Shown here: one piece after another, positions 1-64,000 of the stretch
Numbering within the stretch: position 1 is the first letter of the stretch
How the letters are laid out: each line of letters begins with the position of its first letter
Source: Apostichopus japonicus
Taxonomy: Eukaryota > Echinodermata > Holothuroidea > Aspidochirotida > Stichopodidae
NCBI RefSeq assembly: GCF_037975245.1
Contig: NC_092561.1
Coordinates: 12,521,001-12,585,000 of the forward strand
Reading direction: 5' to 3'
Length of the DNA: 64,000 nt
Position numbers and translations under genes: made by a program
Notes under the pieces: generated by a model
The model's input: only the letters and a program-made list of their open reading frames with translations
What the model was told of the DNA's origin: nothing
Database searches by the model: none

Positions 1-3000
1 CAATTGATCGGTACCGCACATTCGATTGATCGGTACCGAACATTCGATTGATCGATAACGCAGATTCGATCGATCGGTACCTCACATTCGATCGATCACT
101 ACCGCACATTCGATTGATCGGTACCACACATTCGATTGATCGGCACTGCACATTCGATTGATCGACACCGCACATTCGTTCCGTCGGTACCGCACATTCA
201 ATTGATCGGTACCGCACATTCAATTTGTCGGTACCGCATATTCGATTAATCGATACCGCTCATTCGTTCCGTCGGTACCGCACATTCGATTGATCCGTAC
301 CGCACATTCGATTGATTGATACCGCACATTCGATTAATCGATACCGCACATTCGTTCCCTCGGTACCGCACATTCGATTGATCGGTATGGCACATTCGAT
401 TGACCGATAACGCACATTCGATTGATCGGTACCGAACATTCGATCGATCGTTACCGCACATTCGATTGATCGGTACCGCACATTCGATTGATCGGTACGG
501 CACATTCAATTGATCGGTACCGCACATTCTATTGATCGGTACCGCACATTCGATTGATCGGTACCCCACATTCGATTGATCGGTACCGGACATTTCATTG
601 ATCGATACCGCACATTCGATTAATCGGAACCGAACATTCGATATTTCGGTACCGCACAATCGATCGATCAGTACCGCACATTCTATTGATCGGTACCGCA
701 CAATCGATATTTCGGTACCGCACATTCGATCGATCACTACCGCACATTCGATTGATCGGTACTGCACATTCGATTGATCGACACCGCACATTCGTTCCGT
801 CGGTACCGCACATTCGATTCATCGGTACCGCACATTCGATTGATCGGTACCGCACATTCAATTTGTCGGTACCGCACATTCGATTAATCGATACCGCTCA
901 TTCGTTCCGTCGGTACCGCACATTCGATTGATCGGCACCGAACATTCGATTCATCGGTACTGAACATTCGATTGATCGGTACCGCACATTCGATTGATCG
1001 GTACCTCACATTTAATTCATCGGTACCGCACATTCGATTAATCGATACCGCTCATTCGTTCCGTCGGTACCGCACATTCGATTGATCGGTACCGCACATT
1101 CGATTGATTGGTACCGCACATTCGATTAATCGATTCCGCACATTCCTTCCCTCGGTACCGCACATTCGATTGATCGGTATGGCACATTCGATTGATCGTT
1201 ACCGCACATTCGATTGATTGGTACCGCACATTCGATTGATCGTTACCGTAAATTCGATTGATCGGTAACGTACAATCGATTGATCGGTACCGCACATTCG
1301 ATTGATCGGTAACGCACATTCGATTCATCGGTACCGCACAATCGATCGATCGGTACTGCACATTAGATTGATCGGTACCGAATATTCGATTGATCGATAA
1401 CGCAAATTCGATTGATCGGTACCGAACATTCGATCGATCGTTACCGCACATTCGATCGATCGGTACCGCACATTCGATTGATCGGTACGGCACATTCAAT
1501 TGATCGGCACCGCACATTCTATTGATCGGTACCGCACATTCGATTGATCGGTACCGCACATTCGATTGATCGGTACCGGACATTTCATTGATCGATACCG
1601 CATATTCGATTGATCGGTAACGCACATTCGATTGATCGGTACCGCACATTCGATTAATCGATACCGCACATTCGTTTTGTCGGAACCGCACATCCGATTG
1701 ATCGGTAGGGCACATTCGATTGATCGGTACCGTACATTCGATTGATTGGTACCGCACATTCGATTGATCGTTACCGCAAATTCGAATGATCGGTTACGTA
1801 TAATCGATTGATCGGTACCGCACATTCGATTGATCGGTAACGCACATTCAATTGATCGGTACCGAACATTCGATTGATCGGTACCGCACAATCCATCGAT
1901 CGGTACCGCACATTCGATCGATCGGTACCGCACATTCGATCGATTGGTACCGCACATTCGATTGATCGGTACGGCACATTCAATTGATCGGTCCTGCACA
2001 TTCTATTGATCGGTACCGCACATTCGATTGATCGGTACCGCACATTCGATTGATCGGTACCGGACATTTCATTGATCGTTACCGCACATTCGATTGATCG
2101 GTACCGCACATTCGATTGATCGTTATCGCAAATTCGAATTATCGGTAACGTATAATCGATTGATCGGTACCGCACATTCGATTGATCGGTACCGAACATT
2201 CGATATTTCGGTACCGCACAATCGATCGAGCAGTACCGCACATTCCATTGATCGGTACCGCACAATCGATCGATCGGTACCGCACATTCGATCGATCACT
2301 ACCGCACATTCGATTGATCGGTACCACACATTCGATTGATCGGTACTGCACATTCGATTGATCGACACCGCACATTCGTTCCGTCGGTACCGCACATTCG
2401 ATTGATCGGTACCGCACATTCAATTGATCGATACCGCACATTCAATTTGTCGGTACCGGACATTCGATTAATCGATACCGCTCATTCTTGCCGTCGGTAC
2501 CGCACATTCGATTGATCTGTACCGAACATTCGATTGACTGGTACCGCACATTCGATTAATCGATACCGCACATTCCTTTCCTCGGTACCGCACATTCGAT
2601 TGATCGGTATGGCACATTCGATTGATCGATAACGCACATTCGATTGATCGGTACCGCACATTCGCTTAACCATACCGCACATTCGTTTCGTCGGAACCGC
2701 ACATCCGATTGATCGGTACGGCACATTCGATTGATCGGTACCGCACAATCAATTGATCGGTACCGAACATTCGATTGATCGGTTCCGCACATTCGATTAA
2801 TGTGTACCGCACATTCGATTGATCGGTACCGCAAATTCGATTGATCGATACCGCACATTCGTTCCGTCGGTACCGCACATTCGATTGATCGGTACCGCAC
2901 ATTCGACTGATCGGTACCGCAAATTCGATTGATCGGTACCGCACATTCGATTGATCGTTACCGCAAATTCGATTGATCGGTATACCGCACATTCGATTGA

Positions 3001-4599
3001 TCGGTATACCGCACATAAGATTGATCGATACCGCACATTCTATTAAACGATACCGCACATTCGTTCCGTCGGTACCGCACATTCGATTGATTGATACGGC
3101 ACATTCGATTGATCGGTACGGCACATTCGATTGATCGGCACCGAACATTCGATTGATCGGTACTGCACATTCGATTGATCGGTACTGCACATTCAATTGA
3201 TCTGTACTGCACATTTAATCCATCTGTACCGAACATTCGATTGATCGGTTCCGCACATTCGATTAATGGGTACCGCACATTCGATTGATCGGTACCGCAC
3301 ATTCGATTGATCGATACCGCTCATTCGTTCCGTCGGTACCGCACATTCGATTGATCGGTACCGCACATTCGATTAATCGGTACCGCACATTCCATTGATC
3401 GGTACCGCAAATTCGATTGATCGGTACCGAACATTCGATTGATCGATAACGCACATTCGATTGATCGGTACGGAATATTCGATTGATCGATAACGCACAT
3501 TCGATTGATCGGTACGGCACATTCGATTGACCGGTACGGCACATTCGATTGATCGGTACCGCACATTAGATTAATCGGTACCGCATATTCGATTGTTCGG
3601 TTCCGAACATTCGATTGATCGATTACGCACATTCGATTGATCGGTACCGAACATTCGATATTTCGGTACCGCACATTCGATCGATCAGTACCGCACATTC
3701 TATTGATCGGTACCGCACAATCGATCGATCGGTAACGCACATTCGATCGATCACTACCGCACATTCGATTGATCGGTACCACACATTCGATTGATCGGTA
3801 CTGCACATTCGATTAATCGACACCGCACATTCGTTCCGTCGGTACCCCACATTCGATTGATCGGTACCCCACATTCGATCGGTCCCGGACATTCAATTTG
3901 TCGGTACCGCACATTCGATTAATCGATACCGCACATTCGTTCCGTCGGTACCGCACATTCAATTGATCCGCACCGAACATTGGATTGATCGGTACCGCAC
4001 ATTCGATTAATCGATACCGCACATTCGTTCCGTCGGTACCGCACATTCGATTGATCGGTACCGCACATTCGATTGATCGTTACCGCAAATTCGATTGATC
4101 GGTACCGCACATTCGATTGATCGGTATACCGCACATAAGATTGATCGATACCGCACATTCTATTAAACGATACCGCATATTCGTTCCGTCGGTACCGCAC
4201 ATTCGATTGATTGATACGGCACATTCGATTGATCGGTACGGCACATTCGATTGATCGGCACCGAACATTCGATCGATCGGTACGGCACATTCGTTTGATC
4301 GTTACCGCACATTCGATTGATCGGTAACGCACATTCGATTGATCGTTACCGCAAATTCGATTGATCGGTAACGTACAATCGATTGATCGGTACAGCACAT
4401 TCGATTGATCGGTAACGCACATTCGATTGATCGGTACCGCACATTCGATTAATCGATACCGCACATTCGTTCCGTCGGTACCGCACATTCGATTGATCGG
4501 TACCGCACATTCGATTGATCGTTACCGCACATTCGATTGATCGGTATACCGCACAGAAGATTGATCGATACCGCACATTCTATTAAACGATACCGCACA

Positions 4600-7500
4600 A
4601 TCGTTCCGTCGGTACCGCACATTCGATTGATTGGTACGGCACATTCGATTGATCGGTACGGCACATTCGTTTGATCGTTACCGCACATTCGATTGATCGG
4701 TACCGCAAATTCGATTGATCGGTAACGTACAATCGATTGATCGGTACAGCACATTCGATTGATCGGTACCGCACATTCGATTGATCGGTACCGCAAATTC
4801 GACTGATCGGTACCGCACATTCGATTGATTGGTACCGCAAATTCGATTGATCGGTACTGAACATTCGATTGATCGATAACGCACATTCGATTGATCGGTA
4901 CCGAACATTCGATTGATCGGTACCGTACATTCGATTGATCAGTACCGCACATTCGATTGATCGGTACCGAACATTCGATTGATCGATAACGCACATTCGA
5001 ATGATCGGTACCGAACATTCGATTGATCGGTACCGCACAATCGATCGATCGGTACCGCACATTCGATTGATCGGTACCGTACATTCGATTGAAAAGTACC
5101 GCACAATCGATTGATCGGTACCGAACATTCGATTGATCAATCACGCACATTCGATTGATCGGTCGGCTAACATTCGTTTGATCGATAACGCACATTCGAT
5201 TAATCGGTACCGCACATTCGATTGATCGGTACCGCACATTCGATTGATCGGTACCGCACATTCGATTGATCGGTGCCGTACATTCGATTGATCAGTACCG
5301 CACAATCGATTGATCGGTACCGCACATTCGATTGATCAATCACGCACATTCGATTGATCGGTCGGCTAACATTCGTTTGATCGATAACGCACATTCGATT
5401 AATCGGTACCGAACATTCGATAGATCCGTACCGCACATTCGATTGATCGGTACCGCACATTCGATTGATCGGTACCGCACATTCGATTGATCGATACCGC
5501 ACATTCGTTCCGTCGGTAACACACATTCGATTGATCGGTACCGCATATTCGATTGATCGGTACCGAACATTCGATTGATTGGCAGCGCAAATTCGATTGA
5601 TCGGTACCGAACATTCGTTTGATCGGTACCGCACATGCGATTGATCTGTACCGCACATGCGATTGATTGGTACCGCACATGCGATTAACCATACCGCACA
5701 TTCGTTTCGTCGGAACCGCACATCCGATTGATCGGTACGGCACATTCGATTGATCGGTACCGCACAATCAATTGATCGGTACCGCACATGCGATTGATCG
5801 GTACCGCACATGCGATTGATCGGTACCGCACATTCGATTGATTGGTACGGCACATTCGATTGATCGGCACCGAACATTCGATCGATCGGTACGGCACATT
5901 CGTTTGATCGTTACCGCACAATCGATTGATCGGTACTGCACATTCGATTGATCGTTACCACAAATTCGATTGATCGGTAACGTACAATCGATTGATCGGT
6001 ACAGCACATTCGATTGATCGGTAACGCACATTCGATTGATCGGTAACGCACATTCGATTAATCGATACCGCACATTCGTTCCGTCGGTACCGCACATTCG
6101 ATTGATCGGTACCGCACATTCGATTGATCGTTACCGCAAATTCGATTGATCGGTACCGCACATTCGATTGATCGGTATACCGCACATAAGATTGATCGAT
6201 ACCGCACATTCTATTAAACGATACCGCACAATCGTTCCGTCGGTACCGCACATTCGATTGATTGGTACGGCACATTCGATTGATCGGTACGGCACATTCG
6301 ATTGATCGGCACCGAACATTCGATTGATCGGTACGGCACATTCGTTTGATCGTTACCGCACATTCGATTGATCGGTACCGCAAATTCGATTGATCGGTAA
6401 CGTACAATCGATTGATCGGTACAGCACATTCGATTGATCGGTACCGCACATTCGATTGATCGGTACCGCAAATTCGACTGATCGGTACCGCACATTCGAT
6501 TGATTGGTACCGCAAATTCGATTGATCGGTACTGAACATTCGATTGATCGATAACGCACATTCGATTGATCGGTACCGAACATTCGATTGATCGGTACCG
6601 TACATTCGATTGATCAGTACCGCACATTCGATTGATCGGTACCGAACATTCGATTGATCGAAAACGCACATTCGAATGATCGGTACCGAACATTCGATTG
6701 ATCGGTACCGCACAATCGATCGATCGGTACCGCACATTCGATTGATCGGTACCGTACATTCGATTGATCAGTACCGCACAATCGATTGATCGGTACCGAA
6801 CATTCGATTGATCAATCACGCACATTCGATTGATCGGTCGGCTAACATTCGTTTGATCGATAACGCACATTCGATTAATCGGTACCGAACATTCGATTGA
6901 TCAATCACGCACATTCGATTGATCGGTCGGCTAACATTCGTTTGATCGATAACGCACATTCGATTAATCGGTACCGAACATTCGATAGATCCGTACCGCA
7001 CATTCGATTGATCGGTACCGCACATTCGATTGATCGGTACCGCACATTCGATTGATCGATACCGCACATTCGTTCCGTCGGTAACACACATTCGATTGAT
7101 CGGTACCGCATATTCGATTGATCGGTACCGAACATTCGATTGATTGGCAGCGCAAATTCGATTGATCGGTACCGAACATTCGTTTGATCGGTACCGCACA
7201 TGCGATTGATCTGTACCGCACATGCGATTGATTGGTACCGCACATGCGATTAACCATACCGCACATTCGTTTCGTCGGAACCGCACATCCGATTGATCGG
7301 TACGGCACATTCGATTGATCGGTACCGCACAATCAATTGATCGGTACCGCACATGCGATTGATCGGTACCGCACATGCGATTGATCGGTACCGCACATTC
7401 GATTGATTGGTACGGCACATTCGATTGATCGGCACCGAACATTCGATCGATCGGTACGGCACATTCGTTTGATCGTTACCGCACATTCGATTGATCGGTA

Positions 7501-9730
7501 CTGCACATTCGATTGATCGTTACCGCAAATTCGATTGATCGGTAACGTACAATCGATTGATCGGTAACGCACATTCGATTAATCGATACCGCACATTCGT
7601 TCCGTCGGTACCGCACATTCGATTGATCGGTACCGCACATTCGATTGATCGTTACCGCAAATTCGATTGATCGGTACCGCACATTCGATTGATCGGTATA
7701 CCGCACATAAGATTGATCGATACCGCACATTCTATTAAACGATACCGCACAATCGTTCCGTCGGTACCGCACATTCGATTGATTGGTACGGCACATTCGA
7801 TTGATCGGTACGGCACATTCGATTGATCGGCACCGAACATTCGATTGATCGGTACGGCACATTCGTTTGATCGTTACCGCACATTCGATTGATCGGTACC
7901 GCAAATTCGATTGATCGGTAACGTACAATCGATTGATCGGTACAGCACATTCGATTGATCGGTACCGCACATTCGATTGATCGGTACCGCAAATTCGACT
8001 GATCGGTACCGCACATTCGATTGATTGGTACCGCAAATTCGATTGATCGGTACTGAACATTCGATTGATCGATAACGCACATTCGATTGATCGGTACCGA
8101 ACATTCGATTGATCGGTACCGTACATTCGATTGATCAGTACCGCACATTCGATTGATCGGTACCGAACATTCGATTGATCGAAAACGCACATTCGAATGA
8201 TCGGTACCGAACATTCGATTGATCGGTACCGCACAATCAATTGATCTGTACCGCACATGCGATTAATTGGTACCGCACATGCGATTAACCATACCGCACA
8301 TTCGTTTCGTCGGAACCGCACATCCGATTGATCGGTACGGCACATTCGATTGATCGGTACCGCACAATCAATTGATCGGTACCGCACATGCGATTGATCG
8401 GTACCGCACATGCGATTGATCGGTACCGCACATTCGATTGATTGGTACGGCACATTCGATTGATCGGCACCGAACATTCGATCGATCGGTACGGCACATT
8501 CGTTTGATCGTTACCGCACATTCGATTGATCGGTACTGCACATTCGATTGATCGTTACCGCAAATTCGATTGATCGGTAACGTACAATCGATTGATCGGT
8601 AACGCACATTCGATTAATCGATACCGCACATTCGTTCCGTCGGTACCGCACATTCGATTGATCGGTACCGCACATTCGATTGATCGTTACCGCAAATTCG
8701 ATTGATCGGTACCGCACATTCGATTGATCGGTATACCGCACATAAGATTGATCGATACCGCACATTCTATTAAACGATACCGCACAATCGTTCCGTCGGT
8801 ACCGCACATTCGATTGATTGGTACGGCACATTCGATTGATCGGTACGGCACATTCGATTGATCGGCACCGAACATTCGATTGATCGGTACGGCACATTCG
8901 TTTGATCGTTACCGCACATTCGATTGATCGGTACCGCAAATTCGATTGATCGGTAACGTACAATCGATTGATCGGTACAGCACATTCGATTGATCGGTAC
9001 CGCACATTCGATTGATCGGTACCGCAAATTCGACTGATCGGTACCGCACATTCGATTGATTGGTACCGCAAATTCGATTGATCGGTACTGAACATTCGAT
9101 TGATCGATAACGCACATTCGATTGATCGGTACCGCACATTCGATTGATCGGTACCGCACATTCGATTGATCGGTGCCGTACATTCGATTGATCAGTACCG
9201 CACAATCGATTGATCGGTGCCGAACATTCGATTGATCAATCACGCACATTCGATTGATCGGTCGGCTAACATTCGTTTGATCGATAACGCACATTCGATT
9301 AATCGGTACCGAACATTCGATTGATCGGTACCGCACATTCGATTGATCGGTACCGCACATTCGATTGATCGGTACCGCACATTCGATTGATCGATACCGC
9401 ACATTCGTTCCGTCGGTAACACACATTCGATTGATCGGTACCGCATATTCGATTGATCGGTACCGAACATTCGATTGATTGGCAGCGCAAATTCGATTGA
9501 TCGGTACCACACAATCGATTGATCGGTACCGCACATTCGACTGATCGGTACCGCACATTCCATTGATTGGTACCGAAAATTCGATTGATCGGTACCGAAC
9601 ATTCGATTGATCGATAACGCACATTCGATTGATCGGTACGGAATATTCGATTGATCGATAACGCACATTCGATTGATCGGTACGGCACATTCGATTGACC
9701 GGTACAGCACATTCGATTGATCGGTATCGC
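4600..9730. repeat. Recently amplified higher-order blocks inside the satellite
   Basis: Within the array, long blocks repeat with near-perfect identity. 5340-5921 recurs at 6905-7486 (shift 1565), and 7250-7486 recurs at 8285-8521 (shift 1035). 6131-6319 recurs at 7652-7840 (shift 1521) and 8687-8875 (shift 1035). 4678-4908 recurs at 6353-6583 and 7874-8104. The shifts are 22n plus 1 or 3, because blocks include off-length monomers such as the one reading CGGTATACCG. Diagnostic variants, for example the rare GTCGGCTAAC unit, travel with the blocks. This points to recent unequal exchange or replication-based amplification of 1.0-1.6-kb multimers. Confidence 0.85.
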
Positions 9731-12138
9731 ACATTAGATTAATCGGTACCGCCTATTCGATTGATCGGTTCCGAACATTCGATTGATCGATAACGCACAT
9801 TCGATTGATCGGTACCGAACATTCGATATTTCGGTACCGCACAATCGATCGATCAGTACCGCACATTCTATTGATCGGTACCGCACAATCGATCGATCGG
9901 TACGCACATTCGATCGATCACTACCGCACATTCGATTGATCGGTACGACACATTCGATTGATCGGCACCGAACATTCGATTGATCGGTACTGCACATTCG
10001 ATTGATCGGTACTGCACATTCAATTGATCTGTACTGCACATTTAATCCATCTGTACCGAACATTCGATTGATCGGTTCCGCACATTCGATTAATGGGTAC
10101 CGCACATTCGATTGATCGGTACCGGACATTTCATTGATCGATACCACACATTCGACTGATCGGTACCGCACATTCCATTGATTGGTACCGCAAATTCGAT
10201 TGATCGGTACCGAACATTCGATTGATCGATAACGCACATTCGATTGATCGGTACGGAATATTCGATTGATCGATAACGCACATTCGATTGATCGGTACGG
10301 CACATTCGATTGACCGGTACGGCACATTCGATTGATCGGTACCGCACATTAGACTAATCGGTACCGCCTATTCGATTGATCGGTTCCGAACATTCGATTG
10401 ATCGATAACGCACATTCGATTGATCGGTACCGAACATTCGATATTTCGGTACCGCACAATCGATCGATCAGTACCGCACATTCTATTGATCGGTACCGCA
10501 CAATCGATCGATCGGTACCGCACATTCGATCGATCACTACCGCACATTCGATTGATCGGTACGACACATTCGATTGATCGGTACTGCACATTCGATTGAT
10601 CGACACCGCACATTCGTTCCGTCGGTACCGCACATTCGATTGATCGGTACCGCACATTCGATCGGTACCGCACATTCAATTTTTCGGTACCGCACATTCG
10701 ATTAATCGATACCGCTCATTCGTTCCGTCGGTACCGCACATTCGATTGATCCGTACCGCACATTCGATTGATCGGTACCGCACATTCGATTGATCGATAC
10801 CGCACATTCGTTCCGTCGGTACCGCACATTCGATTGATCGGTACCGCACATTCGATTGATCGTTACCGCAAATTCGATTGATCGGTAACGTACAATCGAT
10901 TGATCGGTACCGCACATTCGATTGATCGGTAACGCACATCCGATTGATCGGTACCGCACAATCGATCGATCGGTACTGCACATTGGATTCATCGGTACCG
11001 CACATTCGATTGATCGGTACGACACATTCGATTGATCGGTACTGCACATTCGATCGATCGACACCGCACATTCGTTCCGTCGGTACCGCACATTCGTTTG
11101 ATCGGTACCGCACATTCAATTGATCGGTACGGCACATTCAATTTGTCGGTACCGCATATTCGATTAATCGATACCGCTCATTCGTTCCGTCGGTACCGCA
11201 CATTCGATTGATCCGTACCGCACATTCGATTGATTGGTACCGCATATTCGATTAATCGATACCGCTCATTCGTTCCGTCGGTACCGCACATTCGATTGAT
11301 CCGTACCGCACATTCGATTGATTGGTACCGCATATTCGATTAATCGATTCCGCACATTCCTTCCCTCGGTACCGCACATTCGATTGATCGGTATGGCACA
11401 TTCGATTGATCGTTACCGCACATTCGATTGATTGGTACCGCACATTCGATTGATCGTTACCGCAAATTCGATTGATCGGTAACGTACAATCGATTGATCG
11501 GTACCGCACATTCGATTGATCGGTAACGCACATTCGATTCATCGGTACCGCACAATCGATCGATCGGTACTGCACATTAGATTGATCGGTACCGAATATT
11601 CGATTGATCGATAACGCACATTCGATTGATCGGTACCGAACATTCGATCGATCGTTACCGCACATTCGATCGATCGGTACCGCACATTCGATTGATCGGT
11701 ACGGCACATTCAATTGATCGGTATCGCACATTCTATTGATCGGTACCGCACATTCGATTGATCGGTACCGCACATTCGATTGATCGGTACCGGACATTTC
11801 ATTGATCGATACCGCATATTCGATTGATCGGTACCGCACATTCGATTGATCGGTACGGCACATTCGATTAATCGATACCGCACTTTCGTTTTGTCGGAAC
11901 CGCACATCCCATTGATCGGTAGGGCACATTCGATTGATCGTTACCGTACATTCGATTGATTGGTACCGCACATTCGATTGATCGTTACCGCAAATTCGAA
12001 TGATCGGTAACGTGTAATCGATTGATCGGTACCGCACATTCGATTGATCGGTAACGCACATTCAATTGATCGTTACCGCACAATCGATCGATCGGTACTG
12101 CACATTCGATTGATCGGTACCGCACATTCGATTGATCG

Positions 12139-15100
12139 TTATCGCAAATTCGAATTATCGGTAACGTATAATCGATTGATCGGTACCGCACATTCTATTG
12201 ATCGGTACCGAACATTCGATATTTCGGTACCGCACAATCGATCGATCAGTACCGCACATTCCATTGATCGGTACCGCACAATCGATCGATCACTACCGCA
12301 CATTCGATTGATCGGTACCACACATTCGATTGATCGGTACTGCACATTCGATTGATCGACACCGCACATTCGTTCCGTCGGTACCGCAAATTCGATTGAT
12401 CGGTACCGCACATTCAATTGATCGGTACCGCACATTCAATTTGTCGGTACCGCACATTCGATTAATCGATACCGCTCATTCGTTCCGTCGGTACCGCACA
12501 TTCGATTGATCCGTACCGCACATTCGATTGATTGGTACCGCACATTCGATTGATCGGTACCGAACATTCGATCGATTGTAACCGCACATTCGATCGATCG
12601 GTACCGCACATTCGATTGATCGGTACGGCACATTCAATTGATCGGTCCTGCACATTCTATTGATCGGTACCGCACATTCGATTGATCGGTACCGCACATT
12701 CGATTGATCGGTACCGGACATTTCATTGATCGGTACCGCACATTCTATTGATCGGTACCGCACATTCGATTGATCGGTACCGCACATTCGATTGATCGGA
12801 ACGGAACATTCGATATTTCGGTACCGCACAATCGATCGATCAGTACCGCACATTCTATTGATCGGTACCGCACAATCGATCGATCGGTACCGCACATTCG
12901 ATCGATCACTACCGCACATTCGATTGATCGGTACTGCACATTCGATTGATCGACACCGCACATTCGTTCCGTCGGTACCGCACATTCGATTCATCGGTAC
13001 CGCACATTCGATTCATCGATACCGCACATTGAATTTGTCGGTACCACACATTCGATTAATCGATACCGCTCATTCGTTCCGTCGGTACTGCACATTCGAT
13101 TGATCGACACCGCACATTCGTTCCGTCGGTACCGCACATTCGATTGATCGGTACCGCACATTCAATTGATCGGTACCGCACATTCAATTTGTCGGTACCG
13201 CACATTCGATTCATCGATACCGCTCATTCGTTCCGTCGGTACCGCACATTCGATTGATCCGTACCGCACATTCGATTGATTGGTACCGCACATTCGATTA
13301 ATCGATACCGCACATTCCTTCCCTCGGTACCGCACATTCGATTGATCGGTATGGCACATTCGATTGATCGATAACGCACATTCGATTGATCGGTACCGAA
13401 CATTCGATCGATCGTTACCGCACATTCGATTGATCGGTACCGCACATTCTATTGATCGGTACCGCACATTCGATTGATCGGTACCGCACATTCGATTGAT
13501 CGGAACCGAACATTCGATATTTCGGTACCGCACAATCGATCGATCAGTACCGCACATTCGATTGATCGGTACCGCACATTCGATTGATTGGTACCGCACA
13601 TTCGATTAATCGATTCCGCACATTCCTTCCCTCGGTACCCCACATTCGATTGATCGGTATTGCACATTCGATTGATTGGTACCGCACAATCGATCGATCG
13701 GTACTGCACATTAGATTGATCGGTACCGAATATTCGATTGATCGATAACGCACATTCGATCGATCGGTACCGAACATTCGATCGATCGTTACCGCACATT
13801 CGATCGATCGGTACCGCACATTCGATTGATCGGTACGGCACATTCAATTGATCGGTATCGCACATTCTATTGATCGGTACCGCACATTCGATTGATCGGT
13901 ACCGCACATTCGATTGATCGGTACCGGACATTTCATTGATCGATACCGCATATTCGATTGATCGGTACCGCACATTCGATTGATCGGTACGGCACATTCG
14001 ATTAATCGATACCGCACATTCGTTTTGTCGGAACAGCACATCCGATTGATCGGTAGGGCACATTCGATTGATCGTTACCGTACATTCGATTGATTGGTAC
14101 CGCACATTCGATTGATCGTTACCGCAAATTCGAATGATCGGTAACGTGTAATCGATTGATCGGTTCCGCACATTCGATTGATCGGTAACGCACATTCAAT
14201 TGATCGTTACCGCACAATCGATCGATCGGTACTGCACATTCGATTGATCGGTACCGAACATTCGATTGATCGGTACCGCACAATCCATCGATCGGTACCG
14301 CACATCGGATCGATCGGTACCGCACATTCGATTGATCGTTATCGCAAATTCGAATTATCGGTAACGTATAATCGATTGATCGGTACCGCACATTCGATTG
14401 ATCGGTACCGAACATTCGATATTTCGGTACCGCACAATCGATCGATCAGTACCGCACATTCCATTGATCGGTACCGCACAATCGATCGATCGGTACCGCA
14501 CATTCGATCGATCACTACAGCACATTCGATTGATCGGTACCACACATTCGATTGATCGGTACTGCACATTCGATTGATCGACACCGCACATTCGTTCCGT
14601 CGGTACCGCACATTCGATTGATCGGTACCGCACATTCAATTGATCGGTACCGCACATTCAATTTGTCGGTACCGCACATTCGATTAATCGATACCGCTCA
14701 TTCGTTCCGTCGGTACCGCACATTCGATTGATCCGTACCGCACATTCGATTGATTGGTACCGCACATTCGATTAATCGATACCGCACATACCTTCCCTCG
14801 GTACCGCACATTCGATTGATCGGTATGGCACATTCGATTGATCGATAACGCACATTCGATTGATCGGTACCGAACATTCGATCGATCGTTACCGCACATT
14901 CGATTGATCGGTACCGCACATTCGATTGATCGGTACGGCACATTCAATTGATCGGTACCGCACATTCTATTGATCGGTACCGCACATTCGATTGATCGGT
15001 ACCGCACATTCGATTGATCGGAACCGAACATTCGATATTTCGGTATCGCACAATCGATCGATCAGTACCGCACATTCTATTGATCGGTACCGCACAATCG

Positions 15101-15325
15101 ATCGATCGGTACCGCACATTCGATCGATCACTACCGCACATTCGATTGATCGGTACTGCACATTCGATTGATCGACACCGCACATTCGTTCCGTCGGTAC
15201 CGAACATTCGATTCATCGGTACCGCACATTCGATTCATCGATACCGCACATTGAATTTGTCGGTACCACACATTCGATTAATCGATACCGCTCATTCGTT
15301 CCGTCGGTACCGCACATTCGATTGA
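12139..15325. repeat. 2.2-kb higher-order duplication in the satellite's right half
   Basis: 12139-12435 matches 14339-14635 (shift 2200, exactly 100 monomers) and 12792-13103 matches 15014-15325 (shift 2222, exactly 101 monomers). 11710-11907 matches 13844-14041 (shift 2134, 97 monomers). These copies are more diverged than the blocks at 4.6-9.7 kb. A further pair, 15703-15975 and 16585-16857, has shift 882. Units resembling 12.1-13.1 kb also occur at 0.25-1.0 and 2.1-2.4 kb, so the outer parts of the array share an older higher-order structure that the middle lacks. Confidence 0.75.
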
Positions 15326-17117
15326 TCGGCACCGAATATTCGATTCATCGGTACTGAACATTCGATTGATCGGTACCGCACATTCGATTGATCGGTACCG
15401 CACATTTAATTCATCGGTACCGCACATTCGATTAATCGATACCGCACATTCGTTCCGTCGGTACCGCACATTCGATTGATCGGTACCGCACATTCGATTG
15501 ATCGGTACCGGACATTTCATTGATCGATACCGCACATTCGATTGATCGGTACCGCACATTCGATTGATCGGTACCGCACATTCGATTAATCGATACCGCA
15601 CATTCGTTTTGTCGGAACCGCACATCCGGTTGATCGATAGGGCACATTCGATTGATCGTTACCGCACATTCGATTGATTGGTACCGCACATTCGATTGAT
15701 CGTTACCGCAAATTCGAATGATCGGTAACGTATAATCGATTGATCAGTACCGCACATTCGATTGATCGGTAACGCACATTCAATTGATCGTTACCGCACA
15801 ATCGATCGATCGGTACTGCACATTCGATTGATCGGTACCGAACATTCAATTGATCGGTACCGCACAATCCATCGATCGGTACCGCACATTCGATCGATCG
15901 GTACCGCACATTCGATCGATCGGTACCGCACATTCGATTGATCGGTACGGCACATTCAATTGATCGGTCCTGCACATTCTATTGATCGGTACAGCACATT
16001 CGATTGATCGGTACCGCACATTCGATTGATCGGTACCGGACATTTCATTGATCGTTACCGCCTATTCGATTGATCGGTACCGCACATTCGATTGATCGTT
16101 ATCGCAAATTCGAATGATCGGTAACGTATAATCGATTGATCGGTATACCGCACATTCGATTGATCGGTACCGGACATTTCATTGATCGATACCGCACATT
16201 CTATTGATCGGTACCGCACATTCGATTGATCGGTACCGCACATTCGATTGATCGGTACCGGACATTTCATTGATCGATACCGCACAATCGATTGATCGGT
16301 ACCGCACATTCGATTGATTGGTACGGCACATTCGATTGATCGGTCCCGGACATTCGATTGATCGGTACCGCACATTCGATTGATCGGTACCGGACATTTC
16401 ATTGATCGATACCGCACATTCGATTGATCGGTACCGCACATTCGATTGATCGGTACCGCACATTCGATTAATCGATACCGCACATTCGTTTTGTCGGAAC
16501 CGCACATCCGATTGATCGATAGGGCACATTCGATTGATCGTTACCGCACATTCGATTGATTGGTACCGCACATTCGATTGATCGTTACCGCAAATTCGAA
16601 TGATCGGTAACGTATAATCGATTGATCAGTACCGCACATTCGATTGATCGGTAACGCACATTCAATTGATCGTTACCGCACAATCGATCGATCGGTACTG
16701 CACATTCGATTGATCGGTACCGAACATTCGATTGATCGGTACCGCACAATCCATCGATCGGTACCGCACATTCGATCGATCGGTACCGCACATTCGATCG
16801 ATCGGTACCGCACATTCGATTGATCGGTACGGCACATTCAATTGATCGGTCCTGCACATTCTATTGATCGGTACCGCACATTCGATTGATCGGTACCGCA
16901 CATTCGATTGATCGGTACCGGACATTTCATTGATCGTTACCGCACATTCGATTGATCGGTACCGCACATTCGATTGATCGTTATCGCAAATTCGAATGAT
17001 CGGTAACGTATAATCGATTGATCGGTATACCGCACATTCGATTGATCGGTACCGGACATTTCATTGATCGATACCGCACATTCTATTGATCGGTACCACA
17101 CACTCGATTGATCGGTA

Positions 17118-17600
17118 TTGAATGTATGTACATCAACGGAGTGCCATTTTTGACTTCGTTCCCTCTCCGTTATTGGAATCCGATGAGATGTGACTGGGCC
17201 TTTACTGAAGATAAATGTACCTGTATCATGTATGCAATTGTGATCGTGTATACATGCATGTGTGCATCAATGTGTGTTCATGACACGCATCTTGCTAATG
17301 CAGTATGAAAAGTGGTAATTCTGTTAAAATGGTCCGATTCACAAGCACCAGGGTGCACTCTGTACAATCGTAACACTTTGGGCAATACATTAACAGTTAT
17401 ACAAAGTTAGTTATTACGCTTTCACACCCCAGTATAATCACTGTGGATGAGTGGTACTTGCTTCGGTCTGTGACACAAGATCAGCGGTTCGATTCTTACC
17501 TTCCTATACGCCTGTGTGGCGATCATCAAATGATCGCATCACATGCGTGAAACTCGAGTAACAACATGCTGTAAGTGACTGTTTAGATAAACTCAATTAT
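17118..17600. other. Satellite flank, no gene seen
   Basis: Unique AT-rich sequence starts directly after the last degenerate monomer. Around 17446-17510 there is a weak tRNA-like stretch (A-box-like GAGTGGTACTTGC and B-box-like GGTTCGATTCT) that could be the head of a decayed SINE. No coding signal was recognised. Confidence 0.5.
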
Positions 17601-17611
17601 GTACTTGCTCT

Positions 17612-18586
17612 ATGAAGGACAAGTCTATACCAAACTTAATGTGGATATGGCTAATGTTTGCAAATGGTGCAAGAAAATAACTTGGTTATAAATAGTAATA
17701 AAACTAAAGTATGTTGATTGGTACAAATGAAATATTGCCGTCGAAGATTCTTTAATTGAAAGTATGCTGCGAAAAGATATTGGGCGTAAAATCAACAATG
17801 AATTATCTTTGAAGGAACAAGTCGATTCTGTTTGTAAATTACTTTTCAGGAGATTGGCCTTACTTAGATGTATAAAGCCATTCATTGATACCAATACTGT
17901 CTTGTATTCTATTTTATAATGGATATATTTTACCGATGTTTGAGTATTGTATAGTGTAGTATGGGGTATGAATAATGCCAGAAAAGTTCTCAGACTTGGT
18001 CGTCCACAGAAAGCTGCAGCAAGAATTATTCTCAATGCTACATTTGATGAAAGACCAAGAGACCTTTTTGAGCTGGTTCTCACTAAAAAATCTTTTAAAA
18101 TGTAAAAGATTGACAATGGTGTATAGGTCTTTAAATGGTCTAGCTCCACAGTACCTTGTGGACATGTTCCGTCACATGAATAATATACGTAACCTCCCCC
18201 TAATTTCCACCACACGAAATAAGTTATTCTTATATAGAGGGTAGTAATACCCAGTATTATCAGAAAACATTTTTACATGTTGCTAGTAAGGAGTTGAACG
18301 AGTTATCGAAGGAGTGTAAGAATGCCAACTCCTTAAATACCTTTAAACGTTATCCAGGACTTTAACTAATTTCTTATACTCTTCATTTCATAACATCGAT
18401 TGTTCCATGTTGTATCCATTGTAAAAAAATTGTTCATGGTAGTCTTATCGTTAATGTTGCATTGAATATTAATTTTATTATGATTATATTATGTTTTATC
18501 TACTTGTAGTTTATATATTTCAGGGCCTCAGGGAGATAAGCTTTACGCTAAACCTGAGTATACCTTTTCATGTTAAATAAATAAAT
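17612..18586 (+). mobile_element. Decayed Jockey/CR1-like LINE, 3' part of ORF2 plus tail
   Basis: Conceptual translation across frameshifts gives the C-terminal part of a non-LTR reverse-transcriptase protein. In order: a segment like NLVINSNKTK near 17680; LRKDIGRKINNELSLKEQV and LLRCIKPFIDTNTVLYS at 17760-17915; a VWGMNNARKVLRLGRPQKAA segment near 17960-18015; and YRSLNGLAPQYLVDMF around 18122-18172. The closing NSLNTFKRYPGL ends near 18364. These match the order of the post-RT region in Jockey/CR1-type LINEs. In-frame stops and frame changes make it a pseudogene. A short hairpin-like 3' region (GGGCCTCAGGGAGATAAGC) and a TAAATAAATAAATGG tail at 18572-18586 mark the LINE 3' end. Clade is by general resemblance only. 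Confidence 0.75.
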
Positions 18587-18889
18587 GGTCTCAGCGTTAA
18601 TTTTTATAGGTGCATATTTCTTGCACCTGGTTGGTCAGCCTCTAGTCGAGTTCCTAAATGTTGCTTTCACCGAGAGCTAGCTTTCTGGTCAGAGACATGG
18701 TATATATCAATACCGTTATCCAAAGCATAGAAAAGACTTGTTCTTTTTGAGCCTATCATGCACCTTACTCAATACAGATTATAATATTGGTGCTAAAGCT
18801 CCTGCTAACTGTTCTGAAGGGGATTTTAATTGGGAATAAACAGTAGGTTTGCCCTTGATCATACAAATTACTGCTCATCTCACGTAAAG
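18587..18889. other. Spacer between two LINE remnants
   Basis: No convincing coding signal. The right half may be further decayed 5' sequence of the following LINE, because the reading frame fragments there resemble the stretch preceding the AFD-type motif, but I cannot align it reliably by eye. Confidence 0.35.
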
Positions 18890-19312
18890 TCTGGGTTCAT
18901 GTTTTTTAGTGAATTTCGACAAAATTGACTGGTACTTTATACGTAACTCCTTACAAGCTTTCAATTTCGGAAACAACTTCATTCTGTGGGTGAAAAAAAA
19001 ACATCATACACAACAGTTCCAGCTGTGTTACCAATAATGTTTATTCTTCCTGTAACTTTAGTTTTGAAAAAGGAGTGAGACAGGAATGTCCACTCAGTCC
19101 CTATCTTTTTCTGGTCTGTACGGAGATCATTGCGCAGACGCTCCTACGTAACAATAGTGTGTAGGGTATCAGTATCTCCAATTGTGAGGATAAACTCGCA
19201 CTTCGCTGAGGATACCACTCTCTATTTACATGGAAATGTCGGTTCTCTTAGAAAAGCTGTTCGTATTCTTGAGGAATTTCATACTGTGTCGGGTCTGAAA
19301 GTTACTTTATGA
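18890..19312 (+). pseudogene. Tx1/L1-like LINE reverse transcriptase, first fragment
   Basis: Translation with frameshifts gives consecutive RT landmarks. NFDKIDWYFIRNSLQAFNFG (around 18911-18970) corresponds to the A(F)D-E-W block. SSCVTNNVYSSCNFSFEKG leads into GVRQECPLSPYLFLVCTE from 19072, the classical GVRQGCPLSP block with one substitution. FAEDTTLYLHGNVGSL (around 19200) is the catalytic YADD-type box, here read as FAED, and SGLKV follows near 19297. Stops and frame changes show it is dead. The frame ends at 19312, and the next part of the same protein appears to resume at 21988, so 2.7 kb of foreign DNA seems to split it. Confidence 0.75.
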
Positions 19313-19936
19313 TAAACCGTTTGCTGTGGCCGTTAATCCGATTTGAACCGGGGGGGGGGGCGTAATCGATTCGAGTATTCCGGCCGTAAGTACTATCTAA
19401 GCGGAGCGCCACCATCGGTTGGCGCGCAGCGTACCAAGAAAATTTCAGATTTCAATACCTGCCAGATCGCTGGAGATGGCACTTGCCAGGCTGGATAGCA
19501 GCCATCTAGTTGCGTGATATCGGGTGAAAATTACAAATTCGTCACTCAGGAAATCTGCAATAAAGTTCATGCGACTTTCATTTTTGGTGGATTATTTCTT
19601 TTATTAGTGATTCCAATTGACATGAACATTAGAACCCAGTGCAAGTTGACAAATGATGCGGCGAACTGGAACCCCAGCCCCATTTTGCCCTATGTTTTAG
19701 GATAGAATACCCCTCAATTGTTCGAACCCATGACAACTAACAATCTGTGAATAAATTTTTATCGTCAGACTTAGAATAGGTTCCATGTGAGTGGTGGCTA
19801 AAGTGATGAAGGCATTAAAATAAATCAGTGGTTGTTCGTTGGAGTCCTCACGCAAGTTACCTCGGTTGCTAGGTGGATCTGCATCTGGTAATCGGGTGAA
19901 TTCTGGTCGGAGCGTACTATGTAACCACCGTGTACC
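19313..19936. other. hAT-derived filler inside the split LINE
   Basis: A poly-G run (19351-19360) is followed by a segment at about 19393-19480 containing CTAAGCGGAGCGCCACC and GGTTGGCGCGCAGCGTA. Closely similar strings occur near the ends of the hAT elements at 37088-38083 (opposite strand) and 47635-48024 and inside 30304-30740, so this is a truncated relative. The rest (19500-19930) shows nothing recognisable. Confidence 0.5.
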
Positions 19937-20861
19937 CAGGAACGTAGCTAAGGCCTGATGATTGAGGGAAGGGGGGGTTTAGTGGCTGAAAATCCAACTG
20001 GATGGGTTTAAGCCAGAAAATTCCGACTGGTGCTTTGTACCCTCCACCCCCACCCTCGCGCTACTCGTCAACGATACGGTCAGTGTCAGTCAGACACCAA
20101 ATCTTTCGCGACTGCACTTTTGTACCGAACTTTTTTTCGATACATTTGTACCCACTGGCACTCATTTCCCAAATTTACTAGCCCCCCCCCCACCCCAACC
20201 AAATATTTTTGTGAAATTTCGGGCAAATTGCTGATAAATTTTCGGACACCTACTGAAAGAAAGATAATTTGCAATGTGTTTTTCACTAGTTAAACTTATA
20301 TTATTATTACCATTAATATTGTAACGACTTTCAAATAATTGTAACCAACATGGAAGGGTAATAAGGTGGAAATGATTGTAAGCTATTTGCATGCGATGTA
20401 AAAACCGATGCACGTCTATATGATATGCATTAACATGTGGAACGCTCGCGTAGCGCGCGAAAAATTTTGGTTATATTTTTCGGGCAAGTCGTTACAACCC
20501 CCCCCCCCCCCCCAAATCAAATTGGCTCTTACGCCTATGACGGTAGTTCTATTAGGCATTTTTTAATTGGAGTATTCAAAATCATACGAAGTTTTGTACG
20601 GTGGAGTATAAGAATCGCGAGATACAATTTTTCAAAGTGGCAAGGAAAACGTGGTAAATATGACAGATTAAAGGTAAATTTTGACCGACATTTTTCAATT
20701 TTTAGGTCATGCACATTCACAGGAATGAATGAATAGGCCTAAATAAACTAGAGTGCGACAGTCGGAAATTCCGACTGTCGCACTCCAATTTTCCAACTAT
20801 CGTCAGTTTGACCAAGTTTGGGGTGAGACACTCCCATACCCCCCCTCTAGCGACGTCCCTG
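19937..20861. mobile_element. Non-autonomous hAT-type element with 8-bp TSD
   Basis: The 925-bp element has imperfect terminal inverted repeats: CAGGAACGTAGCTA at the left, and at the right CTAGCGACGTCCCTG, whose reverse complement is CAGGGACGTCGCTAG. It is flanked on both sides by the exact 8-bp direct repeat CGTGTACC (19929-19936 and 20862-20869). An 8-bp duplication with CAG..CTG ends is typical of the hAT superfamily. No transposase is encoded; the interior has several poly-C runs and a large palindrome. Confidence 0.85.
20751..20785. repeat. Perfect 17-bp-arm palindrome
   Basis: Arms GAGTGCGACAGTCGGAA and TTCCGACTGTCGCACTC are exact reverse complements separated by a single A. It lies 76 bp from the right end of the hAT element at 19937-20861. 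Such a near-spacerless hairpin could mark a nested insertion or a replication-made inversion. Confidence 0.9.
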
Positions 20862-21086
20862 CGTGTACCCAGTGTTCTCACTGTAAAGTAAACTCCGGTA
20901 TCACTCAACAACAAGGTAACATGGGATGCGCTGCCACGGAATATGCTCCCTATTTCATTTCCCCAATATTAGGTAACGGACACCGTCTTTGAAACACCAT
21001 CTACAACTAAACAACAACTATGTACAAGCTTTGGCTCTAGCTATGAAGTGCTATCTCTTATGTTATTGACGGAGCGCACTAGTTTT

Positions 21087-21506
21087 CTACTGGAATCGCC
21101 CGAAGATGCGGCGTCTGTAATCCAAGGAACCAACTAACTTCTCTGCTAACTCCTCAGGCTTCAACTGGGCTAGACGTTCGCGGTAAATATGGCACACCAT
21201 CACATGGTTCAGCCTTTGTTGAGTCATGGTGCGCCGTAGCTATGTCTTCAAACGCATCAAAGCACTAAAAGATGTCTAGGCTTCCGTCGAACTGGCGGAG
21301 GAGACGAGGAGCAACCACAAGAGAGCTTCGACTTCACCAAACATAGCCCGTACCGCTGGATTCATCAACTTGAATATTTGTCTATACCCTTCAACCGACA
21401 ACAACTGGAACTGGCCTCGAAAGAAAGGCAGACTAAGCTTAAGATTGTCGGAGAGCTCAGGGTACCAACTCACGAGATCTGGGTGGAATTTTCCATTCAG
21501 CAACAT
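21087..21506 (-). pseudogene. hAT (ZMYM1-like) transposase C-terminal fragment
   Basis: Read on the minus strand, the frame gives FHPDLVSWYPELSDNLKLSL, then VSSASSTEA, a stop, SFSALMRLKT, a second stop, LRRTMTQQRLNHVMVCHIYR and AEKLVGSLDYRRRIFGRFQ before a terminal TAG. This is the dimerisation region of hAT transposases (the SA-E-SFS-L-RLKTYLR-TM-Q-RLN pattern) as also found in ZMYM1-like host proteins. Two in-frame stops disable it. It lies between the two halves of the split LINE and is probably the remains of an autonomous element that landed there. Confidence 0.8.
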
Positions 21507-21987
21507 TGAGTGATATTCGATGATATGAATCCTGAGATGTGTAAGTCCTAACCAAATAGAGACGCTTCATTACTCTTTTTCCAAATGTGTGTGTGTGTGG
21601 GGGGGGGGACATTTGATATTGTTTCCCCCACCCATCGAAATGTGGGGGGACGTGTCCCCCCGCCCCCCTGGATTGACGCCCATGTGCTGTGGCCGAGTGA
21701 ATGAAGACGATGACCATTTGAAGCCACGAGGCTTACCAATCGGGAGGTTCCAGGTTAAATACCCGGCCGGGTCATAGTAAGGTGGGTTTTTCATCCAAGA
21801 GCAATGAATGGTTTTCCCATCTGAAATGATTTCTAAATTGAAAAGATTTCCAAATTTGAATTAAAATATTGAATTGGAAGCCACCCGACGTGTAAGTTGT
21901 AATCCATAAGCCCTTTCGGGTTTCTCCCATATCTGTGGCCGTTTATGCGTTGTAAAAATAAATCTACTCTTTTCAAATTAGGCCCAT
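21507..21987. other. G/C-run-rich filler with a possible transposon end
   Basis: Contains TG-repeat plus poly-G (21588-21610) and the string CCCCCTGGATTGACGCCCATG near 21663-21683, which looks like a DNA-transposon terminus read outward. No matching opposite end or target duplication was found. Nothing coding is seen. Confidence 0.35.
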
Positions 21988-22330
21988 ATGTTGATAGTAA
22001 GCCCGCCTTTGTCGACTAATCGCGAGGACTTTTGCACCCTTAATTTTCCGCCCAAGCTATCTTGCCTTAAGCAAGTGCTTAATTTGTGGTCAACTAGAGA
22101 CCGCACTCATGTCGGACACGTTGTTGGCTTTGGCACAATGCTCCTTTTAAGGTCCCGGAGAGTTCGGAAACCAAATTATTTGGAATAAATCCTATATCGA
22201 AGTCAACAATGATATTATTTTATATCGCCTTATGTTCGAGGAGAGGATTCTGTAAATTATGTTCTGAATCGTGAATGGACGGCCATTCCTTATGCCACTA
22301 TGATATCAATTACAATAATGCAAGCATGCA
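21988..22330 (+). pseudogene. Tx1/L1-like LINE reverse transcriptase, second fragment
   Basis: Translation gives LSTNREDFCTLNFPPKLSCL, then KQVLNLWSTRDRTHVGHVV, and after a stop and frameshift IIWNKSYIEVNND, LYRLMFEE and VNYVLNREW. The order (TN-ED-LNF-PK, L-LW-RDLT-G, then IW-N-I-VN, then the FEKGI-NDLL region) matches the connection and C-terminal region of Tx1/L1-type LINE proteins. It continues logically from the fragment ending at 19312. Multiple lesions make it non-functional. Confidence 0.7.
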
Positions 22331-22486
22331 AGGGTGGCTATTGTAAAAAAAGTCAAGTTAAGTTGCGACTACCTTTATCTGATGTTAAAAGTAATAAATA
22401 AAAAACATAAACACTTTACAAAGAAACGATATCAAAATAGAAAGTTAAAAAATATGTATAAGTATATTGTCGGTCTGCACGTATAA

Positions 22487-22765
22487 GGCAGATATTTGAA
22501 CACGCTATACAGCAGCCACACATTTAAGTGCAGGGAGAACATACACTTCACGTCGGGTGGCAGATATCTTAACACGCTTTACAGCCACACATTTAAGTGC
22601 AGGGATAACATACACTTCACGTCGGGTGGCAGATATCTTAACACGCTTTACAGCCACACATTTAAGTGCAGGGATAACATACACTTCACGTCGGGTGGCA
22701 GATATCTTAAAACGCTTTACAGCCACACATTTAAGTGCAGGGATAACTTACACTTCACGTCGGGT
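22487..22765 (+). repeat. Four-copy 69-bp minisatellite
   Basis: Copies lie at 22487-22558 (72 bp, with an extra CAG), 22559-22627, 22628-22696 and 22697-22765. Copies 2 to 4 are nearly identical; each starts GGCAGATATC and ends CACTTCACGTCGGGT. The unit is 23 codons long with no stop in several frames, so short repetitive open frames occur on both strands. No start context or codon signal supports a real protein. Confidence 0.93.
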
Positions 22766-24336
22766 GGCTAACTGATTTACAGGTTTAGCTTATTTTAGAC
22801 TTTTCAACTTAGGAGTCCATTTGTGATGAGAAATTACAAAGAACCCTTGCAAAAATAAGAAAGGCACACAAGTCGATAGAAAGTGAAACAAGAATACAAC
22901 TCTCTATATGGTAGAGATGCAGGCTTAGACTTCCATTCCTCAAAAATTAGGAAAATCGTGTGTGTCGTTGAGTAGAATCATTGTGTTTCACTCTATGAAA
23001 TGATTTTAACTAAACCACCTCCCCGTTCCCACCTGTCCCTACGCCAATAAATTGAAAAGGTTAAATTTGAAGAACAAATGTAGAGTGTAGAAAAAGGGAT
23101 ACATTTACAAAAGAAGTAAATTGAGACAGTTGTGAACGGTTGATTGACGTAAGAATGGTGTATATACAAACATTAGTTTCACTTTAATAAATTAGCATAG
23201 GAACCTATAACATTACAAATTCCATCTTAATATCTGCACTTTCACAAATTGTTCATTATATATACAGAAGAAGATAGATAGATTAGACTAGAGTAGAAGT
23301 TATTCGTTACATGCTTGATATCATGCATGCTGCAAATAAGCTGATGTCAATTTCTAACATAATTGTGACATAGCAATATCAACCGTGACATGCTGATGTT
23401 AAACATTTATTTTTTTCGTAACACTTTGATATAAGTTCTGAATTAAGATATGAATAACACCGCCGTTAACTCATTGTAACATTGAAGCATCTCTGCCAGG
23501 ATCGAATACAAATGTTAAATTTATACTCTACTTACTTATTTGGAGTTGTAATATGTTGTAACTTTTCTTGTCACTAAACTGACATTGAAACGTATCATGG
23601 TGATGTTTATAGTGTCTTAATATATAACATGATGATATATATCCTATATATATTAGATATATGTTATATATATATTAGATATATGTTATATTGATAATTC
23701 TTCCTAACATTGTGAAGCAAATCGCGTTCAGTAGATTTACATGGGAAATGATTCACTTAAAATAAAGGTCATCAAATATAGATCCTGGGCATGAAAACTA
23801 AACAACTTGATCCACTCTGAACCCCAGTCTCCTCTTTGAGATGAGAACATTCACACAAACGTTAGCAATGTTACGGTAAAATGAACGTTGAACTGGACAT
23901 CAGTGGAAGGTAATAGTCACTATAATGTAGGCCTAAGCTAGAAGTGTGCTCGATCGTACGCGAAACAACCAATAAATAACGTTATCACTGTGGTAAATTT
24001 ATCAAAGCGTTGGCAAAGTGATTGGAAACGGAAACTTGGAGGTAAAACTAGGAGGATGGAGATGAAGAGGGCGAAGGAGGTTTATGGCGTAGAGCCCTGC
24101 ACGAAAAAATGTTTACATTCAAAGCATATTTGTTTGAGATGCTGTCCATGGTCCACGATATGCAAATGCTGCTATCTCAAACTGTTGGAAGTTGGAGACT
24201 CTTAAATAGCATAGCTTCAGCTATAATAGCAAGGAGATCATTGACAAGGTATCCCTTACTCTATGCAAATTTTAATGCATTAAAAGCATTTCCCCTTTAA
24301 GAAAACCAAGGCTATGTACATCTCCCTCTTAAAAAT
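22766..24336. other. AT-rich sequence downstream of the Ig-receptor gene
   Basis: No coding exon was recognised. 23619-23695 is a degenerate TATA-rich low-complexity tract with a repeated ATTAGATATATGTTATAT motif. An ATTAAA-type polyadenylation hexamer for the minus-strand gene ending at 24337 is possible at 24271-24276. Confidence 0.45.
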
Positions 24337-25013
24337 TCAAACTTGAGTTGCGCTATTTGTTTGCTCATTGTAAGAACCCTTTTGCTTACCGTTCGATAGA
24401 GAGGAGGCATAAACACTACTTGGTCTGTATACGTCAGTTCTGTCCTTATCTTCACCTTTGACATACACAAGGTAAATCCTCCAAAGAGTGGTTGCAAAGA
24501 GAAGTAGCAACACTGTAACAGTGGTTGATGTTATCATGAAGTATACGACTGTGATCGAGCGGTCGGATGGTAACGGAGATTCCATCGGCTGACGGATGTC
24601 TGCTTCGTTGGCTGTATTATATCTAACTAATGAAGGTGAATGTGTCGTCATCAGTGATTTCGTCTGTGCTGTAGTCGGATCTGTCGATGGTGCTGTCGTC
24701 GGTTCTCTCGACGGTGATGTGGTCAGTGATGTAATATATGAAGTAGGTGATGTTGGTTGTGGGGGCGCTCTTTCATCTATTGATGTAAGTTCCGTCGTAA
24801 ACAAACTTGTGACTTCAAGAACTGACCATGTCTGCAATGTTGTTGACAGCTCAGAAGTTGGCAACGGTAATGTCGACAGCCTTGGTGAGTTTGACAGCCA
24901 CGGTGTAACTTTGAAGATGACTTGAACGCTGCAAATATGTTTGGTATCTCTCATATATAGAGCGCACGTGACATTACACCAGTTCAGCATCATTGAAACG
25001 GACGCCTTGGGTT
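24337..25013 (-). CDS. Last exon: stalk, membrane helix, cytoplasmic tail
   Basis: Acceptor TTTCTCCACAG precedes AACCCAAGG (phase 1). The exon encodes the end of an Ig-like fold (NWCNVTC, KHICSVQVIF), about 110 residues rich in Thr, Ser and Pro (mucin-like), the helix VYFMITSTTVTVLLLLFATT, the basic stop-transfer residues after it, and a tail with two VY motifs. It ends SATQV and TGA (24337-24339). The 225-codon open frame with this ordered composition is strong evidence of real coding. Confidence 0.75.
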
Positions 25014-28000
25014 CTGTGGAGAAATAAAGAACCACACAAACGTCAATTGACTTTGTCCTATTCTAGTAGCATGAAAGAACTATGAATGCGGTCCAGACTT
25101 GTAAAACTCGAGTCCGTGCTATATGTTAATGCAATCAGGACATTGTACTTGTTGATAGTTTATAGTACGAACACAAGCAAAGTTATCATTGCTTTTTAAC
25201 CATACATCTGTGCGTTTACCGTAATGATAAAGCAGCAGATGTCTTATGTATGTAGTTGTTTTATGTTAAAGACAATATCAATTAGTTTAATGATTGCAAT
25301 GCTCCTTCAATACAGTTATTCTATTGCGATTGTCACAAGTAATACATATTTTTTGTTTTGCTTTATTCTTCACTCTGTAACTGAAAAACATGATAACACA
25401 ATCAATGTGTCTTCGGCATATATATTTCAGACTTCCTGGTTGATTGAGCTCAAGATCAGGCCCATTTAAGGTCACGATCGAGCTCAATCAAGACCGTTGC
25501 CATGGCAACACAAGGCTGACTGAATCTGAGTTTGAAATGGACTTTGACAACAAAATGTCATATTTATGTAACCATGGAGCTATAAACAGAGCTCCATGAT
25601 GTAACTAAAGAACATAGAAACATTAGTAATTTTACATTTTGTTTATAATTTGAATTTATCCTCATGTTGTTACCATGGCAACAGCCCTATTAAGACATGA
25701 AAATGACCTTAAATGATCCAGTTCTTGATTGTAATCAACCGGGCAGAGCCAAATCAATATTTTTTGGGAATATGTATATTATATGATATTTTTCTCAAAG
25801 TCCAAATTTCATCATGGCACTTTTTGTTATATGTATATTATATGATATTTTTCTCAAAGTCTAAATTTCATCATGGCTATTGCCATGGTAACAGCCCTAA
25901 TTAGGGATGACTTTGACTTCCCTGATTGTGATTGGCTTCACCAGGGCAGCTACAAATATATATATATATACTGAGACACTAACGTTGTGCTTTTAGGTTA
26001 TTTAATTACAAAGATATGACAAATTCTCAAATTCCAAGTTGTAATGAATACGTTGCCGTGGCAACATCGCTGTTGGCCACACCAACCATTAGTTTAATGG
26101 CAAACAAGCAGATTGTGATAGCTGAGGGTCCTAGCTAACCGAAAAACATGATGGGGGTGAAAATTCCTAAGAAAAACATGGTGGGGGTGAAAATCCCTAA
26201 GGGATTCGTTTTTTTTTGGGGGGGGGGGGGCTTTCGCTGCGATTCTTGATGACAAGATATATTTGCGCCAATCTGTATGAAGTGAGCTTGACACATTTGC
26301 GGTACTAATACCAGTTACTTATACAGGACAATACCATGGTTACATACGGTTACCCAATTTACCTAGCTACGTTTATACCTTTCATGCTTAAACCTGAACC
26401 AATGCTTTATTGAGATATTTAGCTGCTGAAAGAGTCGACCATGTCGGAGTGTTGACTTGTATTACACATATAAAAGCTATAAAAACATCCAAACCCCGTC
26501 CTCGTCACCGTCCCTTCCTCATTACCATTCAGTCTTTCAAAATGCAACAATTGTAAACAACGTTGGTTGATAATAGATCAAAATTTGATATTTATAAAGA
26601 TGAATTTAATATTTTGTATTAAACTAAATACACCGTATGTATGTGGAACACAGTCATGGTGGGGGGGGGGGGACCTATACACGCAAATACGGCAGGTCAG
26701 AGGATCAATAAACACATCAAGTCACTGCGGACTAAACAAAGTCTTGTAGTTGACGAATTCCAGATCCCCGTGTTTCCCCAAATTACTTGCGTAAACTCAA
26801 AATCCTATGAATTCTGTTTCGGGTTTCGAATTACTGTGCTATTTCCAGCCATTCAGATCCCTAAATAAGATTAGTCACATGTAGTTAACGTGTTTGACTT
26901 AATAAGTATTGTTCCTTCCTCATTCAAAAAGGTCTTGAATTGTGAATAGGTATTGTTTGTTGAAATTTCAGGCTTAATCCCAGTTCAAGATCGTCTGCAT
27001 AGAATATAGTTGTAAAGGGAGACAACTAACAGCAAGAACTCTCTTGCGAGCATAATCTTAAGCAACCTCAGTTTGTGAATAAGAAGATTTCACGGAATCC
27101 GTTACTTCTTGCTTCGCAGTCATCGATAGTATCGGGGCATAAGCCTATTGCACATTTCCGACTCTTGAAAGGAAGTGAAATTCTTGCTGCTTGATGCAAT
27201 GTAAACAAAGACATTGAAGCGTGAGCTTCTTGTTAATAAAGATCCGTTTGTTCTAATGAGAGTAAATCAGGATGAATAGAGATTTCGTTGAAGGCAGTGT
27301 CATTCACTGTTACCAATAGATTGTATCCAACCATGGAGCTATAAACAGAGCTCCATGATCCAACCAACAACACCAATTTAAGTTCGTAGAAAGTTAACTC
27401 GTCAAATTGCTCAGATGGTAGAGCAGTGGACTGGTAACCTGATGAACTGAGTTCGACTCCATTCTATGGTTGGTTATATACACGTTAAAAATTTCTTTTT
27501 CTCTTTCAGTAGTCGCCGCTGAAGTCTTGATATATTAATTCAACCATATAATGTACTAGCTGATGTGGTGGCCGATGCTATAGAGGGTGACGAAAGACTC
27601 ATTCCTTGTCGGTCGTGGCTAGGGTTCAAGACAGGCCTCTGGCGATAATACCTCAGGTTGTGGCATGGTGCTTTTTTTGTGGTCTAGGATCCCGTACCAT
27701 GTCTCCCTTGTTGTCGCAAAAGAACCCGGGAGGATGCGCAGAGGGTCGGTCAATCGACCAGAAGCGTTCTAGGTGGCGTGCGTGAATCCTTGCCTTTGGC
27801 CAGAGGTGGAGACACTCTCTGCGACCGGCATGCTTGCAACCACCGTCCACTGAATACATGGCCTGATGAGGCGCTATTCTCCTAAAAAAGAATCTACGGA
27901 TGCCTTTAAGAGCCATTATTTTATATATTAAAAAAAACACCCTGTTTCAAACTAGCGCCATCGAATTCCGTAAAGCCGGATTTTTTTCCTTATCACTCTG

Positions 28001-31000
28001 AAGGTGGAATGAAGTTTATTGTAATGAGTTATTTGTGGTAAGCCAATCAAAACATTCAAACAGTCAAGCGGTTCACAAGAGTTTACAGGAACTTAATTAA
28101 ACTCATTGTTTGACATAAATGTGTTGGCAAAGATTTACACAACCTACACCAAACCAAGCGTTATCGTTATTATATTCGTTGCAGTGCCAGAGACATACAA
28201 TCCAGCAAGACCATGAGATAACATTTTAATATACATAGAATTCAATCTATATCACTTTTGTGGGAACAACCAAAGTATACCAGTGTCAATACGGTCCCAT
28301 TATAAGCAACAGTGTTGTAGCAAATTCTCATACCGAATAGTAGGTAGTTTCAGAAACTGAGTGATTCTTAAGAACTTTGTTTAAGATTCAAAAAAAATAT
28401 ACCCCGTATTCTGTTTGATAACTTCAGGAACAAAATTAACTTTGATATGCCGTGGACCGTTAAAAACCACTGCTCTCGGTCTAGCTAGGGTTGTATTCCT
28501 ATAGCACATTTACTTATTTTCTTGTTTTGGAATGACCCTTTAAACAGTTGAGGACCTTTTAGTTTAGTACACAGCTCATCAGACTATAGTTCCTTGGTTG
28601 CACTACAAAACTCAATGGATGAAATTAAGATTATATGGTCTCAAATGACATGTTTATAATTTATTACAAATTTGATAAGGACAAATGATGTTTAATGCCA
28701 TCCAAGGGTGCTCTGTTGCTTATATGAAGATTAACAAACATATTCTGGTTGACCTCAAAAACAATGGATTAACATTAAAGAGCCGACGTCACCATCAAGT
28801 TAGCCCAAACGAATATTCCAGAAATTAAGTATATTTAACGATACATATCTTGAAAAATACTGAAATAGCTACAGAACATTATTGGACTCAAAGTTGTATG
28901 TTTTCTTTGTATTATAACATTATCAAGACTAAAATTCTGCCTTATTTATTATTTAATTATTTAAGTGAGTTATCAAGTTACAATATATCTGTCGATAATT
29001 CTCCCATGATTGAATACCGGGGATACTTTTAAGTGTTACGTTTGTTTGGTAAAGTAACACAAACCCGGTCACGATGTGGTTCCAACCGGTACCATTATCT
29101 TCTTGAAGAGTCTTAGTTAAGGTAGCAGAAGCACACCCAACCATTAACAGGTGTCTATGTGATAGAGATGAACGACATACCTCCAAAAGTTAAGAACATG
29201 TTTATTCCACCCTGCAGGGAAATAGCAACTTAAAAGTTCTTTGACAGACAAAGGTGATGGCTTGAACAAATCAAAATATTACAGACCGATTCCCATTTGC
29301 ATTGATTTTAATAGAGATCTTATTTATTGCAGTACCTACTTCCCGTTATAAAGTTGGGCTTCCCAAAATAATGGTTGATCGAACATGTTGAATTTTGGTG
29401 CATGTACCTAATAAGTTATGCTTTCAATGCTTTCAGTGTCAAGTGTGTAAATTCAGCTTGAAAATGAAAAAAAAAAATGAAAAGAAAAAAAAAGAAGAAG
29501 AATAGCTAAAGGAATAGCCATGTGTGCACCTCCTGGCAACACTTTGTCATCATGACCTGACAAAATGACACACTCATGACACAAATTTCAATCCTGATCT
29601 CTCCCAAATATTTCGATTTATTCCTTGAAATTGTAAATGATTTCGGTGTTTTCCTCAAATTTTCGACCTTTTATAGAAAGTTTTAAGGAAAATGCCAAAA
29701 TTTCCAATGACTTTGGTAGGCCTATGACAAAGCACAAAATGATAATTTGACGGCTAGCTAGCTGACAATTTCCTCGTAGAAATGAAACCGGGCTTTGCTT
29801 TTATGTCGCTATGCATGTTACTATGCAGTCATACTTGACTCGAATTTTCAATGATTACAGCAGCCTGGGTTAATATTACACATGTTTAGATATGGCAAAA
29901 CATAAAAGTGACGGATACATCCACACCTCAGCTTCCCCTCCTCCGTCGGTCCTGTAGAAGATGAATAACCGGCCCAGCAGTTATAGTAGGCTATATATAG
30001 AATTCTTCAAACGGGTGCAAAAAAAATTGTGATGCAAAGTCATTCCTATTAAACGGAAATGCTTCGAACGCTTGAGCTTTTGTGATGACTGTTATGTTTT
30101 CATGTAACTTTGAACCTTCGTGGTTCACGATCCACACGCTTATGTTGTCTGAATAATTCTTGCGTCACATCTTGGTTCATTCTCCTCCTTTAGTTTCAAC
30201 CTCCAACGACTGTTTTTTAGTACATTGGCTCTATACAAATCGCCAATACACACGCTTTGTCTTTATCATTGATTACTTGCAGTAAGTTTTATATACCTTA
30301 CACCAGGGTTGTCCAACCTTTTGATGAGGAGGGCCACCTCGAATGATTATGATAAAGGAGGGGCCGCATGAGCCTACAAGCTCCTGTGGCATATCCAGGG
30401 TTTCGTGCCAGAGCGGCAAATTCAGTGGCCCCGCTAGGGGTCTGTTAGGGGGTATGGGAAATGAAGTTACTATACAAGCGGAGCGCCACTGTAGCTTGGC
30501 GCGTGGCGTGCAAGAAAAAAAAATCGCCCAAAAGATCCCCAGATTGCAGGAAATGACACTTCACAAGCCTTCTGATCTGTATCAAAACAATCTTCATATT
30601 GAGATATAATGATCTCTCAAATTTATCAAGAAAGAATTCCTGGGTAAAAGTACATTTGTAAATTAATGAGGTTGGCGGGCCGGACGGGACCTTGCGGCGG
30701 GCCGCACTGTGGCCCGCGGGCCGTAGGTTGGACAACCCTGCTTTACACACACATGCCTCATCGATGAAAGATGCATTCATTTTATCCCCGACGATTTGAG
30801 CAAACAACACGTAGTCAGTGTCTGTCTGTAACGTTACCCCCCACCTCATGTTTATAAACTTAACCCCTCCCCCCCCAAAAAAAAAAACCCGCCGAGCTAT
30901 TAGTCGATCTAATTTCCATTGTATCTGTAAGACAGACTTCTAGCTGAAGTTAAAGATTGAAGATCAACCGCGTTTGCCTAAACAAAATCCCAAAAAGTAT

Positions 31001-34000
31001 GGTTATATTAAAATTTAGACGAGTATTTCGTACAAACAAATGAGGCCCCAACACTATTCCGCAAATCTCAAAAACCTCTGCAGATGATTTTCTAATCAGT
31101 TTGATATAGTACAGACGATAAAGACACTGGCTGCTGACACAATTGACCAATCATGGTTGCAACAAGAAGGCAATAAATGCATTGGATAATCCCAATATTT
31201 GCATGATGATAACTGCAAATGCATCAATATCTTATCTTTAAAATTGTTCGAGGTTGTCAAAATTCAATTTCATAAAAAAATGAGGTAAAATGATTTGAAA
31301 GTCATTGGTATTATATTTAGTGATATGAAGTTGTATATGAAGTCTCGAAAACAAGAAGAAATAAACAACATGAGACGGTAAAACTCTCACTGAAAACTCC
31401 CAATTTTCATAATCCACTGCACATGTATTTATGTGATATACGGGTTTTTGTTTGTAACATTTGATATGAACTGGAATCATAATGAACAGATTAGTATTTT
31501 TTTTTTTTTAGTCAGGAAGAACATTATGGTTTTGGCTGAATGATTAAAATTGATAGAAGAGTTGATTAACCTCAACCTTTAGATATGCAATGAGGAAGTG
31601 ACGTCATCATCAATGTTATAGCCTTCAAATACCTATAAAGAGATTTAGACATATTTTAATTGAAAACCGGAGTAGCTATATATTGAAACACTATCAGCAC
31701 TCTCTGTTCTTTTATTAACAAGACAACAATTTTTCCCTAAACTTATCTTTCAAGGTCTTAAAGACGATCCCTTTATATCATCTTACAGTATCCTGAATCT
31801 CCCCAACGGACAGTCAAGATGAATATACCCAGTGACGTCAGGGAACAGAATTGTCCGTTGCTTAAGACATCGTCCCTGTTAAAGCTGTCCGTGTTAAATC
31901 AGCCCGTTGAGTAAATGGTGATAGTTATTGCCCATATGTTGCTTCTCCCTCGTATCCTCAAACCACCCCCTGCCCCACTCACCCCACCCCATCCCATCCC
32001 ACTATAAAATAACTTTTGTTTTAAGACTGCTTATATCGATTGCAAATATTGGAGAGAAATTGATGGTTGATGAATATTTCATCAACCTCTTAACACCTAA
32101 AGGTAATGTTTGGCCCCATTGTGTAACACTCATGCTGAACTTTACTCCGCAATTCCATAGTATATTACTATCATATGGAAATATGATGCGCGGGGTTATC
32201 TACTATGTATATTATACCAAACCCTCACACCATTTGCTGTTACTGCCTACGCTTTTGTTAGTTGTGTGTTCACACGATGTTCTGATACGTCCTATATAAA
32301 AACATGTTTACATAAGTACGTAGGGACTGAGTATATCAGCTGCTGATAAACCATTTGCTGTTTTTTTTTATCAACTCGGCGAAAGTATTGGAATCATGAC
32401 CAGTTCTCTAGAGTGAAACAAGCAAATTCTGCCAGAAGAAGGGGCCAGAATGATACAAACTGTCATTACATCTCAGAGGAAACGACCAACCAACAACAAC
32501 CATATTTCCGTTAGTTCACATTTAAGACATGTTTTTAGCTTATACTGACACGAATAGTTGTACAGAGAGAGGAGCTGGGGAGGGGGAGGGGTGTTGAAGG
32601 GGGTGGGGGAGAAGATATGAGAGAACGTCTGCCAACCTCACCTCTCCCAACTGTTATTCTAAAACGTTTGGTATGTTATTGAGAAGCTTTTAAGCAAAAA
32701 ACTTGAAGATGACTCGACCTCCTTTGAAGATGATCTATCTATAACCGCTTCTAAATGTACAGCCTTGTTAGTTCAGTAACGAATTATGTCAATTATAAAC
32801 CAAGATATGAAAACTCATTTTCGGATTATAAAAGTTTGTTTATTTACAATTATATCGGTTTTGTCAGAAAGTGAAATAAACAAGGGGTAATATGAAAACT
32901 GCATTTTTGCGTTGAATTCTAAACACCCCGACAGAAACACATTGAAAGGTTACTGAAAAATAGGGTGGGTATCTGATGACAATTTAATGCGTGACGACAC
33001 TCAGTGAAACGTCGGGCAAATTGATTAAGTGATTAAGAAATCTGTACCCATTCAAACAGTAAAAAACCCCATTAAATTCGTTATACACAAATGATTTGTG
33101 TGCATGCGCTTGAACCGACACATCAATCAGGGGACTTGTGTTTGAACCCACACTTAGAAGGGAGGGGAGGGGGGGGGGCAAAATGTTTTAATTGGGGGAC
33201 ATCGAGGTGTCCTGTAATTCAGGTGTTTACTCAAACAGTGTGTTTTGTGATATCTCAAACACAAAACACACTAATATTGGATATATGATAGAATATCTCC
33301 CTCAAAGGTTGCAGTTGAGGGTGTGTATTCAGACAACTGGTAATTTGTACAGTTTTGGGGGTTGACGAAGGATGTGGTTACCTGGGGCGTGCCTACGCCC
33401 TGGCCCTCAAACTACAAAAATGGTCAGGTGAAGGTTTAGTTTTATTTGATCATCATTTTAGTATCTTTCACATGCATGAAATTTTTGGTCATTGTGTACC
33501 CCGACTGCACTGCAATCACTGCACTGTCAAATACAGGCTATGCTAGCTATTGGGGATTGAAGCCCCGATTAAGTTAACAAGACGCTACCCATACCCACCA
33601 GTCTAGCTATACATATTTAAGTGTAATGTTCTACACTGGATTAAGCCATCAAAAGCAACATTTCATTCCACCATGACGCTAAAGGTGCTTCCACCATTCT
33701 TGGTGATGACTCATCCCCTGATACCAAGAAGGAGCTCGCCAAAACCACTACAGACGTCAGTGCCATGTCATATCCAGCATGAACCATATTGCACTTTCCT
33801 CATCCCCACATGATCCAACCCATTTTAGAAACAGATTGGTGGGGCACTACTGAACTTTGTCAAGCATTTGAGACAAGAGAATATGGGATGATTTAAGCAC
33901 TCCTGTATGCTTCAAATGTATCCTTAGACTATGCATATGGGGCTTGAATTTTACATAACTACATAAGCATATGATGAAACAATACTGGTATATGATTATA

Positions 34001-37000
34001 TATTCCCACAAGGATATAATTGGTATTACCAGAGACTGACAGAAAGTTCCATTAAGAAATTACTTTGCTTTAAAGCTGGCGGGCAAGCACAAGAAGATGT
34101 CAACCTTCAACATGATCAAGGATTAAAACATTGTTACATATCAATTATAAGTGGTGCATTTGAGAAATAAAGACAGCTAGGATGAGAAAGTACATTTATG
34201 AATGGGATTATATGGAATGCACCATAATATCTCACTCATTTAACTATTTATTTTATATAGTAACAAATGTTTGTGGGTGAGTAGGTGTCAGTTTATGCAG
34301 GAGCTGCAGATCTATAATTTAAAGTGAAACATATCATCACTTATTTTCACTGGTTGCTGTATAGTTGTTTTGGATTGATAAAATATCATCCTTGCTCCAT
34401 CATCCATCAGTATTTTAGTATATGCTAAATATACAAATGCCATTATACTTTGTGAATAACTTCGCATGTGTGAAATGGTGCTGGTGGGCAAGCTGATTTC
34501 TAAGTAATCTGCAGCTGGTCATCAACAGTATGAGAAGACTTAGCCATGTGAAGCTGATGGGTAAGTTACTTTAACAGTTACAAATATACATTAAGTTATC
34601 ATGTATAAGTCACTCGTATGTTATGGATATCCTTTACTAGAGTAGCCTTTAAAGCTTGATAATAGCTTTAGAAGTAGCAAAACAATCTGATCAAGTGGCT
34701 CAAAACCAAATAACTCAGAGTTCGTCACATTAAAGAAAGTCAATATTGTTGGTATACCTGAAGTAAAACCCCTACGGAAGCTTAAAAGTGCCATAAACAT
34801 AAGAAACACTTTGCCCCATAAGTAAACCTTTTCAGTAAATTGTTTAGATCACAAGATAATATCTTATCAAACATCAGAAAAATGTTGGATTGGTCAGTTG
34901 CTTTAACTCCACAATTTACTATTCTTCTGCAAAATGTAAATTCTTCACTTCATGCCCACTGAGCAATTGAACAACTTTCTGAAAAATATTTAATTGACAA
35001 CTAATCTACGGCAGTCATAAGGTGATGTGAAAGATGTAGAGTTACCATATTAGTATAACACAACATCTTGACAAAATATTGTTGAGATACCGAGTTACGC
35101 TAACTTGACATCTCCGTAAAATTCGTTGAAAAGTTGAGTTGCCATGTTACACCTAACTCGTCATCTCGACAAAATTTTGATTTTTGCGAGATACCAAGTT
35201 ACGCTAGCTTGACATCTCATGATAATTTTAAAATTTGAGACAAAACATGACTAAATGAAAAGGTCACCTATGCTCAAATGTTTCCTACATTGTAACATGT
35301 AATAATGTAAAATATATGTAAACAAAGACCAAAAAAAGTTTCTGATAACTTTGCCTCTCCCTCCCTCCCCATCCAGATGCCATTGTATTGTGTTATAATA
35401 GTTGTTCGATACTAAGCATTTACTGTCAGTTTGTTGTAAGCTCTAGATGGAAAAGTTCAGGAATGAGCTCCATACAGTAGTAATGAAAGCATTGTAAACC
35501 TTTTGTCTGCACACATCAACACATATACAACATGAACCATATACTCTTTCTTCGAGTTTATGGTTGCAACTACATTACAATAAAATGTTGTTAACTTTAA
35601 TACCATAAACCCTTCTAATTATCTGTAACAGAGAATCTTTTAGCATTCAGATTCCAGACCATGTAACTTTAGTCAATGTTGTGAACACTCTAATGTGTTA
35701 CACAAGATGCAAGCACTTCCATTCAAATATAGTACGCATTACTTGTGTTAATTAGATATGAAATTTCATTACTTCTAATTCTAACATATTTCAATTATTC
35801 TAAAAGTCATAAGGGGAAGGATATGGTATTCTTTGGAATTGAACAAAGCAAAATTTTGAATGGAATGAACTACTACCAACTACAGACCTTAGTTTAAAAT
35901 CGCATTGCTTAATTGTGACCTTATTTTAGATGGTGTTGACAATTTATATTTTACTTTGAAGAGTTGACTGAATCAGTGGAAGCTTATAGGCCCAATGCAT
36001 TGGTATGTACCTTTGGTACAAAGCAGCATTTTCAGGGGTCATTATAGGAGTCATAATAGTTTAATTGCTCACTCACCACAAAGCAAAACCGCTTTTAATG
36101 ATATTTTGCTATCTTTGTCCATGTCTTATGGTAGTAGTTCTCATAAACAAGGAGATATTTTTAAGAGAACGCTCTAACTTCGTGGGGAGACTCAAAGGAA
36201 AAGCCCTTTTGTCTGCAACTCCTTTGTATGTCATTACTAATTAAAAGCTAATGCTAGAATGTGAAAGATGGAAGCATCCCTTCTTCTAGGATGGTAGTAC
36301 TTCACATAGATACAATTCCCCAGTTCACTACAATCTATAAATAATTTATTTCCAATTAGTCCTGGATACATTAGTGACAATAGGGTTTGTTGTTTTAAAT
36401 TCTGGCTTGTACCTCTTCTCCCAGCCCCTTTCCAACTGGCTCATTAACAATTTATATTAAAGTTAGCACCTCATGTGCCTGTAGAAATTAACTTGAGCTG
36501 CAACTTCAAATAGTCACAAACAAGGACTCGAAAGTTAACACAGTACTCTGATAATAGTGATATATATAGACATTATTCCTATTATTAACTAGGTTTTTAC
36601 ACCACATAGATTGATGAGAATGCTGTTACAAACAGTATGGCTAATAACCCCAAAACAATCTTATTAGGTTATGTTTTGTTTACTCAATATTAGAAGTAAG
36701 AGAAAAATTCATACATTCTAAGCAAAGTGGATTATAAGCAGGTGCCACATGACTGCCTTTCTAAACCTCACTGGAGAAAATTGTTTTGCCTATGTAGTTT
36801 TTCGATATCAATGTCTCATTTGAAAGAAATATTACAGGCTGGCTTTAAAATGAAAGTAAAAATAGCACAACATGATTTACACTACATACAGCATATAGGT
36901 GCAGATCGGAAACAAAAACTGGCCAACATGTGAGTAATTATACAGCCTGTTCCCTCCATGTTCCTCTGCTAAACCACATTTTACTGTTTCCTGTTTAGGC

Positions 37001-40000
37001 CGTCATCATTCCCAAAGTTACAAAATGGTACCCAGTAAAGTGGCGTCAAAGGATCCGGTAGTGCTGTCCCACACCTGGGGTATTGGTCAGAAGCGGAGCG
37101 TCCATATAGTCAGGGGGCGGATCCCCCCCCCCCCCGACTGACTCAAATGGACTGCTGGCGCCCTTTTTAGCTTTTTACCACGTTTTACTTATTCGCGATT
37201 ATTGACTTTTTATTGCGCTCTCATCTACCTATTGGCATTTGTAACATTTTGTTGGTGTAATTTTCTGACAAAATGCTCTAACGGCGGTCTTTAATTTATC
37301 GGCACTTCCGTTGTACGAAACTATTTCCAAGAACTGTACGGGGTTTTCGATCTATTTTTAGACGATACGCCACGCGCAGTGGCTGAAATAGTAATAAACA
37401 CCAAACTTTAAGTCGGCATGTAGTGTACGTTAAACGCCGCTCCATGATCAGTGTGTTGATTAGTGCAGTTGGTTATTTGTTAGGATAAAACTAATAAAAA
37501 ACTACTATCGATCAACCATGGGTCACAATAGGCTCTCTAATCTTGCTATTATAAGCATGGAGCGCAATAGAGACGACCAACTTGATTTGGACAAGGTGAT
37601 TGATCGATTCTCGAAATTAAAGGGGAGGAAAATGAAGCTAGATAACACTTTTTGTGCATGTCGGATGTGAATGCAACCATGTCTCATGAATGATTGTTCG
37701 TTTTTTTTTTCAATTTATAGCAGTATATATTAGGTATCATAATATGACATATTTCTGCCAATATAGGTGTTGGCAAAATGTCGTCCCCCAGATGAGCACT
37801 CACAAAGATACCACAGGGATTGTGATGAAGCGCATGTACTTTCAACACCCATATAAACTTCCGAGTTGTCACAAATGGCGATGACACCTATTTATTCTTC
37901 GTTTATCTGCAAATTAGCAAGGCCCGGAAAGGGTCATTTCCGGCGATCTAAAGGAAGTATCTTACTCAAAAAATTTCTGTACGCTCCGCGCCAACCGGTG
38001 GTGGCGCTCCGCTGAGAGAGTGTCGAAAGCGCCTTTACAGACCAGTCTTGCTCCCCTGACCAATACCCCTAGCTCCGCCACTGGTATTGGTGTGTTAACC
38101 TTCAGAAGTTCCTGATACTTCAAATCCAATTACATAAAAAATATACATAAGTTTGATATTTTCTCACCATGGTTATATGTATAAGGAGCACTACGTGGTC
38201 CAGCAAAACTAAACTTTTTAGCTATGAAAGAGATGTGTAGGATTGCCTACAAATTTCAGTATTAATTAATGTTGTAATTTTGTTTTTACATTTCTCATTT
38301 ACAACAATAAGAAATCAATTGTATGTAATTTGTTGTTCCAAGAAGTAAGGCTGTATCGAACAATACAAGAGGATTTGTAAGAGAAAATGGGTTCCTTACT
38401 AGTCTATGATATGTGGAACCATACTTCACTGTGTTTCTTCCTTGGTCCCTTAGTTTGTCCAAAGATACAAATCTGTACCCCAACTATAGGTTTATAATGT
38501 ACTAAGAGTGGTGTCCCAACACTGAGGTGTCGGTCTGTATGTGTGTTTGTCTGTGTGTGACACTTTGGCTCGTAAACACAATATCTCAAGAAGGTAAGTT
38601 GGATGAACTTCAAACTTAGTGTGTGGGTTGCCCTTGGTGCGTATATGATCCCTATTGTGTTTTAAGGAGTTCAACGGTCATTTGAGGTCAACAGAGGTCA
38701 TAGGCGGAAAACCTTGTTAACAAGATATCTCGAGAAGTAAACGTTGCTTCCACTTTAAACTTTGTATGATGGTAGCCTTAGGTGAGCGGATGATCCCTAT
38801 TGTTTTTCATGGAGGTCAAAGGTCGTTGAAAGTCAATTGTTGGTTACAGTCAGAGTAAGTCTAATTATGCAGAAGTGAAATTGTTTGAACTTCGACCTTC
38901 TTTGCATAGCTACGCATTACTCAATTCTGCAAGACTAATTGCCATTTCTGCTCAGCAATTCAGCTCGTTAGAAAATCTTGTATCTAAAGTTTCTTCTCAT
39001 ACTGGCAAGGAATCACTAAGTCACGTGACTTTCTAACGACTGAATCATCTTAATGTGTCCCATAGCACGAATTCAAGCTAAGAAGCTAATCATTGGGGAA
39101 AGCAGTAACGTCAATGCAATAACATGGAAATTCAGCTTTTATGACTAATGAATCGAAGTCCTCGAACCACGATATAGTATGAATAATGAAAACGGCGCCG
39201 TCTAAAAGATGTTTTTGAAAAGTTTTCATGACGCGGTATAACATCTAGATCTTTATTATTAACTATATTGGCAAAAATATGCCGCACAGATATATAGCCC
39301 ACAATGTGTGTGACGTGAAGCGTTGCCAACCTGTCAAGATAATGCAATGAATGAGATATGAGTGATTGATTCAGCCGTTTTCATTAGGTTTCTTATCGGG
39401 AGGCACTTGTGATTACTTAGTTCCATTAAGATGGAATACATGCAACTGCATGCTTGGTAAGAACACACTCGGAATGTAATTAAGTCAAACTGTTCAAATT
39501 CCATACTTCAATTGTTACATTAAGTGCTTGGTTAAAATATTTATATTAAAAAAGATGGAACATATTGCTGATTGTGCCCACTCCCAGCTGTAAAATGTTC
39601 ACTATGTTGTCAACAGTACAATGGTGAATCGCTGTTGCTGTTCAATTCTTGATATAAAAGAGAAGCAACTGAGAAAAGGTTCGTCCGCAAACCCAACCCA
39701 TGTTCTCGGAGGGTATTTAAGTTGACAGCTCATTGATGTAGAGACCCATGTTTGACACAGCTCGATGGCCCGTTAGCATCCTATGCTCGAACATGCTTGT
39801 GTGACATTGGCATTTGATAGGTCAACCCCTTAATGTTAAGCCTTGCTGATGAACCTTCCAGAATTCATAATTAGACATACAATTTTTGGTAATGACTTAT
39901 GCACAACCACTTCACGGAATGTCTGTTGTCACCCATATGTTACCACTGTTCATGTCGTGATCATAGTGTGCACATGCATTTTAGATTCCATTTGTTGTAT

Positions 40001-43000
40001 TTAGTAGTTTTGTTCTTTCATGGATCAAGAAGAACTTCTGTAAGAAGTTCTACTTGATTGATTCATTTAAGGACAAGGAACAGGGCTTGGGTAAGGTTTC
40101 TTGGTTTTTGTGTCATTTTAATTAATGGTATAAGCTGAATTAGTATGCGAATTTGAATATACGATGATGACTTGGAATTCATCATTAGAATTGTTGGATA
40201 TTACCTTAATTGGCTTTAAGATTACTTGTAAGTTATCTGATATTGTATCGTTGCATATAATCCATTCTGATTGATTTCTAAGTATGAAGTGCCATATGTG
40301 ACAATATTATATGCCATATATATATTGATTATAACGAGGAATATATGTTGGTTATGCAGTAATATATATGACTTATGTTTGTTCTTCATATATATACGTT
40401 ATGCAAAACCTATATATATCGCATAACATATATATATTGTTCGTCATAACCTTTACATATTATATACTATTTTGTCATGTTCGGCGCGGTAATATATATA
40501 GATTATAAAAGTGTGAGTGACACGCGCGAGTGGGAGAAGCTTAATTTCCTTGATTATTTGAACATTCGCGCCACAGACATGTACGTTTACGGCGAATGTA
40601 CAGAGTGTAGTGTAGAATATAGCTACATTGATTATATAGAGCAGGCTACGTACGTGAAGGCTTGCTGCGCCTGTCTAGCCGCCTAAAGCCTAGGTACATG
40701 CATGATGTTCAACAAGTGATGGAGCTTCAACAAAATAGTTATTTAGACGCGTTAGCTAGCCTAGGCTTATAGGGCTAGGCCTAGCCTAGGGGCTCCTAAG
40801 ACAAGTTAGTACTAACACTGCAGTTGGGCTAACTCTCCAGTACAGTTATGCAATTTGTTAGGCTAGGCCTACCTGTTAGTGTTTGTTGGACTCTAGATCT
40901 ATCATTTCCCACCACTCTCATTACTTGTCTTGCGACAGGCTCAGCAAGCCTATTTACTAGGGAAGAAAACTCGCTTTCCGTAAAGTTATTCGACATGTTG
41001 AAAGGTTCGATAGTATATTGCGGACTGATATAACGTAGCTTATGCCCTATTCTCTTATTGCAGTACAGTGTAGGTATATACTGAAGCACTAGTATAGTAC
41101 TATACAAGTCCTTTTTGCCCGCGCTCCGTCGAAAAAGTTTATCAACATTACCGATCGTACACATGCATGGTACTCGCGAACGCGATTTGCATAGCGGCTC
41201 CTCCCACTCGCGTGCCCCCACAGTTTTATAATCTATATATATTACCGCGCCGAACATGACAAAATAGTATATAATGTATAAAGGTTATAACGAACAATAT
41301 ATATGTTATGCGACCTTTATATATATGATATGCGATATATATATAGGTTATGCATAACGTATAATTATATATGAAGAACAAACATAAGTCATATATATTA
41401 CTGCATAACCAACATATATTCCTCGTTATAATCAATATATATGGTATATAATATTGTCACATATGGCACTTCATATCTAAGAAGTTACTCTACATCACAG
41501 ATGGTACCCTATCTTAAAGGCATTGAAGACTCGCCCCAAACAGCGTGCCGCCATCTTTAAAAAGTGAACTTTCCGTTGCTTGCAAGTGAAGTTTTTCTCT
41601 TGTCTCTGCAAAATACATACAGTAATGAAACTTGATACCTTGTTATCTTTAGCTGGACCTGAGATGTCCATCGCTGTATCGTTTGTACTGACCGCAGCTG
41701 TATGTACTGACTGCACACTAGTGTCTAATTACCGACGGTAGCAAGCTGTGTGTGTATTTTCTGGGATCGATGGTGGTACATGTCTAACACTTCTGTTACA
41801 TCTCATTCGAAACTAGGTTAGATTACCGGCATTAGACGTTTCTTTTTGCGCGAGTCTTCACACCCTTTAAAGTAGTAGAATCTTGTGTTTAGTTTTGAGT
41901 TTGTTTTATATGCTATGTCCATAAAGTGTGTGTAGGCGTTTGTAACACTCTTACGATATTCCCTTTTCAAGTTCATGCAAGCTTTTGGCATAACTTTCTT
42001 TCTCTGTTGCATATGACCATTAACATACCTGTTGTAATCAATCACTCAGATTTTCCAACATAGTTCATAGGTTAATTGTATTTTCTGCTCTTATTTGTAT
42101 TCCGTCATGAATTAAATAGTGAAAGTGGTTACATCTTTGTTGTATTATCTGGTAAAATACAAGGTTGTTTACAATTTGTATTCCTTTAAGGCTCTGACTG
42201 GTTTTCTACAGTATTACTCGTTGCTGCCTGTACTGTGAATGCCAGAATCTTAAAGCAGTATAGCATTGTTCTCCTGTACATTGAAGTTAAGAGTGATATA
42301 TTCATTTTTGCAATTCATGACAAATATGCATGATTACATTGTAATTGTTTGTCGTCCGAAATTGATTGTTTCTATTATTTTTTTGTAATTTCCTTTCAAG
42401 AAATTTCCCTTTATTCCAAGTTTTCCACCTCTGAATAAATATGTATCTAAAACAACCTGGTAACTAGTCTCTTTCTGATGTCTCTGTGTCAGTTTGTGAC
42501 GTCACACCTAGGTCCTTTGTCATGTTTGTGGGTGATAACAGGATACAGTGTCTCTTCATAACATGGCCATGTCTGGCAAAGTGAAGGGTTGCTGTTTGCT
42601 TGATGTATATATCTTTGAATTCAGGACGTGTGTGGCTCTAGAACTTGGGATGAAATCCAGGGAAAGAGTGTGCTATACCGTATTATTTTTTGGCCATGTA
42701 GCCGGGTGTATTGTAGTGTAACAATCATTAATATATTCATTTGAATTGAAACCGCTTGCCTTGTGTATCGTCGTTCTCGATGTTCAAAGTAGGAATTAAA
42801 CATAGCATTTGCTTCTAGAGCTTGCATATAAGATGTCAACGAGAGATACTCACCAATATCTGAACAGTTACTTTGAAGGGTTGCTCCAGGAAGACATCTT
42901 AATCCCAATGTGTCGTGTTCAGATAGGTTAACGTAATGATAATTAAGTCTCTCTGCGCTCTTCAAGTTGTGTTCTTCTGTCAATTCCTGTGAGTAAAAAT

Positions 43001-44686
43001 AACAAATATGTAACCTGCGGGAGGGGATGTAGGGGGGGGGTCACGAGTTACTTGTCAAAACAGACCAGGAGATCCTTTGACTAGCGTAACCAGTGAGGGA
43101 AACACAATGGAGATCAGAATTAAACCTTCTCAAAGCAAGACATTATAGTTTATCACATATAGGTGAGACCTACATTTCTTTACAAATGGAAATGGAAAGG
43201 TAGAGCACATGACTACTGATGCACATTTAATGGGAAAAAGAAAATTAATATGAGAAACTTATATACTTAAATCATCGGTTTCTGTGTGTTTATTATGTCG
43301 TGAATGCACTGGAACACGCTATCCTCTTCTCGTGTAGTTAAATGCAGCATATATACATAAAATGCAGCATATATGCATACAAATACATACATAAAAAAGC
43401 ATACATACAAATACATACATACATATACTTTGAAGGTTGTTGACTTGTTGCTGACTCGAGTCAATTACTTGGAATCGAGTCACACTTGAGTTGCGTTTCC
43501 TTCAACTTCTGACTTATTTATAAACAAATATTCAGATATTTTCTTGTGCAGGTCACTTACATTCCTCTTACAAAAGGAGAGACGAATTTTGTCTACTAAA
43601 CGACTAGTCAAAAATTAAGTAGGCCTACTTTTACAGTGCCTATTTAACATCATCCTATATTTGCATTGGTATTAACGACCACGACCTAAATACACTTGCA
43701 AAATGTGAAGAAGTGTGACATGACGTTACAAACAATGTGGCGATGAGCAAAATGGGTTGATTATTATGCTGAGGGGAGATCTTAGAGATATTGAAAACTC
43801 CTTCGCGGAATTGCTGACGTACTTTACTAAGGAGCAGGAGCAGGGAAAGCAGAGAATATGGGGAAAGCTACCCCCTCCCCCATCACTTTTTTCATATTGT
43901 ACTAAAAAATGGAAACTTGTACTACACATAATATATTTACAATCTCGGAGATGATAACACCATTTTGCATCGAAACTCTGTCTACAATGGTCTACAATAA
44001 GGAGGATTGAAGGTGATATAAGGCGTTTCAATAGTTATTGGGTAAACCAGGCAGACCCGGCCCACAGCGAGAGATGGAGGCAGACGGGTTGGAGGATTAT
44101 GCTAAACTTTCACCTTCTCTACTCTAGCTCAAATGTTGACGGTTATGGTGGGAAGGAAATGTCAAGTTTGAACTTCTATGTTGAAGTGGTCTTGAAAAGT
44201 GATGAACTTAGTGTGTAATTCAACGGAAATTGTGATATGACACCCAGGGAGAGGGGGGGGGGGTGGGGTGGCTACTAAACGCAAATGAATACGACTTACC
44301 ATTGTGTGGTTGTTTACTTCAATCCACATCTGACAAACACCAATGATATCGAAACATTTTATAGTCTTGATTCGAGGCTCCTTGCAGACACAAATGTACG
44401 TACCAGTTTGGTATGGTGACAGGTTGTGTATATTTAAGATGATTTCTTTGGTTTCTTGCAAAGACATGCTGCAACCAGGCTGTGAATCGCAAGAATTCAA
44501 GTACGAGCCCTCTGTAAGATTGAACCAGGATGCAGATTTGCATCTCTTTAAACTGCAAACGAGTGTTTGATTCCTACCAAACAAACCGTCGATTGATTCT
44601 TTATTAGCAATAATAGGGCAGCCACTTTGTGATAAATTGAAGTACGTCAAAAACGTTGTAACAAAAACAAATAATTTATACATCAT
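24337..44686 (-). CDS. Putative type I membrane protein with Ig-like domains (multi-exon)
   Basis: Three minus-strand exons join in compatible phase: 44300-44686, 42854-42986 and 24337-25013 (1197 nt, 398 aa if no exon is missing). The protein would have a signal peptide (about 1-22) and a V-type Ig-like domain (Cys44, Trp54, YQTGTYIC ending at Cys99). A second, incomplete-looking Ig-like segment spans exons 2-3 (Cys160, then KHIC at about 198-201). A Thr/Ser/Pro-rich stalk (about 213-326), a membrane helix (about 327-358) and a 40-residue tail ending ATQV (class I PDZ-ligand type) complete it. The second Ig fold lacks the expected C-strand Trp, so at least one phase 1-1 exon is probably missed in the 17.8-kb intron. 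Two neighbouring genes rather than one remain possible. I do not recognise an ortholog; adhesion or immune-type reception is only inferred from architecture. Confidence 0.45.
25437..25494. repeat. Imperfect inverted repeat
   Basis: GGTTGATTGAGCTC at the left and GAGCTCAATCAAGACC at the right can pair around a 26-nt centre. It lies immediately before the first X-box-like palindrome and may be the edge of that repeat unit. Confidence 0.55.
25573..25598. mobile_element. 26-bp hairpin insertion, copy 1, with 7-bp direct repeats
   Basis: Arms CATGGAGCT and AGCTCCATG (9 bp, perfect) flank the 8-nt loop ATAAACAG. The hairpin is bracketed by exact 7-bp direct repeats ATGTAAC (25566-25572 and 25599-25605). 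The identical hairpin recurs at 27332-27357 with a different 7-bp repeat, so the flanks behave like target-site duplications. No known family is assigned. Confidence 0.7.
25770..25877 (+). repeat. 59-bp tandem duplication
   Basis: ATATGTATATTATATGATAT followed by TTTTCTCAAAGT and AAATTTCATCATGGC occurs at 25770-25818 and again at 25829-25877 with one substitution. It sits between the second and third X-box-like palindromes and explains their wider spacing. Confidence 0.9.
26066..27324. other. Intronic or intergenic sequence with short repeats
   Basis: GAAAAACATGATGGGGGTGAAAA and a near-identical second copy lie at 26141-26201, followed by poly-T and poly-G runs (26211-26230). A G run lies at 26659-26671. 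No coding sequence, RNA gene or complete transposon was recognised. Confidence 0.5.
27332..27357. mobile_element. 26-bp hairpin insertion, copy 2, with 7-bp direct repeats
   Basis: Same 9-bp arms and ATAAACAG loop as the copy at 25573-25598, identical over all 26 bp. Here the flanking exact 7-bp repeats are ATCCAAC (27325-27331 and 27358-27364). Both target repeats fit the pattern AT-N-N-AAC. A tRNA-like sequence follows about 45 bp downstream. Confidence 0.7.
27402..27474 (+). tRNA. Degenerate tRNA-like sequence (probably pseudogene or SINE head)
   Basis: TTGCTCAGATGGTAGAGCA is a good A box with D-arm, and GAGTTCGACTCC is a B box with a short T-stem. The expected acceptor stem does not pair (5' GTCAAAT against 3' ATTCTATGG) and the anticodon stem is ambiguous, so no isotype is assigned. 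It resembles a tRNA-derived pseudogene rather than a working gene. Confidence 0.4.
27475..30303. other. No recognised gene
   Basis: About 2.8 kb of AT-rich sequence. Small open frames exist on both strands (for example 27653-27940 and 28953-29186, minus strand), but they show no domain, splice context or composition bias that I trust. A purine-rich A/G tract lies at 29466-29504. Confidence 0.45.
30304..30740. mobile_element. Non-autonomous hAT-type element (CAGGGTTGTCCAACC ends)
   Basis: Terminal inverted repeats CAGGGTTGTCCAACC and GGTTGGACAACCCTG are perfect over 15 bp. Flanking 8-bp repeats CCTTACAC (30296-30303) and CTTTACAC (30741-30748) differ at one position. The end sequence resembles the CAGGGGTGTCCAA-type termini common in animal hAT elements. 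The interior contains a fragment (30477-30600: GCGGAGCGCCACTGTAGC, GGCGCGTGGCGTGCAAG) related to the subterminal region of the elements at 37088 and 47635, implying a nested or chimaeric origin. No transposase. Confidence 0.85.
30749..37079. other. Long stretch without a recognised gene
   Basis: About 6.3 kb, AT-rich, probably intron of the Ig-receptor gene if that model holds. It contains poly-T (31497-31510), G-rich low-complexity runs (32572-32612 and 33158-33178) and the degenerate repeats at 35037-35232. Short open frames (31928-32299 plus strand, 34621-34809 minus strand) look random. I found no exon that completes the second Ig-like fold. Confidence 0.45.
35037..35232. repeat. Degenerate tandem repeat, about 95-bp dimeric unit
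   Basis: GAGTTACGCTAACTTGACATCTC (35093-35115) recurs as AAGTTACGCTAGCTTGACATCTC (35188-35210). The intervening and preceding stretches (GAGTTACCATATTAGTATAA and GAGTTGCCATGTTACACCTA) are diverged half-units. At least four half-units are visible. Confidence 0.65.
37088..38083 (+). mobile_element. hAT element with transposase remnant and perfect 8-bp TSD
   Basis: The 996-bp element runs from CAGAAGCGGAGCG to CTAGCTCCGCCACTG. Exact 8-bp flanking repeats GTATTGGT lie at 37080-37087 and 38084-38091. Its two ends (37088-37280 and 37870-38083) are the reverse complement of the whole 390-bp element at 47635-48024, which therefore looks like an internally deleted relative. The extra 600 bp in the middle hold a transposase C-terminus. 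The subterminal GCGGAGCGCCACCACCGG-type sequence is shared with fragments at 19.4 and 30.5 kb. Confidence 0.9.
37464..37670 (+). pseudogene. hAT transposase C-terminal fragment
   Basis: In frame after a stop at 37461, the translation reads RIKLIKNYYRSTMGHNRLSN followed by LAIISMERNRDDQLDLDKVI and DRFSKLKGRKMKL, ending at TGA 37668-37670. The LIKNYLRSTM-RL-LALLSIE signature is the conserved C-terminal dimerisation region of hAT transposases. Only the last 70 or so residues remain, so it cannot be active, but this segment itself is intact. Confidence 0.85.
38520..39045 (+). repeat. Dispersed repeat with AGGTCA direct repeats
   Basis: Two units of about 140 bp share CTCGTAAACACAATATCTCAAG-like and GATGATCCCTATTGT words. 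The first contains AGGTCA-ACAG-AGGTCA (38685-38700, a DR4), the second AGGTCAAAGGTCG (DR1-like). A distinct right end (38860-39045) containing TTGCCATTTCTGCTCAGCAA and CAAGGAATCACTAAG matches, on the opposite strand, 52435-52600. The two copies define one repeat family. Confidence 0.8.
39046..40276. other. No recognised gene
   Basis: AT-rich sequence with no convincing open frame, RNA gene or transposon end. Short TATA-rich stretches appear towards 40250 near the following inverted-repeat element. Confidence 0.45.
40283..41475. mobile_element. 1.2-kb element with about 255-bp terminal inverted repeats and 6-bp TSD
   Basis: 40283-40536 and 41211-41475 are inverted copies, both beginning TATGAAGTGCCATATGTGAC when read inward, rich in TATATA palindromes and including GTTCGGCGCGGTAATATATA near their inner ends. 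The element is flanked by exact TCTAAG repeats (40277-40282 and 41476-41481). The interior has clustered CTAGGCCTAG palindromes (40755-40790). On the minus strand it can encode a short exon-like segment, with MSNNFTESEFSSLVNRLAEP followed by VARQVMRVVGNDRSRVQQTL and then a GT donor at 40871-40872. It may be the first exon of a transposase gene. Superfamily not determined; 6-bp duplications occur in Polinton, IS3EU and some Dada elements. Confidence 0.85.
41482..42853. other. No recognised gene between inverted-repeat element and Ig exon 2
   Basis: Minus-strand open frames at 41495-41716 and 41818-42045 (75 residues, Lys/Arg-rich) have no recognised domain. The open frame 42621-42853 simply reads on past the exon 2 donor. 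Probably intronic. Confidence 0.4.
42854..42986 (-). CDS. Exon 2: start of a second Ig-like segment
   Basis: Bounded by TTTTTACTCACAG and GATATTG/GTGAGT. It encodes 44 codons beginning ELTEEH and including YVNLSEHDTLGLRC, a plausible B-strand with its cysteine. Starts in phase 0, matching the end of exon 1, and ends in phase 1, matching exon 3. Confidence 0.6.
42987..44299 (-). other. Intron 1 of the Ig-receptor model
   Basis: Starts GTAAGTCG and ends TTTTTACTCACAG on the minus strand. Contains a TACA/TA-rich microsatellite (43348-43431) and G-rich runs (43020-43038, 44249-44268). No other feature was recognised. Confidence 0.5.
43348..43431. repeat. CATA/ACATA-type microsatellite
   Basis: Interrupted runs of ACATACATACATA and CATATATACATAAAATGCAG duplicated twice. 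It gives a spurious Tyr/Val/Cys-rich open frame on the minus strand. Confidence 0.8.
44300..44686 (-). CDS. Exon 1: signal peptide and first Ig-like domain
   Basis: Starts at the ATGATG pair (44686); the hydrophobic stretch KLFVFVTTFLTYFNL follows. The single Ig-like domain shows LVCSL, ASWFNL and the F-strand motif LSPYQTGTYICVC. N-glycosylation sequons occur at NLS, NQT, NLT and NHT. The exon ends ATG before GTAAGTCG, phase 0. A longer N-terminus from upstream in-frame Met codons (44731) is possible but less signal-peptide-like. Confidence 0.7.
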
Positions 44687-45247
44687 TGCTGGAACGTTGC
44701 TGCTTCTTGTCAAGAACAGTGTAGACATCATTCAGCATATGTTCAAAAGAGAATGGCTGCTTAGTCGTTAGTATATGCAATAGCGAACAGTAAACATTAA
44801 ACAGTTTATATTCTTCTGGTAAACCTCTTACTTCCACAATACGTAAATTGGAAGCCAATGCCTTGTTTAACACTAAAAAACTGACGCTCAACGCAACATT
44901 CCCTTTCTCCAAATCAATGGCTGTTGTTCGTGTCCGAATCATATGAACTTGGTTCTGTTTACAAGTTAATATGATTGATGAGCATTGAAAATTGCTTCAA
45001 CCATCAACACACGATATTATAAATTCAAGACATTTTGCTCTCCTGATAACACCGCTCGGCTTCAAATTTATTATGCTGATTCAGGTGGAACGATTGGCCT
45101 ATATTAACATAATACATAGCTGAAGTGCTGATAGTGTTTCTCTATATCTTGCGCAGCAACAGCCAGATGATTTACTGATGATTTACTGATTGATGATGTT
45201 GGTAAAGGCGATGGTGTATAGATTTGTAATGTGTAGCTTAAATCATG

Positions 45248-45255
45248 AATGTAGG
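45248..45255. repeat. 8-bp target-site duplication of the 45.3-kb hAT element
   Basis: AATGTAGG immediately left of the terminal CAGGGGCGTAGCGA; the same eight bases lie at 47002-47009 immediately right of TCGCTACGCCCCTG. Confidence 0.9.
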
Positions 45256-47001
45256 CAGGGGCGTAGCGAAGGGGTTTTTGTTGGGGGGGTGTGGAGAATT
45301 TGATTTGCCGACGGATCTGGAAGTGGTGACTGAAATGGGGGAGGGGTCTAAGGGGAGGGGGTCTACCCCTCTCCTTTGGAAAATTTTTAGTTTTGAAACG
45401 TCGTTAGATGCAATCTGGTGCATATTTTAAGTCAAATTTGATGATGCCGATGGATCTGGAATTGGTGACTGAAATGGGGGAGGGGTCTAAGGGGAGGGGG
45501 TCTACCCCTCCCCTTTGGAAAATTTTTAGTTTTGAAACGTCGTTAGATGCAATCTGGTGCATATTTTAAGTCAAATTTGATTTGCCGATGGATCTGGAAG
45601 TGGTGACTGAAATGGGGGAGGGGTCTAAGGGGAGGGGGTCTACCCCTCCCCTTTGGAAAATTTTTAGTTTTGAAACCTCCTTAGATGCAATCTGGTGCAT
45701 ATTTTAAGTCAAATTTGATGATGCCGATTGATCTGGAAGTGGTGACTGAAATGGGGGAGGGGTCTAAGGGGAGGGGGTCTACCCCTCTCCTTTGGAAAAT
45801 TTTTAGTTTTGAAACGTCCTTAGATGCAATCTGGTGCATATTTTAAGTCAAATTTGATTTGCCGATGGATCTGGAAGTGGTGACTGAAATGGGGGAGGGG
45901 TATAAGGGGAGGGGGTCTACCCCTCTCCTTTGGAAAATTTTTAGTTTTGGAACGTCCTTAGATGCAATCTGGTGCATATTTTAAGTCAAATTTGATGATG
46001 CCGATGGATCTGGAAGTGGTGACTGAAATGGGGGAGGGGTCTAAGGGTAGGGGGCTACCCCTCCCCTTTGGAAAATTTTTAGTTTTGAAACGTCCTTAGA
46101 TGCAATCTGGTGCATATTTTAAGTCAAATTTGATTTGCCGACGGATCTGGAAGTGGTGACTGAAATGGGGGAGGGGTCTAAGGGTAGGGGGTCTACCCCT
46201 CCCCTTTGGAAAATTTTTAGTTTTGAAACGTCCTTAGATGCAATCTGGTGCATATTTTAAGTCAAATTTGATGATGCCGATGGATCTGGAAGTGGTGACT
46301 GAAATGGGGGAGGGGTCTAAGGGGAGGGGGGTCTACCCCTCCCCTTTGGAAAATTTTTAGTTTTGAAACGTCCTTAGATGCAATCTGGTGCATATTTTAA
46401 GTCAAATTTGATTTGCCGATGGATCTGGAAGTGGTGACTGAAATGGGGGAGGGGTCTAAGGGGAGGGGGTCTACCCCTCTCCTTTGGAAAATTTTTAGTT
46501 TTGAAACGTCCTTAGATGCAATCTGGTGCATATTTTAAGTCAAATTTGATGATGCCGATGGATCTGGAAGTGGTGACTGAAATGGGGAAGGGGTCTAAGG
46601 GGAGGGGGTCTACCCCTCCCCTTTGGAAAATTTTTAGTTTTGAAACGTCGTTAGATGCAATCTGGTGCATATTTTAAGTCAAATTTGATTTGCCGACGGA
46701 TCTGGAAGTGGTGACTGAAATGGGGGAGGGGTCTAAGGGTAGGGGGTCTACCCCTCCCGTTTGGAAAATTTTTAGTTTTGAAACGTCCTTAGATGCAATC
46801 TGGTGCATATTTTAAGTCAAATTTGGCACGGAAGAAGCTCCCGTTCTCCTTTTCTCTATTCAGCTTTCCTTCTTTCTTCCCCTTCCGCTCTCTTCACCTT
46901 TTCTTCTTTTGCCGACAGACCCAAAATTTGCCGACAGCGACCAAATTATTGGGGGGGGGGGTGTGACACCCCCCCACACCCCACCGCTCGCTACGCCCCT
47001 G
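45256..47001. mobile_element. Non-autonomous hAT-type element carrying an internal tandem array
   Basis: The 1746-bp element has perfect 14-bp terminal inverted repeats (CAGGGGCGTAGCGA and TCGCTACGCCCCTG) and an exact 8-bp duplication AATGTAGG on both sides. Nearly all of its interior (45292-46825) is an 11-copy array of 138/139-bp units. The right 170 bp hold a pyrimidine-rich stretch and a poly-G/poly-C hairpin. No transposase frame is present, so it would depend on an autonomous hAT element in trans. Confidence 0.93.
45292..46825 (+). repeat. 11-copy 138/139-bp array with G4 and hairpin motif
   Basis: Unit starts, measured at the GGGGG run, lie at 45337, 45476, 45614, 45753, 45891, 46030, 46167, 46306, 46445, 46584 and 46722. 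Units alternate between ATTTGCCGAYGG and ATGATGCCGATGG forms, giving a 277-bp dimer. Each unit contains GGGGG-A-GGGG-TCTAA-GGGG-A-GGGGG, a four-run G-quadruplex-type motif. Overlapping it is the palindrome AAGGGGAGGGG / CCCCTCCCCTT around GTCTA. The near identity of copies indicates recent amplification. Confidence 0.95.
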
Positions 47002-47080
47002 AATGTAGGCAGACATTTTTGCGTTGCTATGTCAGTTCTTAATCCAGTCATAATTTGGATAGTTGCGCAGGCATTGTACT

Positions 47081-47091
47081 GCATATATATC

Positions 47092-47123
<32 letters not shown>

Positions 47124-47125
47124 TA
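47081..47125. repeat. TA microsatellite
   Basis: Interrupted (TA)n tract of about 45 bp directly before the terminus CAAGGGCGGCGGAA of the next element. Confidence 0.9.
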
Positions 47126-47634
47126 CAAGGGCGGCGGAAGCTTTTTTAATCTGGGGGGGGGGGCACCGACGTCGAAGGGCACTTTGCAGAAATTTGATTG
47201 GACTGATGCAGCCTGATATTTAGTACCCTTTATAACTCTTATTGTATTATCTTATTTGCGTATACACATCACTCCGTCAACGCCCCCCCCCCCACCATCG
47301 AGGAAAAAAAAATGCATACTAGCACTGCAATATCCAATGTGCAAATTGGGAAACAAGGAACAAGTTTTCTTTCGAGACAAAATGAGGTGAAATCATTATA
47401 AAGTCCCTGCACACGCGATCGATACATGCATGAAAGCAAATGAAATATGTCAAAATACGAAAGGATGGGGTAGGTTATGGGATATTAAACTATACTCATT
47501 ATTCATAGTAGGCTATAAATGGCTTCTGCTTCTTAAAAAGTTACAATTTAATATAGCAATGCATTTTTCGAAATGCATTAGAATTTTTTTTCGAAATTGA
47601 ATATGCATAATGGCACTCACCAGAATGTTAGAAG

Positions 47635-48024
47635 CAGTTGCGGAGCTAGGGGTATTGATCAGGGGGTCGAGAATGGTCTGTAGGGGCGCTTTCGACACTA
47701 TCTAAGCGGAGCGCCACCACAGGTTGGCGCGAAGCGTAGAGAAATTTTATGAGTCAAGATACTCCCTAGATCGCCGGAAATGACCCTTTCCGGGCCTTGC
47801 TAATTTGCAGATAAACGAAGAATAAATAGGTGTCATCGCCATTTTGACAGAAAATTACACCAACAAAACGTGACAAATGTCAATAGGTAGATAAGAGCGC
47901 AATTAAAAAGTCAATAATCGCGAATAAGTGAAAAGTGGTATAAAGCTGAAAAGGGCACAAGCAGTCCATTTGAGTCCGTCATGGGGGCATCCGCCCCCCT
48001 GACTGTATGGACGCTCCGCCACTG
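47635..48024. mobile_element. 390-bp hAT MITE related to the 37-kb element
   Basis: Runs from CAGTTGCGGAGCTAGGGG to CGCTCCGCCACTG. It is the reverse complement of the joined ends of the element at 37088-38083, lacking that element's central transposase segment. Flanking octamers GTTAGAAG and GTTACAAA match at 6 of 8 positions. It sits just beyond the transposase stop codon of the surrounding element. Confidence 0.8.
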
Positions 48025-48050
48025 GTTACAAACCTTGTGGTAGTAAACAT

Positions 48051-48390
48051 TTAAAACTTCCAGAAATATTTCATTCGACGTGGGTTTCGCTTTGTAAACT
48101 CTTTAGCGATGTCCCGTATAACTAATCCGTCCGTTCTTGCTTTATGGATATGAAGCATTAGCATATTATTATACCGTTTTTCACCAATTGTGCTCCGCAA
48201 GTATGTCTTTATCCGGCGTTGTACGGAGAAGGATCTCTCCGGAGGCTGCGCTCATTGGTGCCAGTAGGTATATGTGTATTAGGCATGCAGAGAACATTCG
48301 GAATAGCCAGGCGAATGTCATTGTGGTCAGACAGGAGAGATACTAACAATTTTTCCATTCGATATAGCTTTGAGTTTGACCCACAGAAAT
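48051..48390 (-). pseudogene. hAT transposase C-terminal pseudogene
   Basis: Minus-strand translation gives APMSAASGE in one frame and ERSFSVQRRIKTYLRSTIGE then KRYNNMLMLHIHKARTDGLV and EFTKRNPRRMKYFWKF in the next, ending at TAA (48051-48053). Together they form the conserved SA-ERSFS-LRRIKTYLRSTM-RLN-LLHIH block of hAT transposases with a one-base frameshift near 48235. It belongs to the composite element 47126-48905. Confidence 0.85.
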
Positions 48391-48398
48391 TCATTAAT

Positions 48399-48905
48399 AG
48401 TTCTAAATTAGGATTAGATCTCTTTCTGAATTATCGCTGACCTAATAAGGTGATCAAGAGTACAATTTTATGTAGAAATAGGGCACATTTTTAACCTGAG
48501 GAAAAGTGGGGGCACGTGCCCCTGTGCCACCCCCCCCCCGATTCCGCCGCCCTTGGTTGCAACTATAGCCAGTAATTGTCTTTGATACAACTGTAGCTAG
48601 TAAATGTATCGAAAAGGCTGTTTTGGAACTTGGAACGCCGATCGTGACAACAACAGGCAACAAAGTGCTGCAGCTCTATACATATAAAGTCTGTTAATCA
48701 ACGATAAGCCCGGGCCAACAGTGCTACATACTGGCTACGCCCCTGATAGTTCTAAATTAGGATTAGATCTCTTACTGAAATATCGCTGACCTAATAAGGT
48801 GATAAAGGGTACAATTTTTATGTAGAAAAAGGGCACATTTTTAACCTGAGGAAAAGTGGGGGGCACGTGCACCCTGTGCCCCCCCCCCCGGTTCCGCCGC
48901 CCTTG
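48399..48905 (+). repeat. Direct repeat of a transposon right end
   Basis: 48399-48554 and 48749-48905 are about 95% alike, from TTCTAAATTAGGATTAGATC to CCGCCGCCCTTG. The spacer (48555-48748) is unrelated. The second copy is preceded by CCCCTGATAGTTCT, and ATAGTTCT also stands at the start of the first copy, so an insertion-linked duplication or recombination between two elements is likely. Confidence 0.85.
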
Positions 48906-48924
48906 CATATATATATATATATAT

Positions 48925-49060
48925 AAATGAAAATCGTAATGAGTTGGAAAATCAAGAACAGTGAAAAAACTTCCAGCCTCCACCGGGATTCGAACCCGGG
49001 CCTTCCGCTTTGTACGCGGACACCCTAACCAACTAGGCCATGGCAGCTGATTGTATGTCC
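48925..49060 (-). mobile_element. tRNA-derived SINE
   Basis: On the minus strand a tRNA-like head (48976-49047) is followed by GGAAGTTTTTTCACTGTTCT, TGATTTTCCAACTCATTACG and a TTTATATATAT tail. The same body and tail, without the head, occur on the plus strand at 49611-49680. A head, a body and a TA-rich tail in two copies fit a short SINE family. Confidence 0.8.
48976..49047 (-). tRNA. tRNA-like SINE head, anticodon ACA (Cys-type codon)
   Basis: A 72-nt cloverleaf can be drawn: a perfect T-arm (CCGGG-TTCGAAT-CCCGG), an anticodon stem TCCGC/GCGGA with loop GTACAAA, and a D-loop containing AGTTGGTTA. The acceptor stem GCTGCCA/TGGAGGC has one G-A mismatch and one T-G pair. The anticodon would be ACA, unusual for cysteine (normally GCA). 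Because the same 3' body recurs elsewhere as a repeat, it is more likely a well-kept SINE promoter than a decoding tRNA. Confidence 0.55.
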
Positions 49061-49536
49061 AGAGGTTCGAAACCGGTAAGGAAGGTCGTAATTCCACTGT
49101 AGGCGTTTGTCACCTGTATTGAACAATACTAGTTCTGTTTTTGGTGACATATTTTGCCTTACTCTAGAGATCAAACATGATGCTAACCAACTCGAAAAAC
49201 ATTTGTGAAGTTTGATATATATATATACATATATATGCATGTTTACATTAATTCAATTTAAGCCATTAGAATTCTAGCCATTAGAATCAAACTTTTTTAT
49301 TCCTGACAATAGCACTCCTAGCAGTTATGTGTCGACTGTAACATGTTTGGGAGGGGATGCATTTTGCCGCCCCCTCTCCCAATATTTGTATAAATTAGTG
49401 ACCATTGTTGAAGAGTCAGGGAATATTTCCCCTCTATAGATTGTTCAAATATTTCATCAATAACCTACATCCCACACACAATTTAAAGTGCCAGTCAAAT
49501 GACCAATTTCTCATATGAAGTTACAACCCATCAATA

Positions 49537-49538
<2 letters not shown>
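49061..49538. other. No recognised gene
   Basis: Contains a short TATA tract (49217-49236) and otherwise unique AT-rich sequence. Confidence 0.45.
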
Positions 49539-49590
<52 letters not shown>

Positions 49591-49597
49591 ATATATG
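49539..49597. repeat. TA microsatellite
   Basis: (TA)n over about 59 bp with one TTTA interruption, directly before a headless SINE copy. Confidence 0.95.
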
Positions 49598-49603
49598 TCT
49601 AGT

Positions 49604-49680
49604 CTCCCGGTGTAGACTGGAAGTTTTTTCAATGTTCTGGATTTTCCAACTCACTACGATTTCAATTAAATATATATTCA
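49604..49680 (+). mobile_element. 5'-truncated SINE copy
   Basis: CTCCCGGTGTAGACTGGAAG is followed by TTTTTTCAATGTTCTGGATT and TTCCAACTCACTACGATTTC. This is the body of the SINE at 48925-49060 in the opposite orientation, with only the last bases of the tRNA-like head. Confidence 0.8.
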
Positions 49681-51149
49681 TTTGCCTTTGTGGTTTACCT
49701 CCATTTCATTAACAAAATATGTGCAAAGTATTCTTAATACCTGCATTCACATTAGAGAGTACAAGAGCACTTCTTGTTTATAAAGTTGACATGTCACTGA
49801 AGATCAACAAAGGACAGTCTGAAAACCTTGTGAACACAATAGCAGGTAAAACTATGTTCTGCATGTAGATCCAATCAGTGTCTACAAACAACATCACCAA
49901 ATGAAAGGTCACTTGAGGTCAAGATCTTTAATTGTGGTAAGTCCAAAAGTAACACTTTGATGAATTTTATAAACAGCATGAATATCCACTAGAGTGAGAA
50001 CTTTACCACCCCCGCCCCCGTTTCACCTCCTAAGCCCCCCACCCCCTTTCATTTGTGGAGTCAAAGGCCATGTGATGCCAACAGTAAGCATTGTATGAAA
50101 ACCTTGTCAACTCAATAACAAGGTCACATGAACTGCATCCATTATAAGGGCTTGTGATTTACAGCCAATTCAGCATCAGTTGGATTTGTGATTCAGCAGC
50201 CAATTCTTTCTGAAGTACCGATGGATTGCTGCAAAATATGTCTTCACACGTCCACAAATTACGATAATGAACTAACACAGAATTTTGTAAATTTCAAGTG
50301 TATTAACAGATCCAGTGACAAACTATACATATTAAACATGGAATAATGTACATAAATAATTTGCAAGGTGATCAATCAGATGCAATTCTGCACTCTTTAT
50401 GGCAAATTTAATTAGTGGTGATATTTTTTGGGAAGAAAACCATTAAGTTAACAAGCCTGCTGTATAACAGACCTAGTTAAATCAACTATTGGCTGCAATG
50501 TTTACTATGTATAATCAATACACTGAGAGATTAGTGATGCAGTACTGGCAGGGGACAACTAACCACAGATCACCAGAGATTTTCACTACATGAAAACTAT
50601 CCATCATTCTTATCTGGAAAATGACTGCAAAGAAAAGGACTATGGAGAAAATTACATTAAAGAGTGATTCAACAATGTTATTTATTCCAACCACATAGAC
50701 ATATTTCAGTGCAATCTACATTTTTGTATGTTCTTTTCTCCATTGTCAAAATATATGAATGTCCCTTGCTATATCTTGATATGATACAATGTGCATATTA
50801 ATGTGCTATTTGATTTAATCCCAGCATGCACCCACTGCACTTATCATTCTGTGTCAGTTGTTATTAATGGTTGTTTGTAATATTATTTAACATAATAAAA
50901 CTTCATTCTTAGCTTGAGGTCATCCTTTGAGGCATTCTGTAAAATGTATTATATTATTAAAGCATATAACAATATCCTTCCATGAATATTTATGAAAAGT
51001 TAATTAGTTAATGAAACTATACTATGGTAATATACATTCATAAACAATGGTAACCTTGGCAACCCCTCCTAGACACTTCACAGCTGGATGTAACAGACTG
51101 CAGGAGTGATCCATCAAACTGATTCCTGTCTCCTGAGATAGTTGACATC
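49681..51149. other. Downstream region of the TMEM216-like gene
   Basis: On the minus strand this is 3' of the stop codon; an AATAAA signal is present at 50681-50686. A diverged copy of the AGGTCA-containing repeat family lies at about 49800-50160, with AAACCTTGTGAACACAATAG and AAAGGTCACTTGAGGTCA in the plus orientation. No other gene seen. Confidence 0.5.
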
Positions 51150-51171
51150 TTATATCACTTGGTTAGCAGCT
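51150..51171 (-). CDS. TMEM216: TMEM216-like terminal exon
   Basis: Acceptor TCTTTTCAG, then AGCTGCTAACCAAGTGATATAA. Completes the split arginine codon and adds AANQVI before TAA. Phase fits and the total length becomes 149 aa, but such a short exon could be chosen wrongly. Confidence 0.6.
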
Positions 51172-54100
51172 CTGAAAAGAGGCATAATAAAAGATAACTT
51201 GTGAATACAACTGACAAGATTCATCTGGATACCAACTTATCGTAGACAAGAGCAATTTTATTTTTCTAAAAGCCCTGTCTTTTTGAGAGTAAAAGAATTA
51301 TATAACCCCAATTGTACAATATTGTGTCCCATCCCAACAGTATTTCATGTGCTACTCTGATCAGAATTCACACTTACTGTATGTCATCTGTTTATGAATT
51401 GCTGTAACAATTCGAAAAGAAATATAATATTTTACAGTTGACGTAACTGCCTGAAGGTTCAATGTTACCAAAATTGCTCCTAACATAACCTTCAATCAGA
51501 CTATTTTTCATGAGCAAGAGAAAGTAACTTTCACAGGTTCTCAGATCTCCATACTTGAATTGTATGTAGCAGAAAACACACAATAATAGGTTAAGAATCA
51601 ACCCTTTCTCCTCAAACTTCACGCACTTTAGACAGCAAAATAAGTATTCCCTCTCCCAACTTCCAAAAAATAATGTTTCGTGGTTTCGATGTGGTACTTC
51701 GACACACAACATATGAAATTGGTCCAACCTTCCCTTTCTTCAGATAACGTGTTTACAATCTGGGCATCACAAACGCATGCACGCACACACACCCCACATA
51801 CACCATCATGAAAGCAAAGTTTACAATTATCAAGGAAACAAAAAATGCTGCCAATCCCAGTATTTCTATACTACTGTATAACAGCATTTGTAACAAAGAT
51901 CACAATAAATAGAATGAAACTTGCAGTCATAATATATATACCTAAATAAACCTATAATAAAGTGGTAAATATTAGAAATGCAATTAACTCACCTTCCAAA
52001 TGTAATCAACGTAACAATTTCAAATATAACTTCCAGAAAGAAGAAGATGAGAAGTATGGAACAGAGGATGATCTCTGCTCGGAGGACATACGTCTGCCAC
52101 AGAAGAACAAAGAGGGTGCCAAATGAAACAGGCAAGAGTAAGGCAACAGAGACAGCAAGATGTACCACTTTCTCTGTCAGGTTGCCTTTAGTTCCAAAGA
52201 ACAGCCTTACACCTTCAATAATTGCTAACATGAAGAGAAGAATAACTTCACCAATTATGTTCTGTGATGGATACGGCAAGATAGAACCTGTATAAAAGTA
52301 CAGAAGAATATATTGGAGTTACTGTAATACCTGAAAGCAACCTAGGGAGGAGTAAATTCAAGCATACTGAGTGAATTATTCCATTTCCTCATCAAGCTAA
52401 TGGCCATATTACTTTTAACCAGAAAGTCAAATGGCTTAGTGATTCCTTGCCAAATGAGAAAAAAACTTTAGATACAAATTTTACCAAATGATCTGAATTG
52501 CTGAGCAGAAATGGCAAGTCTTGCAAAATTGATTAATTCGAACCGACGAAGAGAGGGTTGAAAACTTTAAGGTCAAAAAATATTCACTGCTTCATTATAA
52601 GACTTATTCTGACTGTAACCTGTAATTGACCTGAAATGACCTTTGGCCTCAAGGGAACCTGTGGACATGTATTTAGAAAGAGCTACTGTATGTATATAGC
52701 AAATTTGAAGTTCAAGCAACTTCTGAAGATATGGCATTTTCAAATTTCTCAGCCTTTGACATTTGTTGACCTTAAAACAACAGGGATCATCTGCGCACCA
52801 TAGGCTACCAACATACTTAGTTTAAACATTAAAGTTCCAGTAACTTTTACTTCTTGAGATATCGTGTTTACAAGGTTTTAAGCCTTTGACCTCTGGTGAC
52901 CTAAACTGTTCTTTGACCTCCATGGAAGAGGATAGAGAAGATCTAATCACCAAGGGCTACCTCGTACCAAGTTTGAAGTTCAAGCAATTTTCACTTCTTG
53001 AGATATGGTGTTTACATGGTTTTCAGACCTTGACCTCTCTTGACCTCCATGACAAGCAATTGGGATCATCTATGTGCTACCTGCATACCCAGTTTCAAGT
53101 TCAGGCAAATTTTATTTTTTGAGATATCCTGTTTACAAGGTTATCCGACTATGACCTCTGGTGACCTCAAATGACCTTTGACCTCCACTGAAAACGATAG
53201 AGAACATTTCATTTTTAAGGGCTACCTACAAAGTTTAATGTTGAAGCAACTTTCACTTCTTGAGATACTGTATGGTGTTTACAAGGTTTTCAGACCTTGA
53301 CCTCAAATGACCTTCGACCATGAAAAGCAATAGGCATCATCTACTTACCAAGTGCTACCTAGATACCAAGTTTTCAGTTTTAGGCAACTTTTGATTCTTG
53401 AGATACTGTATCGTGTTTACAAGCCAAGGCATCACATACACGCACACTCACGCTATCACAGTTCTAAATCAAAGAGCACAATGCAATTCCCGTTCTCATT
53501 AGTATGGACACACGTCAATTACATTTATTTAAAAGTAATTCCATAAATTCCTTATATTTTTCAAAACACTATGTTTGAATACATTTCCAAGCCTCCATAA
53601 TTTCTTACCAAATGAACTTGGTCAATGACTTTGTAGCATTATAGTGAGACAAATTGCTTACCTTTGTAGATATACATAAGCAGCTCACATATCCAGAAGA
53701 AGCCAAAGTACCAGCCATTCAGATAAAGTAGAATTTGAAGAGGGAGTGATGAGAGCTGAGACTGAACTAAGGAAGATACTTAAACTGTTGTAAGCAATGT
53801 AACTACTTAAAACAGGTCTTGGTGCTTCTGACTTGTTATTTGTCAGTGATACATAAGGTAAAATGACAATAAGGTCAAAGTGTAAGCAACGGTTACAATG
53901 CCACTTGTTGAGCTTGTTGGCCAATTAGCTAAGGCATTGGGCTTGTGATCCAAGGATTGCTGGTTCGATCCCTATCTAGTTCATTACGTTGTGTCCTTGA
54001 GCAAGATGCTTTATGTCCATTGCCTTTCTCCACCCAGGGATTAAATGGGTACCTAAATTCTCTCACATATCTTCTTATGTCCTCAATATCTACCAGCTTG

Positions 54101-55447
54101 TGTTCAGATATTACATCCACTTGAAATGTTGGATAAAAAGATGAAGAATATTAACTTCTAAGGCCTCTTTTGGCACATTCTACTCAAAAAGGTTTTAAAT
54201 ATAACCCTTCCAAAAATGTGCATTTTCTGAATTTTAGACTCTAGATCTGCCACATACTTGTGAAAATAAACCTGTTTGATCGATACTGTATTTTACACAA
54301 CAGAATGAAAAAAATTGTGAAATTTACCCATACCTACACACAATCACATGTACGAAACTGCAATTGTAATGACTACAACAAGAGAAAGCCTAAAGCTATA
54401 GCCTTGTTAACCTGTGGGTCAATCCAGCTTAGGACATTCAGTTGTGCCTCTGTTAGTAATGCCTTCATGTTGTCAGCCTATTAATGTCAATTGATCGGCA
54501 TCTCAAAGGATTACCTAAGCCTTATCTGACAAAAAAACTGCATCTAGCAAGTACTGTATACTTCTTATAACCTCTGGAATTTACATTGACAAGTGATGCA
54601 TCTCCATTCTTTCTCCAAAAAGGATACAACTACAACAGTTTTCCCTGAAAATGAGAAGAAACTGATATAATAAGAATTAAAAAACACATTCAGACATAAT
54701 TTAAATAGGTAAGATGGTAAACCCTAGGATGTACTGTACCATACTTTAATTGGATTTTATTTAAGTACTTAATCATATATGACTAGAGAGCTTTGAAGAA
54801 TTGGATTCTTAGTCATGACCGTTGCAATGTGTTATCATATTACTACCTTGTACAAACTTTTAATATCATTATGGGAAGGTAGGTCCAGCTACTAAATTTA
54901 CATTAGCAATTGAAGGAGTTGATAAAATTGTTATTAAAAAAATTCCAATCTTATGTAAGAATGAGAACAATCCTAATATTGAAACCATTTGTAAAGTTCA
55001 GATTCTTATTGAGTAGGCCTAGCTCTACAGCAAATCATGCATTTTCAGTTTTGACAATGTCAAAGGACACATCAACACAGGCATTGTAGATCTAGTAGTA
55101 TTATGCATCATTTTACTGAACCACCTTCTTACAGTAAGTTAAAAGGACTAACGTCCAGACTATCAATTCAGGATATTGACTTAAAGCATACTTTCAAACT
55201 TGTTCAATATCCTGAAGTAGTCAAAACTCTTCAAAAGCAAACAAAAAATTTGCGTTCTTGAATTATCAGTTTTTATCTATTTGAATGATAAAAACAATAT
55301 GTTCACATACAGTATGTTGCATTTAACACTACAGGTGAGATGCTCGCCTAATGTTATACCGTCGTACGTTCTTATCGTGTGAGGATACATATAAACAAAT
55401 TGCAGAACTGAATCAATACCTCTGTTTCTTTGGTTTTGCTCCGCCAT
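51150..55447 (-). CDS. TMEM216: TMEM216/TMEM80-family tetraspan ciliary membrane protein
   Basis: Four minus-strand exons (55420-55447, 53662-53766, 51993-52287, 51150-51171) join in phases 1, 1, 2 into a 149-aa protein, close to vertebrate TMEM216 (about 145 aa). Features in order: MAEQNQRNR; TM1 with LPLQILLYLNGWYFGFFW; GSILPYPSQN; TM2 ending EGVRLFFGTKGNLTE; TM3 VAVSLL-type helix ending LLWQTYVLRAE; TM4 ending VTLITFGR. NGWY, LPYP, RLFFGTKGNL and QTYVLR are family hallmarks. TMEM216 is a transition-zone (MKS module) protein needed for cilium formation. SSLPLQ and TKGNLTE also recall TMEM80, so the paralogue call is less sure than the family call. It is head-to-head with SND1, with 287 bp between the start codons. 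Introns hold a SINE and a DR4 repeat array. Confidence 0.88.
51993..52287 (-). CDS. TMEM216: TMEM216-like exon 3
   Basis: Acceptor TTTATACAG, then GTTCTATCTTGCCG; donor TTTGGAAG/GTGAGT. Encodes residues 45-142 with helices 2 to 4 and the RLFFGTKGNL and LLWQTYVLR motifs. Confidence 0.92.
52435..53420 (-). repeat. Intronic array of DR4 (AGGTCA) repeat units
   Basis: At least five units of about 130-160 bp, all opposite in orientation to the 38.5-kb copy, share TTCTTGAGATATNGTGTTTACA and GGGATCATCT-like words. Paired TGACCT half-sites spaced by exactly four bases lie at 52627-52642, 52887-52902, 53031-53046, 53152-53167 and 53298-53313. At 53152-53184 four half-sites are arranged with spacers 4, 4 and 1. 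The family's distinctive end lies at 52435-52600. It sits in intron 2 of the TMEM216-like gene. Confidence 0.85.
53662..53766 (-). CDS. TMEM216: TMEM216-like exon 2
   Basis: Acceptor TTCCTTAG, then TTCAGTCTCAGCTC; donor TACAAAG/GTAAGC. Encodes residues 10-44 with the first membrane helix and the NGWY motif. Confidence 0.88.
53910..54125 (+). mobile_element. tRNA-derived SINE with deuterostome-type core
   Basis: Head: TTGGCCAATTAGCTAAGGCA (A box) to GCTGGTTCGATCCC (B box). Body: GTGTCCTTGAGCAAGATGCT, TTCTCCACCCAGGGATTAAA and TGGGTACC. This GTGTCCTTGAGCAAG core is widely shared among SINEs of echinoderms, hemichordates and amphioxus. It lies in intron 1 of the TMEM216-like gene on the opposite strand. 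Confidence 0.85.
55420..55447 (-). CDS. TMEM216: TMEM216-like exon 1
   Basis: ATGGCGGAGCAAAACCAAAG to the donor AGAG/GTATTG. 28 nt, nine codons plus one base (phase 1). The start is the first ATG on this side of the shared promoter and has the favourable context AATAATGG. Confidence 0.75.
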
Positions 55448-55734
55448 TATTCCCTAGAATATGAAAGACAGAATTTCGATATATTTATAGATACATTAAG
55501 ATGAACCATCAACATATGACAGAGAAGAAAAGACCTAGCAAATACTTTGTTGTCCTCACATTTTTGCAACAGACCTTCGTTTGAAATTGAATCCTGAAGT
55601 ATTTGTATCAATATTCATCAGTTTCCACAACTACGTCAGAAACGTCACTCATTCAACACGGTCACGTTATTGCTTCATTCATCCCTTATGCTACGTTCTT
55701 TAAATTCAGCTGTATGGTGCATACACAACTCAAC
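55448..55734. promoter_or_regulatory. Shared bidirectional promoter, TMEM216-like and SND1
   Basis: 287 bp separate the two divergent start codons, leaving room for both 5' UTRs and a common promoter. Two ACGTCA (CRE-type) motifs lie 9 bp apart at 55633-55638 and 55642-55647, and GTCACG lies at 55660-55665. No TATA box is obvious for either gene. No X-box was found, although many ciliary genes use one. Confidence 0.6.
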
Positions 55735-55788
55735 ATGGCGAATCAAGCTCCTCCAAAACCAGTCGTCCACCGTGGAATTGTGAAACAG
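55735..55788 (+). CDS. SND1: SND1 exon 1
   Basis: ATG in the context CAACATGGCG; 18 codons [18 protein letters not shown]; donor CAG/GTAATC, phase 0. Confidence 0.92.
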
Positions 55789-58700
55789 GTAATCTCCTAT
55801 TTGATATGCCTGTACCCAGTACTCTGTTTGTTGCTGTAGCTTCTTCGTTAATTCGACATATTCATGTACTTTGGCTTTCAGAACATTTTACTGTGTAAAA
55901 GTTTGTCGCGGATCTCCATATGGAGTACGTGGCATATTCACGATGTAGCCTAGCCTAGGCTACTAAAGTCAACCGTTGGATATTTGCACATGAATAATTG
56001 TTTTGAATGAACCCGAGTTGAGCCTATACTAGCTTAGGCCAACGTTAGGCAAATTATGAATGTGTACATTTTATGTACAGTGAAGGTATCGTTAAGTGGG
56101 TCATCTTTGTAAATTGAAATGAGTATACGGATACTTCTTTCGATTACTTACCAACAGCTTCCTTAGAAATATGAATAAACCCCACAAAAATGTTAACATT
56201 TCAATCACACTTCACAGTAGCCTTGGCCTAAGCTTGGCTACAATGGAATTGGTTCCCATTCATTTACTCGTGTATAGTCATACCAAGCTACGACAGTGAA
56301 TGCATAGTGCTAGGTCTGATTGAAATTTAAGTCAAGTAGCTCATACAGGCCCAACTTTTACCTTTTATGAGATTTTCACAATGTTGTGGATTATAAAATT
56401 ATGGGTTATCATATGATTTCTTATTATTGTTATATTATATAAGCTGTTAGTATTACAAGACTTCATTTAAGTTTTTTTCACATATAAACACAGTATAGTA
56501 GGAACATAAAGAATTAAAGTGAAAGGAATTTAACTAAGATGCCCTATCTGATACAGATAGGCCTATCAAATTTTGATATAAATGTTCTATTCAACATAAC
56601 TATGCACCAATCATCTGTCGTATACTGTAGATAATTGCAAATATCTCTAATTTGTTTTTTCATAACCTTTTTCTCTACATTTCATGTGATTAAAATAGCA
56701 AATAATCAATCTTTTTGTAGATTTTATCTGGTGATGCTGTGATAATCAGAGGAGTTCCCAAAGGAGGTCCTCCTCCAGAGAAACAGATTTGCTTGTCTAA
56801 TGTAGTTGCCCCAAAATTAGCAAGAAGAGCAAATCCAAACATCGAACACTCTGTGGAAACACCAGATGAGGTACAGTAACTGATTAGTTCTGCAATTTGA
56901 ACTTTCCATAGCTCACTGGTTGTTAATGTGAGTAAGAAAAGTTGTATAAATGTGCTTAATATTTGTAGATACATTCATTTATAAGATTTTTTTTTACTAT
57001 GGTCACATGTTTGGATCAAATTCATTTTCTAGCAGCATTGTTACAAATGCAGGATTCTACGAAACAGTATTCACTAATGACTGAATTTTTTTGAAAAAAA
57101 CAATGAACGCAAGGTACAGAGTTTAACAACTTCTGTTAATACTTAGTGCAACATTCTGTAGAGTCCGAGGGCTTGACAACGGACAGACTTTGAACACAAA
57201 ACACAGAAACAAGAAAATACATGTGCACACTCTGAGGGTCTGGGAGGCTCTGCCTTACTTCTTTATTCAGTCTTACTAACTAGACTGCTTGTCTAGCTAT
57301 TTACATAACATAAATGCATAAGAACAATGTACCATTGATAGGAGGAATGTAGCATGTACCACACCAACTATAGACCACTGGTCTAGCTATTAACATAATA
57401 TATGCATAAAGAACAATATACCATTGATAGGAGGAATGAACTGAATACAGTACTATGTCCACCTGGTATACATGTAAACTGACACACATACTTCTTGTAC
57501 ATAACAGTGCCAGTGCAAGCCACAAAAGTAATAAGCTATCTCTACAATTCATACATCATCAAACGAGCCATTGATGCTTGAGTATGTTTATCGTCATTGC
57601 ATAAATAGGTATTTACATACTGTAGTGGGAAATGAGTCAGAACTGGCAGGGGTTGGTCGGAATTGCCTATAGTTGTTGGGGAAAAGAAACCTTCGTTCAC
57701 GTTTGTATAAACTGTATGAATAAAATTGCATTGGGATACTGTTAATAGTAACTTATGACACGGTTCATAAAAGTTGTGAGCAATTGCTTGGCCTTTTAAA
57801 GGAATTTTTTAGTGCAAAATGGGATCTAGTCATTGGTCAGAATCGATCAGATCTCACTCTCAGCTTGGCCTAGATACGCTCAAAGGAATGTGTACAAATT
57901 GCTTACGGCTGTGAATACAAACGATCTCTCAATGCTTTGCCTTGATACAGTACACAGGAATGTGTACAGACTTCGCATACAGCTTTGATTAAAAAAAATC
58001 GCTCAAATATATAACAAATATCTGAACATGTTATGAAGAAAACAGAGATAGGGAATTCTGGAACATTTTAACTCCTCAAAAGATTGCAAGCTTGCAACTT
58101 CACCGAGAAATTCCCATCCAAATTGCTACCTTACTTTCAGAAATTTGAACTTTCCTCTCTGCAGTGTAGCTTGCTAATGATAGCGTCACTACTACAGCCC
58201 CCCAGAACGAAGTGGGGCGATAACATTACAGTCGCATCACTTTTTAAAATATATTAGATTAAGTTGGCACAAGGTTAAAAAATTCCACTTCTTCTGAACC
58301 ATAGGATGAAAAATAACTGAACTATGACTGTGGTGATGAAAAACTTAAGAAGTTTAAGTTTTCATATACCCAATAGACTGCCACTCAAAATTCCTTTAAT
58401 GGCATATTCTTGTATCGTTGAGATCTATAAGTAATATGTTCTACAAAGTTTATGTGGCTCAATAAAATTGGTTGAAAGTGCAGTATTTTTGGTTTTGATG
58501 ATAATCGTAACCTTTGCATTCATGATGGAGTATGTGGGTGTGTGTGAGTGCGTTTGTGACGCTCAGCTTGTAAACACGATATATCAAGAAGGGAAGGTTG
58601 GACCAATTTCATATGTTGTTTGTAGAAGTACCACATTAAATACAAAAGCCTATTGTTTTGGTTTGAGGTTAAAGGTCATTTGGGGTCACCAATGGTCAAA

Positions 58701-61700
58701 TTGTGAAAAGCTTGTAAACACGATATCTCAAGAAGGAAAGGTCCGATCAACTTCATTTTTAGTGTGTAGAAGTACCACTGAGTACAAGAAGCCTATTGTT
58801 TTTGGTGGAGGTAGTATGCATTGCATGCCAGCATATACCGTAACCAGTCTACAGCAGAATTTCCCACTTCAGAGTTTGACAGTCATTTTGTTATGAATAT
58901 TAGTTATGGTCTCATCATTTGAATTTTTACCATGCATACTAAAGACCTATCAATATTGGCTTGTGTTGTGCACAAGCAAATGTGTTGTCAGGGGCAACAT
59001 GATTCATAGAGGACTGCAGGGACACAAACAGTTTTAAGACGATGCGTCTCTAGAATGCAACTTTTAATTTCTGAGTAACTATACTGTTCTAGAATAAGCA
59101 ACATTGATGGCCTCTAATATTTGGTTGTATACTGTAGCTCAGTTTGTAGAGCACAAGAGTTTTAATGCTGAGGATACTGGTTCTTATAAGGTTCTATCTC
59201 TCAATTCCTTTTCATTTGCATCCGATTCTTTGTTTTACTTCAGCCTTATGCATGGGAAGCCAGGGAATTTCTCCGCAAAAAGCTTATTGGTAAAGATGTT
59301 GCATTCACAGTCGAATATGTTGTACCTGGAAGTGGAAGAGCATACGGATGTATTTTTCTGGGTAAAGGTGAGAAACATTTCAGCTTTTGCAAAAGTAACC
59401 TTGACACAATATGTCTTCCTTTCAAAGGTTCTTATAAACTTCTTCCTCATTAAGTAGTGATTTACCCTACATGTAAATACATGATGCATTTTAATTTGTG
59501 ATTTTGATTTCACTTGATGAAGTCATCAGCAATATTTAAGGGAAACAGACTCTCAGTGTAACATACCTTGTTATGGTTAACTCTGGCACTTGTCAAAATG
59601 TTTCAAATGTATGTCATTGTCACCTTCTCTATCATTTGTGTGTTGGATTACTCAGCAGAGTGTTATATCGAGCATTAGTGTGTTTTACTAGATTTCATTC
59701 AGATTTTACTTCCAAGTTCAACTTATTCCCATAGCTGTAGTGTGTTTTAATCATTGAAGTAAATGTTCATTGAATTGTTTCATAATGGGTATTGTGTAAC
59801 TAAACTATAAGAATCCGTTTGTTAATGTTCTGCTTCAACAATATATTAAAATCAAATGAGTTATACTTTCTATGTACCTTTGACATGGGCAGTAAGCTCT
59901 CTTCTTTAAATTGCAACAGTTGTTATTAGCTGGATTAAGAGATTAAACTTGTACACAGCCAATGAACTTATTACGTTATGAACAAAAGTAGTGATAGTAA
60001 GGAGCCTGCTGATAGTTCTGAGTAGTACTACCTAATAAATGTTTGCATACAACCATTGTTGAAAGCAGTTAATGCATGTATCTCTTAATAACAATTTCAT
60101 GTCTTTTATCCCGGGTAGATACCTTAGCTGAGAATGTTACAGAATCTATCGTAGCTGAAGGTTTGGTTGAAGTAAGAAGAGGGGGCATCAAGCCAAGCGA
60201 GTGAGTGTTCATTGTATCCTCATTAAGTATACATATAGTACAGTATTTGTACTTATAGCTTTCAGTAAGAGTTAGTTCTTGAGGAGTGTTCAAAGTACTG
60301 TTAGTTACAGACCTTTGGTACTTGGAATACTCAAAACAATTTTAAGGTTGTTTATTATTTCATTTTATTTTAATTTATTTATTAAATATAAACTGTATTG
60401 TCTTCTTAGCTGTTATGACTCACATCTTACCCTTGGCAATCTGAATCAAGTACATATGTCACACTTAGTCCTGAGTTGGGTACCAAAAAATTGGAACCGT
60501 GTACCCATTATTATTACTCGATCGGGTAAGGGATACCCGAAACCCCAGACCGGATATTGAAAACAAATCACGGAACTAGCCAAACATAATGTACAATGTA
60601 CATAAATGGCAGATCAGGATGCGACCTTACATAACAGGGCTCAGAAATATACATTTTTAATTGATACTTCTGTTGTTATGAACAACTGAATTTCATGTTT
60701 TGATGTATAATAATGCAAATGCACATGAAATAAAGAAAAGCCTTGCAAAAATACTTCTGACTGTTTCTTTTACTACGATCCAGGTTGTGCGTTTTCGATC
60801 CGGGTACCCTACTCAGGCATAGTCACACTGCATTTCTACTAAATCTGTTGAAAGACTGTTTAGTTCATGAGCTGATTTAAGAATACAAAAACTCATTTTA
60901 TAATTATTAAATCCTAAAAGTTATTATACAGTCATTGGGTCACAGTATCTTCTTTGCAAGATATAACAGCTTCAAGCTTACGATAAAAAGTAACTGGCTA
61001 ATGTAAAATTACTTTTGTTTGCAAGTAATGTTAGTTGCAACTGCTGCCTCTTTCAAGTAAAAAAGTAAACAGAAAGGAAAGACATGTTACGGTCCAAAGA
61101 CTAGTAGCTCTGAGATGTCGTTTTCCACTTGAAGGTCTCCTTTGATACTAGTAGTGAAGTTGTAAATTTTTTCTTGCATTTGTACAGCGACCAAATGAAG
61201 CTCATTGACCTCGAAGAATTAGCAAAGTCTGCTGGGAAGGGCAAGTGGTCCAAAGACCCTGAAAATGGGAGAATTGTCAGAAAGATAACATGGAATGTTG
61301 AAAATCCCAGGAACTTTGTGGATTCATTTCATCACAAGCCAATTGATGGTGAGTAGCAATTACTCAGATTTAAATTTGTTTTGGAATGCCGACACCTAAG
61401 TTGAATTGCTTAGAGACAAATTTTATTCTGTGTAGTAAGATGTGTTTTGTACATAACCATGTTGCAGATTCCTCACCTGAGGCATTCAATATATATATAG
61501 TCAGTATTGCGAAGTTCAGAACACTGCGAAGTTCGGACACCCTAAGAAATACACGATTTCACCATGACAACCTATAGCAACAGCCAATTTCACGAAAAAC
61601 TTCAAAGCTACAGTTATTTTCTCTCCAAAATGACCCATGTGTAAGTAAGTACTTACATATTTATCAATAAAATGACGGAGATCTATGAAGTCTGTTATAA

Positions 61701-64000
61701 TTACTGAAAGAGCAACTGCGCCACCAATTTTATCACCAGCGCCACATCACATCGCAATACTCTAGCAAAGAAATACCAGTTCCACAATCACGAAGAATCT
61801 TCTTGAAATACAACGTGAAAACAGTTTGCAGGAAAGAAAGTTTGGCCGTGTATCGTAATATAACACAATTCTCCCACCATATGAAGTATATTTTCAGGTG
61901 ATTTAGACCAGAAGATATAGTTTTGGGTGTTTTAAGGCTTAGGTGTCCGAACTTCGCAGTGTCCATGCTACTACTAGTCTTCTGTAGACACAAACATTCT
62001 GTTAGCTTAAGTATGTAATAACATAGCTAAACCATACTTGGGTGTGTTTATAATTGATGTCACTATGGGTTATGGACAAATTTAGGATATGGAATTATGG
62101 ATTTCTTTCAACATTACCTCTAACCCAAGTTTAGCAGACACAGTAGATAACAGTTCAATGAACAAGGAAATAAAGTTATTTTGCAGGGATTATGCACATT
62201 TATTAATGAGAAATTTGATGTTAGTTACATTTGTTTATGTTTAATTTCACAATAATATGATTTTCTTTTCTGCCATCAGCTATCATTGAGCATGTGAGAG
62301 ATGGGTGTACTGTCAGAGCATTCTTGCTACCAAGTTTTCACCATGTTACTGTGATGTTGTCAGGCATAAAGGTATCAGTATGCTTGTATTATCAACATTA
62401 ACTGCATTGACTACTTCCTATTGAAGGATGATTATTCTACAAAACCAAATCATTTAACAACTTTAAGATGCTGCATGATGGCTTAAAGATTGATGAAAAA
62501 CATTTTGACATTGAGACATTATTGAACCACGAGTGAACAACAGAAGACATAAATTACAACATGCCAAAGCCTTATCATAGCAATTGATACTACTGAACAT
62601 TTCAGCTATTGATTTATTAAATCTTTGTTTCTAAGTTTAAATCAATTAAATTAATAGTTAACAACTTTTTCTTAAATATACTGAATATCATGAAAGGAGT
62701 TGATGTCAAGGTCTAATATTTTGTTAATTTCATAACACCGAGTAAAACTTTAATAGACTTCGTACTTGATATGTACAACAACCTAAGTAAGTACAAGAAT
62801 CATAATGTTCTCTGAAAAGGCCAAATGTCATGTGAGTTCAACAGGTGTCAAAGTCTGAAATCCTTGTCAACATGACTCCAAAATTAAAGATGCAATTAAT
62901 CTGCAAGTTCTCTGATACATTAAGTTTCTTTTTGTGAACATATTTTAGTCAAACTTTGGTTCATTTTGTGAAGATGCCATATATATAAGTAATCTTGAAT
63001 AGTACATACAGTGTCAGGAAATAAAATCTGCTTGTGTTGGGTGATTTAAACACACTCAACTGGGCTCTATCAGTCTTCCAACTCTGAGCTTCAAGGGGCC
63101 AACTGGTTCTCTAAAGTGGTCTCAAAATGTGCCTTATTCTCTGTGATATATACTACTGTAAATAACTTCTTCTTTGGCAGAAAGCTGTGAAAATATTTCA
63201 CAGTGAATAAACAATATTCTGTTCCTCTCATGAATAACAGCTAATAAATGGGTGGTTGGTGGCAAAGCTAGTTTGCTAGCTCAAAATATGTCAACAAAAA
63301 TGTCCATTTGCTCATACTTAAAATATCTACAGATACAGTATGTGTCTATATTCACATAGGAAGACTGTTCTTTCTGGATACTGAAACATTTTGGCATAAA
63401 TACTGTAAGTGCCACAAATAAGAATAGGAAAGCTCTTTATCTTCAGGGTCTCACTTAATTCTTGGACAAAATGTACCTCACTTGCTCTACCTACATCAGT
63501 CAAATAGTGTAAAAGTGGAATTTTATTTTGGAAATTATGTTTCAAGCAATCACACTGCCATCAGGCTTTCTGGTTTAATTCATTCTGGCAAATGCTTGTG
63601 ATATAGCTTTTCACCTTCATAAGATATTCTTGTATAGATTCATTTAAGGAGTCATTGTTCGTACTGTGCATAAAAGTATTGTTGAAAAGACTATTTCAAC
63701 CAGTCTGGGGCATATGCATCAGTCTTCCATCAAGAGCTTTTTACATGATATGCTTCATTTGGTGAAGTCTGAGATACACATGGTTAAAACTACTATGATC
63801 AGACAAAGGAATTGAAAGGAATGAAATTTGAAAAAAAAACCATCAATTCGATACTAAATTTGAAGCTTTAATATATCATGCTTGAACTTTATGTTATAAT
63901 GTTATGTTATGTATGTTATGTATGTTATGTTATGTTATGTTATATGTTATAATGGTATTAGATTTATTCTCTTTTTGCTCTTAGTGTCCGATGTTCAAAC
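55735..64000 (+). CDS. SND1: SND1 (Tudor-SN / p100), 5' part, seven exons in window
   Basis: Exons 55735-55788, 56721-56870, 59244-59367, 60119-60200, 61188-61348, 62280-62371 and 63985 onward join in frame with GT-AG introns and give the first 226 residues. The first staphylococcal-nuclease-like (OB-fold) domain shows [58 protein letters not shown] and [11 protein letters not shown]. The second starts with IENPR-like [10 protein letters not shown], then [20 protein letters not shown] and [11 protein letters not shown]. Order and spacing match vertebrate SND1 (about 910 aa: four SN repeats, Tudor, fifth SN), so about a quarter of the protein lies here. SND1 acts in RISC-associated RNA decay, splicing and transcriptional coactivation. 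It is divergent from the TMEM216-like gene and continues past the window. Confidence 0.96.
56721..56870 (+). CDS. SND1: SND1 exon 2
   Basis: Acceptor CTTTTTGTAG; 50 codons from [15 protein letters not shown] to VETPDE; donor GAG/GTACAG, phase 0. Core of the first SN-like domain. Confidence 0.96.
57291..57438. repeat. 90-bp-offset direct duplication in SND1 intron 2
   Basis: GTCTAGCTATTTACATAACA through CATTGATAGGAGGAATG (57291-57349) recurs at 57381-57438 with small changes. The two copies are separated by about 31 bp. Confidence 0.85.
58540..58830 (+). repeat. AGGTCA-family repeat, two units, in SND1 intron 2
   Basis: CTTGTAAACACGATATATCA-AGAAGG and CTTGTAAACACGATATCTCA-AGAAGG occur 132 bp apart. 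Between them GAGGTTAAAGGTCATTTGGGGTC carries degenerate half-sites. Same family as 38520-39045 and 52435-53420. The open frame here (58468-58896) is a by-product. Confidence 0.8.
59244..59367 (+). CDS. SND1: SND1 exon 3
   Basis: Acceptor TTTTACTTCAG; begins [18 protein letters not shown] and ends GCIFLGK plus one base; donor AAAG/GTGAGA, phase 1. Confidence 0.96.
60119..60200 (+). CDS. SND1: SND1 exon 4
   Basis: Acceptor ATCCCGGGTAG; encodes [19 protein letters not shown] and RRGGIKPS; donor GCGA/GTGAGT, phase 2. Confidence 0.95.
61188..61348 (+). CDS. SND1: SND1 exon 5
   Basis: Acceptor TTTGTACAG; encodes [20 protein letters not shown] through [15 protein letters not shown]; donor GATG/GTGAGT, phase 1. 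Linker from the first to the second SN-like domain. Confidence 0.95.
61521..61962. mobile_element. 442-bp MITE with 25-bp terminal inverted repeats in SND1 intron 5
   Basis: ACACTGCGAAGTTCGGACAC then CCTAAG at the left; the reverse complement at the right differs only by one missing C. A related partial end (TTGCGAAGTTCAGAACAC) lies directly left of it at 61507-61524. No transposase; the superfamily is uncertain because no clear target duplication is visible. Confidence 0.75.
62280..62371 (+). CDS. SND1: SND1 exon 6
   Basis: Acceptor TCTGCCATCAG; encodes [20 protein letters not shown] and [11 protein letters not shown]; donor AAG/GTATCA, phase 0. Confidence 0.96.
63893..63953. repeat. TATGT/ATGTT microsatellite
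   Basis: Imperfect runs of TTATG and TATGT over about 60 bp just upstream of SND1 exon 7. Confidence 0.85.
63985..64000 (+). CDS. SND1: SND1 exon 7 (start only)
   Basis: Acceptor TTTTTGCTCTTAG, then CPMFK, the expected continuation after LSGIK. The exon is cut by the window edge. Confidence 0.88.

What the first reader, a model, noticed from the sequence alone, without database searches (positions are those of the whole stretch)
25566..27364. A 26-bp perfect hairpin inserted twice, each copy with its own exact 7-bp direct repeat
CATGGAGCT-ATAAACAG-AGCTCCATG occurs identically at 25573-25598 and 27332-27357. The first is bracketed by ATGTAAC on both sides, the second by ATCCAAC on both sides. 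Two independent exact 7-bp flanking repeats are very unlikely by chance and look like target-site duplications, with a shared target pattern AT-N-N-AAC. An insertion this short, with a conserved loop and no other sequence, fits no transposon family I know. It could be a minimal mobile hairpin, a stereotyped excision scar, or an end-to-end product of a larger element.
Basis: partly seen in the sequence, partly recalled or inferred. Interest (0 to 1): 0.8.

Follow-up and report, generated by a model that had tools for sequence, protein, structure and literature searches.

The report
Excision scars of a jumping gene
The two tiny hairpins are most likely scars left where a cut-and-paste transposon jumped out of the chromosome, and this genome keeps hundreds of such scars, far more than it keeps intact copies of the transposon.

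Summary
In detail: identical 26-bp palindromes at 25573-25598 and 27332-27357, each between exact 7-bp direct repeats. Genome-wide the repeats are real target-site duplications: 35 of 42 examined copies exact (shuffled pairing mean 1.1), and in one repeat family the same site occurs empty (3 of 15 copies fetched, one 7-mer each) or filled by different hairpins. The 26-bp unit is not a fixed element. It is one product in a spectrum of 15-48 bp inserts built from an 18-nt tip (CATGGAGCTATAAACAGA or CATGGAGGTAAAAACAGA) joined to 0-18 nt of a second, inverted tip; only 1 of 101 listed inserts runs on past nucleotide 18 along the parent sequence. That is the signature of end joining after excision with an 18-nt stagger. 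Ten intact candidates (4.45-16 kb) with inverted tips extended by AGGAGA exist, against 517 of 565 tips without that exact extension. The 7-bp duplication, palindromic target TTnGTTnAACnAA, CA tips and long stagger resemble P-superfamily elements (Drosophila P cuts 17 nt inside; Galileo has 7-bp GTANTAC duplications). P-type transposase domains lie inward of four of 51 tips (random placement mean 0.04), but inside none of the ten pairs. So: excision scars, probably of a P-like transposon.

The parts
25566..25572 (+). left target-site duplication ATGTAAC of scar 1
   Evidence: genome-wide test
25573..25590 (+). scar 1: complete 18-nt transposon tip CATGGAGCTATAAACAGA
25591..25598 (+). scar 1: outer 8-9 nt of the second, inverted tip (GCTCCATG; the A at 25590 can belong to either tip)
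   Evidence: L 18, R 9, overlap 1
25599..25605 (+). right target-site duplication ATGTAAC of scar 1
27325..27331 (+). left target-site duplication ATCCAAC of scar 2
27332..27349 (+). scar 2: complete 18-nt transposon tip CATGGAGCTATAAACAGA
27350..27357 (+). scar 2: outer 8-9 nt of the second, inverted tip
27358..27364 (+). right target-site duplication ATCCAAC of scar 2

Best explanation
Both hairpins are excision footprints of a cut-and-paste DNA transposon. SHOWN: inserts of this family stand between duplicated 7-mers of a palindromic target (TTnGTTnAACnAA); they are made of an 18-nt tip, CATGGAGCTATAAACAGA or CATGGAGGTAAAAACAGA, joined to 0-18 nt of a second, inverted tip; ten tip-bounded intact candidates, whose tips run on into AGGAGA, remain. 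INFERRED: transposase cuts one strand at the transposon/flank border and the other 18 nt inside, leaving 18-nt 3' tails on the donor ends; end joining keeps one tail whole and copies it onto, or ligates it to, a trimmed second tail. The 26-bp product is the join in which the last A of the 18-nt tail pairs with the T at position 9 of the other tip; the tips being inverted copies, the join is a palindrome. INFERRED, less sure: the transposase is of the P superfamily.
For: Duplication: 35 of 42 exact; in the GGT sister family 12 of 12 fetched copies have it, 9 exact and 3 with one mismatch. Empty sites: in the L095 repeat family, of 15 copies fetched, 3 (L144-L146) have one GTACAAC and no insert, 11 carry inserts of both tip types, mostly different from one another, and 1 (L148) is rearranged without such an insert. 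18-nt boundary: 101 inserts between exact 7-mers at 95 loci, 15-48 bp long; 56 reach exactly 18 nt of tip, 1 (L117) goes on along the parent sequence, 44 have less or a variant tip; of the 57, 47 have a gap of 0 or an overlap of 1 to the second tip. Examples: T18+TSD (L126), T18+G+TSD (L098, L113, L167), T18+TCCATG (L155, L165, L170), T18+10 nt (L160, L112), T18+13 nt (L191), T18+17 nt (L159, one mismatch in the TSD), T18+12 nt+T18 (L117). Parents: tip+AGGAGA gives 51 sites, control 0, and ten inverted pairs 4,450-16,084 bp long. P-like: 17-nt stagger described as distinguishing P (PMC7776569, passages); Galileo of the P superfamily has 7-bp TSDs, GTANTAC, in a palindromic target (PMC4168063, abstract and passages); zebrafish Pdre2 tips begin CAT (PMC10983969, passages); PF21787 hits inward of 4 of 51 tips within 15 kb versus a mean of 0.04 under random placement, 0 of 2000 runs reaching 4 (the 15-kb limit was chosen after seeing the places).
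Against: Of 26 exact 18-nt tips sampled from the list, 11 have no 7-bp repeat (up to one mismatch) within 45 bp; 3 of these are copies of one repeat and 1 is a parent end; flanking deletion is assumed for the rest. The P-type family whose ends I could see has other tips (CACTGATC, apparent 8-bp duplication). The stagger read here is 18, not 17. Many of the 101 inserts were found through searches for the 26-mer or the 18-nt tip, so their frequencies are biased. The 26-bp class is very uniform for the GGT tip (at least 100 exact copies, against 191 tips followed otherwise), more than I would expect of end joining.
Confidence: 0.87

Rival explanations
1. Minimal mobile hairpin: the 26-bp palindrome itself is the unit that moves, using a transposase in trans.
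For: Identical 26-bp units at many sites with 7-bp duplications; the GGT 26-mer has at least 100 exact copies.
Against: Inserts of many other lengths share only the tip; some are one tip plus the duplication and no hairpin (L097, L098, L113, L118, L126, L154, L167); tip-bounded kilobase elements exist.
Confidence: 0.05
2. Same excision scars, but made by a transposase outside the P superfamily that also cuts about 18 nt inside its ends.
For: No PF21787 hit inside any of the ten tip-bounded pairs; no such tips in the 8.5-9.5 kb read around five other groups of P-type genes.
Against: Long stagger, 7-bp palindromic GTNNNAC target and CA tips are described for P-superfamily elements; 4 of 51 tips have a P-type RNase H hit inward within 15 kb.
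Confidence: 0.2
3. Aborted gap repair or internal deletion: the tips remain because copying of the element from the sister chromatid stopped early.
For: L117 keeps both 18-nt tips plus 12 nt beginning AGGAGA, like the parent.
Against: It is 1 of 101; aborted copying should leave variable longer ends.
Confidence: 0.07
4. Chance palindromes, or a longer repeat that carries the hairpin.
For: Some copies do lie in repeats or duplications (L054 family, L004/L005, L031/L032, L074-L076, L079/L080, L124/L125).
Against: Reversed-pattern controls are 0; most of the 118 flanks compared share nothing over 60 bp.
Confidence: 0.01

Closest known systems
Drosophila P element
   Same: Cut-and-paste; the two strands are cut 17 nt apart, so donor ends keep tip sequence; tips beginning CATG (recalled, from no call)
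   Different: 8-bp rather than 7-bp duplication; stagger read here is 18; transposase not tied to the intact copies here
Galileo (P superfamily)
   Same: 7-bp duplications, palindromic target, consensus GTANTAC against GTTnAAC here
   Different: Galileo has long internally repetitive inverted repeats; here the shared inverted tip is at least 24 bp and the two subterminal ends seem to differ
Zebrafish Pdre2 / THAP9
   Same: tips begin CAT; excision assays show joined donor ends with flanking deletions
   Different: 13-bp inverted repeats, 8-bp duplications
MITEs
   Same: small, non-coding, inverted ends, duplications, many copies
   Different: MITEs share an interior and a size (recalled); these share only an 18-nt tip and vary from 15 to 48 bp

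Membership tests
P superfamily | 7- or 8-bp target-site duplication | tested here: met
   7 bp: 35 of 42 exact; empty site in 3 of 15 repeat copies. Read on scars, not on intact copies
P superfamily | palindromic target motif extending beyond the duplication | tested here: met
   TTnGTTnAACnAA in 57 GCT and 24 GGT scars; 3.40 of 8 complementary pairs against 2.10 for random background; column shuffles give 3.35, so the palindrome is in the motif, not in pairing within each site
P superfamily | terminal inverted repeats beginning CA | tested here: met
   ten inverted pairs of CATGGAG[C/G]TA[T/A]AAACAGAAGGAGA, by pattern only
P superfamily | 17-nt staggered cut inside the tip, leaving tip sequence at the donor | tested here: inconclusive
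   scars stop at 18 nt of tip in all but 1 of 101; which strand is cut cannot be seen
P superfamily | element encodes a P-type (RNase H with GTP-binding insertion) transposase | tested here: inconclusive
   PF21787 hit inward of 4 of 51 tips within 15 kb, but in 0 of 10 intact pairs
MITE | copies share an interior and a length | tested here: not met
   lengths 15-48 bp around an 18-nt tip
hAT superfamily | 8-bp target-site duplication (recalled) | tested here: not met
   7 bp in 35 of 42; the one longer match (9 bp, L021) is in a CT repeat

The most novel reading that the evidence does not exclude
The transposon is removed almost every time it inserts: hundreds of scars against about ten intact copies would mean that its donor breaks are closed by end joining rather than refilled from the sister, by a host or element program, so that the genome holds a sequence archive of one break repaired hundreds of times.
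Probability: 0.2. Interest if true: 0.75.

Novelty: new variant of a known kind. Interest (0 to 1): 0.55.

Why it matters
Excision footprints are usually studied in reporter assays. Here one genome carries hundreds of natural ones from alike breaks, so the stagger of the cut (18 nt) and the rules of end joining in that germ line could be read directly from sequence. They also suggest that a transposon's past activity can be far larger than its surviving copies show, and that repeat annotation, which looks for shared interiors, would tend to miss it.

Tried and rejected
Embedded in a longer repeat: rejected for most copies. P-type genes as direct parents: the stretches read around C13/C17 (L109, L150), C22 (L151), C17 (L108), C19/C21 (L132-L134) and C3/C17 (L130, L131) do not carry the tips; several of those elements may run beyond the 8.5-9.5 kb read. 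L107/L079/L080 looked like a parent (tip followed by a shared interior) but is a separate 2.1-kb element (ends TACGGAGAGCC, 416-bp inverted repeats, 6-bp duplications in 7 of 7 readable loci) that carries one parent end. The nearest inverted pair of bare tips in the 100 places printed, L152, is two scars with an apparent inversion between them; another pair 20.8 kb apart is two unrelated sites (L172, L173). A tRNA next to scar 2 was suspected by eye; ARAGORN finds none in 25000-28500. A de novo scan of 310 kb of held (partly overlapping) sequence for 7-bp repeats around palindromes gave 95 hits (75 CATGGA, 12 CAGGGA, 5 CAGAAA, 3 others); its mirror control gave 25, which I did not inspect, so I lean only on the first two classes. 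Paper searches for natural scars of this kind were seen as listings; in them I saw no report of a genome-wide scar archive like this. Three papers were read as passages (PMC7776569, PMC4168063, PMC10983969).

Full report
What is there. That genome has 56 copies of CATGGAGCT-N8-AGCTCCATG, reversed control 0, and with up to three mismatches 110 + 97 matches to the window's version, including a sister form with a paired change in the stem, CATGGAGGTAAAAACAGACCTCCATG. The sister form alone gives 93 + 82 matches at up to one mismatch; all 100 places printed are exact.

The 7-bp repeats are target-site duplications. Of 42 copies with flanks (the two here and 40 of the other 54), 35 have an exact 7-bp repeat, 5 differ by one base, 1 by two and 1 by four. 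Re-pairing flanks between copies gives a mean of 1.1 matches, maximum 5. In the sister family 12 of 12 fetched copies have the repeat, 9 exactly and 3 with one mismatch. One repeat family (40 scored of 1450 candidates) gives the direct test. Of 15 copies fetched, chosen partly for their different lengths, L144, L145 and L146 have the plain site with one GTACAAC; 11 carry inserts, such as CATGGAGCTATAGCTCCATG (L142), CATGGAGCTATAAACAGATAGCTCCATG (L139), CATGGAGGTTTTTACCTCCATG (L141) and CATGGAGGTAAAACCTCCATG (L149), with the 7-mer on both sides, in some with base changes; L148 has no such insert and is rearranged. L095, L135, L136 and L137 share a changed left copy (GTATAAC), yet L137 carries a different insert from the other three; one insertion with two outcomes is the simplest reading, but a recurrent base change is not excluded.

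The insert is a scar, not a unit. A one-sided search for target plus the first 8 nt of the tip gave 97 + 117 hits, control 1 + 1. I read 17 two-sided and 20 one-sided cases from that list, 24 loci from the 191 sister tips not followed by C and 26 of 565 exact 18-nt tips. One search lists 101 inserts between exact 7-mers at 95 loci (some are copies of one repeat, and many were found by searching for the 26-mer or the tip, so frequencies are biased). By the recount, 56 of 101 hold exactly 18 nt of tip, CATGGAGCTATAAACAGA or CATGGAGGTAAAAACAGA; 1 (L117) runs on for the 24 nt of the parent tip; 44 have less, or a variant tip. Of those 57, 34 overlap the inverted second tip by one letter and 13 abut it. 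Shorter products overlap at self-complementary letters (the 20-bp one at TATA). The 26-bp form is T18 plus the outer 8-9 nt of the other tip. It is a small share for this tip (29 exact 26-mers, against 565 tips) and a large one for the sister tip (at least 100, against 191 others). The strand chemistry behind this is inferred: a cut at the border on one strand and 18 nt inside on the other, then end joining of the 3' tails.

Against that: of the 26 sampled tips, 15 have the 7-mer again within 45 bp (10 exact, 5 with one mismatch) and 11 do not (L156, L161, L162, L164, L166, L168, L169, L171, L173, L185, L189). L162, L173 and L189 are copies of one repeat, L185 is a parent end, and the rest share no sequence after the tip as far as read by eye. 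I take them as scars with flanking deletions, which is an assumption. The sample was the 14 C1 sites outside the window, 3 on C2, 2 taken as a possible pair, and 7 more on C2, all from the 100 places that one search printed.

Target. From 81 scars with distinct flanks (57 + 24; duplicates, L071, L153 and rows over 20 bp without a second tip dropped), the site is TTnGTTnAACnAA, a palindrome centred on the duplication.

Parents. Tip plus AGGAGA occurs at 51 sites, control 0; ten inverted pairs bound 4,450 to 16,084 bp, eight of them 4,450-5,099 bp (an eleventh pairing spans two neighbouring elements). In each of the ten, one end is among the matches of the 396-bp end and the other is not, so the shared inverted repeat seems short and the subterminal regions different (one search scored 40 of 125 candidates, so absence there is not firm). 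Of 565 tips of the GCT form, 48 carry the exact AGGAGA extension (51 less 3 of the sister form), many of them in the captured copies described below; 517 do not, against ten intact candidates.

Which transposase. The genome has P-type transposases: PF12017 12 matches, PF21787 45 matches. A PF21787 hit lies inward, within 15 kb, of 4 of 51 tips (C16:29991522, C20:4571149, C17:16770475, C17:17781523); random placement on the same contigs gives a mean of 0.04, and 0 of 2000 runs reached 4; one hit lies outward. The limit was set after the places were seen, and local clustering of these genes is ignored. None lies inside the ten pairs, which are therefore non-autonomous, too diverged, or of another kind. 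Published features agree with the P superfamily: the 17-nt stagger (PMC7776569, passages), 7-bp palindromic GTANTAC targets of Galileo (PMC4168063, abstract and passages), CAT-starting tips in zebrafish (PMC10983969, passages). I therefore say it works like a P-superfamily element, with membership likely but not shown.

A captured end. The tip followed by parent sequence in L107, L079 and L080 sits in a separate 2.1-kb element with 416-bp inverted repeats, 96-99% alike at the nine loci fetched. L185 has the same tip and interior with another left flank, switching exactly at the tip, which is what first showed that the tip is a real element end.

A second tip. CAGGGAGCTGTTAC gives 81 + 76 matches, control 1. 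Of ten loci read, six are copies of one 35-bp scar inside a repeat with CTATAAC on both sides (once with one change), one (L178) has GTTGTAC on both sides, one (L183) is a tandem array, and two (L174, L182) show no repeat. The L095 family carries a 25-bp CAGGGAGTT form between GTACAAC copies, beside the CATGGAG inserts. So more than one transposon family has probably left such scars here.

Verdict. A true and correctly described feature, explained as excision scars of a cut-and-paste transposon with an 18-nt stagger, probably P-like. The kind is known; the size of the natural archive and the imbalance of scars over intact copies are what is unusual.

Noticed in passing
window 3-17117: A 22-bp minisatellite (ATTGATCGGTACCGCACATTCG) of about 777 copies fills the first 17 kb; the long minus-strand open frames there are probably a by-product.
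   Followed up: partly
L153 (C2:31519150-31519850): A tandem array with a 35-bp period whose unit is one duplication (GTAATAC) plus one 28-bp hairpin, in both orientations.
   Followed up: no
L152 (C2:23816900-23818600): Two hairpins 1 kb apart whose flanks CTGTAAC and GTTACAG are reverse complements, as if the stretch between had been inverted through the scars.
   Followed up: partly
L107, L192-L200: A young 2.1-kb element (96-99% alike at nine loci) with 416-bp inverted repeats, tips TACGGAGAGCC and 6-bp duplications (7 of 7 readable loci), carrying a captured end of the scar-making transposon.
   Followed up: partly
L109 (C13:12994000-13003500) and L150 (C17:16760000-16769000): An 8.2-kb P-type element, about 97% alike at the two loci, with roughly 118-bp inverted repeats, CACTGATC tips and an apparent 8-bp duplication at L109 (7 letters visible on the right, where the fetched stretch ends).
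   Followed up: partly
L130:3185-5062: A P-type transposase frame (625 aa) whose residues 35-105 weakly resemble the RAG1 importin-binding family, below the curated cut-off (18.4 against 23.3 bits).
   Followed up: no
L183 (C7:1633500-1634000): CAGGGAGCTGTTAC repeated about every 146 bp in a tandem array.
   Followed up: no
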